A stretch of 43,399 nucleotides of DNA from a virus: IMG/VR virus record IMGVR_UViG_3300017963_000393, positions 1 to 43,399 of that record; one strand, 5' to 3'. The position numbers and the translations under genes were made by a program. Shown here piece after piece: positions 1 to 43,399 of the stretch. Below the pieces are notes generated by a model, which was not told the origin of the DNA, did no database searches, and was given only the letters and a program-made list of their open reading frames with translations. Position 1 is the stretch's first letter. Each line of letters opens with the position of its first letter.

Positions 1-246
1 AGCGAAAAACGCAATGTCAGCATCTGACATTAGGGCCGCCAATTGTTTTTGCAGATTGCGCGTGGTTTCCCAAGCTGCTGCGGCTTCGCTGGCGCGATTG
101 GCCATAGGGAATATGACCCAAATGCAGGGATCAAGTCCGAACGTGCCAAGGCTGAGTGTATAAGATGTTTTAGGCTGAAGTTGTTTTAACAGGGTTTCCA
201 TTTTCTCGGCATCTTTGGGTAGGTATGAAACTAATAGCATTTTCAT
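1..246 (-). CDS. small orphan protein, cut by the window edge
   Basis: The frame opens with ATG at 246, behind a GAGGGGGC ribosome-binding region, and stays open for 82 codons to base 1. The protein begins MKMLLVSYLP and has an alanine-rich helical stretch near its C-terminus. If the molecule is circular the next codons come from 43399 downward and read CGC TGA, giving an 83-residue protein. No family is recognised. It directly follows the 33-residue membrane protein gene (stop at 247-249) in a leftward operon of very small genes, the usual place for phage early host-takeover genes. Function unknown. Confidence 0.7.
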   Translation of the reverse strand, partial: MKMLLVSYLPKDAEKMETLLKQLQPKTSYTLSLGTFGLDPCIWVIFPMANRASEAAAAWETTRNLQKQLAALMSDADIAFFA

Positions 247-348
247 TTAGAGCCCCCTCGCTGCTGATATGAGCGTTAGAGCTGCGTAGCTGGTGAAGGC
301 CGTAGATACGGCCCAGATGCAAACTGCGAAAATCATTGTTATAAACAT
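247..348 (-). CDS. 33-residue single-pass membrane miniprotein
   Basis: ATG at 348 lies behind CACGGAG, the same SD context used by the neighbouring leftward genes. The product is 33 residues, starts MFITMIFAVCIWAV and is almost entirely hydrophobic until a terminal ARGL, so one membrane helix fills it. Its stop codon abuts the ATG at 246, so the two genes are translationally coupled. Tiny membrane proteins like this are common in phage early regions (membrane modulators, superinfection exclusion), but nothing here fixes the role. Confidence 0.6.
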   Translation of the reverse strand: MFITMIFAVCIWAVSTAFTSYAALTLISAARGL

Positions 349-364
349 TTGGTAACTCCGTGTT

Positions 365-526
365 TTAAATGGGGTAAAATTCAAGTGTTTCGCCTTTATA
401 CATATCCAGGAATTCTTCTAATTCCTCTAAAGACTGAATAATATCGGCGTCTTGATCCAGATTCGGGAATTGCACACCGACTGTATAACCTCTATCTAAG
501 TGCCTGATGACTTCAAACATTTTCAT
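365..526 (-). CDS. small acidic orphan protein (53 aa)
   Basis: The start chosen is ATG 526 (MKMFEVIRHL), seven bases after ACACGGAG. A longer in-frame version starts at 640, but it would translate the structured leader shared with two other genes, so the short form is preferred. The product is acidic in its second half (SLEELEEFLDMYKGE), soluble, and not recognised. It is the first gene of the leftward early operon, behind leader copy 1 (527-655). Confidence 0.65.
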   Translation of the reverse strand: MKMFEVIRHLDRGYTVGVQFPNLDQDADIIQSLEELEEFLDMYKGETLEFYPI

Positions 527-655
527 TTTCGACTCCGTGTGTGGCCCCGTCATTGGGGTTGCCTGAGTTATTGCAGGTGCCATACCAACTTTGGCACGCA
601 AAATCTCGAGAAATATCAGGTACTTACGGATTTTTGGCATGTCTAAGGATTTGAC
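527..655 (-). promoter_or_regulatory. structured leader, copy 1
   Basis: Read leftward, this leader holds in order: a CCTTAGACATGCCAA block; hairpin 1 (arms 577-582 and 592-597, GTGCCA/TGGCAC); the conserved segment CCTGCAATAAC; hairpin 2 (arms 545-548 and 555-558, CCCC/GGGG, extended by two G-U pairs, loop AAUGAC in RNA); then ACACGGAG and the start codon. Copies 2 and 3 (42802-42922, 43268-43388) have the same order with different stem sequences. Function unknown: RNA-level control, a regulator site, or both. Confidence 0.65.
641..655. promoter_or_regulatory. palindromic site GTCTAA-N3-TTTGAC
   Basis: One of a family of near-palindromes whose perfect form is at 41422-41436 (GTCTAAGGATTAGAC). 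This copy has one mismatch in the right arm. It forms the upstream edge of leader copy 1 and runs straight into ACACCTG. It is probably a binding site for a phage or host dimeric regulator; the protein is not identified. Confidence 0.5.
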
Positions 656-856
656 ACCTGTATCGATTTCTTTGACACCCTGCCTAATTTCAATTCTGAG
701 CCCCTTTACATCCCAGCCATACCTGACTACCTATTTCCCATTCGCGGCCCCCAGCGTCGCGATTTGGCCCCCTCAGCGCGATCCCTGGCCCCTCAGCTAC
801 CAGCCACGACGCGCCGCCCATATAACAAGGTATAAGTGGTTGTTTATTCTATGGTT

Positions 857-871
857 GACTAATTATTAGAC
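857..871. promoter_or_regulatory. palindromic site, inverted copy
   Basis: GACTAATTATTAGAC, which reads GTCTAATAATTAGTC on the minus strand. The outer arms match the copies at 641, 41422, 42908 and 43374, but the central triplet differs. Conservation of the arms with a variable centre is typical of a dimeric protein-binding site. It overlaps a possible plus-strand -35 element (TTGACT, 855-860). Confidence 0.5.
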
Positions 872-1014
872 ACGTGGTAGATTTGTGATGGGTGTCGGGA
901 TTCTAGGCACCTGTCAGCCATGCATACACCGTCTAGGCATTTTACACCTGTCAGATTACCTACATAGGGTCCTTGACCTAATGTGGGTCCGTGCTCATGC
1001 GTGCTAGGGGGGTA

Positions 1015-1034
1015 GGGTATCGCACTCAATTTTC
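1015..1034 (+). repeat. 20-bp direct repeat, copy 1
   Basis: GGGTATCGCACTCAATTTTC, identical to 1090-1109 and 75 bp apart. Both copies are preceded by a G-rich run, and CGTCATAG recurs near both. An 18-base near match (GGGTGTCGCACTCAATTTG) lies inside the SF3 helicase gene at 1652-1670. Role unknown; the position beside the origin-like array suggests initiator or regulator binding. Confidence 0.7.
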
Positions 1035-1089
1035 GTCATAGAATCCGTGAGATTTTGCTTCTTTTTGCGTCAATTCGTCATAGGGGGTG

Positions 1090-1109
1090 GGGTATCGCAC
1101 TCAATTTTC
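1090..1109 (+). repeat. 20-bp direct repeat, copy 2
   Basis: Identical to the copy at 1015-1034. It ends 24 bp before the first TGGACGGC iteron of the origin-like array. Confidence 0.7.
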
Positions 1110-1133
1110 TTGTATTATTGGCTGGTTATCTAA

Positions 1134-1344
1134 ATGGACGGCAGAGGACGCCAAAGGGACGGAATTTGGACGGCTTGAAACCCTTGATACTCTAACTGGA
1201 CAGCTTTGGACAGCTTATTTAGTAGTAAGAGTAATATATAATATATAATATATAACTGGTGACACCCCCGGAAAAGCCGTCCAGACGTGTCCACTTAGAA
1301 CGCCAACCCTTTCGAGCCGTCCAAGTGCCGTCCAAGTCCCGTCC
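1134..1344. other. candidate replication origin
   Basis: On the left are forward copies of TGGACGGC or close variants (about 1134, 1144, 1155, 1166, 1197, 1206). On the right are inverted copies (GCCGTCCA type at about 1275, 1284, 1315, 1326, 1336). Between them lies an AT-rich stretch with three tandem TAATATA units (1232-1252). Iterons in opposite orientation around an unwinding element, next to the SF3 helicase gene that ends at 1368, is the arrangement expected of an initiator-helicase origin of the P4 alpha kind. There is no functional proof in the sequence, but the pattern is far from random. Confidence 0.65.
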
Positions 1345-1367
1345 AATGCCGGGCCTCTATAGTATTT

Positions 1368-2687
1368 TCAGGTGAGAGGGGGCTTGCCTCGATTGAAAAG
1401 CCCGGGGTAGCATCGCTGACGGCGGCCAGCAATGAAGCGACGAGGGGCCTCGCCTTTGAGTCCGAGCATGTCACGCACGTAGCCACGCATGGCATCGCGG
1501 TCGCGCTTGCTGTTTCGGTAGTAATGTAGCAACAAAAAGTCCAATTGCTCGCCTGTTACCGTGTCTTCTTCGTTCCCAGTCCGGGAAAAATGATGTTCTA
1601 TCATCATATCCCACTCAGCCGTCGTCTGTCTAGCCACGTTCTCGGCCCCCTGGGTGTCGCACTCAATTTGCGGCTTGCCCCGGTGTTGTTCGTATCGGTC
1701 GAGGCACCAAGAAATAAACAGGGGTACTTCTTTTTCGAGGTCAGCCTCGTACTGGCCGTCGTAGAGGCTGGCGGGTGGCTCGATTTCGCACAAGATGATG
1801 CGCCGCTGGTCGGCTGGGCTGAGCGATATGGTGGGCACTTTGTTGCTGACGAACATGAACATGACGGGCAGCTCGACGCTGACCGTTGCCCCGCCCTTGA
1901 ACTCGACCCGCACCTTGTCGCCTCCGCTGAGGCTTTTAAACATTCCCGTCGTAACGAAGTCGGCATTATCCATATCTGGGAAAATGACTAGTCTTTTGCC
2001 GAGCAGTCCTGAGGTCCAAAACCTATCCCCTCGTGTGGGTGGGTATTCCGTGGCGAAACTGGGTCCGAGCAGGCTGGCCAGTCGCCGCACGAGAGTGCCT
2101 TTGCCGTCGCCGCCGCGACCGACGAGCCAGCAGTATTGTTGGCGCGGTGCTTTTTTGTCGAACAGGCTACCGATCCAGGCCGCCAGGGGTTCGGCGTTGG
2201 TGATGCGCTCGAACATTTCGCAGAAGAGTGGGCATTTTTCCTCGAGTCGCCAGCCGGGGTGCCAGTAGGGGTCGAACGGCAAGCGGTGAAACGTGGTGGA
2301 GGGGTCTGACTTGAAGGCGACGGGTTTGATGGCTGACTCGTCGATTGGGTCGACGGCGAGTTCCCACCATCGGCGGGCTGCTCGGATGGTTTGCACGTCT
2401 TGTGCCTTGTCGAGTTTCCACCCGGCTAGGAATGGGATGCTGGAGTGCCAATATTTTAGGATGGCCGATTCGACCCCACTGGTAGCGACTGGCCGGAGCA
2501 CGCCCTGGCGTTCGGCGAAGATGAGTCGGTCGTCACGAGCGGTGCGGACGGTAACGAATTTTTCCTGATCCCACTGGGGCCAGCCCTTGGGCGGTCGCCC
2601 GCTCATGGTCAGGGTCGTATTCCTGGCCAGGGTGGCGGGTGAGTATTTTCGTTCCTGTCGTTCCGGTTCGAGTGTGTTGACGCTCAT
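1368..2687 (-). CDS. SF3 replicative helicase (D5/P4 alpha-type)
   Basis: 439 residues. The ATPase core shows Walker A GRGGDGKGT (residues 190-198), Walker B RLVIFPDMD (232-240), an SF3 motif C-like segment MFMFVSN (276-282) and an arginine-finger candidate DQRR (293-296). A basic C-terminal part (after about 390) could be the DNA-binding wing. SF3 helicases form hexamers that melt origins and unwind DNA. The start is ATG 2687 with AAGAGGATAAA ahead. It follows the primase gene by one base, so primase and helicase are likely made together, like a split P4 alpha protein. The iteron array lies just past its stop codon. Confidence 0.9.
   Translation of the reverse strand: MSVNTLEPERQERKYSPATLARNTTLTMSGRPPKGWPQWDQEKFVTVRTARDDRLIFAERQGVLRPVATSGVESAILKYWHSSIPFLAGWKLDKAQDVQTIRAARRWWELAVDPIDESAIKPVAFKSDPSTTFHRLPFDPYWHPGWRLEEKCPLFCEMFERITNAEPLAAWIGSLFDKKAPRQQYCWLVGRGGDGKGTLVRRLASLLGPSFATEYPPTRGDRFWTSGLLGKRLVIFPDMDNADFVTTGMFKSLSGGDKVRVEFKGGATVSVELPVMFMFVSNKVPTISLSPADQRRIILCEIEPPASLYDGQYEADLEKEVPLFISWCLDRYEQHRGKPQIECDTQGAENVARQTTAEWDMMIEHHFSRTGNEEDTVTGEQLDFLLLHYYRNSKRDRDAMRGYVRDMLGLKGEAPRRFIAGRRQRCYPGLFNRGKPPLT
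1652..1670 (+). repeat. intragenic near-copy of the 20-bp repeat
   Basis: Within the SF3 helicase coding region, GGGTGTCGCACTCAATTTG matches 1015-1034 and 1090-1109 at 17 of the first 18 bases. Either the two intergenic copies descend from this part of the gene or all three bind the same factor. Confidence 0.5.
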
Positions 2688-2688
2688 T

Positions 2689-3429
2689 TTATCCTCTTTT
2701 GTAGCGATAGCCTGACCACACGGCTTTATTTAGTTCAGACTCGGTAAACCCAGGGCTGACGATGGGGGCGAGTATTTCGCGCGCCTCGGCTTGGGCTACG
2801 TTTCGTTCGGCGAGGTGAATAGCAAATCGAAAAGCTGTTCGATTTCGTCGCCCCTCGGGTATGCCCGTTGCCAGCTCGTTAGCCATCCAGGGAGGGATTT
2901 TGTCGGTGCCGGTTTGTATTGCGGTTTGTGTTGCAGTCCGGGGCCGAGGCGAAAGTACGGGTAGAGCGATTCCATCTTGGCGGTAGACAATTTTACGGCA
3001 GGGGAAATAGAGTCGTGCGCCGTCACGGCACGCGGGGTCGGCGGGAGTGGTTTTAATGAACCGTTGTAGGTTTTGTTCATAAAGGGAAACGTCCTCTATC
3101 CGTCGACGCCAGCGCATGATGAGTCGGAAGCGATGGTTTGCTGGCGTGTGTGATTTTGTAGTTCCTATAAGGGACCATGCCCCGATGCGGCGCACGTAGT
3201 CAATGGCGTCTTCTAATTGCCAATCATTGTCGACATCTAAGACGGCGAGATTGGTGCCGAGAAAGTTTTTTTTGCATCGCGTGCCACCGGCCCATACGAT
3301 GGGTGACCAGGGGCAGCGCGTTATGTGCTCGACGAGGGTGCCGTGCGTGATGTTCCACCCCTTGTGCAAGCGTGCGGGGTTTTGTTGTTGTGCGTCGAAA
3401 TGAATCGAGTATGTAAATGAGTTAGGCAT
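2689..3429 (-). CDS. AEP-type DNA primase
   Basis: 246 residues from ATG 3429 (MPNSFTYSIHF). An in-frame TTG at 3444 directly follows the nuclease stop and would add five residues; neither start has a good SD. Family features: AVLDVDND with the metal-binding DxD, TTKSHTPANHRFRLI with the His of the second motif, DGARLYFP, and a C-terminal helical part (GRRNRTAFRFAIHLAER...) resembling a PriCT domain. Archaeo-eukaryotic primases make primers and sometimes extend them. Its stop TAA is one base before the SF3 helicase ATG, and the pair looks like a two-gene version of bifunctional primase-helicases. Confidence 0.8.
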   Translation of the reverse strand: MPNSFTYSIHFDAQQQNPARLHKGWNITHGTLVEHITRCPWSPIVWAGGTRCKKNFLGTNLAVLDVDNDWQLEDAIDYVRRIGAWSLIGTTKSHTPANHRFRLIMRWRRRIEDVSLYEQNLQRFIKTTPADPACRDGARLYFPCRKIVYRQDGIALPVLSPRPRTATQTAIQTGTDKIPPWMANELATGIPEGRRNRTAFRFAIHLAERNVAQAEAREILAPIVSPGFTESELNKAVWSGYRYKRG

Positions 3430-3444
3430 GCAGACAAGCTGCAA

Positions 3445-3852
3445 TCAAATTAATTTGAAGTCAACTGGTTTCAAGTTTAGGGCTTGAATTTTTTCTATGG
3501 CGTCGCCCACGTCGCGGCAAAGCCAGTAGCGCCCACACATGGTGATGACCATCCGCATGAATGCGCGTTGTTCTTTTGTTTGTTTTGCGTTTCCTGTTTT
3601 ACATTCGATGGCTAGAAATTTACCATCACAGGTTATCCCCAGGATATCCGCGCTGCCTTTCAGTCCAAATTTAATAAATCGCGAAGGCTCTCCACCTCGC
3701 GAGCGTGTGATAGCTGAGCCTGTTGCATTTTTCCAGATGCGGCAGTCTCCTCTGGTGCCGAGTGCGGTGAGGATGCCGTCGACGAGTTGTGAGTGCGCGG
3801 CGGACGAGCCGCTTTCAGTGGCCATCGACGTAACCTTTGCACACGTCGCCAT
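3445..3852 (-). CDS. VRR-NUC domain nuclease
   Basis: Up to 135 residues. FGLKGSADILGI followed by KFLAIECKTG and KQTKEQRAFM gives the D...ExK core of the PD-(D/E)XK VRR-NUC family, phage structure-specific or resolvase-like nucleases. Two starts are possible: ATG 3852 without SD, or ATG 3825 (MATESGSS) with AAAGG eight bases upstream, which is preferred on SD grounds. The first 166-193 bases overlap the C-terminal codons of the SF2 helicase in another frame, unusually long for this otherwise tightly packed phage. It likely acts on recombination or replication intermediates with the helicase. Confidence 0.85.
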   Translation of the reverse strand: MATCAKVTSMATESGSSAAHSQLVDGILTALGTRGDCRIWKNATGSAITRSRGGEPSRFIKFGLKGSADILGITCDGKFLAIECKTGNAKQTKEQRAFMRMVITMCGRYWLCRDVGDAIEKIQALNLKPVDFKLI

Positions 3853-5237
3853 GCTTTTTCTGCTGCGTCCGCGCCATATCGTTGCTCTATGGTGATTCTT
3901 ATCCAGCCTTTCTTGTATCCCCGACGTTTTGCCGTGTCAATAAGAGCTGGTAGGTCGAGTTCCCATATTTCTATTTCGCGCTCGGCCAGCTCGCCTTCGC
4001 CGTGCTCGATTACCCTGCCGGTGTGGTCGCGCACTAGTTTGTCGAGTTCTCCCCCACACGCTGGGCATAGCCAGTGGGTTTCGTTTCGTTCTCGTTGTGT
4101 CCTGGGAAATGCTGCGAAGCATTGTTCGCACATGGTCATGTTGGATCGAGGCGAGGGGTTTTTCGTGGGCTCGACGCTGCCGACTAGTTCAGCTTCGATT
4201 GGCCCAAGCTTATTGGTGTTGCCTGCCAGGTCGACGACTAGGAAGTGGTCTTTTCCTGGCGAGGGTCGTGTTCCCCTGCCTAGCATTTGAATCCACAGAT
4301 TGTATGACGTTGTGGGTCGACAGATGAGTAGGCATTCTAGGCTTGGTATGTCGACGCCTGTGGTGAGGACGCCGACGCTGGTGATTACGTCTATTTCTTT
4401 TTGTTCGAGTCGGTGGATGATCTCGTCGCGTTCGGCGTGAGGGGTCGAGCCGTCGATGTGTGCCGTGCGTGCTCCGGCTGATTCCAGTTCGTGTCCGAGT
4501 TCTTTTGCGTGTTCGATGTTGACGGCGAATAGTAGCGTGGGTCGGCCTTGGCATTGTTCGCGCCATTCCTTGACGAGACTACCTTTTAGTCCCTCTTGTT
4601 CGTCGTCTTCATTGAGTCGTTTCATCAGGGAGGCCGACGTGTAATCGCCCGCGTTTTTCTTCACGCCTTTTAGGTCTGGCGTGTGGGGCGTCCTGTACTT
4701 CGCGCCCACTAAGTATCCTTTCTCGATGAGTTGGAGAATGGAAATGGGATATATAACCTCGTCGCCGACGTGGCGTAAACCCGTTGCTGCATAGGGGGTA
4801 GCTGACACCCCCAAGAAGAAACTCTTTTTGTAATTCTCGTGACTCGTTAGCCATTGGTAGCTTGCTCCTGTTGCTAGATGCGTTTCGTCAAATACCAAAA
4901 AATCAGCAGGCGGTGCGATTTTTCTTGTGTAAAGCGTGTCGATCGATGCGACGTGTATTCGTTCGTCGGTTCTGGTAGTATTCCCGGCTTGCCAAATGCC
5001 GTGCGGTACGCCTTCCCTGGTTAGGCGTTCGCTTGCTTGATGAACCAGCTTGGCCCCGCGCACGACCATAATCGCAGATTTGCCTCGTTCGTGGCAGCCT
5101 TGCAACATGCGGCAGAACGTCGCTGTTTTCCCGGCTCCGGTGGCGAGTTGTAGGATTACCTTTCTGCTTTTCTGCGCGTAATGACGCCTGATTTCCGCTA
5201 TTGCTTTTTCTTGGTAATCGCGTAATTGTAGGGCCAT
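3660..5237 (-). CDS. DEAD/DEAH-box SF2 helicase
   Basis: 525 residues from ATG 5237 (MALQLRDYQ), chosen for the AAAGGAATTAA region upstream and the Q-motif-like beginning. An in-frame extension to 5303 adds unlikely sequence. Motifs: Walker A ATGAGKT (32-38), DETH (117-120), SATPY (145-149), TTGVDIPS, and QMLGRGTRP (motif VI). A four-cysteine zinc ribbon (MCEQC ... CPAC) follows the helicase core. SF2 enzymes of this type remodel forks or recombination intermediates. The basic, low-complexity tail overlaps the VRR-NUC gene in another frame. First gene of the leftward replication block, divergent from the RHH gene with only 38 bp between them. Confidence 0.88.
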   Translation of the reverse strand: MALQLRDYQEKAIAEIRRHYAQKSRKVILQLATGAGKTATFCRMLQGCHERGKSAIMVVRGAKLVHQASERLTREGVPHGIWQAGNTTRTDERIHVASIDTLYTRKIAPPADFLVFDETHLATGASYQWLTSHENYKKSFFLGVSATPYAATGLRHVGDEVIYPISILQLIEKGYLVGAKYRTPHTPDLKGVKKNAGDYTSASLMKRLNEDDEQEGLKGSLVKEWREQCQGRPTLLFAVNIEHAKELGHELESAGARTAHIDGSTPHAERDEIIHRLEQKEIDVITSVGVLTTGVDIPSLECLLICRPTTSYNLWIQMLGRGTRPSPGKDHFLVVDLAGNTNKLGPIEAELVGSVEPTKNPSPRSNMTMCEQCFAAFPRTQRERNETHWLCPACGGELDKLVRDHTGRVIEHGEGELAEREIEIWELDLPALIDTAKRRGYKKGWIRITIEQRYGADAAEKAWRRVQRLRRWPLKAARPPRTHNSSTASSPHSAPEETAASGKMQQAQLSHAREVESLRDLLNLD

Positions 5238-5275
5238 CAATTTAATTCCTTTTGATCGTGCGGAGATATTACATA

Positions 5276-5425
5276 ATGGCGAAAAAAAAGAAAGCCGAAA
5301 CAAAAACTCACCACTGCGTTACGATTTCCTACAAGATGTCGGACTATCGGAAAATAAAAAAAGAGGCTGACGCTCGGCACCTGCCAGTGGCGACGTATCT
5401 CAAAATGATTAGCTTGGGGCAGTAA
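5276..5425 (+). CDS. ribbon-helix-helix DNA-binding protein (49 aa)
   Basis: ATG 5276 lies behind CGGAG. The 49-residue product has a lysine-rich N-terminus, a short beta strand (HHCVTISYKMS) and two helices (DYRKIKKEADARHL, PVATYLKMISLGQ), the pattern of Arc/MetJ/CopG RHH repressors. It is first in the rightward operon, divergent from the SF2 helicase, and therefore a good candidate to regulate the 38-bp gap it faces. Its stop overlaps the next start (TAATG). Family assignment is from pattern only. Confidence 0.7.
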   Translation: MAKKKKAETKTHHCVTISYKMSDYRKIKKEADARHLPVATYLKMISLGQ

Positions 5426-6255
5426 TGGGTTTTGACTACGAGTATCTGACACGAGAAGAGATGGCTGGCCGCAAGGGTTTGTTCCGTATCGATCACGATG
5501 ACTATCATGCTGGTCCTGGCGTGTCGTCGTCGCAGATCAAGGCGCTGCTGAAAAGCCCGGCCCACTCCCAGGTGCAAATAGAGCAAACTCCGGCGATGGA
5601 GTTTGGCACCGCGTTTCACACGGCGATACTAGAGCCTGAGCTTTTTGCGGATACGTATGTTGTCATGTCTAAGTTTGATCGGAGGACGAAACAGGGCAAG
5701 GTTGACTATGCAGAATGGATGGAGGCTAACGAGGGCAAGTCCTTTATAACGGAGGACGAACAGCAGGCCCTGCTCGCAATGCAAGCCGCAGTCGGTCGCA
5801 GCAAGTATTGGCAGCGCGTTAAAAGCTACGACCGGGAGGTGTCGGCACTGACGACGCACAAAGAAACCGGTCTGTTCTTAAAGTGCAAGCCAGACATGCT
5901 GGGCGATATGATTATCGACTTCAAGACGACACGGGATGCAAGCCCTTCGGCTTTTTTTCGCAGCCTGTATAGCGAGCCTTTTTTGTACGGCGTGAGTGCG
6001 GCTTTTTACACCGACATTGTTGCGGACGTGACGGGCCGCACTCTACCGTTTGTTTTTTGCGCGGTCGAAAAGAGTCCGCCCTACGGCGTGGCATGGTACG
6101 AGATGAAGCCCGCCGGTTACGAAGAGGCTGCGCGAAAATATCAGTGGGCGTTGCGCCGCTGGGCCGAATGCGAACAAAAAAACGAGTGGCCGAGCTATCC
6201 TGACGAGATAGTACAGCTCGAACCGCCAGCATATTTCTTTAAGGAGATGGAATGA
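5425..6255 (+). CDS. RecE-like PD-(D/E)XK exonuclease
   Basis: 276 residues. GTAFHTAILEP gives the N-terminal His motif, CKPDMLGDMIIDFKTTRD the D...DxK catalytic core, and the downstream YGVSAAFYTD the helix seen in RecB/Cas4-like phage exonucleases (the RecE C-terminal/DUF3799 group). These degrade the 5' strand of duplex ends to expose 3' single strands for the annealing partner. The next gene encodes that partner and overlaps by four bases, so the pair forms a complete Red-type recombination unit. It overlaps the RHH stop by one base. Confidence 0.88.
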   Translation: MGFDYEYLTREEMAGRKGLFRIDHDDYHAGPGVSSSQIKALLKSPAHSQVQIEQTPAMEFGTAFHTAILEPELFADTYVVMSKFDRRTKQGKVDYAEWMEANEGKSFITEDEQQALLAMQAAVGRSKYWQRVKSYDREVSALTTHKETGLFLKCKPDMLGDMIIDFKTTRDASPSAFFRSLYSEPFLYGVSAAFYTDIVADVTGRTLPFVFCAVEKSPPYGVAWYEMKPAGYEEAARKYQWALRRWAECEQKNEWPSYPDEIVQLEPPAYFFKEME

Positions 6256-6923
6256 ATTTGAATACAGAACAGCTCAATGTTTTTAAGACGATGTATTTAC
6301 CGGACGCGAGCGATCGAGAACTGGCCCAGGTGCGTGAGGTGTGCAAGGCAAAGCAGCTCGATCCATTTGCTGGTGACGTAAATTTTATCCGCAAAGGTGG
6401 CAAGCTGGTCGACATTGTAACGATCGACGCAGCTCGTCGCAGGGCTGCTCGGACGGGTCAGTTTGCCGGTGTCGACGAGGCCGTGTTTGACGACTCTCAT
6501 GGTGATCTGTCGTGCAAGGTTACGATTTACAGATTGGTTGGTGGTACGCGATGTCCTTTTACGGCGCGTCGGTTTTTGAAAGAAACAAAGGGTAACACGC
6601 CGAACTGGTCTAAGATGCCGCGCACGATGTTAGAAAAATGCACCGAGGCGATGGCGTTGCGTAAGGCTTTTCCAGAATATTTGGGTGACACGTACGAGGA
6701 AAACGAATCGCTTACGAGTGAGACGGTTAAGACTGAGGTGCCCGACGAGCCGAGTAATGAAATGCGTTGGACTCAGGTGGTACAGGCGTTTGCCGTTTTC
6801 GGTATTGATGAGGTCGATTTGTTGAAGGAGGTTGGCGACAAGAAAGTTGCTGATTTGGTTGAGGAGGATTTCAAAAAACTGTTAGCGTGGTATGAACAGT
6901 GCAAGTCGTCCCAAAAATCATGA
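6252..6923 (+). CDS. Bet/RecT-family single-strand annealing protein
   Basis: 223 residues with AAGGAG before ATG 6252. Recognisable Red-beta features are KQLDPFAGDV near the start, the TIDAARRRAARTGQFAG segment, and PNWSKMPRTMLEKCTEAMALRKAFPE, the conserved W..MP..ML.KC..A.ALR.AFP signature. It binds the 3' single strands made by the upstream exonuclease and anneals them to homologous DNA, supporting concatemer formation and repair. The C-terminal third (after about 150) is variable and acidic. It overlaps the following mini-gene (ATGA). Confidence 0.9.
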   Translation: MNLNTEQLNVFKTMYLPDASDRELAQVREVCKAKQLDPFAGDVNFIRKGGKLVDIVTIDAARRRAARTGQFAGVDEAVFDDSHGDLSCKVTIYRLVGGTRCPFTARRFLKETKGNTPNWSKMPRTMLEKCTEAMALRKAFPEYLGDTYEENESLTSETVKTEVPDEPSNEMRWTQVVQAFAVFGIDEVDLLKEVGDKKVADLVEEDFKKLLAWYEQCKSSQKS

Positions 6924-7057
6924 GGCGTCTTTGGTGTTGGCTTTGCTACGGCAAGCATGATTTTGTTTTAAAGCGCATTTGGTCCGGGGTTACCTATGGC
7001 GAATGCAGGCGGTGTAAACACATACAAGAGGTGACGAAAATTGTCGGACGAAATTAA
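6920..7057 (+). CDS. 45-residue Cys-rich (zinc-knuckle-like) protein
   Basis: ATG 6920 overlaps the recombinase stop. The product starts MRRLWCWLCYGKHDF and has WCWLC and later ECRRCK, i.e. CxxC...CxxC, suitable for one zinc. It resembles the short phage proteins of the DUF1660 type in length and layout, though that is a pattern match only. The end overlaps the next gene by 17 bases. Probably a small nucleic-acid or protein-binding factor. Confidence 0.65.
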   Translation: MRRLWCWLCYGKHDFVLKRIWSGVTYGECRRCKHIQEVTKIVGRN

Positions 7058-7352
7058 AATCCAAGAGCTAGAGATGAAGGTGCGCGAGTGGAAGGCTAAG
7101 TACGACGATTTTAGCGTGAAAGAGCACGAGGCCGTAAAGCTAAAATCTGAGTCTGATAATCTGGCGAGCCAAATCGTGGCGTTGATGAACGCAATCGATA
7201 CGAAAAGACATAAGACCTACTACGGCGTGGTGTCGCTGACCGACACGACGCTTAAGGTTAGTAACCACGCTGCCCAGTACGAGTTTGCAGGCGAGCCGCC
7301 GCCGAAGCGCCGTGGCCGCCCCAAGAAAAGTGAATCTGTCGCGGAAACGTGA
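7041..7352 (+). CDS. coiled-coil protein with AT-hook-like tail
   Basis: The start is TTG 7041, nine bases after AGAGG inside the preceding gene; no ATG upstream fits. Of 103 residues, about 1-60 are a charged heptad-like helix. The C-terminus carries PPPKRRGRPKKSE, where RGRP with flanking basics is the AT-hook core for minor-groove binding to AT-rich DNA. The family is not recognised. It is last before a terminator (7370-7399), so it closes the recombination operon and may be an architectural DNA-binding protein. Confidence 0.7.
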   Translation: MSDEIKIQELEMKVREWKAKYDDFSVKEHEAVKLKSESDNLASQIVALMNAIDTKRHKTYYGVVSLTDTTLKVSNHAAQYEFAGEPPPKRRGRPKKSESVAET

Positions 7353-7369
7353 CCATCCTTTTTCCTTCG

Positions 7370-7399
7370 GCCCGTATCCTGTTGAGGTTGCGGGCTTTT
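7370..7399 (+). terminator. rho-independent terminator
   Basis: Arms GCCCGTATCC (7370-7379) and GGTTGCGGGC (7386-7395) pair at nine of ten positions (one of them G-U) around a 6-base loop and are followed by TTTT. It sits 17 bp after the AT-hook protein gene and ends the 5276-7352 transcript before the resolvase promoter. Confidence 0.8.
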
Positions 7400-7416
7400 C
7401 TTGTCCCATAAATTGA

Positions 7417-7445
7417 TTGCTATTGATTGCATTTGATGGTATAAA
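7417..7445 (+). promoter_or_regulatory. sigma70-type promoter for the recombinase gene
   Basis: -35 TTGCTA (7417-7422), 17-bp spacer, -10 TATAAA (7440-7445), about 20 bp before ATG 7466. It lies just past a terminator, so the following genes need their own promoter. TTGATTGC is repeated twice (7413-7420, 7423-7430) within it and could be an operator. Confidence 0.6.
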
Positions 7446-7465
7446 ATAGGGTGAGAGGAGGCCCT

Positions 7466-8053
7466 ATGTTAGCCATCTACCGCCGCGTTTCCACAGAAGA
7501 TCAATCCAGTCAAGCCCAAGCCGCCGAAATCGACCGCTACCTACAGCGTGAGCGCCCCGGCCAGCCCTACACCGTCTACGAGGACCACGGCATGTCAGGT
7601 GCCAGACGTGACCGCCCCGGTGTCGCACTGCTTTTGGACGCTTGCCGGTCGGGCGAGGTGACAGAGGTAATCGTTTACAAGTTGGACCGCCTGACTCGCG
7701 GCGGGGCCGCCGAGGCCGTAAAGCTGATTCACCGCCTCGACGAGCTGGGCGTAAAATTTACGTCCATTGCAGAGCCTCATTTTTCCCACGGCTCGCCGTT
7801 TCGTATGGGCATGATCGCCATGTTCGGCGAGGTCGCTCAGTTAGAGCGTAATAATATTCTCGATCGCACCAGGGCGGGTATCGCAGCCGCTCGTGAGCGA
7901 GGTGTGCGTTTCGGTGCGCCCCCACAGTACGGGTGTGACGACGTGTCGCGTATCCTAGAGCTGCGTCGAGCCGGGTATACCTATCGCGATATCGCTCGTG
8001 AAACTGGCATCAGCAAATCTACGGCACAACGCCTATTGACCAAACGCGCATAA
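7466..8053 (+). CDS. serine recombinase (resolvase/invertase type)
   Basis: 195 residues from ATG 7466, five bases after GGAGG; the frame extends to a GTG at 7451 that contains the SD and is rejected. YRRVSTEDQSSQ carries the nucleophilic Ser in the usual YxRVSt context, followed by DRPGVALLLDACRSGEV, KLDRLTRG and a C-terminal helix-turn-helix (YTYRDIARETGISKSTAQRLL). The length equals small resolvases and invertases, not large serine integrases, so dimer resolution or inversion is more likely than lysogenic integration. No inverted fibre cassette is visible. It has its own promoter. Confidence 0.9.
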   Translation: MLAIYRRVSTEDQSSQAQAAEIDRYLQRERPGQPYTVYEDHGMSGARRDRPGVALLLDACRSGEVTEVIVYKLDRLTRGGAAEAVKLIHRLDELGVKFTSIAEPHFSHGSPFRMGMIAMFGEVAQLERNNILDRTRAGIAAARERGVRFGAPPQYGCDDVSRILELRRAGYTYRDIARETGISKSTAQRLLTKRA

Positions 8054-8067
8054 ATTTATATTCATTC

Positions 8068-8088
8068 AAAATCAATTAAATTGGTTTT
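8068..8088. promoter_or_regulatory. palindrome in the SSB leader
   Basis: Arms AAAATCAATT and AATTGGTTTT pair at all ten positions (one G-U) around a single A, ending 10 bp before the SSB start codon. It could be an operator or a weak RNA hairpin near the ribosome site; autoregulation is conceivable but not shown. Confidence 0.4.
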
Positions 8089-8098
8089 GGAGAATATC

Positions 8099-8464
8099 AT
8101 GGCATCTGTAAACAAGATCATCCTCGTCGGTAACCTCGGCTCAAAACCTGAGCTGCGCCACGCCGGTCAAACCCCGGTCACAACTCTCAACATCGCGACC
8201 ACAGAAAAGTGGAAATCAAAGGACGGCGAGCCTTGCGAGGAAACGACTTGGCACTACGTCGACGTGTGGGGGGCGCAGGCCGAAAATGCGTGCAAGTATC
8301 TCGACAAGGGCCGACAGGTTTACGTCGAGGGTAGCTTGCGTAAAGAGAAGTATGAGAAAGACGGCGTGGAGAAAGAGTCTACGAAGGTACGTGCTAACAC
8401 GGTTCAGTACCTGGGTGGAAACCCGAACGCTCAGTCTGGCGCGAGTGAGAAACCACCGTTTTGA
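8099..8464 (+). CDS. ssb: single-stranded DNA-binding protein
   Basis: 121 residues from ATG 8099 (MASVNKIILVGNLG) with GGAG upstream. The OB-fold hallmarks of bacterial SSB are present: VNKIILVGNLGSKPELR, WHYVDVWGAQAENACKYLDKG and GRQVYVEGSLR. The linker is very short and the tip is SEKPPF, keeping the terminal PPF but lacking the acidic run that bacterial SSBs use to recruit partners. It protects single strands in the replication and RecE/RecT pathways encoded upstream. Confidence 0.93.
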   Translation: MASVNKIILVGNLGSKPELRHAGQTPVTTLNIATTEKWKSKDGEPCEETTWHYVDVWGAQAENACKYLDKGRQVYVEGSLRKEKYEKDGVEKESTKVRANTVQYLGGNPNAQSGASEKPPF

Positions 8465-8490
8465 GAACCCATAAATTGAAAGGATAATAT

Positions 8491-9078
8491 ATGTTCGGTT
8501 TTGACGCAGATAAGAGAAAAAGATTGAAGGGCCTGGAGATGCAAATCATTGAAATCCAGGGTCAGAAACGAGAGATGGAAATTGAGCTGAAAAACCAGCA
8601 GCTCGATCTCGGCAACAAAAAGCGTGAGCAAGATGCTGTACTGGCTGAAGTAAAACACCAGTTCAAGCTAGACCTGCAAGAAAAGGAAGCGAATTTTGCG
8701 CGGGCGGAAAAAGAGTGGAAAGAAGATAAGGCACGGTTGGAGGCGCAGTTCATAGAGGATAAAGAACGCGCCATGGAAGACATTAAGAAACGTGCTGAGA
8801 TCGATCAAGTTGAGCTGAAAACGATGATGAAGCTGGAAGCTGAGCAAAGAATTGCCAAAGCTATGCTCGATGCGGAGAAGAAAGTCATCGTTAAGGATGC
8901 CGAGATTTCTGATCTGAAAAAGACTCACGCCGAGCAACTCGCGCAGCTAAAGTCCGACCTGGCTAAAGAGCACTACGATAACTTGCAGGCGACATGTGGA
9001 ACCCCCTTTTTTTTAAGCTGCGAGAAGAGCCTCTCTTGGCTACGTAAGACTATTCGGGGAAATCCTCGTGCTGCTTGA
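8491..9078 (+). CDS. long coiled-coil protein
   Basis: 195 residues, of which about 5-165 are a nearly continuous highly charged helix (many E, K, Q, R; few G or P), so a rod-like dimer is likely. It has a clear SD (AAAGGATAAT). The last 25 residues switch abruptly to TPFFLSCEKSLSWLRK after a run of five C and nine T (9002-9015). That homopolymer is a likely place for slippage or a sequence error, so the true C-terminus is uncertain. No family recognised. Confidence 0.7.
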   Translation: MFGFDADKRKRLKGLEMQIIEIQGQKREMEIELKNQQLDLGNKKREQDAVLAEVKHQFKLDLQEKEANFARAEKEWKEDKARLEAQFIEDKERAMEDIKKRAEIDQVELKTMMKLEAEQRIAKAMLDAEKKVIVKDAEISDLKKTHAEQLAQLKSDLAKEHYDNLQATCGTPFFLSCEKSLSWLRKTIRGNPRAA

Positions 9079-9242
9079 TATTTTTCAGCAAACATCCAAA
9101 TTAATTAGGATTTTAGTGGTGAATTTTTCGACGTCGTATATAGACGGCATAGGTCGCGGTTGCGATCTATGTGTTTGATAAACGAGGGAAGGCTCAATTG
9201 CAGGAGACCAGGGTGATTTGCCGATGGTCGAGAAAGGGAAGC

Positions 9243-9698
9243 ATGAATCAGGAAGTTGAGAGATGGAAGCCTGTAAGAAAGGATCGCTATGATCCTCCTT
9301 TTTTGCACTACTCAGTTTTCAGCGCAATAGAACCCACACATGACTACCGCAATGATGGCTGGACAGCCACGATTATCGGTGTCGAATCTCTTCGAGAGAT
9401 CTTTCCGGATGGTGAAGCGAATGATCTGAATTTCATAATGTTTGGGACTAGTGGCGTCCATGGCTCTTATGGGAGTCTAGAAGGCATCCGCGCGAGTGTT
9501 GAGAAGTATGGCTTCGAAGACATGGGAGAAGACTGGCCAGAAGACTACGAAGGAAGAACTATCACATTTCTGGTTGTGCATCCACGAATAGTCGCTCTGA
9601 GATACGGTAATGTGCAGGTCACAAGCATGGATGATGTTGAGTTCTTAGAGAAGTTGGCGTCATCAAGTGCTGAAGCTATTAAAGATTATTTCGTATAA
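9243..9698 (+). CDS. hypothetical protein (151 aa)
   Basis: Start taken at ATG 9243 (MNQEVERWKP) with AAAGGGAAGC ahead; the frame is open upstream to 9171. The sequence is a soluble alpha/beta protein with conserved-looking stretches DYRNDGWTATIIGVESL and GRTITFLVVHPRIVALRYG. No family is recognised. The 164 bp before it (9079-9242) carries no gene or convincing promoter. It opens a run of small orphan genes. Confidence 0.65.
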   Translation: MNQEVERWKPVRKDRYDPPFLHYSVFSAIEPTHDYRNDGWTATIIGVESLREIFPDGEANDLNFIMFGTSGVHGSYGSLEGIRASVEKYGFEDMGEDWPEDYEGRTITFLVVHPRIVALRYGNVQVTSMDDVEFLEKLASSSAEAIKDYFV

Positions 9699-9703
9699 CG
9701 AAT

Positions 9704-9949
9704 ATGGGCATGGCACAAGTACACAACAAAAGACAATTAGCGGCTTACGCCGTAACCTGGCAAGCGACACTCGACACTGATCGGGAATGGCCGGATTGTC
9801 CTGTCGATGGGTGTGAAAACAAGATCTGTTTAGCGCTGGCAAGTGACAAATGTTTTCCGCATACAGTGGATAGGCATACAAAAAAAATCATTGAAGACTT
9901 GGATGTCGTCGAGTCTGCCAAGGAGCCAGCTTTAATAGATGTTAAATGA
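9704..9949 (+). CDS. small Cys/His-rich protein (81 aa)
   Basis: 81 residues from ATG 9704 (a second ATG two codons later is possible; the SD is weak for both). CPVDGCENKICLALASDKCF followed by PHTVDRHTKK offers four Cys and two His for metal binding. Unknown family. The stop overlaps the next gene by 11 bases. Confidence 0.6.
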   Translation: MGMAQVHNKRQLAAYAVTWQATLDTDREWPDCPVDGCENKICLALASDKCFPHTVDRHTKKIIEDLDVVESAKEPALIDVK

Positions 9950-10115
9950 CGATCATGACATGCAAACTCGCTGCCCGGTTTGTGAACGAAGGTTAGAGAT
10001 TGTGAATCGGGTGGCATTCTGCCCAGAAACTAAATGCAAGTATAACGATAGGGCGGTAGGAAAACCGCATTCAGGTCGGTTTGCGAATATACAGGTGAAT
10101 TATGAAGATTGTTAA
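9939..10115 (+). CDS. 58-residue zinc-ribbon miniprotein
   Basis: ATG 9939 (MLNDDHDMQTRCPVCERR). CPVC and CPETKC form a CxxC...CxxxxC arrangement typical of small zinc ribbons. It overlaps both neighbours (9949 and 10102). Function unknown; one of several tiny Cys-rich proteins in this part of the genome. Confidence 0.6.
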   Translation: MLNDDHDMQTRCPVCERRLEIVNRVAFCPETKCKYNDRAVGKPHSGRFANIQVNYEDC

Positions 10116-10332
10116 AGAGCTTGAGATTAAGATTCCTTCGGTTCCAAACTTTATTATTTTGGAATCAAAGGAAGTATATAGTCGGAAAGATGGTCCGCCT
10201 TCAATCCCTGTTGGTGATTTATCTGACGAACAACTGAAAGAGGTTGCTGCTTTATGGACTTCAGAGTTGTTGCGCAAAGCTGACGAACAGCGTTCACGAT
10301 CAGGTAGAGGTTCAATAACCGGGAGGGTCTGA
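10102..10332 (+). CDS. hypothetical protein (76 aa)
   Basis: Starts at ATG 10102 behind AGGTGAATT (MKIVKELEIKIPSVPNF). Strand-rich first half, then a helix with PVGDLSDEQLKEVAALW, and a basic Arg/Ser tail (RSRSGRGSITGR) that could contact nucleic acid. No family recognised. The next gene begins three bases after its stop. Confidence 0.65.
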   Translation: MKIVKELEIKIPSVPNFIILESKEVYSRKDGPPSIPVGDLSDEQLKEVAALWTSELLRKADEQRSRSGRGSITGRV

Positions 10333-10335
10333 ACC

Positions 10336-10608
10336 TTGGATGAGACTATTAAAATATTTTGTTTTGGCGACAACCCCCACGATTGGATTGCGTCTAAAGA
10401 CGAAGCGGGAGCTTGGTCGGTGTTGCGGGAAATGATCGGTTATGAAGCTGAAGACTACGACAAGCCGCAATGTGTTTCGGATGACAGATTGGATGTTTTG
10501 AAGTTCTGCGATGAGGATGGAAAGTACCTTGGGACATTTCGCGAAGAGCTTGATCGTCAATTGGGTTTGGGAAAGAATCCGCCGTTTTACTTTGCGGGTA
10601 CGGAATAG
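10336..10608 (+). CDS. hypothetical acidic protein (90 aa), TTG start
   Basis: TTG 10336 lies nine bases after GGGAGG; no ATG in this frame gives a sensible start. The product is acidic (NPHDWIASKDEAGAWSV..., EAEDYDKPQ), soluble and unrecognised. Confidence 0.65.
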   Translation: MDETIKIFCFGDNPHDWIASKDEAGAWSVLREMIGYEAEDYDKPQCVSDDRLDVLKFCDEDGKYLGTFREELDRQLGLGKNPPFYFAGTE

Positions 10609-10637
10609 AGATTTTCAAAATACAGGAGGTGCTGAAC

Positions 10638-10775
10638 TTGAATACCGGAAATTGGCGGCATTGGATTTTACATAGACTGTTCTATGGAGAACAAACTATT
10701 GAGTGGGATTCTCATGATGACGTGTATCGTTGTGTGAAGTGCCGATGCGCTGTCGTTAACACAAGTTCAAAATAG
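10638..10775 (+). CDS. 45-residue Cys-rich protein, TTG start
   Basis: TTG 10638 is seven bases after a perfect AGGAGGT. The protein starts MNTGNWRHWILHRLFYGE and ends with YRCVKCRCAVV, holding CxxCxC plus upstream His residues, compatible with one zinc. It resembles the product at 6920-7057 in length and layout. Unknown role. Confidence 0.6.
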   Translation: MNTGNWRHWILHRLFYGEQTIEWDSHDDVYRCVKCRCAVVNTSSK

Positions 10776-10786
10776 AGGACTTTAAA

Positions 10787-10933
10787 TTGATCGATTGGTT
10801 GAGCGCGACAACTGAGGTTCCCCGATATGCCCCCTTGCTATGTTTCTTGGGGGGAGTAGTTGTCATGAACTGGGTTGAGGATTTTTTCGGGGTTGTCGGT
10901 TATCTCGTTCGCCTTTTCAAGATACGTCAATAA
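10787..10933 (+). CDS. 48-residue membrane protein, TTG start
   Basis: TTG 10787 follows AGAGGACTTTAAA. The product has a hydrophobic centre (YAPLLCFLGGVVVMNW) suitable for one membrane pass and a second, weaker apolar segment (FFGVVGYLVRLF). Function unknown. The 58 bases after it, up to 10992, hold no clear gene. Confidence 0.5.
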   Translation: MIDWLSATTEVPRYAPLLCFLGGVVVMNWVEDFFGVVGYLVRLFKIRQ

Positions 10934-10991
10934 ACACAGCGACCAATGGAAAGCCGAGATACGGTCTCTACAAAAACGAATCAGGTGATTT

Positions 10992-11198
10992 ATGAGGGTT
11001 CAATTTTGTGTGAACAGCGGAGCTAACATTCACTCAACCAAGGAAAGCGGGTGGTTTGATCCGGTGAAGGATTTAAACTATGCACCAGGTGAGTGGGAAG
11101 CAATGAGCGACGATGAGAAATGGAAAGAGGCTGAACGCTGGGCAAGTGAGTACATCGAAATATACTATGAGGAAGATCATTCAGAGGGTGGTGACTAA
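10992..11198 (+). CDS. DUF7167-like small phage protein (68 aa)
   Basis: ATG 10992 behind AGGTGATTT. The opening VQFCVNSGANIHSTKESG (SGAN.HS motif) resembles a widespread small phage protein family that I associate with DUF7167, of unknown function. The rest is acidic with SDDEKWKEAERWASEY. The stop overlaps the next ATG (TAATG). Confidence 0.7.
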   Translation: MRVQFCVNSGANIHSTKESGWFDPVKDLNYAPGEWEAMSDDEKWKEAERWASEYIEIYYEEDHSEGGD

Positions 11199-11371
11199 TG
11201 AACGATCAAGAAAAATACTGGATGAAGATCGGGCCTGAAATATGCGAATACTGCGAAGGTAAGCTGGTCAACTTTTACTGCCCAAAGTGCGAAAGGTATT
11301 GGAGTATAAAAAGACTGAGATGGGATAGTAAGTTTCACGACATGCAATACGAAGATTTGAGTAGGGAATGA
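11198..11371 (+). CDS. 57-residue zinc-ribbon protein
   Basis: ATG 11198 (MNDQEKYWMKIGPE). ICEYCEG and YCPKCER give a clean CxxC-x11-CxxC zinc ribbon followed by a basic/aromatic helix. It overlaps both neighbours by one to four bases. Probably binds nucleic acid or a host protein; role unknown. Confidence 0.65.
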   Translation: MNDQEKYWMKIGPEICEYCEGKLVNFYCPKCERYWSIKRLRWDSKFHDMQYEDLSRE

Positions 11372-11523
11372 AGAAAGACAAGTACACCAACTTCGGAATC
11401 CGAATACCAAAAGAGTCGAAGCCGTGGGCCATGATTATCGCTTGGGTCATCGTCATGGCTTGCAGCTTGTACCTAATCGGCCTGATAGCCGAACAATTTG
11501 AAGGGAGGGTGGAGTGGCCGTGA
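11368..11523 (+). CDS. 51-residue membrane protein
   Basis: ATG 11368 overlaps the zinc-ribbon stop. A basic N-terminus (MKKDKYTNFGIRIPKESKP) precedes one membrane helix (WAMIIAWVIVMACSLYLIGLI) and a short acidic tail, so N-in, C-out topology is expected. Directly followed, with overlap, by a candidate lipoprotein. The two could act as a pair at the envelope. Confidence 0.6.
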   Translation: MKKDKYTNFGIRIPKESKPWAMIIAWVIVMACSLYLIGLIAEQFEGRVEWP

Positions 11524-11786
11524 AGAAACATTATGGGACTTGGTGGTGGCGCACCTTATGTCCAGGCGTGTTAACAGTTATAATGCTATGTGGGTGTGGC
11601 GACGAGCCCATACGTACAGCAAAGATGAGCAAGTTCACAGGTAAACAAGTATTATTAAGCAACGATTATATTGCCTATAGGCCATGGCAGCCAACTGGCA
11701 CGATGGAGGGAGAGCGTTATGGATCTATACAAGAAGTTTCAGAACTTCGAGAAAAATCTTGCCAGCGAGCAACGTGCTCGCCCTAA
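11514..11786 (+). CDS. candidate lipoprotein (90 aa), GTG start
   Basis: GTG 11514 behind GGGAGGGTGGA. The N-terminal region has Lys residues, then hydrophobic VLTVIMLCGCG with a lipobox-like end at LCGC, so signal peptidase II processing is plausible though the -1/-2 residues are not ideal. The mature part is short and contains three prolines. Phage lipoproteins are often outer spanins or superinfection-exclusion factors; it lies away from the lysis genes, so exclusion is as likely. The tail overlaps the next gene by 68 bases. Confidence 0.55.
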   Translation: MAVKKHYGTWWWRTLCPGVLTVIMLCGCGDEPIRTAKMSKFTGKQVLLSNDYIAYRPWQPTGTMEGERYGSIQEVSELREKSCQRATCSP

Positions 11787-11928
11787 GCGAAGGCTTGACA
11801 GAATAAACGATCGCTTGGCACCCTGGGAAATAGCAACGTCACCACAAAGCGAAAAATACAGGGAAGGCTGGGACAGAATCTTTGGGGCTAAAACCAGAAA
11901 CACTGTTCAGGATGAAGGTGCTTCGTGA
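11719..11928 (+). CDS. hypothetical basic helical protein (69 aa)
   Basis: ATG 11719 (MDLYKKFQNFEKNL) after GGAGGGAGAGCGTT. Rich in Arg and Lys (EQRARPKRRLDRINDRLAP), mostly helical, and ends FGAKTRNTVQDEGAS. Not recognised. Overlaps both the lipoprotein gene and the nuclease gene. Confidence 0.6.
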   Translation: MDLYKKFQNFEKNLASEQRARPKRRLDRINDRLAPWEIATSPQSEKYREGWDRIFGAKTRNTVQDEGAS

Positions 11929-12262
11929 CCTTAAAGACCTCGGTATCTACTTCTTTGCAGTCCAACAAAAGTCCATGCGTGGGGATGCCGATTATTGCCT
12001 CTGTATCAGCGGACGGTTTGTTAGTCTTGAGCTTAAGGCTACCCGTCGTAGTCGTATTGAAAAACTCCAACTATATAAGCTACATTGCATCGAACGCAAC
12101 GGGGGAGTGGCAATTGTCACCTGCCCGGAAAATTGGGAAACCGTTATCAGTTACCTATCCGATTTGAGAGAGAACCCACAGGGAGATAAGCCATGTCATT
12201 TGAAGTTACCCACGAGACACTCAGCAAGCCTCAGTTCCGCACGGGGCTCAACAAAATCCTGA
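11882..12262 (+). CDS. PD-(D/E)XK nuclease, VRR-NUC/resolvase-like
   Basis: Start taken at TTG 11882 so the family's first helix (KPETLFRMKVLRDLKDLG) is kept; ATG 11912 is an alternative. The core is GDADYCLCISGRFVSLELKA, giving D and ExK, followed by KLQLYKLHCIERNGGVAIVT, typical of phage VRR-NUC-like and Holliday-junction-type nucleases. It is the second such enzyme in this genome. The last 23 codons overlap the next gene. Likely works on recombination or packaging intermediates. Confidence 0.8.
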   Translation: MGLKPETLFRMKVLRDLKDLGIYFFAVQQKSMRGDADYCLCISGRFVSLELKATRRSRIEKLQLYKLHCIERNGGVAIVTCPENWETVISYLSDLRENPQGDKPCHLKLPTRHSASLSSARGSTKS

Positions 12263-12585
12263 ACGCGGAAATCAAAGATTTCAAAACCGCATACCACATC
12301 GGTCGCATCGGTGACTTGCTGGAACAAAAACATCGAGAGGCAAAACGTACGTTTGAGAAATTGGCAAAAAGCCATGATGTTTACAAAGAAGTCCTATCCA
12401 ATAGCCCAATACCAGAAGACAAGAAAGAGGCGTGGGAAAAGGCGAATAAAGATTTTTTGGCCCACCCTGTTAAAGTAGAGAAGAGAAAGATCCGAGCAAA
12501 AGAAATATCTGATGTCGGCCTGTCTCCCCTTGAGGTCGTCGCCTTGGAGTCCATCATCGATGGAATTGACGCAATTACAGATTAA
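12193..12585 (+). CDS. helical phage protein, DUF1617-like
   Basis: 130 residues from ATG 12193 with GGGAGATAAGCC ahead. Almost entirely helical and charged. The layout (short strand, long helix pair EIKDFKTAYHIGRIGDLLEQ and REAKRTFEKL..., then VEVVAL-type end) resembles a small family common near phage lysis or head genes (DUF1617-like), stated from pattern only. Function not known. Confidence 0.6.
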   Translation: MSFEVTHETLSKPQFRTGLNKILNAEIKDFKTAYHIGRIGDLLEQKHREAKRTFEKLAKSHDVYKEVLSNSPIPEDKKEAWEKANKDFLAHPVKVEKRKIRAKEISDVGLSPLEVVALESIIDGIDAITD

Positions 12586-12832
12586 ACTCCTCTGGGCCAT
12601 CGGGGGCTTCCTCGGTGGCTCCCTCCTCTCCCTTTGCACCGCATACTTTGTAACGATACGTGACATAGCCTTCATTAAGGGCCAGCTCCAAAGCCTGCTA
12701 AAGCTCGACAAGACACTTGCCGAAACGAACCGCAGTATCGTTATTTTGGACCGCAACCAAATCACGCTGAAAAAAGACGTGGACGCGGCCCACAATTCTA
12801 TTCGGGAGCTGAAAAAAGCATCCGGTCAGTAA
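12560..12832 (+). CDS. membrane-anchored coiled-coil protein
   Basis: 90 residues from ATG 12560 (MELTQLQIKLLW), GGAG ten bases upstream. One membrane helix (LLWAIGGFLGGSLLSLCTAYF), then a heptad region (LQSLLKLDKTLAETNRSI...). This resembles XhlA-type or inner-spanin-like lysis accessory proteins. It is first in a tight group with the holin candidate and the muralytic enzyme. Confidence 0.65.
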   Translation: MELTQLQIKLLWAIGGFLGGSLLSLCTAYFVTIRDIAFIKGQLQSLLKLDKTLAETNRSIVILDRNQITLKKDVDAAHNSIRELKKASGQ

Positions 12833-12842
12833 AGGGGACACC

Positions 12843-13091
12843 ATGATTACCGAGCTAGTCGTCAGCTTGCTTGCCGCCAACCCTACGTTTGCCACGTTCA
12901 TCACGATCGTCGGTCTTTTGCGTGCCATCAACAAACCGCTTTTTGCTACAATACAGGCCATCGTTGATAAGACCGAAACCAAGATTGATAACCAGTGGTG
13001 GGAGCGTGTGCAGGCCCATCCGGCCATGAAGTCATTTCTCTGGCTGCTCGACTGGGGGGCTTCGGTGAAATTCCCTAAGGGTAAGAAATGA
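12843..13091 (+). CDS. holin candidate
   Basis: 82 residues from ATG 12843 with AAAGGGGACACC ahead. Hydrophobic N-terminal helix (VVSLLAANPTFATFITIVGLL), an amphipathic middle, and WLLDWGASVKFPKGKK with a basic end. Size, charge and position right before the transglycosylase (ATGA overlap) fit a holin or a membrane partner of lysis; family identity is not certain. Confidence 0.6.
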   Translation: MITELVVSLLAANPTFATFITIVGLLRAINKPLFATIQAIVDKTETKIDNQWWERVQAHPAMKSFLWLLDWGASVKFPKGKK

Positions 13092-13555
13092 AATACCGCA
13101 AGGAAGTCAAACAAGCAGCTCAGGAGCATGGTTTTAACCCAGCCCTGATTTATGCGATTTGCATGAAAGAGTCCTCGATGGACCCCTGGGCGATGCGGTT
13201 TGAGCCGGGTTGGCGTTGGTGGTTACACCCAATCGAGTGGGCTCGACGTGTACGGGTCACGTCTAAGACCGAGAGAATTGCCCAGCAGTGCTCCTGGGGG
13301 CTTATGCAAATCATGGGGACTGTTGCCCGTGAGCGCGGATTTACGGGCGACATTCCCCAACTCTGCGACGTGCAGACTAACTTGCGGTATGGCTGCCTAC
13401 ACGTTAAGCATTTATTTTCCCGCTATACAGACGTAAGGGCCGTTCTGAGCTCCTATAATACAGGAAGGCCCAACACCAGTGTGGGTCGGGCCTATGCTGC
13501 TGACGTGCTCAAAATCATGTCTGACGTTCAATCGTCGATGACGGACGCCTCGTAG
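13088..13555 (+). CDS. endolysin: lytic transglycosylase (SLT fold)
   Basis: 155 residues. ALIYAICMKESSMDP carries the catalytic Glu in the usual ..E S..dP context. CSWGLMQIMG and LSSYNTGRPN (variants of GLMQI and AYNxG) complete the SLT/goose-type lysozyme signature. It cleaves the glycan strands of peptidoglycan. The insert around MRFEPGWRWWLHP is common in phage endolysins. No signal peptide, so it depends on the holin. The last 28 bases overlap the end of the convergent late operon. Confidence 0.88.
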   Translation: MKYRKEVKQAAQEHGFNPALIYAICMKESSMDPWAMRFEPGWRWWLHPIEWARRVRVTSKTERIAQQCSWGLMQIMGTVARERGFTGDIPQLCDVQTNLRYGCLHVKHLFSRYTDVRAVLSSYNTGRPNTSVGRAYAADVLKIMSDVQSSMTDAS

Positions 13556-13764
13556 TCGGAATCCCCTCCGGTATCCGGGGCGTCGGCGTCTAATTTCTGG
13601 GCCAATTCCCGAGGGTCATTGACGAGTTTACCCAAAAGAAGCATCTGGGAGATCTTGGGGCTTTTGCCAATGCGCTGCCCCAGGTACTCCCGTTCGTCTT
13701 CCGTGATTGTGACAGTGTTGCCGTTGACGGCCTCTGTCCTGATATATGGTACTATTCGCCCCAT
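13528..13764 (-). CDS. small virion-region protein, IVPYIR module
   Basis: 78 residues from ATG 13764 (AAGGAG six bases ahead; the in-frame ATG one codon earlier leaves too short a spacer). The N-terminus MGRIVPYIRTE is nearly the same as that of the product at 15733-16092 (MGNIVPYIRAE), and both continue TE(D/E)...YL. The remainder is acidic and disordered. Last gene of the late operon, convergent with the endolysin gene. Function unknown. Confidence 0.7.
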   Translation of the reverse strand: MGRIVPYIRTEAVNGNTVTITEDEREYLGQRIGKSPKISQMLLLGKLVNDPRELAQKLDADAPDTGGDSDYEASVIDD

Positions 13765-13780
13765 CATCTTCTCCTTAGTG

Positions 13781-14326
13781 CTATAGGTCTATTTTACGCC
13801 ACTGAGGCTCTTTAACAAGCATTTCATAGGCCATGTGTGGGTCGAGCATTTCCACGTCGCTGTAGGTCAATTTGAGGCCATCACGGCGAAACGTGTCACG
13901 GAACGCCTCGATGACTTCTTGGCAATATACGTCCTGGTTGTCGCCCCACTTGTTCTCGGAATAAGGATTGCGAATTCTTAGCTTTCGTAGTAAGCTATCA
14001 AAAGCTAACCATAGTACGGCCTTTTTGTCGTACTGACGACCCATCATTTTTTTGCCGAAAGCACAATATGCCTCGCGTTCGTCCATCGATTTTTCTATGG
14101 GCAAATACTCGAGGGCGTGGACCACGCGATTGCGCTGTTTGAACTGATGCCACCAATCTAAATCAACACCCTCAGAAAAACGACTCTCGCCAACTAGCCA
14201 ACAGCCCTGGTCTACGCCGCAAACCAATTTGTTGAATACCACAGCAAAGTGAGAGCAGTCAGTGCCTCGACCCCACCGGATCAAGGCACTGCCTGGGTTG
14301 CTACTAGTCGTCCAAACAAAAATCAT
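13781..14326 (-). CDS. permuted NlpC/P60-type hydrolase candidate
   Basis: 181 residues. DCSHFAVVFN near the start and DVYCQEVIEAF near residue 140 place His first and Cys last, the circularly permuted papain-like order of YiiX/YaeF-type NlpC/P60 proteins. These cleave amide bonds in peptidoglycan or lipids. At the far end of the virion operon it may be a tail-associated wall hydrolase or a late accessory enzyme. No signal peptide. The family call is from catalytic order and spacing only. Confidence 0.6.
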   Translation of the reverse strand: MIFVWTTSSNPGSALIRWGRGTDCSHFAVVFNKLVCGVDQGCWLVGESRFSEGVDLDWWHQFKQRNRVVHALEYLPIEKSMDEREAYCAFGKKMMGRQYDKKAVLWLAFDSLLRKLRIRNPYSENKWGDNQDVYCQEVIEAFRDTFRRDGLKLTYSDVEMLDPHMAYEMLVKEPQWRKIDL

Positions 14327-14362
14327 GGGCTATAGCTCGCCTACCTTTTTGATCGTCGAGTT

Positions 14363-15736
14363 TTAGAACGTACACGCTGTATTGTCGCTAAACTTTTTCC
14401 ATGTCCCACCGCCATCACAGTGGCATGGTACGTTATCAGAATCAGCATACACCATTTGCCCACGTTCGCTTGCTCCGCAGGTCGGTGCAGAAGACTCTAC
14501 AGCCATCTGTAAAACAGACCATTCGATATCTCCCGAAGCGCTCTTAGCTGTTAACACCTGTCCCGCTACAGGTGTATCTGTATCGGCTTGAAGGAAAACA
14601 TCGTTACCGGATAAGTAAACGTCACCACGAGTAGATACTGCCGACGTTCCTGTTTCAATCGTCACATCTCCACTGCGAGCGTTCCCAACAGTTCTATCTC
14701 CAGATTTAAGTGTAACTTGCATAGTTTTCGCGGTGTTGTTTGTGTCATCATCAATACTGGAAATGTCACCACGGCTATTGATAGTAAGAGCTTGGTTTTG
14801 TGTCCCCCCGTCGAGTATTTGCAGCATAGGTAACGTGTTAGCGCGAGAGCTAAGGTTTCTCAAGAGTAGCGCAGGTCTTGTATTAACAGCGCTACCATGA
14901 GCTGCCACAATCGGGTAACCCTCATCAGACTGTGCGTAGAGCCCTGTTGCCTGAGAAGTACCTAAACCGTTAAATGCCCAAGCCTGGACAGCCGCTACCT
15001 CATTAACATCAAGACCAGTTGCAGAAGTACCGGCAATCCCAAATACACCCGCTCCTCCGACGTTAATCCCATCAAACCCAGATGCCATAGTTGATCCCAC
15101 AACACCTGCACCTGTAGCCGCTGTGTTATGAAAAAATGCTATTTGACCACCAAGACCTGGGTTTTGCGCTCCAAAAAGATAACCATCTTGACTAACAGAT
15201 TTGGACCCTACAAGAGTTCCCCCGGCGTCTTCACTAAAACCAACTTGCTGGATGGTCTTCCCATCGGTGCCATCAAATTTTACCAGAGCGTTGTCGGTGG
15301 CGCTGCCAAGGCCCGTGACTTTCAATGCGTCTGCGGCGTCCACGTATGCTTTATTGGTAGCATCAGTTGATCCAGAAGCCGTACCAAGACCGGAGAGAAT
15401 GTCACCTGAAACGGTGAGGCTACTGTTTTTGATAGCCTTGCCAGTCGTACCGTTATACAAAGCAATAGCTTCGTCAGTGGCACTCGCTGGTCCAACAACA
15501 TCACCAGAACCAAACCCTGTGGTGTCTCCAAGCTCTAGGTAAGAAGCACCGTCGTACACTTTTACTACATCGTCGTCCGTGTCAAAATAAATGCGGCCTT
15601 CGATGTTTCCGCTGGATGGATCTCCTGTTCTGTTTTCAAGAGCAGCTTCATTAAGCTGTCCACCAATATGCTGCTGTGCGTACACAATTCCCGATACCGT
15701 GAGCATCAAGAACAAAAGTTTAAATACGAGTCTCAT
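14363..15736 (-). CDS. tail-fibre-like protein with Sec signal peptide
   Basis: 457 residues. The N-terminus MRLVFKLLFLMLTVSGIVYA is a textbook signal peptide ending at AxA-like VYA before QQ. It is followed by GGQLNEAALENRTGDP, a module shared with the fibre at 28542-29684, then NIEGRIYFDTDDDVVKVYDG. The body is Gly/Ala/Thr-rich with DATNKAYVDAADALK, a common phage fibre segment. The C-terminus has four Cys (PTCG..., PCHCDGG..., ACTF). The ATG overlaps the previous stop. It looks like receptor-binding fibre material, yet is coded for export. Confidence 0.8.
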   Translation of the reverse strand: MRLVFKLLFLMLTVSGIVYAQQHIGGQLNEAALENRTGDPSSGNIEGRIYFDTDDDVVKVYDGASYLELGDTTGFGSGDVVGPASATDEAIALYNGTTGKAIKNSSLTVSGDILSGLGTASGSTDATNKAYVDAADALKVTGLGSATDNALVKFDGTDGKTIQQVGFSEDAGGTLVGSKSVSQDGYLFGAQNPGLGGQIAFFHNTAATGAGVVGSTMASGFDGINVGGAGVFGIAGTSATGLDVNEVAAVQAWAFNGLGTSQATGLYAQSDEGYPIVAAHGSAVNTRPALLLRNLSSRANTLPMLQILDGGTQNQALTINSRGDISSIDDDTNNTAKTMQVTLKSGDRTVGNARSGDVTIETGTSAVSTRGDVYLSGNDVFLQADTDTPVAGQVLTAKSASGDIEWSVLQMAVESSAPTCGASERGQMVYADSDNVPCHCDGGGTWKKFSDNTACTF

Positions 15737-16092
15737 TGTCGTGCTCCCAATAGCTGGTAAGTAGATGCTCCAGGCTCGATCTCAAAACTGACGCGAACAG
15801 TCGTGTCCGACAGCACTTCAATCTCACCGCCTTTTCGTTTATAATTGTCGTCTGCGTCGTGAAAGGTCCAGTTGTACTGAGTAGCTTCCGTTACGCCTAG
15901 CAACGCACCGACATCGTACGTGTGGGTCAACGTGTTGGCGTCCCAATTGTCAGCGTCGAGGTATGTAACCGTGAACGGCTGAGATTCCTCAATGTACTGA
16001 GTAGCTTTTGTCGAAAGTGTCTGCGTACGCAGATACGCCTTATCCTCTTCTGTCAGAGTCTCTGCTCTGATGTATGGTACGATATTCCCCAT
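15733..16092 (-). CDS. fibre-associated protein, IVPYIR module
   Basis: 119 residues from ATG 16092 (MGNIVPYIRAE), GGAGG nine bases ahead; the frame is open to 16200 but without SD. The N-terminal module is shared with 13528-13764. The C-terminal VRVSFEIEPGASTYQLLGAR resembles the end of the large fibre at 29684 (VSFTVPVAAGTYRLVGVG), suggesting the same beta-structured tip. Overlaps the signal-peptide fibre gene by four bases. Confidence 0.7.
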   Translation of the reverse strand: MGNIVPYIRAETLTEEDKAYLRTQTLSTKATQYIEESQPFTVTYLDADNWDANTLTHTYDVGALLGVTEATQYNWTFHDADDNYKRKGGEIEVLSDTTVRVSFEIEPGASTYQLLGARQ

Positions 16093-16122
16093 CCAAAAAT
16101 CCTCCGTAATGATAATATCTAC

Positions 16123-16140
16123 ATAGCGACCTATCGCTAT
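16123..16140. other. inverted repeat before the IVPYIR gene
   Basis: Perfect 7-bp arms (ATAGCGA/TCGCTAT) with a 4-base loop, lying 30 bp upstream of ATG 16092 in the short gap after the 16157-16936 gene. It has no T run and is probably a weak mRNA hairpin rather than a terminator. Confidence 0.35.
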
Positions 16141-16156
16141 TTCTTTCTTGGCCTCT

Positions 16157-16936
16157 CTAACTAATAGGCAAAGCAATATCCATGATGCATTGAATTTCAT
16201 GCTTTACCCCGATGCCGTGGTCTATGTGAAACTCGATAAAGTCATTGGAAGTGAAAAATACAAAGTTTTCGTCTTTCACCCCCTTGTGCTGGTAGGGACC
16301 AACAAAATACAAATCCAAACCGCCATTGGCTTGAGGCAACTTTACGTAAGTAGAGGGCGCTACTAGGATGTTCACATCTGCGTTCACGTATATATGGTTA
16401 GCTGTCTCTTCTTTGTGACCTAGCAAAACGGCTCTAACTCCCCATTGAGTGCTAGGCTGAAACTTCACAACAGTTACAGCGCAGTCGCTATCGAGCGTTG
16501 TTTGGTTAGGAGATGTTAACTCCACAAATGAATTGTCATAGTATTTGATGGTAGTATCGCCGAGGTCATTTCTCTCTTTGTCTTTATCGTGAACACTGTT
16601 GAGAGTAGCAGTTTCAAACGCTATCTCTCTATATTGCATATACCAGTTTGGCGGGAGTTTTCTTGTCGATACCGTAGGAGATCCGGTATTTGGGTCTATG
16701 CCATAGAATCCAAGCAGAAACGCGATGTTTTTTGCTGGCGTAGTTGCGTAATCAGTCGATCCATCCGCCGACATTCTAAGGTCACCACTAGCCAAGTCTT
16801 CTGCTATCGCATCGCTGCTTTGATACCAGGTGAGGTTAGCAGGCTCAATTTCATAAAAGGCATTGTCGGCAATCGGCACGCCTCGATAGGTCTTAGTGCT
16901 TCCCGATACGTTGTGAATATACCTTGTATAACTCAT
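16157..16936 (-). CDS. virion structural protein (259 aa)
   Basis: Starts MSYTRYIHNVSGSTKTYRG. Beta-rich, Asn/Thr-rich sequence without transmembrane or signal segments; early residues GVPIADNAFYEIEP resemble small modules found in phage neck or fibre-attachment proteins. Located among small tail-region genes and overlapping the next by four bases. A minor tail or decoration role is inferred from place only. Confidence 0.65.
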   Translation of the reverse strand: MSYTRYIHNVSGSTKTYRGVPIADNAFYEIEPANLTWYQSSDAIAEDLASGDLRMSADGSTDYATTPAKNIAFLLGFYGIDPNTGSPTVSTRKLPPNWYMQYREIAFETATLNSVHDKDKERNDLGDTTIKYYDNSFVELTSPNQTTLDSDCAVTVVKFQPSTQWGVRAVLLGHKEETANHIYVNADVNILVAPSTYVKLPQANGGLDLYFVGPYQHKGVKDENFVFFTSNDFIEFHIDHGIGVKHEIQCIMDIALPIS

Positions 16937-17427
16937 TCTACCGCCTGCAAAAATATCAGTATTGCAACATCTCTATGATTTGAACCAGTGTCGTCATAGT
17001 AAATTCTTAAGTCGTCACCAGCGTTGAAAGTAGGGCTTGTAAAGTCGGACCCGCCAACAGCAGTAGATGATGCCACTGCCTCGGTAGTGTTATTTAGTGT
17101 CCAAGTGAAAAACAAATTGGGAGCTGTTTCAGCATTCCTATAAAAACGGTATTGACCATCCCTTGTAGCGCCGCCATCCTGATAGAAAGTTATTTCTGCT
17201 ACTTTTGACTTCACAGGTATCACAAGGGGTACGTTGACCAGGTTTGAAACCCCTACGAGTTGACCGTCTGACAAAGTAGCGTTATGGGTCGCTGTAACGG
17301 GAAACCTTGGCAGATTTATAGCGTCATTTTTTGCCTCAATGATACCGTCTTGCACATTATCGGAATCGAAAGTCGATCCTTCAAATGGAATCCCGGCAGC
17401 GACCGGAGTTTTGCTAATCTTACTCAT
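16933..17427 (-). CDS. virion structural protein (164 aa)
   Basis: Starts MSKISKTPVAAGIPFEG; STFDSDNVQDGIIEAKND is a pattern common at the N-terminus of phage tail appendage proteins. The rest is beta-rich (AEITFYQDGGATRDGQYRFY). Overlaps the neighbours by four bases each side. Probably a tail or capsid accessory. Confidence 0.65.
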   Translation of the reverse strand: MSKISKTPVAAGIPFEGSTFDSDNVQDGIIEAKNDAINLPRFPVTATHNATLSDGQLVGVSNLVNVPLVIPVKSKVAEITFYQDGGATRDGQYRFYRNAETAPNLFFTWTLNNTTEAVASSTAVGGSDFTSPTFNAGDDLRIYYDDTGSNHRDVAILIFLQAVE

Positions 17428-17729
17428 GCCAGCTCCGCGATGCTCACGCCTTTACCCGCGCCGTTAGCGATGAGATAGATAGAAATATCTGGACCTACAG
17501 GAAGGAAAACTGTTTGATCTTTCCATACCCTTGTCCCGGTAGAAGTCGTTACGCTTGAATCGTATCCCCAAAAGACTTGGTTATCCTTTGGCGTAATGTG
17601 AACCATTCGACGCTCTGCTAGTGGAGATCCACCAACTTTTACCTCTACTGCGGTAGTTCCAACGGTTATTTCATCGTATACGGCATCGCCATTAAGAACG
17701 TCAAACCTGTCACCACCGCCAAAACTCAT
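17424..17729 (-). CDS. small virion protein (101 aa)
   Basis: Starts MSFGGGDRFDVLNGDAVYD; all-beta, with GTTAVEVKVGGSPLAERR and VFWGYDSSVTTSTGT, which resembles phage decoration or tail-associated beta-sandwich modules. Overlaps the preceding gene by one base. Role inferred from context. Confidence 0.6.
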   Translation of the reverse strand: MSFGGGDRFDVLNGDAVYDEITVGTTAVEVKVGGSPLAERRMVHITPKDNQVFWGYDSSVTTSTGTRVWKDQTVFLPVGPDISIYLIANGAGKGVSIAELA

Positions 17730-17953
17730 TACTCACCCTTAGCCTTGGTTACTCGACGAATTTCCAAAATGTGCGACTCAACCTTTTTCGCTAGGTTCAC
17801 AACCCGAACGTGAAGATTTGCCGCCTCGTGAGCTTCTTTCAGGTTAAAGTCAAATCGGCCTTTGTTCATCATGTTCAAAAAGCCGATCAGGTCTTTATGC
17901 TCTTGTTCTGTAAACGTAAGTTGGGGAGTAGTCCCCTGGTCTTGTTTTTCCAT
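17729..17953 (-). CDS. small helical protein (74 aa)
   Basis: ATG 17953 (MEKQDQGTTPQ), eight bases after GGGGAG; the in-frame GTG at 17959 has no room for an SD. Helical with HKDLIGFLNMMNKG and VVNLAKKVESHILEI. Unknown; possibly a chaperone or assembly factor for adjacent virion proteins. Confidence 0.6.
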   Translation of the reverse strand: MEKQDQGTTPQLTFTEQEHKDLIGFLNMMNKGRFDFNLKEAHEAANLHVRVVNLAKKVESHILEIRRVTKAKGE

Positions 17954-17973
17954 GAACACTACTCCCCTTTTCT

Positions 17974-18882
17974 TTAGCTAAGTTCCATAACTCGCAAGTC
18001 TTCGGCACTCGCACCACTTCCACCGATAATCTGTGGAGTGACGCTTGCTCCGATACGAGTTTCAAGCTGCATACCAGGATGCAATGGGAAACCGTTGGCA
18101 GTCGTTACACCTGTTTTACCAAAGTATAGGCTTTTATTGCCCTCGTTTGCTAGGTACAACCATTTACGATTAGCCAAAGCAGAAGAAACCACGTTGACAG
18201 CAGAAGTAGAGACAGCAGTCGCGGTGTTTTCGATTGCCGTGTCGGCCAGGTCGTCGTCAACGTCACCAGATGCGATGTTTACGTCAAGAGCGCCAGCAGT
18301 TGAGCCAATCGCGTTTCCGCTACCATCGCTCAACCAAGCCGCTACACTGTCGCTTGCTGAATCGAGATCCCTGATATCTAAATCAGTCGCCTCAACTGCC
18401 CAAGGTGAATCAGTCCCTTGGGTAACAGCGATCTCTGTATTTTGAACGGTTACATCAATGCCGCCTTGCAATTCAGAAAGCACTAGGTCGTCTGTCATGT
18501 AGATACGACCAAGGCTATCAGATTTCATAGAGGCGTAATCGCCATCGGCAGACGTAGAAGTGGCCAGAGTGTCCTGACGTACCGTTAGGTTATGAACACC
18601 TTCATCAGCTTCGGTGAAAGCTGAATCCTCTGCATAGGCGTATGCAGTCGAAAGAGAGCCAGACGCTAGGTTTACGTCAAGAGCGCCACCTGTAACGCCA
18701 ACTTCGTTTCCAGCACTATCGATGATAGGACCGGCTACACGAAGCCAATCCAAGCTGTTGAGAGTTTCATGGCCGATCTGACTTCCGTCAGCACCGGAAA
18801 GTATGTGAGCACCAACGGTACTCGACGCTGCTATGGAATCAGCATCTGTTGGATCAAAAAGTAGACGATTAGTTACACCCAT
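17974..18882 (-). CDS. virion protein with internal repeats (302 aa)
   Basis: Starts MGVTNRLLFDPTDADSIA. Two repeats, GGALDVNLASGSL and AGALDVNIASGDV, about 135 residues apart and each after a GNxxG turn, mark duplicated beta domains. The C-terminal part (NRKWLYLANEGNKSLYFG) resembles beta-sandwich head or tail decoration modules. Likely a tail or capsid surface protein. Confidence 0.65.
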   Translation of the reverse strand: MGVTNRLLFDPTDADSIAASSTVGAHILSGADGSQIGHETLNSLDWLRVAGPIIDSAGNEVGVTGGALDVNLASGSLSTAYAYAEDSAFTEADEGVHNLTVRQDTLATSTSADGDYASMKSDSLGRIYMTDDLVLSELQGGIDVTVQNTEIAVTQGTDSPWAVEATDLDIRDLDSASDSVAAWLSDGSGNAIGSTAGALDVNIASGDVDDDLADTAIENTATAVSTSAVNVVSSALANRKWLYLANEGNKSLYFGKTGVTTANGFPLHPGMQLETRIGASVTPQIIGGSGASAEDLRVMELS

Positions 18883-18946
18883 TTTTCACCCCTTTCCTCA
18901 TTGTATGTTTTGGGTAAGGGAAATATCGGCTAGGCAAAAAAGATGT

Positions 18947-19522
18947 TTAGGCCCATGATAGTACAATGAGGCGCTGCGTGCCAACAATTGCAGCATTTAC
19001 GCGAGCATAGATCGTAGGTGGTGAACCAATTTCCTCCTCGAAATGGGCGTTTGATGGGCCGATGATGTAGTAGTTTCCTGCGACCCCGGAATCCCCTGCC
19101 GTGTAGGCTAGGTGAACGTTCCGAGTCCCTACGTTTTCGATCAGAAATCGCTTCGTACCGGGCGGAAGCGCCAGCGATTCCTCTTGGTTTTGGACGGTAA
19201 AATCAAGCCACTGGATCGTGGGCGTGGTGACCACGTTGGTATCGACCGCTCCGGGTACGATTTCGTTACCCTCGCATGGTGGGAAATAGCTCGATCTGAG
19301 CGTCCACGCGCAGTTGTACTTGGCGTCGTTTGCGAACAGGGTAGTGACCACGCCGTCCTTATTTTCCAAGCGACGTATTTGCCACTTACCAGCGCCCTCT
19401 GGGGTAGACATATTGGGTGTCAGCCCGATGTAGATACAGGTTGGGTCGGACAGGTCTTCTTTGACCTGCTGTACGGGATCTCCCCTACGAAGAATGTCTA
19501 CCTTGGCCGCACCCGTAATCAC
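18947..19522 (-). CDS. virion structural protein (191 aa)
   Basis: Starts MITGAAKVDILRRGDPVQQ. Beta-rich, with a C-terminal module (GTKRFLIENVGTRNVHLAYTA) similar in feel to the end of the 17974-18882 product, so related folds are possible. Overlaps the previous gene by four bases. Confidence 0.6.
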   Translation of the reverse strand: MITGAAKVDILRRGDPVQQVKEDLSDPTCIYIGLTPNMSTPEGAGKWQIRRLENKDGVVTTLFANDAKYNCAWTLRSSYFPPCEGNEIVPGAVDTNVVTTPTIQWLDFTVQNQEESLALPPGTKRFLIENVGTRNVHLAYTAGDSGVAGNYYIIGPSNAHFEEEIGSPPTIYARVNAAIVGTQRLIVLSWA

Positions 19523-19743
19523 AGACGTTTCCTCTCGCTCGTGCCTTCGGGCAGATTTGCCACGTCACGAATGTCTTGGATACGTGTTATTTTACCCTTT
19601 TTTTCTTCCATGTGCTCAAGGCATAGCTTGTAGAATTTGTCGTTTTCCTTGATCTCTTCTGCGGCCATCAAAGTCTCACAAGCCCTATCCAGCTCGTCCG
19701 CCGTGTAGGTCATCTCTTTGCTGCCTGGCTTGAATATGTCCAT
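19519..19743 (-). CDS. small helical protein (74 aa)
   Basis: Starts MDIFKPGSKEMTYTADELD. Charged, helical, with LDRACETLMAAEEIKENDKF. No family recognised. It sits between two virion genes with a 1-base gap and a 4-base overlap, so it is part of the late operon. Confidence 0.6.
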   Translation of the reverse strand: MDIFKPGSKEMTYTADELDRACETLMAAEEIKENDKFYKLCLEHMEEKKGKITRIQDIRDVANLPEGTSERKRL

Positions 19744-19744
19744 G

Positions 19745-20947
19745 TTAGTCCTTTTTAGTGCCTAGAGACTCTAATAGTTTTTCGTCGATCTCGCCCGCGT
19801 CATTTACGCGAATTTTTCCGCCAGCCTCAACGTACTCTTTGAACATTTCGTTTTTAAATGGATTGATCTCATTCCATCCATCTTTCACGTTAGAAAATTT
19901 GTCGTGAACAATCGTAACGTCATAACCTTTTTCCATCAATTTCTTTGCTGCATTCAATCTACGCCTTAAACTTGGAGCGCCTGCTTCAACAATACGAGCG
20001 GCTCGCTGATGGTCGCCAGGAACATGAATCTCGATCTTGTGCTTCGCAGGATTAATATTTTCGATGTAATCGTCGTGTGCGATTAAGTCGCTTCGTGTGG
20101 AAAGCGTGAGAGGTTCATCGTAATTGTCGTCAAGCAATTTTTTTGTGCGACCGTATCTATTGTCTATCCAAGCAAATGGGTCGGCACCGCCAGATGCGAC
20201 CTCTTTTCCTAAATGTCCCTGGAGATCAGTTACGTTTTGTACCGGTACGGGATGCCCGATTCCCTTTGGCAATTTTTTGCCCCAAGTCACTTGAAACTGA
20301 CCAACGTAAGGTTCATTGTTGCCGACCTCTTCAATGTCGTCCATGTACTTGCTCATAACAGGGTTGTCTGAATGTAGCTCACGCAGTTTTTCATAGGCAG
20401 ATTTATTCTCATCTTTCATTTTTTGCATTTTTAGGTTAACCGACTTAAGTCTCTCGCCAACTTTATCGAGCCGGTCTTGATTATTCATGCCTTTCAGAAC
20501 TTTTTCGTTCTCTTCTGCAATCCTGCGCTTTTGCCGCTGCGTGAAAGACTCTTCAAGAGGATGGATGTAGTCGGGATCTCCTGGCATAGCTCTGGGCGTT
20601 TTCATCTTCTCGTATGGATTAACCTTGCCAGTTTTTCTGAACTGGTCTAGGTCAACAACCTTAGTGCCTTTGCCAACTTTTTTCGTCATGCCCACACCGG
20701 GGATCATCTCCCATGGAGATGTAGGTATGATGTCCGTCATCTGATCCCATGCACGCTGATACCAAGGGGCTCCACCGCCATATAGCTGTTGCTGTAGCCA
20801 CATCCCTGGGTCATCGAGAAGATCTGGAGCACCAGGGTTAAATTGTAGTGACTCCTTAGCCCTCACCATTTCCGGTATCTCGTACGACGGGTCGTACTGC
20901 TGAATCATCTTGCCATACGGATTTATCCGGTCGTTCATATCCGGCAT
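19745..20947 (-). CDS. virion-operon protein with radical-SAM-like, Cys-free domain
   Basis: 400 residues. The N-terminal third is disordered and proline-rich, the middle is helical (residues about 130-215), and the C-terminal half reads GGADPFAWIDNRYGRT, LTLSTRSDLIAHDDYI and EAGAPSLRRRLNAAKKLMEK. These resemble the TIM-barrel strands of SPL-like radical SAM proteins. Yet the whole protein has no cysteine, so no CxxxCxxC iron-sulfur site can exist. It may be an inactive barrel reused in the virion or ejectosome. The family resemblance is an inference from pattern. ATG overlaps the preceding stop (TAATG). Confidence 0.65.
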   Translation of the reverse strand: MPDMNDRINPYGKMIQQYDPSYEIPEMVRAKESLQFNPGAPDLLDDPGMWLQQQLYGGGAPWYQRAWDQMTDIIPTSPWEMIPGVGMTKKVGKGTKVVDLDQFRKTGKVNPYEKMKTPRAMPGDPDYIHPLEESFTQRQKRRIAEENEKVLKGMNNQDRLDKVGERLKSVNLKMQKMKDENKSAYEKLRELHSDNPVMSKYMDDIEEVGNNEPYVGQFQVTWGKKLPKGIGHPVPVQNVTDLQGHLGKEVASGGADPFAWIDNRYGRTKKLLDDNYDEPLTLSTRSDLIAHDDYIENINPAKHKIEIHVPGDHQRAARIVEAGAPSLRRRLNAAKKLMEKGYDVTIVHDKFSNVKDGWNEINPFKNEMFKEYVEAGGKIRVNDAGEIDEKLLESLGTKKD

Positions 20948-21237
20948 TAAGCCACCCCACCTTTAAGCATCTGCATGTAGTCTTGCATGTCGTTCTTCGC
21001 TAAAGACACCATCTTGCTCTCGTAGCTTGCCAGGTCTTTTTGCAGGTCGGCCTGGATCTTGGCCTCGTCGAGCTGCCGCTGAATCATCTCAACGTCCTGC
21101 ATAGACCCCAGGGCCTGCGTGCGCGGGAACCTATCGCCAGGCCCCTGCGTGAACGTGTAAGGTTCTACCTGATGCGGGTTTTGCGGCATCATCATAGGCT
21201 GCTGCTGCTGTGCCATCATGGCTTCGTATGGGTTCAT
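20947..21237 (-). CDS. small Gln/Met-rich virion-region protein (96 aa)
   Basis: Starts MNPYEAMMAQQQQPMMMPQN; the first 35 residues are Gln/Met/Pro-rich and disordered, then a helix (MQDVEMIQRQLDEAKIQADL...). Possibly a linker or ejection accessory. Overlaps the next gene by one base. Confidence 0.6.
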   Translation of the reverse strand: MNPYEAMMAQQQQPMMMPQNPHQVEPYTFTQGPGDRFPRTQALGSMQDVEMIQRQLDEAKIQADLQKDLASYESKMVSLAKNDMQDYMQMLKGGVA

Positions 21238-21240
21238 GAC

Positions 21241-21582
21241 CTACCTCTTGGTGCGGTGTCTCTTTACCTTGTGCTGCTCAGGCTTGCCCTTGCTGGTCTT
21301 ACCAGCAGCGCCGCCGTAGTCGGATCGATACGATTTTCTCTGGCCATACGTGCTAGCGTCTTTAGTCACGTTCCCACCACCGTCGCCCTGGATTCCGCTA
21401 TTCAGCCCAGCCGTGCCAGTCTTGTTTTTTTTCGTACTCACTTTTTTCCCATAGCCATACGACATCTCGTCGTACATATCCCCAGAATACGCCCGTTTGC
21501 GCCGTGAATCAGGCGAACCCGGAACGACATAGCCGTCGTCACTGCCTTTTGACATTCCCTTGCCGTAGCTTTTTTCGTACAT
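21241..21582 (-). CDS. basic, disordered Gly/Ser/Lys/Tyr-rich protein (113 aa)
   Basis: ATG 21582 after GAGGTAAATC. MYEKSYGKGMSKGSDDGYV continues with repeated G, S, K, Y and a very basic tail (HKVKRHRTKR). No fold predicted by eye; strongly positive. It may bind the packaged DNA or act as an internal-virion filler. It lies among ejection-type genes. Confidence 0.6.
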   Translation of the reverse strand: MYEKSYGKGMSKGSDDGYVVPGSPDSRRKRAYSGDMYDEMSYGYGKKVSTKKNKTGTAGLNSGIQGDGGGNVTKDASTYGQRKSYRSDYGGAAGKTSKGKPEQHKVKRHRTKR

Positions 21583-21585
21583 GAT

Positions 21586-22788
21586 TTACCTCATACGTGG
21601 TGATACTGATGAACCTGCCGGTCTTCTGTCTTCATCCGATAAATTAGATCGAGTCCAATGGGCTGCTGGCATCAAAACCATCCAAGGGGAGTCGCTTGAC
21701 GAAGGGCTTTGCAAAACCCCTTGCCTTGGTTTCGTCCAAGTCCCGAATTCAGCCTCTGGTGGTTTTGGATTTACAGGGCTGTCGTTGTAGGGAGACCTGT
21801 TACGCATTTGGGAGCTTAGATTTTTCAACTCTTGCTTAGCAAGGTCCTCCTCGCTAAGCACACTCGTAGCCTTTTTACCTACACCACGGCCAGCCTCTTT
21901 ACCGGCTCTCGCTGCCTTTGCCGCATCAACAACAACATCAAATGCGGAAGACGCAGCCGCACCGCCAACAGGCCCAGCTTTTGTTTGGCCATAAATATTA
22001 GCGATCTGCTTGCCAAATTGTCTGGGCTTATCTCTCGCGGCTTGACCGAATTTTTTCATACTTCTTAAAGCGCCAGGACTTAAGGCTGTAAACCCTCCTA
22101 ACAAGGCATTCATGATCTTAGACATATCATCATCTGTTCCCTCATAATGCTGACGACCGGCCTCAAGTCCGTAAGCTGCCGCGCCCGCGCCAACCGGGCC
22201 TCCATAACGAGCCGCTATCATCGGGCCGAGGGTTTCAGCTATCTTGTATCCCTCATCACCAATATCGCGAACAAACTCGGAAAGTGTTGTATTCGTTTCG
22301 TCAGGATCGAGAACTCTTTGAAAGTCCTCGCCTTCACGCCTACCGTACAAACGGTTGTTTCGCCAATGAAGCGATTCGGGGATAATGTCCGGGTTTTCGT
22401 TCTTGATAAATTGCAAATACTGATCAGGATCTTTTATAAACTCCTCAGCATAAGCCCTGCCTTTAGCCTCAAGAGCTTTTTCTGTAGGCGGGTATTTCAG
22501 TTTTTTAAAAGCCATTGTGGCATCTTCTATCTTGTTGGAATATCCGCCTGATGGACCTACCGATTCCTTAGGAGTGCCCACAATAAACTCAGTCCAAGAT
22601 CCTTTAGCCTCTGGCGTCATCTTATGATTTCGCTTGGACATGAATTCAAAAATATCTGTTTTCTGGTCTTCACTGTATGACGACCAATTTTGCTGCCAGT
22701 GATCTGCAAGAACAGAAACCTGATCTTGGTTTATTTCGGCGTCTACAACCTTGCTGGTATCAATATTTTCTAAAAGTGTTTCAGCCAT
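21586..22788 (-). CDS. ejection-type internal virion protein (400 aa)
   Basis: Starts MAETLLENIDTSKVVD. Helical first half; the middle is Gly/Ala-rich and weakly hydrophobic (PMIAARYGGPVGAGAAAYGL, MNALLGGFTALSPGALRS), as in proteins that cross the host envelope during DNA ejection. C-terminal part basic and disordered. Position between the adaptor/nozzle block and small tail genes matches the P22 gp7/gp20/gp16 region. Function inferred from composition and place. Confidence 0.6.
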   Translation of the reverse strand: MAETLLENIDTSKVVDAEINQDQVSVLADHWQQNWSSYSEDQKTDIFEFMSKRNHKMTPEAKGSWTEFIVGTPKESVGPSGGYSNKIEDATMAFKKLKYPPTEKALEAKGRAYAEEFIKDPDQYLQFIKNENPDIIPESLHWRNNRLYGRREGEDFQRVLDPDETNTTLSEFVRDIGDEGYKIAETLGPMIAARYGGPVGAGAAAYGLEAGRQHYEGTDDDMSKIMNALLGGFTALSPGALRSMKKFGQAARDKPRQFGKQIANIYGQTKAGPVGGAAASSAFDVVVDAAKAARAGKEAGRGVGKKATSVLSEEDLAKQELKNLSSQMRNRSPYNDSPVNPKPPEAEFGTWTKPRQGVLQSPSSSDSPWMVLMPAAHWTRSNLSDEDRRPAGSSVSPRMR

Positions 22789-22789
22789 C

Positions 22790-23962
22790 CTACTTGTTCT
22801 CTTTCGACTGGCTTCCCCCAGTCATAAAGTTCACTACCTCTTTCGCATCTTGATTTGGCGCTGCTGCGTTCTTTTTCGTCGTCTTGCTCGACTTGGTAGT
22901 CGTTTTACCCCTACCTTTAAAGTGGGTGTAGGGTACAGGACCCACATCAGGTCCGCCGTATACAGGGAGCCCAGGATTTTTTGGAACGTATCGCCCGTAC
23001 TGCTCAAGCATATCGATATATATATCTTTCTGACTATCGATCAGTTGATATAGCTGCTCAAATTGGACCTTCGCTTGACCAAGACCTGCGGCTTGAGTCC
23101 ATCCCGGTAGCAAGCCTCTGATACGCTTAAAGTCCTCATCGGTCATTTTACCCTCTAGGGCTTTACCGATTTTTTGAGCAACAAACGTACTCATCTGCCC
23201 GTAGTTGGCCATTTTGCTAGGATTCCAAACCCCATCCTCATAAGTACGATAATAAGCATCTTCAAGCTGCCTGAGCAAACTGTAGGCTTCGTCGAAACCG
23301 GATGCCTTGTCTAGCTCGGTGGAATTGAGATTCTTGCCTTTTGTCGAGGCCGATACATCTCTCCAAATCTGGCCAGTCTCATTCATCAACTGATTTACCT
23401 GCTTGTTCTGCTGCTCGGTGAACCCTTTGGTCTGCGTCTTAACCCAATCGTTCTTGGATTTCTGAACGTCAGCCACAGAGTTCTGATAAACCTTTTCCAT
23501 GTCGTTAATGAGTTTTACGCGCTCAGCCGCTCCCATGGCCGGGCTGAATCTTTCGCTGAGATTAAACTTCCCTCGAGTCATCAGATCGCCGAATTGCAAG
23601 AGAGCAGACGTGTCGGTGTTGAGCGGGTCGGAAACGAAATTGTTTATCTTCTCGCGCAGGTTCATCAGCGACTTGATTTGCATCTGAGATGTTGGCTCTT
23701 GCAGCCATCGTTCTTCGAGCAGACTTTGTGTGGGCTCGCTTAGCGCCTTGTAGTCGCGTGTCTTACTGGATGTTTCAGTCTTTTCCTTAGACCTGTCTTT
23801 GGTTTCCTTTTCATATTCCGGCAATGGAGCTGGAGCCGTCGCCGATACGACCGCCTCAGCGATTGATTCGGCACTGGCTGGATCTGGCTCTGGCTCGGCT
23901 CGCCGTAGCGGCTTGGCAGACATGGATTTTCTCAATCCATCGAACGGGTCTAATAATCCCAT
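22790..23962 (-). CDS. internal virion/coiled-coil protein (390 aa)
   Basis: ATG 23962 (MGLLDPFDGLRKSMS), seven bases after GGAGGAG; a start at 23992 would lie in the preceding gene. N-terminal Ala/Pro/Glu-rich segment, long helical middle with many Q, K, E, and a Lys/Thr-rich tail (GRGKTTTKSSKTTKKN). Its place and build fit an ejection protein. Confidence 0.6.
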   Translation of the reverse strand: MGLLDPFDGLRKSMSAKPLRRAEPEPDPASAESIAEAVVSATAPAPLPEYEKETKDRSKEKTETSSKTRDYKALSEPTQSLLEERWLQEPTSQMQIKSLMNLREKINNFVSDPLNTDTSALLQFGDLMTRGKFNLSERFSPAMGAAERVKLINDMEKVYQNSVADVQKSKNDWVKTQTKGFTEQQNKQVNQLMNETGQIWRDVSASTKGKNLNSTELDKASGFDEAYSLLRQLEDAYYRTYEDGVWNPSKMANYGQMSTFVAQKIGKALEGKMTDEDFKRIRGLLPGWTQAAGLGQAKVQFEQLYQLIDSQKDIYIDMLEQYGRYVPKNPGLPVYGGPDVGPVPYTHFKGRGKTTTKSSKTTKKNAAAPNQDAKEVVNFMTGGSQSKENK

Positions 23963-23966
23963 AACC

Positions 23967-24371
23967 CTACTCCTCCACCAAAAATCCGGCATATGGATTT
24001 TTTACTGCTGGCTGCATTTGGCTGTAACCCTGAGGCGCTGGTAATGCCCTCGCGGCAGCATAGGGATCAGCATCAGGCGCAGCAGCAGGCGCAGCAGCAT
24101 CCTCGCCGCCCATACCCAAGCCCTGGGCCATTTTCGTTATGCCCAGACCAGACGTGAATCCGCCAACGCCGCCTGCGAGCATACCCTCGCCCTGGCTAGC
24201 AGGTGTCCCCACAAAGCCCCCGCCTGGGATCTGAGAGCCTAGATTTGCCCTAGCCATAGCAGCGTATAGGTTGCGCCGGTCGACCGCCTCACCTTGGGCC
24301 GTCTTGGCATCCTTTGAGCCTTTTAGAGCCCCCGCCGCTGCCAATGCCGCTGGGATATACCACCACGCCAT
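23967..24371 (-). CDS. small ejection-like protein (134 aa)
   Basis: ATG 24371 behind a perfect AAGGAGGACAT. MAWWYIPAALAAAGALKGSK is a hydrophobic start followed by a Gly/Ala/Pro-rich body (GGGFVGTPASQGEGMLAGG). The layout is like small phage DNA-transfer proteins that carry a membrane-active N-terminus. The next gene starts five bases after its stop. Confidence 0.6.
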   Translation of the reverse strand: MAWWYIPAALAAAGALKGSKDAKTAQGEAVDRRNLYAAMARANLGSQIPGGGFVGTPASQGEGMLAGGVGGFTSGLGITKMAQGLGMGGEDAAAPAAAPDADPYAAARALPAPQGYSQMQPAVKNPYAGFLVEE

Positions 24372-24380
24372 ATGTCCTCC

Positions 24381-25082
24381 TTAAATCAAACCATCGGTCA
24401 ATTGACCCAGTGGATTTAAAAGTGTGCTTAAAAGCCCTCCCTGACTTGGGCTTACGTTTTGATTACCGATAGCGCCTGCCAGAATCTCGTTCCTCGCGGC
24501 CTGATTCTGCTGACCAGCGTTCCACTGATCGATCCCGGCACCAAATTTCGCAGCGCCCATTTCCGCCTGACCCAGTTGGCCGAGCAAAGCTCGCTGACGC
24601 TGATCGGCAGCACCAGAAATTGCCATTCTCTGATCTGAAAGCTGACGACTAATGCCCTGCTGCCCCATCAACTGCTGTTGCATGTTGCGGTTACCCATAC
24701 GCTCGGCTGCGCCGCTCGTCAGGCCGCCCCGCATAGCCAGGTTGCCCTGGTTAGTAGCAAGGCTGCTGGCCCCCTGGTTTGCAAGCGACTGCTGCGCCTG
24801 ATCCGCCTGGCTCTGCGCTAAGTTGTTTTGACTCCATGACCAAGCATCGCGACCACGATCCGAAGCCATACCGCGAAGCTGCGATAAGTAGTCGGTGTTG
24901 TGATAACTGCTCGCAGGCCCCATGAGTTGGGGTTCAAATCCTTGGGACTGAGGAGCAAGATCAGAAAGAGTATTTGCGTATTTCGAGCCCATATCTTGAA
25001 CAGCGCCAGACATGCCTTTGTCTTTTCTAAACGGGTTGCGATCACCGAAGTATTTACCAGTATCGCTTACTGACCATCCCAT
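24381..25082 (-). CDS. Gln/Ala/Gly-rich ejection-like protein (233 aa)
   Basis: Starts MGWSVSDTGKYFGDRNPF. Dominated by Q, N, A, G, S (e.g. NNLAQSQADQAQQSLANQGA), with a C-terminal hydrophobic end (LLSTLLNPLGQLTDGLI). Such low-complexity helical proteins are typical DNA-injection components of podoviruses. ATG overlaps the adaptor stop. Confidence 0.65.
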   Translation of the reverse strand: MGWSVSDTGKYFGDRNPFRKDKGMSGAVQDMGSKYANTLSDLAPQSQGFEPQLMGPASSYHNTDYLSQLRGMASDRGRDAWSWSQNNLAQSQADQAQQSLANQGASSLATNQGNLAMRGGLTSGAAERMGNRNMQQQLMGQQGISRQLSDQRMAISGAADQRQRALLGQLGQAEMGAAKFGAGIDQWNAGQQNQAARNEILAGAIGNQNVSPSQGGLLSTLLNPLGQLTDGLI

Positions 25083-25840
25083 TAGCTGTGCTCCTCATAG
25101 CTAGATAGATCGAGTTCGATCATGTTCTCCGTGTCGGGCACTACCTCTTGTAAGACGCCGATGAATTCTTTGAACTCCATCATGACCTCCGGGTAGTCAC
25201 CGCTCTGTATCTGACCCATGTTGCGCTTTTCTTTAATATCGCACTTCATCTTGACAAATTCTACGATGTAATTGAAAGCCTCTGGGATGTCTAAGATGTT
25301 TGTCGGATCGTCGAGCGGGGTATCCAGCACACGGTTCGGTATATCTCCCGTATAGGAATCGTCGAAACGGTTGGCCTGCCTGATGTACCAGACTTTTACA
25401 AAATCGCCAGTCTCGTCAGGAACGGGAACCATGTGAATACGAGGCTCGCCGGGGGCATCGTTGACCAGAAAATATCGATAAAGCGTCGACGTACCGTTTA
25501 CGTCCTCGATCGCCTTGATCTCGAATTTCTTCCAATCCTGAATCCGCCTGAGATTATATACCTGGCTGCCGTTTTCGTAGATTATGCGCCTGATCTTGTG
25601 GCCGTACATATTCACAGGCAAAGCATACTCGCGGGTTCCCGACACCAATGACAAAACAGCACTCGTCAGGAAATAGTCTTTGTGAATACCTACAATCTGC
25701 TGCTCGGCACGGTCGATAGCAGCGTTGCAGTAACGGACCATCTCCACGTCGTCGATGAACGATTCCTCTTGGAGATCGAGTTCGTCCTTCACACGGTCGA
25801 TGATCTGCTGAGCCGTCCAATATTGCTTGTTAGTTGCCAT
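25082..25840 (-). CDS. head-tail adaptor (P22 gp4-like)
   Basis: 252 residues starting MATNKQYWTAQQIIDRVKDE. The helical start with VEMVRYCNAAIDRAEQQI, followed by a beta region (SLVSGTREYALPVNMYGHK...), is the typical build of podovirus adaptor proteins that extend the portal ring. C-terminal helix acidic. Placed next to the nozzle gene as in related phages. Overlaps neighbours by 1-11 bases. Confidence 0.75.
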   Translation of the reverse strand: MATNKQYWTAQQIIDRVKDELDLQEESFIDDVEMVRYCNAAIDRAEQQIVGIHKDYFLTSAVLSLVSGTREYALPVNMYGHKIRRIIYENGSQVYNLRRIQDWKKFEIKAIEDVNGTSTLYRYFLVNDAPGEPRIHMVPVPDETGDFVKVWYIRQANRFDDSYTGDIPNRVLDTPLDDPTNILDIPEAFNYIVEFVKMKCDIKEKRNMGQIQSGDYPEVMMEFKEFIGVLQEVVPDTENMIELDLSSYEEHS

Positions 25841-26231
25841 CGGTGGCCCCCAAATAAAAGAGAGTTACCCGGTACTTTTTAGAATCATTAGCTGATGTAC
25901 TGCTGAGCCTAACCTTGACGAAATTACCTTCATCGTTATCGGTTTCGAGCCCAAAGAAACAAACATTGAATTGCACCCCAGCCGAGTACGTCATCGGCAC
26001 CCAATAGTCTCCAGTTGTGGTGCTCATGCCTGAGTACCCATATATCTTACCAGGAACGTATAGCCTTACTTCAGAAACTCCTGACAACTCGCCCTCGAAC
26101 GTCTGCATGGCAGGGGTGTTGCGATCTTCTCGATACTCGTGCCAGCGTCTAAGATCATCGAGGATTTTCATCAACTCGATGTTTTCTGTTTTCATCGAGT
26201 TCAGATCAAACTCGACTTTAGGCTCAGTCAT
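25830..26231 (-). CDS. tail-region protein (133 aa)
   Basis: Starts MTEPKVEFDLNSMKTENIEL, a helix with LMKILDDLRRWHEYRE, then a beta-sandwich-like remainder (VRLYVPGKIYGYSGMST). It lies between nozzle and adaptor genes, overlapping both, so a tail-tube plug or small structural component is possible. No family recognised. Confidence 0.6.
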   Translation of the reverse strand: MTEPKVEFDLNSMKTENIELMKILDDLRRWHEYREDRNTPAMQTFEGELSGVSEVRLYVPGKIYGYSGMSTTTGDYWVPMTYSAGVQFNVCFFGLETDNDEGNFVKVRLSSTSANDSKKYRVTLFYLGATDGN

Positions 26232-28542
26232 TAGCTACCCCCTCCACGCCTGACTGCGTGTGACCCTCGCCAGAGGAGATAAAGTCAATCGAGTAGCTGT
26301 TTAGCTCTACCGCCTCGTCGTTGGGAACCGCCGATATAAACCAATCCGTTTGCGGTCCACCGGGAGCGCCCGATCCAGTCTCTAGCAAGAAAGATGACGT
26401 AGGAGCAAAAGGGCTGCTATCGCTCGAAATGCTTCTTATTTGATAGGTGCCAGCGTCGAGGTTAAGGAAATAGCTACCGCCACCGTGGATATCAATCGGC
26501 CATGTTCCAGCGTCGAGGCTTACCATGTCGCCAGCTATCGTAATTCCGCCGAGATTGTCAGATTCGTAGATCGGAAGAGGAACGGAATTCGTAGCACGTA
26601 TCTGCTTGTAAGCGCCACGCAAACGACCCTTAGGGAAACCACGCTTAAAGTAATGAAAACCTCTGCTCGTTTCTTTTCTAACGATAGGATTGTGGGCACG
26701 ATAGTCATTCGATTCGTCGGTGTCGGAAAATATCGAAAACGTGAGCCTAGTCAAATTCGTGAAGTTAAACAGCAAGCGGGTAAACCATTTGCGAATAAAA
26801 TCAGAACCAAACGACATCGAACAACTGATGTAATCCCACTCGATCGCTGGGCCTTCCACCGAGCTACTAGTGTTTGATCCTGGGTCTAAGTCGAGAGTCC
26901 TCCCAGGATACTGACGCAGAACCTGCCCATTGCTCGTAGATATATGGATGTTGTCGTCAGGGCTAGCGCAAGCACTTACGTTGTAAGGTACGTCGCCAGA
27001 CGTTTTGCAATAACCGCCCTCAGGGTTGGCATACTCCGTGTCGATCGTAAAAGTCTTGGTTAGCTTTTTCTCACCGGGAGCAGGGTAAAACCAGTGTATA
27101 CGGTCAGACGTTCTTTCCCAGCAACCATGAGCCAACTTGTAGGCTGGTGTATCTTGATCACTATCATTCAGAGCCACTGTTTCAAATATTTCTTTGTAAA
27201 ACTCCTCGTAATGGGAGGATACTTTTTTAGCCGTATACCCGTTCGTTTCGTATACGCCGTCATAGCCCCAGTAGAAAATCGAGTTGTTGGCTTTCACCGT
27301 TGTCTTGTGACTTAGTGCGCCTTTAGTCTCTGCGCCAGAAACAGTACGCACGCGATGCGTGCCGTTGCCAAGATCATCGACAATTCCCTCGATTCGATAC
27401 ACGCCTAAATTTGTAAATACGATTGGGTAAATGTCTATAGTCTGCAAAGACGTGATTGTCTCACCTTCCCTCACGTCGAAAACAAAAGACCCAGGGACGG
27501 CATCGTAAATACCAACCTTGCTCTGCCAGACGCGACCACTACTTGCCAACCAAAGCGTGTCGTTAGCAACGGTTCCCGCAAAAACACTCGATTGCGTCAT
27601 CTCATTCGGCTCTACGCCACCTGTCGTATACAAAATCTCGTTGGATTCAATATCAGAGTCTTCCTGGTCATCGATAAAGTTGGTTCCATCGGCAGTCTCT
27701 TCACCAACGTAATAAAAGATGCCACCGTCATCCTTGGTACGGTAAACCTCCCACACCGTGTCGGGATGAAATAGGTCCCGGCTAGGGATGCTGTTCAGGA
27801 ACCTGTTGTCCGTTAGAGTGGCCGACGTAAAAATGTCTGCCAGATTTATCGTCGCAGGATCAGCGCCACTTGGACCCCTGACGTTTGCGTAAGCACGAGA
27901 AAAAAACGGCGCTCCTCGCACAGTTTTTGTTATCGAAATTCCTGACGGATCAAAAACCGTATACGTGTGCTTTAAAACAAGCGCCCAGACGTAGTTTCCA
28001 TTGGCCGCGCCGTCAAGAACAGGACTAGGAAATGTGTTTGATCCGTTGTACTGAGGAAGGCCAAGCGATACAGCGGTCCATGTCGTAGAACCGGTGCGGT
28101 AAAACTTGATAGGATAACCAAAATTTTGCGTGACCAAGAATTCAGAATCGGAAATCCTGATGTAGTTCCATTGATATTCTTGTCTATTGATATCAAGAAA
28201 TGTGAAGTCACCAGGACCAGCACCAGCCGCCTGTATGTTAGACCAAGCGCCAGAATCGTCAGGAGCTGATTTCGCAGCCCTGTTGCTAGCTATAAAAGAA
28301 AAATACTCACGGTCACTCGATCCCTGTTGCGTAAAATGATGCCATAACATCTCTACGTCTTGCGTGCCAAAAGGAGATGCCCCGCCAATGAGAAACGAAA
28401 AAGCATTATATCCCGGTCGCGACTCAAGTTTTCTGCGAGTGTTGACGTACATATTACGCGCCAGCACGTAAGAGTTCGGAGGTCCGTCACGAAAACGATC
28501 CGTTTCACCACCAGAAAAATCTTGTATGCGCTGTTGAGCCAT
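26224..28542 (-). CDS. tail nozzle / DNA-stabilisation protein (P22 gp10-like)
   Basis: 772 residues, start overlapping the previous stop (TAATG). Opens RIQDFSGGETDRFRDGPPN, then NMYVNTRRKLESRPGYNAF, the conserved beginning of podovirus nozzle proteins (short tail tube under the adaptor). The long beta-rich body has repeated aromatic and Gly-Asp turns consistent with a propeller fold. The C-terminal 200 residues are beta-sandwich-like (LDAGTWPIDIHGGGSY, LNLDAGTYQIRSI). It closes the tail channel and carries the fibres. Confidence 0.8.
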   Translation of the reverse strand: MAQQRIQDFSGGETDRFRDGPPNSYVLARNMYVNTRRKLESRPGYNAFSFLIGGASPFGTQDVEMLWHHFTQQGSSDREYFSFIASNRAAKSAPDDSGAWSNIQAAGAGPGDFTFLDINRQEYQWNYIRISDSEFLVTQNFGYPIKFYRTGSTTWTAVSLGLPQYNGSNTFPSPVLDGAANGNYVWALVLKHTYTVFDPSGISITKTVRGAPFFSRAYANVRGPSGADPATINLADIFTSATLTDNRFLNSIPSRDLFHPDTVWEVYRTKDDGGIFYYVGEETADGTNFIDDQEDSDIESNEILYTTGGVEPNEMTQSSVFAGTVANDTLWLASSGRVWQSKVGIYDAVPGSFVFDVREGETITSLQTIDIYPIVFTNLGVYRIEGIVDDLGNGTHRVRTVSGAETKGALSHKTTVKANNSIFYWGYDGVYETNGYTAKKVSSHYEEFYKEIFETVALNDSDQDTPAYKLAHGCWERTSDRIHWFYPAPGEKKLTKTFTIDTEYANPEGGYCKTSGDVPYNVSACASPDDNIHISTSNGQVLRQYPGRTLDLDPGSNTSSSVEGPAIEWDYISCSMSFGSDFIRKWFTRLLFNFTNLTRLTFSIFSDTDESNDYRAHNPIVRKETSRGFHYFKRGFPKGRLRGAYKQIRATNSVPLPIYESDNLGGITIAGDMVSLDAGTWPIDIHGGGSYFLNLDAGTYQIRSISSDSSPFAPTSSFLLETGSGAPGGPQTDWFISAVPNDEAVELNSYSIDFISSGEGHTQSGVEGVAND

Positions 28543-29684
28543 TACGGTTGCGCTGCCTCCAAGGCTTCGATGCGGGCTTTGAGCCTTTTTATTTCTCCAA
28601 CCAGCAATGCCGTCAGATGTCGGTAACGAAAACCTTCAATCTGAGTCATACTATCGTCAGAATAATTTACCAATTTAGGCAACACCAAAGCAGCCTCTTC
28701 TGCTATGAAACCGTAGTTTCGCTTGTTTCCTGCGCGAGCACCAATTTCTTCCTTCCAGTCAAACTCAACAGGACGAAGTTGATAAAGTTTGTCCAAGTCA
28801 TCGTTTGTCACATCCGAAATGTTTTCTTTGTAGCGCTGCGATGAAGGACAGAGTCGCAAAGTCTTGTAACCAGCACCGGATGTTGACGTACACATAGTCT
28901 CTGAACCACCAGTGTTGATATAAAACGCTGAAAGATCGCTGCTTATTTGACCAAATGCAGTTCCAGAATCACCTTGGAAAATAAAGTCCTGAGCCGATGC
29001 ACTATCGTTATCGTTATCTGCCCTGAAAAATACCTGGTCGGACTCAGCGTATATGCTGGCGTTTGATTCATTGTAGAATTGAATCTCAACACCATTAGCC
29101 CCGTCCACATCGGTATTAATTGACAGGTCTGCACCTGTATCAGTAGACGTCCATTTGACATTTGAGTTTGAAACGAATGCTACATCACCCTCACCAAACC
29201 GATAGAACCCAGTGTTTTCATCCCCAACCCATCCATATCCTACGTTTGTCGTATCGCCATCAGCGGTTTCAAATGTGTTAACACTCCTGTTAACCGTCGA
29301 GCCAATGACAAACGCTTCCGTGCCGGATGTGGAAAAACGAAGCGAGCTGCCAGACAACCACATACCATCGTCACTAGACGATCCCGTGAAACTGTACGTT
29401 GGAGATGCTTCCGAACCTGAACTCAATAATAGCGGATCAGGTACTGTGCTCGCACCGATTGGTATTTCCTGCCAAGTAGAGCCGTCCCACATCCTGGGCT
29501 CTCCGGCTGTCGTATTCCAGTAGATGCGACCGTCTGGACACGTAGACGATGGTGCGCACGTAGGGTCTGCCGCTAGGTTTTCAAGAGCTGCTTTGTTGAG
29601 GTAGCCCTGGACCTGTATATCGGCCCAGGACTGTGAACTGTGTATTCCACAGAAGATAAGCGTCGCTATTAGTATACGATACAT
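28542..29684 (-). CDS. tail fibre with signal peptide and S74 chaperone
   Basis: 380 residues from ATG 29684 (GGGAG seven bases ahead). Signal peptide MYRILIATLIFCGIHSSQSW with A before DIQ; then the module GYLNKAALENLAADP shared with the 14363-15736 fibre, a CPDGRIYWNT segment, a beta-rich shaft, and a C-terminal peptidase S74 intramolecular chaperone (SSQRYKENISDV with the Ser of the self-cleavage site, ELRPVEFDWKE-like LRPVEFDWKE, NYGFIAEEAALVLP, RHLTALLVGEIKRL coiled coil). The chaperone trimerises the fibre and is then cut off. Fibre type is firm; export is puzzling. Confidence 0.88.
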   Translation of the reverse strand: MYRILIATLIFCGIHSSQSWADIQVQGYLNKAALENLAADPTCAPSSTCPDGRIYWNTTAGEPRMWDGSTWQEIPIGASTVPDPLLLSSGSEASPTYSFTGSSSDDGMWLSGSSLRFSTSGTEAFVIGSTVNRSVNTFETADGDTTNVGYGWVGDENTGFYRFGEGDVAFVSNSNVKWTSTDTGADLSINTDVDGANGVEIQFYNESNASIYAESDQVFFRADNDNDSASAQDFIFQGDSGTAFGQISSDLSAFYINTGGSETMCTSTSGAGYKTLRLCPSSQRYKENISDVTNDDLDKLYQLRPVEFDWKEEIGARAGNKRNYGFIAEEAALVLPKLVNYSDDSMTQIEGFRYRHLTALLVGEIKRLKARIEALEAAQP

Positions 29685-31771
29685 CACCCTACTCCCACCA
29701 ATCTGTAAGTTCCTGCGGCCACAGGCACCGTGAATGATACTGTTACCGACGTTGATGTTTTTGTAATCACCGCTCCGTTTACTTCGCGAAATCCGTTCGT
29801 GTTATCCAAAAACTGCCAAACAGCTCGCGAGCAATCAGAAATCTGATCCTCGATACCAGAATTCGCCTGAGTGTAGGTAAACGTCGTTTCCGTTCCGTCC
29901 CAAAATCCTGCATGGTCAAACACGAATTTGTCGCTGCTGAGTTCCTGCCACTCAGAACCGTCATCGATGTAAAGCGTAGTGGAGTTCAGCCAAACCGCAC
30001 GACCGTTGCTACCAGCCGCAGGCAAAGCCCCCAGGTTCTCAAACCGAAAACCTACACCCTGGCCACCCATATAAAGATCACGGACGCGGAAAGAGCCACT
30101 GCCGATATCCAGAGCATTATCGCTGCCCGGTGCAAGAGAAGAGAGGAAATTAATCGTCCCCTTTGTGCCATCGCTTGTGCTATCAAGATTAAGATCGTCC
30201 CCAGCAGCACTGCCACCGACAAGAGACTGACCACCGGAACGACCAGCCAAGAGTGCATATTGAGTATGGTCGTCGTCCAAAAGTCCAGATATGACGCCAT
30301 GATCTATCTCCGTGTCAGGTGCGCTCGGAAGGTAGCGAGATGTGGCTAGATCGTAGAAAAGAACGTCGCCAGCATTCGCGCCCGTCACAGCATCGCGGAA
30401 AGCCAGCAGGTCAGCGATTAAAATCTCCACACTACCGTCAGAAATACCACCCGATAAGTAGAGGTCTTGCCATCTTAATGACGACTCGCCCAGGTCATAG
30501 GTATTATCTACGGTTGGGTCGAGGTTGGCTGCGACATCCACTTCTAGGTTGAACGGGGTCAGCGATAAGCCGCCAGCCGTGGTAGCGAGGTCAAATCCTG
30601 CCGTCGCCGTCAAGCCGTTTTGATCAACTACCACGTTGTCAGTCGGGCCGATGGTAACCGTGCCACTCAGGTCCAGGTTGCCCGTCAGGAATGTATTTCC
30701 GGTGACGTTCAGGTCGCCCGTTGGCACGACATTGATATCACCTGCCGTCGAGCTGAACGTGTTGCCGTCGAGCTGTAGGTTATCGACCGTGAGCAGGCCG
30801 AACGTACCGCTGCCTGTTGTGGATAGGTTTTCGTCGCCAAATGATATGGCTCCACTACTGTCCGTAATGGAGCCGTTCGCCAACGTAAGATTACCGACAG
30901 TAGTACCACTAGCAAAAGAACTAGCAGCCCCAGTAGCAGTGACACTGTTAGCGGTGACCACGCCCGTAGTGGTAAGGTTTTCATCGTCAAAATCAATCGT
31001 GCCTGAGGCATCGGTTATAGAGCCACCCGCGAGCAGTAGAGTACCGCTGCTAATAGTACCATCAGTGCTAAGATTCTCGTCGTCAAAGTCGATCGCACCG
31101 GAGGTATCGGTGATCGAGCCCCCCGTGATCTGCATCGTCGAAACATTTGCTTCGTCCGTGTAGAAATTTAAAAAACGGTAAGTATCAGTACCAAGAGTAT
31201 AAGTGCTATCAACAAGAGGCCGAACGTCATCACCGAATTGAACATATCCCGTGTTGGGTCCAGTCCCATCTCCTGAGTTTGCGTAAAGAAGAAGATGAGA
31301 GCCAGCAGACTCACCGCCATAAATCCGCTGACCAGCCAAGTCTCCTGCATACGGAGTGCCTGTTTCATCAAGGTCATCAATTCCGTACTTGTAAGCATAC
31401 ACGTCCTGCGTCTTCAGGAGGAAGTTCGATAGGACTGACTCTTCCCCCCAGTCCATGTCGTATATTTTATACCACTGAGGAGCTACATCGCCTTCACGTT
31501 GCTCCCACCGATATGATGCTGCCTTGCCGTCGCCGTCGTCAAGAACGACGCGGTAATCATTGATCGTATTTCCGCCTGCCGGAAGGTCGCCCACCGTAGC
31601 CACCGAGGCTTGCGTTTGCGGGTATAGCACCGCTGCGAACCAATTAATGGCCTGCTCGACGTTCGTAATTTCTGGCAAAGCTGGGTTTACGTAGGAAAAC
31701 TCAGCTAGATTATGTTTGTAGGGGTGTTGATTCTGGTTGTGAATCAGATGTCTGTGGTGCTGTGATTTCAT
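29684..31771 (-). CDS. large tail fibre (695 aa)
   Basis: ATG 31771 after GGGGCGGTAA. His-rich N-terminus (six His in the first 21 residues), then LAEFSYVNPALPEITNVEQA, a likely virion-attachment domain without signal peptide. The middle has three repeats of the form GGSITD.SG.IDFDDENL(S/T)T (codons about 30826-31137) and many VTATG/LTLANG turns, giving a beta-structured shaft. NTYDLGESSLRWQDLYLSGG and the second such segment are classic fibre modules. The tip ends VSFTVPVAAGTYRLVGVG. It probably binds the host receptor or links other fibres. Confidence 0.85.
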   Translation of the reverse strand: MKSQHHRHLIHNQNQHPYKHNLAEFSYVNPALPEITNVEQAINWFAAVLYPQTQASVATVGDLPAGGNTINDYRVVLDDGDGKAASYRWEQREGDVAPQWYKIYDMDWGEESVLSNFLLKTQDVYAYKYGIDDLDETGTPYAGDLAGQRIYGGESAGSHLLLYANSGDGTGPNTGYVQFGDDVRPLVDSTYTLGTDTYRFLNFYTDEANVSTMQITGGSITDTSGAIDFDDENLSTDGTISSGTLLLAGGSITDASGTIDFDDENLTTTGVVTANSVTATGAASSFASGTTVGNLTLANGSITDSSGAISFGDENLSTTGSGTFGLLTVDNLQLDGNTFSSTAGDINVVPTGDLNVTGNTFLTGNLDLSGTVTIGPTDNVVVDQNGLTATAGFDLATTAGGLSLTPFNLEVDVAANLDPTVDNTYDLGESSLRWQDLYLSGGISDGSVEILIADLLAFRDAVTGANAGDVLFYDLATSRYLPSAPDTEIDHGVISGLLDDDHTQYALLAGRSGGQSLVGGSAAGDDLNLDSTSDGTKGTINFLSSLAPGSDNALDIGSGSFRVRDLYMGGQGVGFRFENLGALPAAGSNGRAVWLNSTTLYIDDGSEWQELSSDKFVFDHAGFWDGTETTFTYTQANSGIEDQISDCSRAVWQFLDNTNGFREVNGAVITKTSTSVTVSFTVPVAAGTYRLVGVG
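30826..31137 (-). repeat. three coding repeats in the fibre shaft
   Basis: Three protein repeats of about 20 residues (GGSITDTSGAIDFDDENLST, GGSITDASGTIDFDDENLTT, NGSITDSSGAISFGDENLST) lie roughly 30998-31028, 31095-31137 and 30849-30876 at DNA level (core parts). Synonymous differences exceed protein differences, so selection keeps the unit. Prone to repeat-number change. Confidence 0.7.
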
Positions 31772-31780
31772 TTACCGCCC

Positions 31781-32020
31781 CTAAATGTCGTAGGATGCGT
31801 CCCACACATCCACGGATTCCCGCATCTTTTCAACACGGGTGGTTGATGCGTTTACGTAGGTATAGTCTACACGAGTACATGGCGTTCCGGTTGTTGCGCG
31901 ATAGCTTGCTGTATAAACAGTTTCCAGACGATCTTGTGCGTCATAAACATGGAATTGTTTGATTAACTCATCTTGTTGCGTTTGCAGGCCCTGCGTGGCC
32001 TCGCGTGTCGAAGTCCCCAT
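31781..32020 (-). CDS. small protein upstream of the fibres (79 aa)
   Basis: ATG 32020 with AAGGAG ahead (MGTSTREATQGLQTQQDEL). A helical start, then a beta section (VYTASYRATTGTPCTRVDYT). No family recognised; small beta proteins with this pattern are frequent next to fibre genes. It is the first gene after the 32043-32066 terminator, so it is expressed by read-through or an unseen promoter. Confidence 0.6.
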   Translation of the reverse strand: MGTSTREATQGLQTQQDELIKQFHVYDAQDRLETVYTASYRATTGTPCTRVDYTYVNASTTRVEKMRESVDVWDASYDI

Positions 32021-32042
32021 CCTTGGTACTCCTTAGAAGTGG

Positions 32043-32066
32043 AAAAAAGGGGGGCCGAAGCCCCCC
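32043..32066 (-). terminator. strong terminator after the capsid genes
   Basis: Read leftward: GGGGGGC, loop TTCG, GCCCCCC (arms 32060-32066 and 32049-32055), then TTTTTT (32043-32048). A 7-bp GC stem with a UUCG tetraloop and U run is an excellent rho-independent terminator. It lies between the small post-capsid gene and the fibre block, inside an otherwise continuous operon. Confidence 0.9.
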
Positions 32067-32071
32067 GCGAT

Positions 32072-32269
32072 TTAAATCGCTGTATCCGCCGTGTCTAACA
32101 AGTCGACAAGATCGTCTTGTAGCTTTTGGCTCATCGATGCAATTCGAGCCTTATATCCTTGTGCCAAGGCTGACGACAAAGTATTTGTCGGCCAGTCCGT
32201 ACCGTCTTCCAGTACGAAATAATAGTTACGCAAATTATCGACTTCTGCCTGCGTCGTTAAAGCAGCCAT
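32072..32269 (-). CDS. small post-capsid protein (65 aa)
   Basis: ATG 32269 (MAALTTQAEVDNLRNYYF) behind GGGAGGTTGATC. Helical, acidic, ends LVDLLDTADTAI. Sits directly after the major capsid gene, a common place for a decoration or head-completion protein, but no family is recognised. Confidence 0.65.
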   Translation of the reverse strand: MAALTTQAEVDNLRNYYFVLEDGTDWPTNTLSSALAQGYKARIASMSQKLQDDLVDLLDTADTAI

Positions 32270-32281
32270 GATCAACCTCCC

Positions 32282-33544
32282 TTAATAACTGATTGAGTGT
32301 ATGATCGCAGAATGCCCAGGTAGAGCAAATTCTTGCTCGCCGAACAGGCACATATCACACACGTATTGATAGCCGTCTTCTCCACGAATTTCAAAATACT
32401 CGCGACCGTCAGGCGATACGCGCTTTTTGAAAAATCCGTTCGAGCGGAATGTGATGCCACGCCAATCAACCAGGGCGATCGTGTCGTCATCCCACTCCAA
32501 AATACCAACAATTTTTACGACCTGACCGGTCACGTTGGCGATCTTCATCTCCATCCAGCCGAACAGAGACTCTTTAGGATCTTCAACAACACGGAAAGCA
32601 CCCTTTTGCAATTCAAGCTGCTTCATCACAGAACCGTAGTTCTTGAGACTCATCAGGTACTCGGTTGCACGACCCTTGCCGCGTCGACGAACTTCCGTAA
32701 ACGCATCAAACATCGCATCGAGAATGTTCGTAGCCGTTATACCGCTCCCATCGATATTCGTAGCTTGCAGGATCGGGTACTTGGTTTTCGTCACGCCATG
32801 CAATTTTGCTGATCCGCCTCGTGCCTCGCTCAAAAGCGCATTGCGGAAAGACGTAAACGTGTTGAAGTTCCCACTGCCGTCGTGAATACCTGGGTGGTAG
32901 AACTTCGCATTGTTTGCCGTCGTGTAGGCCGCAATCGATACCGGAGCGCCGCCCATCGTCGCAGAGAAAGTAACCTGTTCCTCTTCAATGTCGATATCGG
33001 TGACATAAAGCTCGATCTCCGCTGAGTCATCATCGAGCAAGAAAAGTCGCTGATTGATCTGGAAACGATCGATCTTATCAACGTCACCCACACCCACACC
33101 GTTCGTGTCGCCATCTGCGGTCAACACGCCAAAGTGAGGTCCAGTACCAAGCTGAACAGATGCCACTTCCTTCATGTAGTCCATCATTTGCTCCAGCTCA
33201 CCCGGTAGGATGTTCAGAAATGTGGACTCAGGAATTTTGCCACCGTGCTCTTGAAGGTCGCGCTGATTGAAAATCAAACTAGCCCACACCTCGCGGTAGT
33301 CGTCGATGGACCCCCGTACGTATTTGCTCTGATTGATCTTAGACGTTGGCGTCAGCTTGTTAAAACTTACCGACGATGCTCCACTGCCTTTGAATGGGAC
33401 GATTAATTTACCGCCCTTCCATGAGTCGTCTTTCTGGACGTTCTGGAGAATGTAATCCCGGCTAATCAGCTCCTCTCTGAGCATCTTGTTCGGAGTATAT
33501 TCGTTCAGAAGATCCTGAAAATTACGACGAGTTCCCGTAGCCAT
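32282..33544 (-). CDS. major capsid protein
   Basis: 420 residues, start with AAGGAGCGAGTT ahead. Preceded by the scaffold and portal genes and followed by a terminator. The N-arm (MATGTRRNFQDLLNEYTPN), KGGKLIVPFKGSGASSVSFN and the A-domain-like C-terminal section (IVGILEWDDDTIALVDWRGI, VSPDGREYFEIRGEDGY) fit an HK97-fold capsid of the podovirus/P22-neighbour type. Assigned mainly from position, length and composition. Confidence 0.8.
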   Translation of the reverse strand: MATGTRRNFQDLLNEYTPNKMLREELISRDYILQNVQKDDSWKGGKLIVPFKGSGASSVSFNKLTPTSKINQSKYVRGSIDDYREVWASLIFNQRDLQEHGGKIPESTFLNILPGELEQMMDYMKEVASVQLGTGPHFGVLTADGDTNGVGVGDVDKIDRFQINQRLFLLDDDSAEIELYVTDIDIEEEQVTFSATMGGAPVSIAAYTTANNAKFYHPGIHDGSGNFNTFTSFRNALLSEARGGSAKLHGVTKTKYPILQATNIDGSGITATNILDAMFDAFTEVRRRGKGRATEYLMSLKNYGSVMKQLELQKGAFRVVEDPKESLFGWMEMKIANVTGQVVKIVGILEWDDDTIALVDWRGITFRSNGFFKKRVSPDGREYFEIRGEDGYQYVCDMCLFGEQEFALPGHSAIIHSISY

Positions 33545-33560
33545 AACTCGCTCCTTTTAG

Positions 33561-34583
33561 TTAGTTGCCATACTTCTGCTCACGAATTTTTTGCAAATCA
33601 GCAAAATTTTTCGGAGAAGATTTAACTGGCGATGCGCCGCTGCTGCGAACCTTTCGCATAGTCGGCTTTTGTTGACGTTCCACAACCCTGGGTCGTCTAC
33701 TTTCACCGCGATCAGTTTCAGCACCTTGTCTTGGAGCGGGTTGAGCCGCAGGGCCATACCATTTATTCGCCACTTCGCGAGCTAGTTGCTCTGGAGGCAC
33801 TACGCCGCGACCTGATCTGAAATAGTAATCACCCAGTGCGACGACTTCATTTCTGAAAGCGCCAGCACCTTTTTGCGAATCGTAATTCTGCACAAAATCA
33901 GAAATCTCAGGGCTGGTTAGTGCTTGATTCATCTGAAACTCTAACTGCTGTGCTTGCAATTGCTGGTTTTGCGATTGAAGCGTCTGATTCTGATTTTGCA
34001 TGGCAAAGGCTTGCATCCTTGCCTGCTCGTTACGTTCATATTCGGCACGCTGTGCGGGGTCCATATCGTGTAGAGCCAAACGCTTTTGCATGTAGCGAGC
34101 TAGCTGTTCGTCCGTGATGTTCCAAGTATCCATGAAGGGCTTGAGATCATCTTGTTTGACGAACGATATGAGATCCTCAACAGCTTTTTGCCGAGTTGAT
34201 TCAACCTGCATAAGACGGGTGTTGTCCTCACGCAAAACTTGTCGATCCTCAACTAGCGCCGAAACGCCATCTGCTGCGGTCAACAAACCACGAAAGTATT
34301 CCTCGTCCTCTGGGTTTTTGATCAGCTCTTTGATGCGATCAGGCATCTCGAACTCATCGTCTTTTACCCGATAGGTAAAATTCGGCTCATAATCCGGCTC
34401 GTCATTTGCCTCGACTTCACCGGCATCATCACCGTCAGAGTCATCGATCTCGGAAGGGCTTGCCTCCTCTTCCGTTTCCCGCTCCTCTGGTAGAACATCG
34501 CTGTCCGGCGATTCTTCTACTACTTCTTCAACTTCCTTGTCCTCGATTTCGCTGTCCGGCTGTTCGAGTAATTCATCTGACAT
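33561..34583 (-). CDS. scaffolding protein
   Basis: 340 residues starting MSDELLEQPDSEIEDKEVEE: a long acidic first 60 residues, then helical and Gln-rich (QNQNQTLQSQNQQLQAQQ) and a basic C-terminus (RRPRVVERQQKPTMRKVRSS) that would contact the capsid. This acidic-helical-basic build between portal and capsid genes is characteristic. It shapes the procapsid and leaves or is degraded. Start one base after the portal stop. Confidence 0.82.
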   Translation of the reverse strand: MSDELLEQPDSEIEDKEVEEVVEESPDSDVLPEERETEEEASPSEIDDSDGDDAGEVEANDEPDYEPNFTYRVKDDEFEMPDRIKELIKNPEDEEYFRGLLTAADGVSALVEDRQVLREDNTRLMQVESTRQKAVEDLISFVKQDDLKPFMDTWNITDEQLARYMQKRLALHDMDPAQRAEYERNEQARMQAFAMQNQNQTLQSQNQQLQAQQLEFQMNQALTSPEISDFVQNYDSQKGAGAFRNEVVALGDYYFRSGRGVVPPEQLAREVANKWYGPAAQPAPRQGAETDRGESRRPRVVERQQKPTMRKVRSSGASPVKSSPKNFADLQKIREQKYGN

Positions 34584-36731
34584 CTACATACCTCCCATGG
34601 GCACTGGCGGGCCTGCCGGTGCCGGTCCTGGCATCGGCGGGCCTGCCGGTGCCTGTTGCATCTGCGCTCCAGGCGGGCCTGCCTGTTGCGCTAGTAGCTG
34701 AGAAATCTGTCCCATGTCGCCACCGTTCATCTGCTCCAACTTGTCTAGGCCGCCAGCTTGGAAATCAAGCTGCTTGGCCAACCAGTTGAGAGCGTTCTGC
34801 GGTAGCCGCGCACGCTTCGGCGCTTTTTCTGGATCGTCCGACTCGACATAAAAGTCACACGCAACCATAGGACCGTCTTGAGGTATGAATTCGTTTTTAG
34901 CTTGTTGTGCCGCAGCCATCTGCTGGGCCTGAATTTGATGATAAACCTGACGGGTCTGCATGTAGGCTTGCTGGACCTGCATTGGCAAGAATTTAAAATC
35001 AGCCTGACGCATACGATTCGACAACTTTTTGATCATATACGTCGGCTCGTCGTTCTCGTCGATATCAGGCATCTCGCCGCGCTCGAGCGCGAGCATCATA
35101 TTTTTCGCGCTATCGTAGTCGAGCGTGAAGTCTTTAAACATCTCTTCGCTATTCGCAAACGGCATGTTACGCGCCAGCATCCCGATGTCGTTACGCTCCA
35201 TGCTATTGCCAGCATATTGCATCATGTGCATCATCGACACCTGTCGACCGAACTTCGTTTCGAGCGTATTGTCTTGAGGATCTACCGTTACCCGGTGAGA
35301 AAGAGGATCGGTCGTGCGAAATTCTTCCATGTTGACCATCTCATTCTTACCTACAGCGACGATGGCCATGTCGTCCGGGTAATACTCTTTCGCTAACTTC
35401 AGGAATGTCTCGCACACGTCGACCATGAAACGCTCGAACTTCTGCGTGTAATAAAAGAACCGCTGCCTCTGCTTACCGGAACGATAGAGCAAAGCTAAAG
35501 GATCAAACTGGGAATCTTTTTCCGCCCCAAGCTCCATCACGTCAGTAATGTTGTACATTTCCTGAACTTGCTGCTCGATATAACCAGCAAATTGAGAGCC
35601 GTCACGGCCAGGGAGAATTTGAGGGGCAGCACCCTGGTAACTAATTCCGCGCACGCCAGGCAAGAGAGCGCCCGGCGCAATCTTGGTTCCCGCTTGGTAG
35701 AGAACCTTATCGTGACCGATCGATACCTGGTGCATCGCTAAAGAGGATGACGCCCTATTTATTTCGGCCTGGTAAGGACGTGCCTGCTTTACTACAGACG
35801 TTGCTCTTGCTGCCGTCGCATGTTCGTCAAAACCCTGCCATATAATGGGCCATATACCGAACGGGAGGTCATCCTCTTCAAGTATTCCTGCGCTCGTCGT
35901 GATGACGTGTCGACCTCTCGGATATTCCGGCGACGGCTTGAAAAAATATTCTTTGAGAAGAACTTGCTCACTAGCCTTATCATAGCCACCTTTCGACGCA
36001 TCAAAAATTACAAACTCTTCGCCACTGCTATCGCCTTCGACGAGAAGTTTCTGTTTTTCCGGGTCGCCTCGCCACATCGACTTGGCCTGTTTCATCGGCA
36101 TGAGGTGTCGGTAAATCAGGTACGGACTCTCGCGCATGTTCTTCGCGCTCGAACAACGCAGCAGGTTAAACGCAAACAGGCGCTCAAATTCCATGCCGCC
36201 CTGAAAAACAGGACTGTCCTCGTCAGCAACAGGCTCGCCAAACTCGTCGAGTATCATCTCGCCGTTTTCGTCTAGCATCGGATCGTAGCCGACAATCTCA
36301 CCGATATCGTTATTCCAACGAATGAGAACAGCAACCTCGCCAGTCCTGACGAAATCAGCTACCCACTCGCGTTGCTTGTCGTGAATGCGCCAGCGATCGC
36401 GCCCGTCTTGCCAAACCGAGTTGTTCAGCTCCGCGCTTTTTTGATCTTGTAGTTCCGATTCGCGTTGCGGATTCACCGATACGCCAGATGCGTATTCCAA
36501 GATGTGTGTTTCGTAGTGGCGAGTTACTTTTTGTGTGTGGTTTTTTGTGAGGCGAAGTTTTTGGTAGTCGGAAAGATCGCGGTTGTCGCGGATTTGGCTA
36601 AAATATTTGTCGGCGCGTTTTTGGTAGTGGTCGCCTGCGACGAGAAGAATGTTCGATCGCATCTCAGCAAACGTCGACCGGTCGACCTGCTCAGATTTTT
36701 GGTAGAGTTCATTCAACTCGCCTATGTTCAT
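34584..36731 (-). CDS. portal protein (P22 gp1-like)
   Basis: 715 residues. DYQKLRLTKNHTQKVTRHYE at the start and long helical middle segments (ATSVVKQARPYQAEINRAS..., MYNITDVMELGAEKDSQF) match the large podovirus portal family. C-terminus is Gly/Pro/Met-rich (GPPMPGPAPAGPPVPMGG). Twelve copies form the packaging vertex. The order TerL, small gene, portal, scaffold, capsid is conserved in related phages. Confidence 0.88.
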   Translation of the reverse strand: MNIGELNELYQKSEQVDRSTFAEMRSNILLVAGDHYQKRADKYFSQIRDNRDLSDYQKLRLTKNHTQKVTRHYETHILEYASGVSVNPQRESELQDQKSAELNNSVWQDGRDRWRIHDKQREWVADFVRTGEVAVLIRWNNDIGEIVGYDPMLDENGEMILDEFGEPVADEDSPVFQGGMEFERLFAFNLLRCSSAKNMRESPYLIYRHLMPMKQAKSMWRGDPEKQKLLVEGDSSGEEFVIFDASKGGYDKASEQVLLKEYFFKPSPEYPRGRHVITTSAGILEEDDLPFGIWPIIWQGFDEHATAARATSVVKQARPYQAEINRASSSLAMHQVSIGHDKVLYQAGTKIAPGALLPGVRGISYQGAAPQILPGRDGSQFAGYIEQQVQEMYNITDVMELGAEKDSQFDPLALLYRSGKQRQRFFYYTQKFERFMVDVCETFLKLAKEYYPDDMAIVAVGKNEMVNMEEFRTTDPLSHRVTVDPQDNTLETKFGRQVSMMHMMQYAGNSMERNDIGMLARNMPFANSEEMFKDFTLDYDSAKNMMLALERGEMPDIDENDEPTYMIKKLSNRMRQADFKFLPMQVQQAYMQTRQVYHQIQAQQMAAAQQAKNEFIPQDGPMVACDFYVESDDPEKAPKRARLPQNALNWLAKQLDFQAGGLDKLEQMNGGDMGQISQLLAQQAGPPGAQMQQAPAGPPMPGPAPAGPPVPMGGM

Positions 36732-37038
36732 CTAGTGCCCTATCCCTGTATACTAGACGGTCGATCTCTGATTCTTCCCAGCGCTCGGGATTGCTAATCA
36801 TGAGTTCGGTGTTCTCGGCTTCCTCCATGATCGCCTTTTGATCGGCGCTCAATTCCATGGAAACCTGACCAGACTGAAGAACTGGCTCTACGTGGCGAGC
36901 CGGTGTTTCCCGTGAAACATTGTTAACAATATGGTCTGAGCCAAAGTTAACCTCGACATCGCCAAATTTCAAGCAAGTAACACCAGCTTTGTGACATGCT
37001 TTAATGATAGCGCATAAACCAGGAGCGTCAACTTCCAT
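36709..37038 (-). CDS. conserved small protein between TerL and portal (109 aa)
   Basis: ATG 37038 (MEVDAPGLCAIIKACHKAGV), with GGAACGGGC ahead and overlapping the terminase end; a longer frame from 37152 would be fully inside the terminase. The start KAGVTCLKFGDVEVNFG resembles a small family often found at this position in podoviruses. The rest is acidic and helical. Role unknown, possibly packaging accessory. The end overlaps the portal gene by 23 bases. Confidence 0.65.
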   Translation of the reverse strand: MEVDAPGLCAIIKACHKAGVTCLKFGDVEVNFGSDHIVNNVSRETPARHVEPVLQSGQVSMELSADQKAIMEEAENTELMISNPERWEESEIDRLVYRDRALDEHRRVE

Positions 37039-38542
37039 ACTGCCCGTTCCAGAACTTGATCTCGGAATCCCAGCTTTCCCAGTCTCCGTCTTTTCGCTGT
37101 CGCCTTTCAGCATCAACGGTTCCACGCCTTTGCTCGTCGACCCACTCATCATATTCCTCCTCGGTCATCGGACGGACACGCCGCGACTCCTCAATCTCCT
37201 CGTCCGTAGGATCGCCAGACAAAACCGACCAGTCCCACGGAATACTCGTGCAAGTATAACGAATCGCGCCGTCAATAAAATCATCCGCCGCACGACGCTT
37301 CACCGTATCCACCTTTAACGTCACCAACTCCTGACCCAACTTTCGCAGGTCAGACGTGTCGAAAATAAAAAGCATGTCGTTCTTAAACAACGTATTGATA
37401 ATATCTTCGCCCAATTCATGGCTTTTCTCGCTTTTGGAAAACGATTCGCCCGCACGACTGGCAATAATATGGAAATCACGGCTAGCTTGGTCGTATAACT
37501 GATTTCTCAGCGTCCACGAGCCCCGCATATCCTTAAATTCCTCCAAAATGTCGCTCGACGTCGTATCCTCACCGTCCATTCGCTTGCCCCTACACACGTA
37601 GGCCCTGCGATAGTCGGGACGAACCGCAATAATACCCATAGCCGCAGGATGACCCGTTCCACCGCCCGTTCCAGGGTCCACACCGCCATAAAGATGCCAA
37701 TCGCCAGGTACAATCGGAAATGGGTCCACAAAATGACGACTGGGGTCGAATGCAGGGTATTTCAAACCCGTATCCGACACGAAACGACCATATACCCGCT
37801 TTTTTACCTCATTATCCGACTTGCACGTCTTGATAATCTTGGAAATACGCTCTTTCGTGAACGCACCGGGCCGACCGTCCATGTATTTCATGCAGTCGTA
37901 CATCGAAACCTGCTGCTTGAACGCATGTGCGAACTTTTCCTGGTCGCCCGTGCCCTCCATGGCACGCCACCACATCTCCTGGCCAAGCGTGGCCGTAAAA
38001 ACCATGTGGAAGTAGCCATCCGTGGCCGCTAGGCGAAACTGAAGTTCGTCATAAATGCTCTGGGGCAATTCCTCGTCGCAAAAAATCGCGTGAACCGTGC
38101 TCGACTGGAGCGACGAAGGGTTCTGCATGTAGGTCTTGAAGTGAAGCTGCACGCCGTTGTTCCAAACAATCTTCTCAACGCGCTTTTTCTCGTAAACAAC
38201 CTTCCAACCAAAAACAGGATGATCCTTAAACGGACCGCGTGGCAAAAATTCTGGTATCCACTTGGTTTCTACCTCGATCGTCGCAACCTTACTGTCGGGA
38301 TACAAATACCACATATTGCGAGGAACAGGATTTTTCGGCCACAACTTAGGCCACTTCTTAGTATTCGTACACCAGTCGATCGCCTTGCGAATCTGCGTGG
38401 AGGATTTTGATAACTGGTTCCCGGCAACAAGCAAATTCATGCGATTCGTGGAATTAAAAAACCTCCACGCCCACTCATACCAAGGAAAACCATACAAGTG
38501 AGGCAAGTTCTTGCGAATTATCTCTTTCGAGGTTTCACTCAA
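37028..38542 (-). CDS. terL: terminase large subunit
   Basis: 504 residues. ATPase: LLVAGNQLSKSST in the Walker A position (the GK pair is SK here), Walker B with catalytic acidic residues at AIFCDEELP, and a coupling region VFTATLGQ. Nuclease: GGVDPGTGGG with the first metal Asp and ADDFIDGAIRY with the last. It pumps DNA into the capsid and cuts concatemers. The start overlaps the upstream gene by four bases. The variant P-loop matches a subgroup of podovirus enzymes rather than indicating loss. Confidence 0.92.
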   Translation of the reverse strand: MSETSKEIIRKNLPHLYGFPWYEWAWRFFNSTNRMNLLVAGNQLSKSSTQIRKAIDWCTNTKKWPKLWPKNPVPRNMWYLYPDSKVATIEVETKWIPEFLPRGPFKDHPVFGWKVVYEKKRVEKIVWNNGVQLHFKTYMQNPSSLQSSTVHAIFCDEELPQSIYDELQFRLAATDGYFHMVFTATLGQEMWWRAMEGTGDQEKFAHAFKQQVSMYDCMKYMDGRPGAFTKERISKIIKTCKSDNEVKKRVYGRFVSDTGLKYPAFDPSRHFVDPFPIVPGDWHLYGGVDPGTGGGTGHPAAMGIIAVRPDYRRAYVCRGKRMDGEDTTSSDILEEFKDMRGSWTLRNQLYDQASRDFHIIASRAGESFSKSEKSHELGEDIINTLFKNDMLFIFDTSDLRKLGQELVTLKVDTVKRRAADDFIDGAIRYTCTSIPWDWSVLSGDPTDEEIEESRRVRPMTEEEYDEWVDEQRRGTVDAERRQRKDGDWESWDSEIKFWNGQYGS

Positions 38543-38946
38543 CCCTTGCTCGTCCCTTCAACACCACGTTTTTCGCGATCGCGTGCGCGAGCATCCAGCC
38601 AGTGAATTGCCTCATCCAGTTTCGTGATCGCACATGCGTTTTCACGACAGGGAAATTTCTCATTCAAACCCGCAATCATCTTGCGAGCCGCGTGAATCAA
38701 CGTATCAACCTGACATCCGTTCAGCCCGTTCTCTTTTATAGGGCCGTCTTGAATCGTAAAACTAATACTATTCTTGTCCTGGCGAACGTAAACAAAAGCA
38801 TGAGGACGGATTTCCGCCTCGAACCATTTGTAATCCATCGCGCCAGACTCGTTAAATTTATCCGGGTGCTTTTCACGCAGCTCATCCATAACCACCACAT
38901 GATAACCACCCAATTCAGTAACACCGCTCATCGTTTCAAGAGCCAT
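38539..38946 (-). CDS. Acb2/Tad1-hairpin-like protein, possible anti-defence
   Basis: 135 residues from ATG 38946 (MALETMSGV), six bases after GGGAG. The C-terminal helical pair CRENACAITKLDEAIHWLDA with RDREKRGVEGT resembles the helical hairpin that databases call Acb2/Tad1-like; members soak up cyclic nucleotides made by CBASS or Thoeris defence. The N-terminal half (YHVVVMDELREKHPDK..., QDGPIKENGLNGCQVD) is a different beta-containing domain. It lies between the terminase genes. The anti-defence role is inference: the core is shared with many uncharacterised phage proteins. Confidence 0.6.
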   Translation of the reverse strand: MALETMSGVTELGGYHVVVMDELREKHPDKFNESGAMDYKWFEAEIRPHAFVYVRQDKNSISFTIQDGPIKENGLNGCQVDTLIHAARKMIAGLNEKFPCRENACAITKLDEAIHWLDARARDREKRGVEGTSKG

Positions 38947-39697
38947 CTTCATCTCCCATCAAATCACCTAGGTCCGCCTCAATAATCTTCTCGATAGAAA
39001 CATCTTCACTAGCACGCTCGTTGTTTAAACGATCAGCCAACTCAGGCATCGGAGTCTCCACGTCTGCCTCAGCAGCCTCCAAAATATCGCCAGCATCCAT
39101 CTGCTGCAAAGGCGATACCGTATGAGCATGAGCAACTCGCTGAATCGCTGTCCCATGAACACGATCCGTCATGTCGCCCATCAACTTGCGAACCTCTGCC
39201 ATCGCCTTCGTGTTCAACTCGCGTGTCTCGTCAATCACCTCATTGCCATAAGCATCGCGAGTTATCTTGCGCTTCGTAATGTATAAATTCTCTTCCTTCA
39301 AAGCATCCCGGACCAGACTCATCGTCCGCTCCAACATACTCTTCTGACCACTCACCAAATCCTGGGGAGGATTCAAAAACCACATCAAACGATGAGGCTT
39401 TCGCAACATCTCGTAATACGCAGCAATGTTATTATTAAAAGCCTGAGTCATCGAAATGCGACGCGTATCGTGTAGGCGAAACAACTCCCAAAAACGCTGG
39501 CGAGCATCCTGAACAGTCTTGCTCGGCTTGCCCTTGCGATACAAATAACCCTCGCCCTGGAAACGAACCTTGTCAGGCACCGCATCCATAGCATCGCGCA
39601 TCTTCGGCGGAACACGATTCCATATCGACTTGGGATTGCGACGATCCCACATGCCGACGAAACCATCGTCCTCAAATTTAGAAAGGTCTTGACTCAT
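38936..39697 (-). CDS. terminase small subunit candidate
   Basis: 253 residues starting MSQDLSKFEDDGFVGMWDRR. Mostly helical and charged, with a probable DNA-binding N-terminal part and an acidic C-terminus (IEKIIEADLGDLMGDEDGS). It is upstream of TerL in the late operon, the usual place for TerS, which recognises the packaging start site. No signature motif can be cited, so this is a positional call. ATG overlaps the previous stop. Confidence 0.65.
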   Translation of the reverse strand: MSQDLSKFEDDGFVGMWDRRNPKSIWNRVPPKMRDAMDAVPDKVRFQGEGYLYRKGKPSKTVQDARQRFWELFRLHDTRRISMTQAFNNNIAAYYEMLRKPHRLMWFLNPPQDLVSGQKSMLERTMSLVRDALKEENLYITKRKITRDAYGNEVIDETRELNTKAMAEVRKLMGDMTDRVHGTAIQRVAHAHTVSPLQQMDAGDILEAAEADVETPMPELADRLNNERASEDVSIEKIIEADLGDLMGDEDGS

Positions 39698-40095
39698 TAA
39701 AGGGAATCTAAATCAAATCGAATCACCTGTCCAGGCCAAGCCGACGCACCCTTCGCAACAACAGCAGCCAGGCCAGCATGACGTGACTCCACAGGAGAAG
39801 ATCCCCGATCAACCCACACAAGCACATCAGGCCACAGCCCGCGCTTCAAACAACGAGCTACCTGGACACCCTCAAGTATCCACCGAGGACGGTCCACGAA
39901 ATGTTTCGCTATGTAGTCAGGAGCCTCGCCGAATGAATATTCGCCGATATAATCGTCAGTATGAAAAAGCGGCAGCGCCAAGTCCTGGCACAACCGCTGA
40001 GATAATGTCGTCTTGCCCACACCAGGGCGACCCGTGATCCCAATCCGCTCCGAAGTCATCAACCTCGCCAACAAACGATCATACGGACCACTCAT
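39697..40095 (-). CDS. P-loop kinase-like protein
   Basis: 132 residues from ATG 40095 (MSGPYDRLL). The frame is open to 40158, but that stretch would encode a nine-T run just after the promoter; ATG 40059, four codons before the P-loop, has a better GAGG but short spacing. Walker A GITGRPGVGKTTLSQRL, LFHTDDYIG and RPRWILEGVQVARCLK fit the small adenylate/uridine-kinase-like family. First gene after the late promoter. It may modify nucleotides or another small substrate; the substrate is unknown. Confidence 0.7.
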   Translation of the reverse strand: MSGPYDRLLARLMTSERIGITGRPGVGKTTLSQRLCQDLALPLFHTDDYIGEYSFGEAPDYIAKHFVDRPRWILEGVQVARCLKRGLWPDVLVWVDRGSSPVESRHAGLAAVVAKGASAWPGQVIRFDLDSL

Positions 40096-40181
40096 CACGC
40101 GCCCCACAAAAAAAAAGGCGATCCACCGGGGTCTACCTAAGTAAGCCCGCCCATGCATCCCCCAATGAATCGCTTGGATTT

Positions 40182-40211
40182 ATTATTGGCCAATCGGCCA
40201 GATTATGTCAA
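40182..40211 (-). promoter_or_regulatory. late-operon promoter with operator-like palindrome
   Basis: Minus-strand -35 TTGACA (40206-40211), 18-bp spacer, -10 AATAAT (40182-40187). The spacer holds the inverted repeat TGGCC-N4-GGCCA (40187-40200). It reads into the kinase, terminase and virion genes. A palindrome between -35 and -10 is the standard site for a repressor or DNA-distorting activator. Confidence 0.75.
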
Positions 40212-40244
40212 GGCCCGACGTGCCTCCAAATCGTTGACAATGTG

Positions 40245-40517
40245 TCAGTCAAAATGTTTCTCCCAAGTTTTTTTCACTTCATCTTTCACATAATCCGGCA
40301 ATCCATCACCAAATGGGTCCATCCCACGTTCAACAAACACGTAACAAAATAAATCTCTGCCTTTGTCCGTTAAAAACCAAGCCTGATAGGCGTTGTCAAA
40401 TTCGATCAGATCGTGAGAAAGCAAATTACCGGCGACGGTATTCCCGACTTTTGCCTTGTGCCCGAACACTCCAATCGAGACGATTGCTTGCAATTGCGGT
40501 TGAGTCAATTTGTTCAT
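40245..40517 (-). CDS. winged-helix-like small protein (90 aa)
   Basis: ATG 40517 overlapping the previous stop (TGATG). MNKLTQPQLQAIVSIGVFGH then AKVGNTVAGNLLSHDLIEFD and AWFLTDKGRDLF resemble a winged-helix unit (helix, helix, wing with LTDKG). The last part is acidic and aromatic. Its stop lies 34 bp from the late promoter -35, so it may regulate it, but that is only proximity. Confidence 0.6.
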   Translation of the reverse strand: MNKLTQPQLQAIVSIGVFGHKAKVGNTVAGNLLSHDLIEFDNAYQAWFLTDKGRDLFCYVFVERGMDPFGDGLPDYVKDEVKKTWEKHFD

Positions 40518-40879
40518 CAACCCAACACCTTCCGCATCAACTCCAACTTAGTCTCGGAATCCACATCCATGCCTAAAATCTTACCAGCCAGATCCAACTC
40601 CACCGATAAACGCTCAACACGCTTGTCAGCCTTCGCAGGCTTCGCCGACTTTTCTGACTTAGAACCCTTGTGGCGGACAAATACGCAAATATTTCTTTTG
40701 GGCTTGCCATTTTTACGCAAAGCCCACACAGCACCAGCACCATAAGGCTTGCGACCACGCATACTCACCAAACCATGATCGCGATACAACTTCTTCGCAA
40801 TCACAGCATCCGACAAACCCTCCTTCGCGTACTCCTGAACCAAACGCCAAGCCTTCTCATTATCCACCCAAATTTCCAT
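40517..40879 (-). CDS. HTH-like small DNA-binding protein (120 aa)
   Basis: ATG 40879 with AGAGGATAAGAGCT ahead (MEIWVDNEKAWRLVQEYAKE). GLSDAVIAKKLYRDHG is a plausible helix-turn-helix, followed by a basic region (RGRKPYGAGAVWALRKNGKPKR) and KAKADKRVERL-like charge. It resembles the linker domain found in recombinases, but there is no catalytic domain. Coupled to the next gene; the pair is read from the promoter at 41263-41290. A regulator is the simplest reading. Confidence 0.65.
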   Translation of the reverse strand: MEIWVDNEKAWRLVQEYAKEGLSDAVIAKKLYRDHGLVSMRGRKPYGAGAVWALRKNGKPKRNICVFVRHKGSKSEKSAKPAKADKRVERLSVELDLAGKILGMDVDSETKLELMRKVLG

Positions 40880-41262
40880 AGCTCTTATCCTCTGTGGTTA
40901 TGCTTAGTAGCCGTCGCCAATCTTTTCGCACCGGGCGATGTTTAATCCCGAGCCCTACACCGGAAAGCGACAGCTATGGGCTGCTGGGTATCCCCAACAA
41001 CAAGACCATTGTAACACACTGCTGATTGGAATGCAATTAGTTTGGCCGCTTGAAACGAAAGTTGACCGCTTGAAAATAGGGCGGAAAGAGTGGCAGGCCG
41101 GGCGCGACTCCGGCCAATTGCGTTAGGTGCTCCCATGGGGACTGACACCCGACCAGGGCCAGACCAATACAAATCCAGTCAATCTTGGATGCGTGTCTCC
41201 AGGGAGAGAGGCGCGAACTATGTCCGGCTTCATCCCAGCTTCCCACACCGCTGCCAAAGACA

Positions 41263-41290
41263 ATTAAATGCAATTAGGCCACGGTGTCAA
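41263..41290 (-). promoter_or_regulatory. promoter for the 40245-40879 genes
   Basis: Minus-strand -35 TTGACA (41285-41290), 16-bp spacer, -10 TTTAAT (41263-41268), five of six. It points toward the HTH-like genes; if used, the mRNA has a 5' leader of roughly 375 bases that includes the GGCCGG hairpin and the CCGCTTGAAA repeats. Confidence 0.6.
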
Positions 41291-41402
41291 CTACCCATTT
41301 TTTTTAAATATAATTCGGTTGGTGATAGTCAAAATCCGTGCCAACTTTGCCCCACCCCCCCCCCTAAAAAAAAGGCCGTATTTCCGCTTTCTTAAACACC
41401 CG

Positions 41403-41421
41403 GGGTACAAAAAATGTACCC
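41403..41421. other. inverted repeat GGGTACA-N5-TGTACCC
   Basis: Perfect 7-bp arms around AAAAA, directly touching the perfect GTCTAA palindrome. The A-rich centre suggests a DNA operator or a stem-loop; it has no flanking T run in either direction. Confidence 0.5.
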
Positions 41422-41436
41422 GTCTAAGGATTAGAC
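41422..41436. promoter_or_regulatory. perfect copy of the palindromic site
   Basis: GTCTAAGGATTAGAC: arms GTCTAA and TTAGAC around GGA, the only perfect copy of a family also present at 641-655, 857-871, 42908-42922 and 43374-43388. Presumed operator. Confidence 0.6.
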
Positions 41437-41501
41437 AATTGTTAGGGGTAATGATAACGGCGAGTTACAGAATTGGAACAAATAACAAATTCCATGCCAA
41501 A

Positions 41502-41547
41502 GTGCCGTTTGTCCCGCAATCTAAGGCTTATGGGACAAATATGGCAC
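41502..41547. other. extended inverted repeat
   Basis: TTTGTCCC (41508-41515) and GGGACAAA (41532-41539) pair perfectly, and GTGCC (41502-41506) with GGCAC (41543-41547) extends the stem after a small internal loop. A 13-bp stem in total, with a 16-base loop, just before the Fur-like site. It could be an RNA structure or a protein site. Confidence 0.5.
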
Positions 41548-41556
41548 GAAATTTGG

Positions 41557-41571
41557 TGAGAATCATTCTCA
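41557..41571. promoter_or_regulatory. Fur-box-like palindrome
   Basis: TGAGAATCATTCTCA, a perfect 7-1-7 inverted repeat matching the Fur consensus TGATAATCATTATCA at 13 of 15 positions and identical in form to many bacterial Fur boxes. No clear promoter of either strand overlaps it, so what it would control is open. Confidence 0.55.
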
Positions 41572-41725
41572 TCCGCTTGTAAGTCTTTGATATTATTGAG
41601 TAAATGAGGCGCAGACCCCGAAGGGGTCACTTATTATTCGTTTTGCGCATAATACTATGTGGTGTCATAAAATGCACATTGTGCTTGGCATGGCATACAT
41701 AGAATGTATGTCTAAAGAATGATCA

Positions 41726-41746
41726 ACAGGTGTCAAATGCTTAAAC
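41726..41746 (-). repeat. TAAGCATTTGACACCTGT element, inverted copy
   Basis: On the minus strand it reads TTTAAGCATTTGACACCTGT, similar to GTCTAAGGATTTGACACCTG (641-660) and GTCTAGGCATTTTACACCTG (931-950). The three share a TTTgACACCTGT core that contains a consensus -35 (TTGACA) in two of them. Confidence 0.5.
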
Positions 41747-41757
41747 ACCTTAGACGC

Positions 41758-41795
41758 AAAAAAAGCCCCCAGGGTCCGGTTAAGGACCCCAGGGG
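41758..41795 (-). terminator. terminator of the leftward early operon
   Basis: On the minus strand a long hairpin (GGGTCC/GGACCC core extended by CCCC/GGGG, loop TTAACC) is followed by seven T. It lies 42 bp past the last early gene (stop at 41837), so it ends the operon that crosses the window junction. Confidence 0.85.
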
Positions 41796-41836
41796 TAACA
41801 CGGAGTTAACAGGGCCAGAGAGCACCTGCTGACTTG

Positions 41837-42064
41837 TTATCTATATCTCCATTGCAACGGAGTTTCTAAGGGATCGGAATCATAGCGGCTATCTAATACA
41901 ACACCAATGGCCGGAAATTCTTTGCAAATATCCTCTATTAGATATCCGACTCGCTCATAAAGCGCGTCATCTGCGCCGCATGGCAGAGACTGTGCTTTCC
42001 GGTCTGCATCGGCTTGAATCCGTCTAACTCTCTGGTACTGGGCTTTGAATTGTTCGCGGTTCAT
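41837..42064 (-). CDS. small helical orphan protein (75 aa)
   Basis: ATG 42064 overlaps the previous stop (ATGA). MNREQFKAQYQRVRRIQADA is basic and helical, then ALYERVGYLIEDICKEF and a tail with EDPLETPLQ-like acid. Unrecognised. Last gene before the 41758 terminator. Confidence 0.65.
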   Translation of the reverse strand: MNREQFKAQYQRVRRIQADADRKAQSLPCGADDALYERVGYLIEDICKEFPAIGVVLDSRYDSDPLETPLQWRYR

Positions 42065-42261
42065 AAGATATATCCGTCCTCATCAGTGATGTAAATGTGG
42101 TAGTTTTCAAACGGGCAACGTCCTGCTGGCGTTGGAGTGATTGACGTCGATACGCCATCGTCCCAGCTTAGTCCGCAGTGATCGCAGGTAGCGCGGTCCT
42201 TTGCGGGCTGGCCATCGGCCAGGGGTTGCACGGGATATGATTTAGGAATTGGCAAGTGCAT
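42061..42261 (-). CDS. small protein with Cys/His pair (66 aa)
   Basis: ATG 42261 after GAGGGGGTAAACC (MHLPIPKSYPVQPLADGQPA). TCDHCGLSWDD gives CxxC, and RCPFENYHIYI adds Cys and His, so a single zinc is possible. Unknown role. Coupled to the following gene. Confidence 0.6.
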   Translation of the reverse strand: MHLPIPKSYPVQPLADGQPAKDRATCDHCGLSWDDGVSTSITPTPAGRCPFENYHIYITDEDGYIL

Positions 42262-42264
42262 GGT

Positions 42265-42801
42265 TTACCCCCTCATACAAGCGTAATGAGGCACGCCGTT
42301 ATCGCAGCCGGTGCAGCCAGTTTTTTGGCCAGAGCCAACGAAATAGGAGCCGCCGTACTGCCATGACGCGCCAACGTAATCAAGGTAACGCCCATCTTTT
42401 GCCCAAAGTCGATAGATCGGCAGGCTACCGTTATCGGGGCTTTCCAGGTCGACCAGAGTAAAATGAGAATAGTTATCAATAATATCCCAATAATGATCGA
42501 GCATCTGTTCACGTACAAACTTGGTATTACGTCGGTTGCCGTTGTCGAGATAGATCAGGCTGCGCAGGTATGCAATGCCTTTGGCTTGTTGCTCTGGCGT
42601 TAGGCGGTAACCGTCTGTTGGCATGATGTCGAAAAAGTCATCTGCCAGTTTTGAGATACGTTCATCGGCTGTTCGCATAACCCAATTCAAACGCAAAGAC
42701 TTATTTATCAGGCTGCGGAATCCGATCAGCTCACGTTCCTCGAATAGGCCCCGCTCCATGATAGAGCGGTATTTTTTGATGGTTCGGTTTGATGTCGGCA
42801 T
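42265..42801 (-). CDS. orphan early protein (178 aa)
   Basis: ATG 42801 (MPTSNRTIKKYRSIMERGLF), seven bases after ACACGGAG, directly behind leader copy 2. Helical first half (LRLNWVMRTADERISKLADD), a mid part with RLWAKDGRYLDYVGASWQYG, and a Cys-rich end (GCTGCDNGVPHYACMRG) with CxxC-H-C that could bind zinc. The largest gene of the early operon; no family recognised. Confidence 0.65.
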   Translation of the reverse strand: MPTSNRTIKKYRSIMERGLFEERELIGFRSLINKSLRLNWVMRTADERISKLADDFFDIMPTDGYRLTPEQQAKGIAYLRSLIYLDNGNRRNTKFVREQMLDHYWDIIDNYSHFTLVDLESPDNGSLPIYRLWAKDGRYLDYVGASWQYGGSYFVGSGQKTGCTGCDNGVPHYACMRG

Positions 42802-42922
42802 GTCTAAACTCCGTGTTAGGTGCTGCGTCAGTGCAGCTATCTAAGTTATTGCAGGGTGTGTGCCATCCGTGGCACCAGTGATATCGGTGGGTTGCGGTAC
42901 TTGGCATGTCTAAGGATTAGTC
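42802..42922 (-). promoter_or_regulatory. structured leader, copy 2
   Basis: Read leftward: CTAATCCTTAGACATGCCAA (its TAA is the stop of the upstream gene), hairpin 1 GTGCCA/TGGCAC (42860-42875), the conserved CCTGCAATAACTTAGATAGC, hairpin 2 GCTGC/GCAGC (42822-42837, loop ACUGAC), then CACCTAACACGGAG and ATG. The stem sequences differ from copy 3 but pair in the same way. Confidence 0.7.
42908..42922. promoter_or_regulatory. palindromic site GTCTAAGGATTAGTC
   Basis: One mismatch from the perfect palindrome at 41422-41436. It overlaps the stop codon of the 42917-43267 gene and begins leader copy 2. Confidence 0.5.
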
Positions 42923-43267
42923 ATCTGTATCGATGCTGTCTAATTCCTTTTTGACTTCACTGGCTGGGAAAATCCGGCCTTCTATGTCGACGATTTTCTC
43001 GGCTTTCATTTCGGCATCGATAAAATCATTCATTCCGCATCGATAGGCGACGGGATCATTTTTCTCTAGTACCTGAGCTGGCGTGCCTAAAAAAATATCA
43101 TCTAACCCTGAACCAGGAACTTTTACGTAAATCGCATCGTCACCATTCATGTCGATTAGATAATCCTGCCACAGGTCATCTGGCCATAGTTCTACGTGGC
43201 TCACGTTATCGAGTAACAATTCGCGGGTTGATTCATCCAGGCTTTCGATTTGATCTTGTAAACTCAT
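42917..43267 (-). CDS. acidic orphan early protein (116 aa)
   Basis: ATG 43267 (MSLQDQIESLDESTRELL), after ACGGAGCTTTATC; the longer frame from 43297 lies in the leader. Very acidic (many D, E), with an alpha/beta body (VELWPDDLWQDYLIDMNG, DAIYVKVPGSGLDDIFLG). Small, strongly acidic early proteins sometimes mimic DNA or block host nucleases; nothing specific is seen here. Behind leader copy 3. Confidence 0.65.
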   Translation of the reverse strand: MSLQDQIESLDESTRELLLDNVSHVELWPDDLWQDYLIDMNGDDAIYVKVPGSGLDDIFLGTPAQVLEKNDPVAYRCGMNDFIDAEMKAEKIVDIEGRIFPASEVKKELDSIDTDD

Positions 43268-43388
43268 GATAAAGCTCCGTGTTAGGTGCCGCTTCATTGC
43301 GGCTATCTAGGTTATTGCAGGTCTGGGGCCAAGTTCGGCCCCTGTGATTTTAAGGGGTTGCCAGAATTGGCATGTCTAAGGATTAGTC
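43268..43388 (-). promoter_or_regulatory. structured leader, copy 3
   Basis: Read leftward: CTAATCCTTAGACATGCCAA, hairpin 1 GGGGCC/GGCCCC (43325-43342), CCTGCAATAACCTAGATAGC, hairpin 2 GCCGC/GCGGC (43288-43303, loop AAUGAA), then CACCTAACACGGAG. The short frame after its ATG would give only MPILATP. Confidence 0.7.
43374..43388. promoter_or_regulatory. palindromic site GTCTAAGGATTAGTC
   Basis: Same sequence as 42908-42922, at the outer edge of leader copy 3 and next to the window end. Confidence 0.5.
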
Positions 43389-43399
43389 ATTCGTCAGCG

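Follow-up and report, generated by a model that had tools for sequence, protein, structure and literature searches.

The IMG/VR virus record IMGVR_UViG_3300017963_000393, whose 43,399 bases make up the window analysed here, carries three repeated leaders on its minus strand, and we have good confidence in the prediction that each is an enhancer-dependent sigma-54 promoter joined to a short 5' untranslated region that opens with a stem-loop. The best account we can give is that this triplicated promoter either is a copy taken from a host regulon or matches one, and that the predicted 5' stem-loop is the sole RNA structure to be expected in the promoter's own transcript.

Three leaders and their hairpins

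The repeated leaders are real and lie exactly where a previous, sequence-only reading of this DNA had put them. Exact copies of CTTAGACATGCCAA are found at 634-647, 42901-42914 and 43367-43380, of CCTGCAATAAC at 567-577, 42845-42855 and 43311-43321 and of the Shine-Dalgarno sequence ACACGGAG at 533-540, 42809-42816 and 43275-43282, all on the minus strand, the last of these preceding start codons at 524-526, 42799-42801 and 43265-43267 in copies 1, 2 and 3 respectively. The genes served, also on the minus strand and with no assigned function, encode a small acidic protein (365-526), a protein of 178 aa (42265-42801) and an acidic protein of about 116 aa (42917-43267). The copies are about 77% alike and their differences are constrained, with promoter and stems retained. 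A covariance model built from the three recovered only these in the window (E 2e-21 to 2e-16; next 0.055), and it found the leader in none of the searched loci of the terminase relatives of this phage (55 viral relatives, 41-72% identical), those of the 72% lineage (L031/L032) coming without their early regions. Exact-pattern relatives of the leader were absent from 2.9 million viral contigs, and scans of viral contigs with looser patterns (linker plus Shine-Dalgarno, block plus linker, linker plus hairpin-2 loop) returned coding or chance matches only. Rfam likewise gave no gathering-level match in the window, in line with the earlier statement that no described phage leader of this form was known. 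A conserved leader peptide starting from the ATG in the block was considered and dropped, as the three frames run to 7, 58 and 91 codons and neither length nor frame is conserved.

In homologous alignment columns hairpin 1 has a 6-bp stem closing a 4-nt loop in all three copies, and hairpin 2 a stem of 4-5 bp closing a 6-nt loop. The stems and loops of hairpin 2 are as previously given, namely CCCC-AAUGAC-GGGG in copy 1 (545-558), GCUGC-ACUGAC-GCAGC in copy 2 (42822-42837) and GCCGC-AAUGAA-GCGGC in copy 3 (43288-43303), all on the minus strand. For hairpin 1, on the same strand, the pair GTGCCA/TGGCAC had been assigned to two copies; it holds for copy 2 (GUGCCA-CGGA-UGGCAC, 42860-42875), and for copy 1 it had relied on a shifted 3' arm, the homologous columns giving GUGCCA/UGGUAU around a 4-nt loop (582-597). 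Copy 3 has GGGCCG-AACU-UGGCCC (43326-43341).

The claim that the stems change while pairing is kept is borne out by compensating changes among the three copies, with 10 of 11 pairs kept in copy 1 and 11 of 11 in each of copies 2 and 3; of the 11 pairs, three differ at both positions and three at a single position, and pairing is lost in one cell. RNAalifold scored the alignment better than 500 of 500 column shuffles (z = -4.7), and when an equal number of changes was placed at random, pairing was kept this well in 0.0002-0.007 of trials for both hairpins jointly, the corresponding range for a single hairpin being only 0.007-0.23. Folded as single sequences, copy 3 alone is unusually stable (z -3.3, with -0.1 and -0.9 for the other two). 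Pairing has probably been maintained in the leaders, three copies being insufficient for a claim of the R-scape type. An RNase III processing site, which needs a long duplex (about 20 bp), was rejected given stems of only 4-7 bp, as were terminators for want of a U-tract.

A palindrome shared with Bdellovibrionota genomes

The constant block of the leaders, CTTAGACATGCC, is half of a palindrome, TGTCTAAnnnTTAGACA; in each leader it makes up the right-hand side of a 15-bp palindrome whose sequence is GACTAATCCTTAGAC or GTCAAATCCTTAGAC and which is present on the minus strand at 641-655, 42908-42922 and 43374-43388. Copies 2 and 3 carry GACTAATCCTTAGAC and match the pattern GWCTAAnnnTTAGWC exactly, and copy 1 carries GTCAAATCCTTAGAC (17-mer TGTCAAATCCTTAGACA) with one mismatch. 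Scanning the window with this pattern returned four exact sites, all noncoding, versus 0.01 expected. The two exact sites outside the leaders, at 857-871, upstream of the operon headed by copy 1, and at 41422-41436 (GTCTAAGGATTAGAC), upstream of the late operon, lie in noncoding DNA and lack the two hairpins of the leaders, and this occurrence of the palindrome without them pointed to a DNA-binding site. Scored with a matrix made solely from 34 host sites, six window sites reach 16.6-22.9 against a best of 13.4 in 20 shuffled windows; these scores include 20.3 for copy 1, 20.8 for 857-871, 22.9 for 41422-41436, the highest in the window, and 19.1 for a weaker palindrome, GGTGTCAAATGCTTAAACACC, at 41732-41746, which has two mismatches to the 21-bp form. 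No sigma-54 motif scoring at least 7 was found within 170 nt of the 857-871 palindrome.

Three lines of evidence lead us to infer Bdellovibrionota as the likely host phylum, among them the relatives of the terminase and the helicase. Relatives of the terminase, besides those in the 55 viral contigs, are found in three bacterial MAG contigs (two Bdellovibrionales, one Acidobacteria), and among named phages the helicase matches Bdellovibrio phage phi1422 best, at 40%. Megablast of the first 20 kb of the window against GenBank phages gave no match, close relatives sought through the helicase, the primase and the 178-aa protein were not found, and by its PHROGs content the phage is not of the T4 type. 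The gene cut at position 1 (window 1-243) would reach a stop 6 nt past the 43399 join, so the record may represent a whole genome in circularly permuted form. At 1128-1360, adjoining the primase and helicase genes, copies of GGACGGC/TTGGAC in opposite orientation flank an AT-rich stretch (1229-1258), a candidate replication origin, and a direct repeat, GGGGGTRGGGTATCGCACTCAATTTTC, 96% identical between 1008-1034 and 1083-1109, lies in noncoding DNA before copy 1.

In two Bdellovibrionales genomes GTCTAAnnnTTAGAC is present in 4 and 5 copies versus 1 and 1 for its reversed control, and its flanks in host genomes extend to TGTCTAAnnnTTAGACA. Of 55 genomes of the order, 29 contain this longer form versus 1 for its reversed control, and of 192 genomes sampled across the phylum Bdellovibrionota 93 do, versus 7; the two genome samples overlap. 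Across 149 genomes of the Acidobacteria phylum both TGTCTAAnnnTTAGACA and its control were absent, hence that comparison says little. The leader sites of the window are one mismatch from the host 17-mer. Of 46 host sites examined, 43 fall outside large ORFs, the usual distance to a start downstream being 15-150 nt. Several host sites are followed by TGGCAC...TTGCT. A sigma-54 motif (GG-N10-GC required, score of at least 9 of 11) was found within 170 nt of 45 of the 57 sites (79%) in the order of genome G025 versus 1.4% of control windows, which are mostly coding; at a score of at least 10 the figures are 47% and 0.04%, and for all 112 unique host sites 53% versus 1.7%. With a sigma-54 -24/-12 promoter near 45 of these 57 sites and in only 1.4% of control windows, we regard the palindrome as the probable upstream activating sequence (UAS) for an enhancer-binding protein of the host; this, together with its occurrence in host genomes, argues against the view of the whole unit as one structured RNA.

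Distances from UAS to promoter in the host genomes cluster at a period of about 11 bp (Rayleigh p about 6e-4 for the best of ten periods, uncorrected). In some other Bdellovibrionota genomes (e.g. G112) the sigma-54 motif is missing at most sites; the link may be lineage-specific, or promoters may be more divergent there. By a crude rule, signal-like N-termini are found in 51 of 84 genes downstream of host sites versus 22 of 100. The sigma-54 activator domain PF00158 is absent from the phage and has 23 matches in each of two Bdellovibrionales genomes. Bdellovibrionota loci L127-L161 and L172-L251 have TGTCTAAnnnTTAGACA with a sigma-54 promoter upstream of diverse genes, a candidate regulon. 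We know of no described enhancer that matches TGTCTAAnnnTTAGACA. In a limited literature check this regulon was apparently not described, and a survey of sigma-54 regulons published in 2025 makes no mention of Bdellovibrio (PMC12316311).

Predicted sigma-54 promoters and their transcript

The constant linker had been taken as selected RNA; together with the 3' arm of hairpin 1 it forms instead a predicted sigma-54 promoter. The invariant TGG of that arm and the CTGCA of the linker make GG-N10-GC in all three leaders, the stretches being TGGTATGGCACCTGCA, TGGCACACACCCTGCA and TGGCCCCAGACCTGCA in copies 1, 2 and 3. The predicted promoters lie on the minus strand at 572-587 (TGGtatggcaccTGCA, 8 of 11), 42850-42865 (10 of 11, the top consensus score in the window) and 43316-43331 (9 of 11), at 52, 41 and 41 nt after the UAS as counted from the 17-bp palindrome, and the 11-nt insertion in copy 1 amounts to one helical turn. 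All three copies have the GG-N10-GC spacing and match most of the TGGCAC...TTGCW context, with -12 boxes that read CTGCA, not TTGCW, and as the copies are homologous this promoter match counts roughly once. The window sites also have the arrangement of a host regulon site, an intergenic palindrome with a sigma-54 promoter about 37-104 nt downstream, the leader distances of 41 and 52 falling among the shortest in the host range and deviating somewhat from the helical phase seen in hosts. The Shine-Dalgarno sequence ACACGGAG recurs at 356-363, ahead of an ORF of 33 codons that starts near 344 and has neither UAS nor promoter nor hairpins.

We also ranked 86762 positions with an independent sigma-54 matrix made from the 28 ChIP-supported Salmonella promoters printed in PMC3844500. 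The three top-ranked window positions are all noncoding. Copy 2, whose TGGCACACACCCTGCAAT resembles norV TGGCACACTAGCTGCAAT, ranks 2 (17.8 versus 16.8 for the best in 30 shuffles) and copy 1 ranks 7 of 86762; copy 3 is weak (5.3, rank 35). Rank 1 falls to a candidate promoter at 41482-41499 (minus strand, TGGCATGGAATTTGTTAT) and rank 3 to another in the same noncoding region at 41326-41343 (minus strand, TGGCACGGATTTTGACTA, -12 of TTGA not TTGC), which stands about 77 nt after the 41422 UAS and is directed at the late genes (first start 40879). This suggests that sigma-54 may control the late genes too.

The noncoding stretch 41300-41760, upstream of the late operon, thus contains the positions ranked first and third by the sigma-54 matrix along with two palindromes of the UAS type. 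Beside the 41422 palindrome lies a noncoding imperfect inverted repeat, GTGCC..TTTGTCCC / GGGACAAA..GGCAC (41497-41548), and at 41758-41817 (minus strand) a sub-threshold Rfam match to NsiR1 (29.1 bits, gathering 39) covers the terminator that ends the early operon.

Among relative phages, G016 has a UAS with two mismatches, TGGCCCACGCTTTGCT 60 nt further on and a possible start codon; this pair, like the UAS and promoter before the late operon, hints that the arrangement may be used more widely. A scan for UAS plus promoter in 405 kb of relative phage loci gave 3 hits versus 1, 1 and 3 for decoys, no excess, and palindromes in relative phages were dropped as a shared signal, the cases of G016 and L123 being individually suggestive and collectively not above decoys. 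Two relatives have in common an intergenic element, TAGAACTTT..CA..GTGTAAT.CTTAGTCGGT, which is conserved and separates divergent genes upstream of the terminase (L053 about 8520-8570, L123 about 395-445).

From these elements we infer activation, start sites and a role for the stem-loop as follows. A host enhancer-binding protein (bEBP) would occupy TGTCTAAnnnTTAGACA and host RNA polymerase with sigma-54 would be held closed on TGG-N9-(C)TGCA, until the looping activator opens the promoter complex using ATP hydrolysis. Placing the start 12 nt after the -12 C puts it at 561, 42839 and 43305 (minus strand) in copies 1, 2 and 3, so that RNA would start 2-3 nt upstream of hairpin 2, which begins at +4 in copy 1 and at +3 in copies 2 and 3 and becomes the predicted 5'-terminal stem-loop, and hairpin 1, whose 3' arm overlaps the -24 element in all three copies, would lie upstream of the start. 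The mRNA would run from a stem-loop, GCNGC-A.UGA.-GCNGC (CCCC/GGGG in copy 1), through ACACGGAG to the start codon; the stem-loop would probably shield a short mRNA from decay that depends on the 5' end and leave the Shine-Dalgarno sequence open. Several small, probably early, phage genes would in this way be run by a host regulatory programme instead of the phage's own.

If the promoter reading is right, the linker is constant because of promoter recognition and not as a selected single-stranded RNA linker, and the promoter's own transcript carries hairpin 2 and not hairpin 1. The promoter does not account for the kept pairing of hairpin 1, which may be due in part to chance or play a role in read-through RNA.

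Competing explanations and known systems

The pairing kept through three two-sided changes, with its z of -4.7, would also suit a structured RNA leader in which hairpin 1, linker and hairpin 2 are made whole from an upstream promoter and control translation, stability or processing, and since copies 2 and 3 are internal to an operon, RNA reading through them would hold both hairpins. We nevertheless find this reading improbable, since block and linker are accounted for as UAS and -12 element, support per hairpin is weak, two copies fold ordinarily as single sequences and the covariance-model search gave no relatives in which to look for covariation. Even less credible is the palindrome as the operator of a phage or host repressor overlapping sigma-70 promoters: the three leaders have no sigma-70-like promoter, the host sites have no -10 or -35 enrichment outside the palindrome and very strong sigma-54 enrichment, and no CI-like repressor was found among the proteins scanned, even though palindromes stand at several regulatory regions and the 857 site overlaps TTGACT-N17-TAGATT (plus strand) and ATCACA-N16-AATAAT (minus strand), sigma-70-like matches of 9 of 12. 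Three further candidates were discarded: a sigma-70 promoter with the block as -35, whose spacing and -10 do not fit and whose pattern host sites lack; a class II activator at -41 of a sigma-70 promoter, given up after the sigma-54 promoter was found; and a LexA/SOS box, as the downstream genes have no SOS theme.

The units may instead be recombination linkers, repeated between genes for duplicating or shuffling early gene cassettes, with the expression signals as passengers. A fourth copy of the 11-mer TTAGACATGCC at 42795-42808, across the start codon of the 42265-42801 gene, suggests duplication through this 11-mer, the phage encodes RecE/RecT genes, and two relatives have repeated Shine-Dalgarno leaders of their own, unrelated in sequence, at early genes starting at 1906, 2475 and 3053 (minus strand; G007, 3 genes) and at 3369, 3667, 4740 and 5836 (plus strand; G001, 4 genes). 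Against this, the likeness between the copies is only about 77%, and their differences are constrained, sparing promoter and stems; as the primary explanation it appears unlikely, and it is compatible with the enhancer-dependent promoter, not opposed to it.

Phage transcription almost always relies on sigma-70 promoters or a phage-encoded polymerase. In a 2010 paper listed in PMC4177764, Arbiol et al. reportedly described promoter early stem-loops (PeSLs) of T4-type phages, which share with the leaders the repetition of promoter and stem-loop units between early genes, possibly helping gene shuffling; PeSLs have sigma-70 early promoters where the leaders have sigma-54 and an enhancer, and the sequences are unrelated. 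The leaders, having no sigma-70 promoter and belonging to a phage that is not T4-type, are not members of that class.

Sigma-54 promoters, bEBPs and looping are textbook matter (PMC7057263), and the leaders share with host promoters of the NtrC, PspF or NorR type the GG-N10-GC core, a predicted palindromic enhancer upstream, spacing in helical steps and AAA+ activators encoded by the likely hosts. They differ in being phage-borne and in a predicted UAS 41-52 nt from the -24 element, closer than the usually quoted 70-150 bp (PMC3844500). PMC5053324 calls the use of sigma-54 by phages 'rare' but 'not unprecedented' and gives as example Pseudomonas phage YuA, which depends on host sigma-54 as is predicted here from sequence; phage and host are unrelated to those treated here, and the text consulted describes neither a host-shared UAS nor 5' stem-loops. 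With the 5'-terminal stem-loops that stabilise ompA and T7 gene 10 mRNAs (PMC2254391) the leaders would share a short, putatively stable stem-loop within about 3 nt of the 5' end, upstream of the Shine-Dalgarno sequence, with the difference that here the start site is predicted only.

A copied host enhancer in a phage of a predator appears to be new. We put forward tentatively, as possible though somewhat doubtful, that a lineage of phages infecting predatory bacteria has acquired copies of the enhancer and promoter of a host sigma-54 regulon that spans the phylum, and uses them to time early and late genes to the developmental state of the host. On this reading the host regulon would be rich in genes for exported proteins and hence plausibly tied to the predatory cycle. 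If true, expression of the phage would be tied to a host signal, possibly the predator's switch between attack and growth. The data on TGTCTAAnnnTTAGACA and its sigma-54 promoters give a concrete candidate regulon for Bdellovibrionota.
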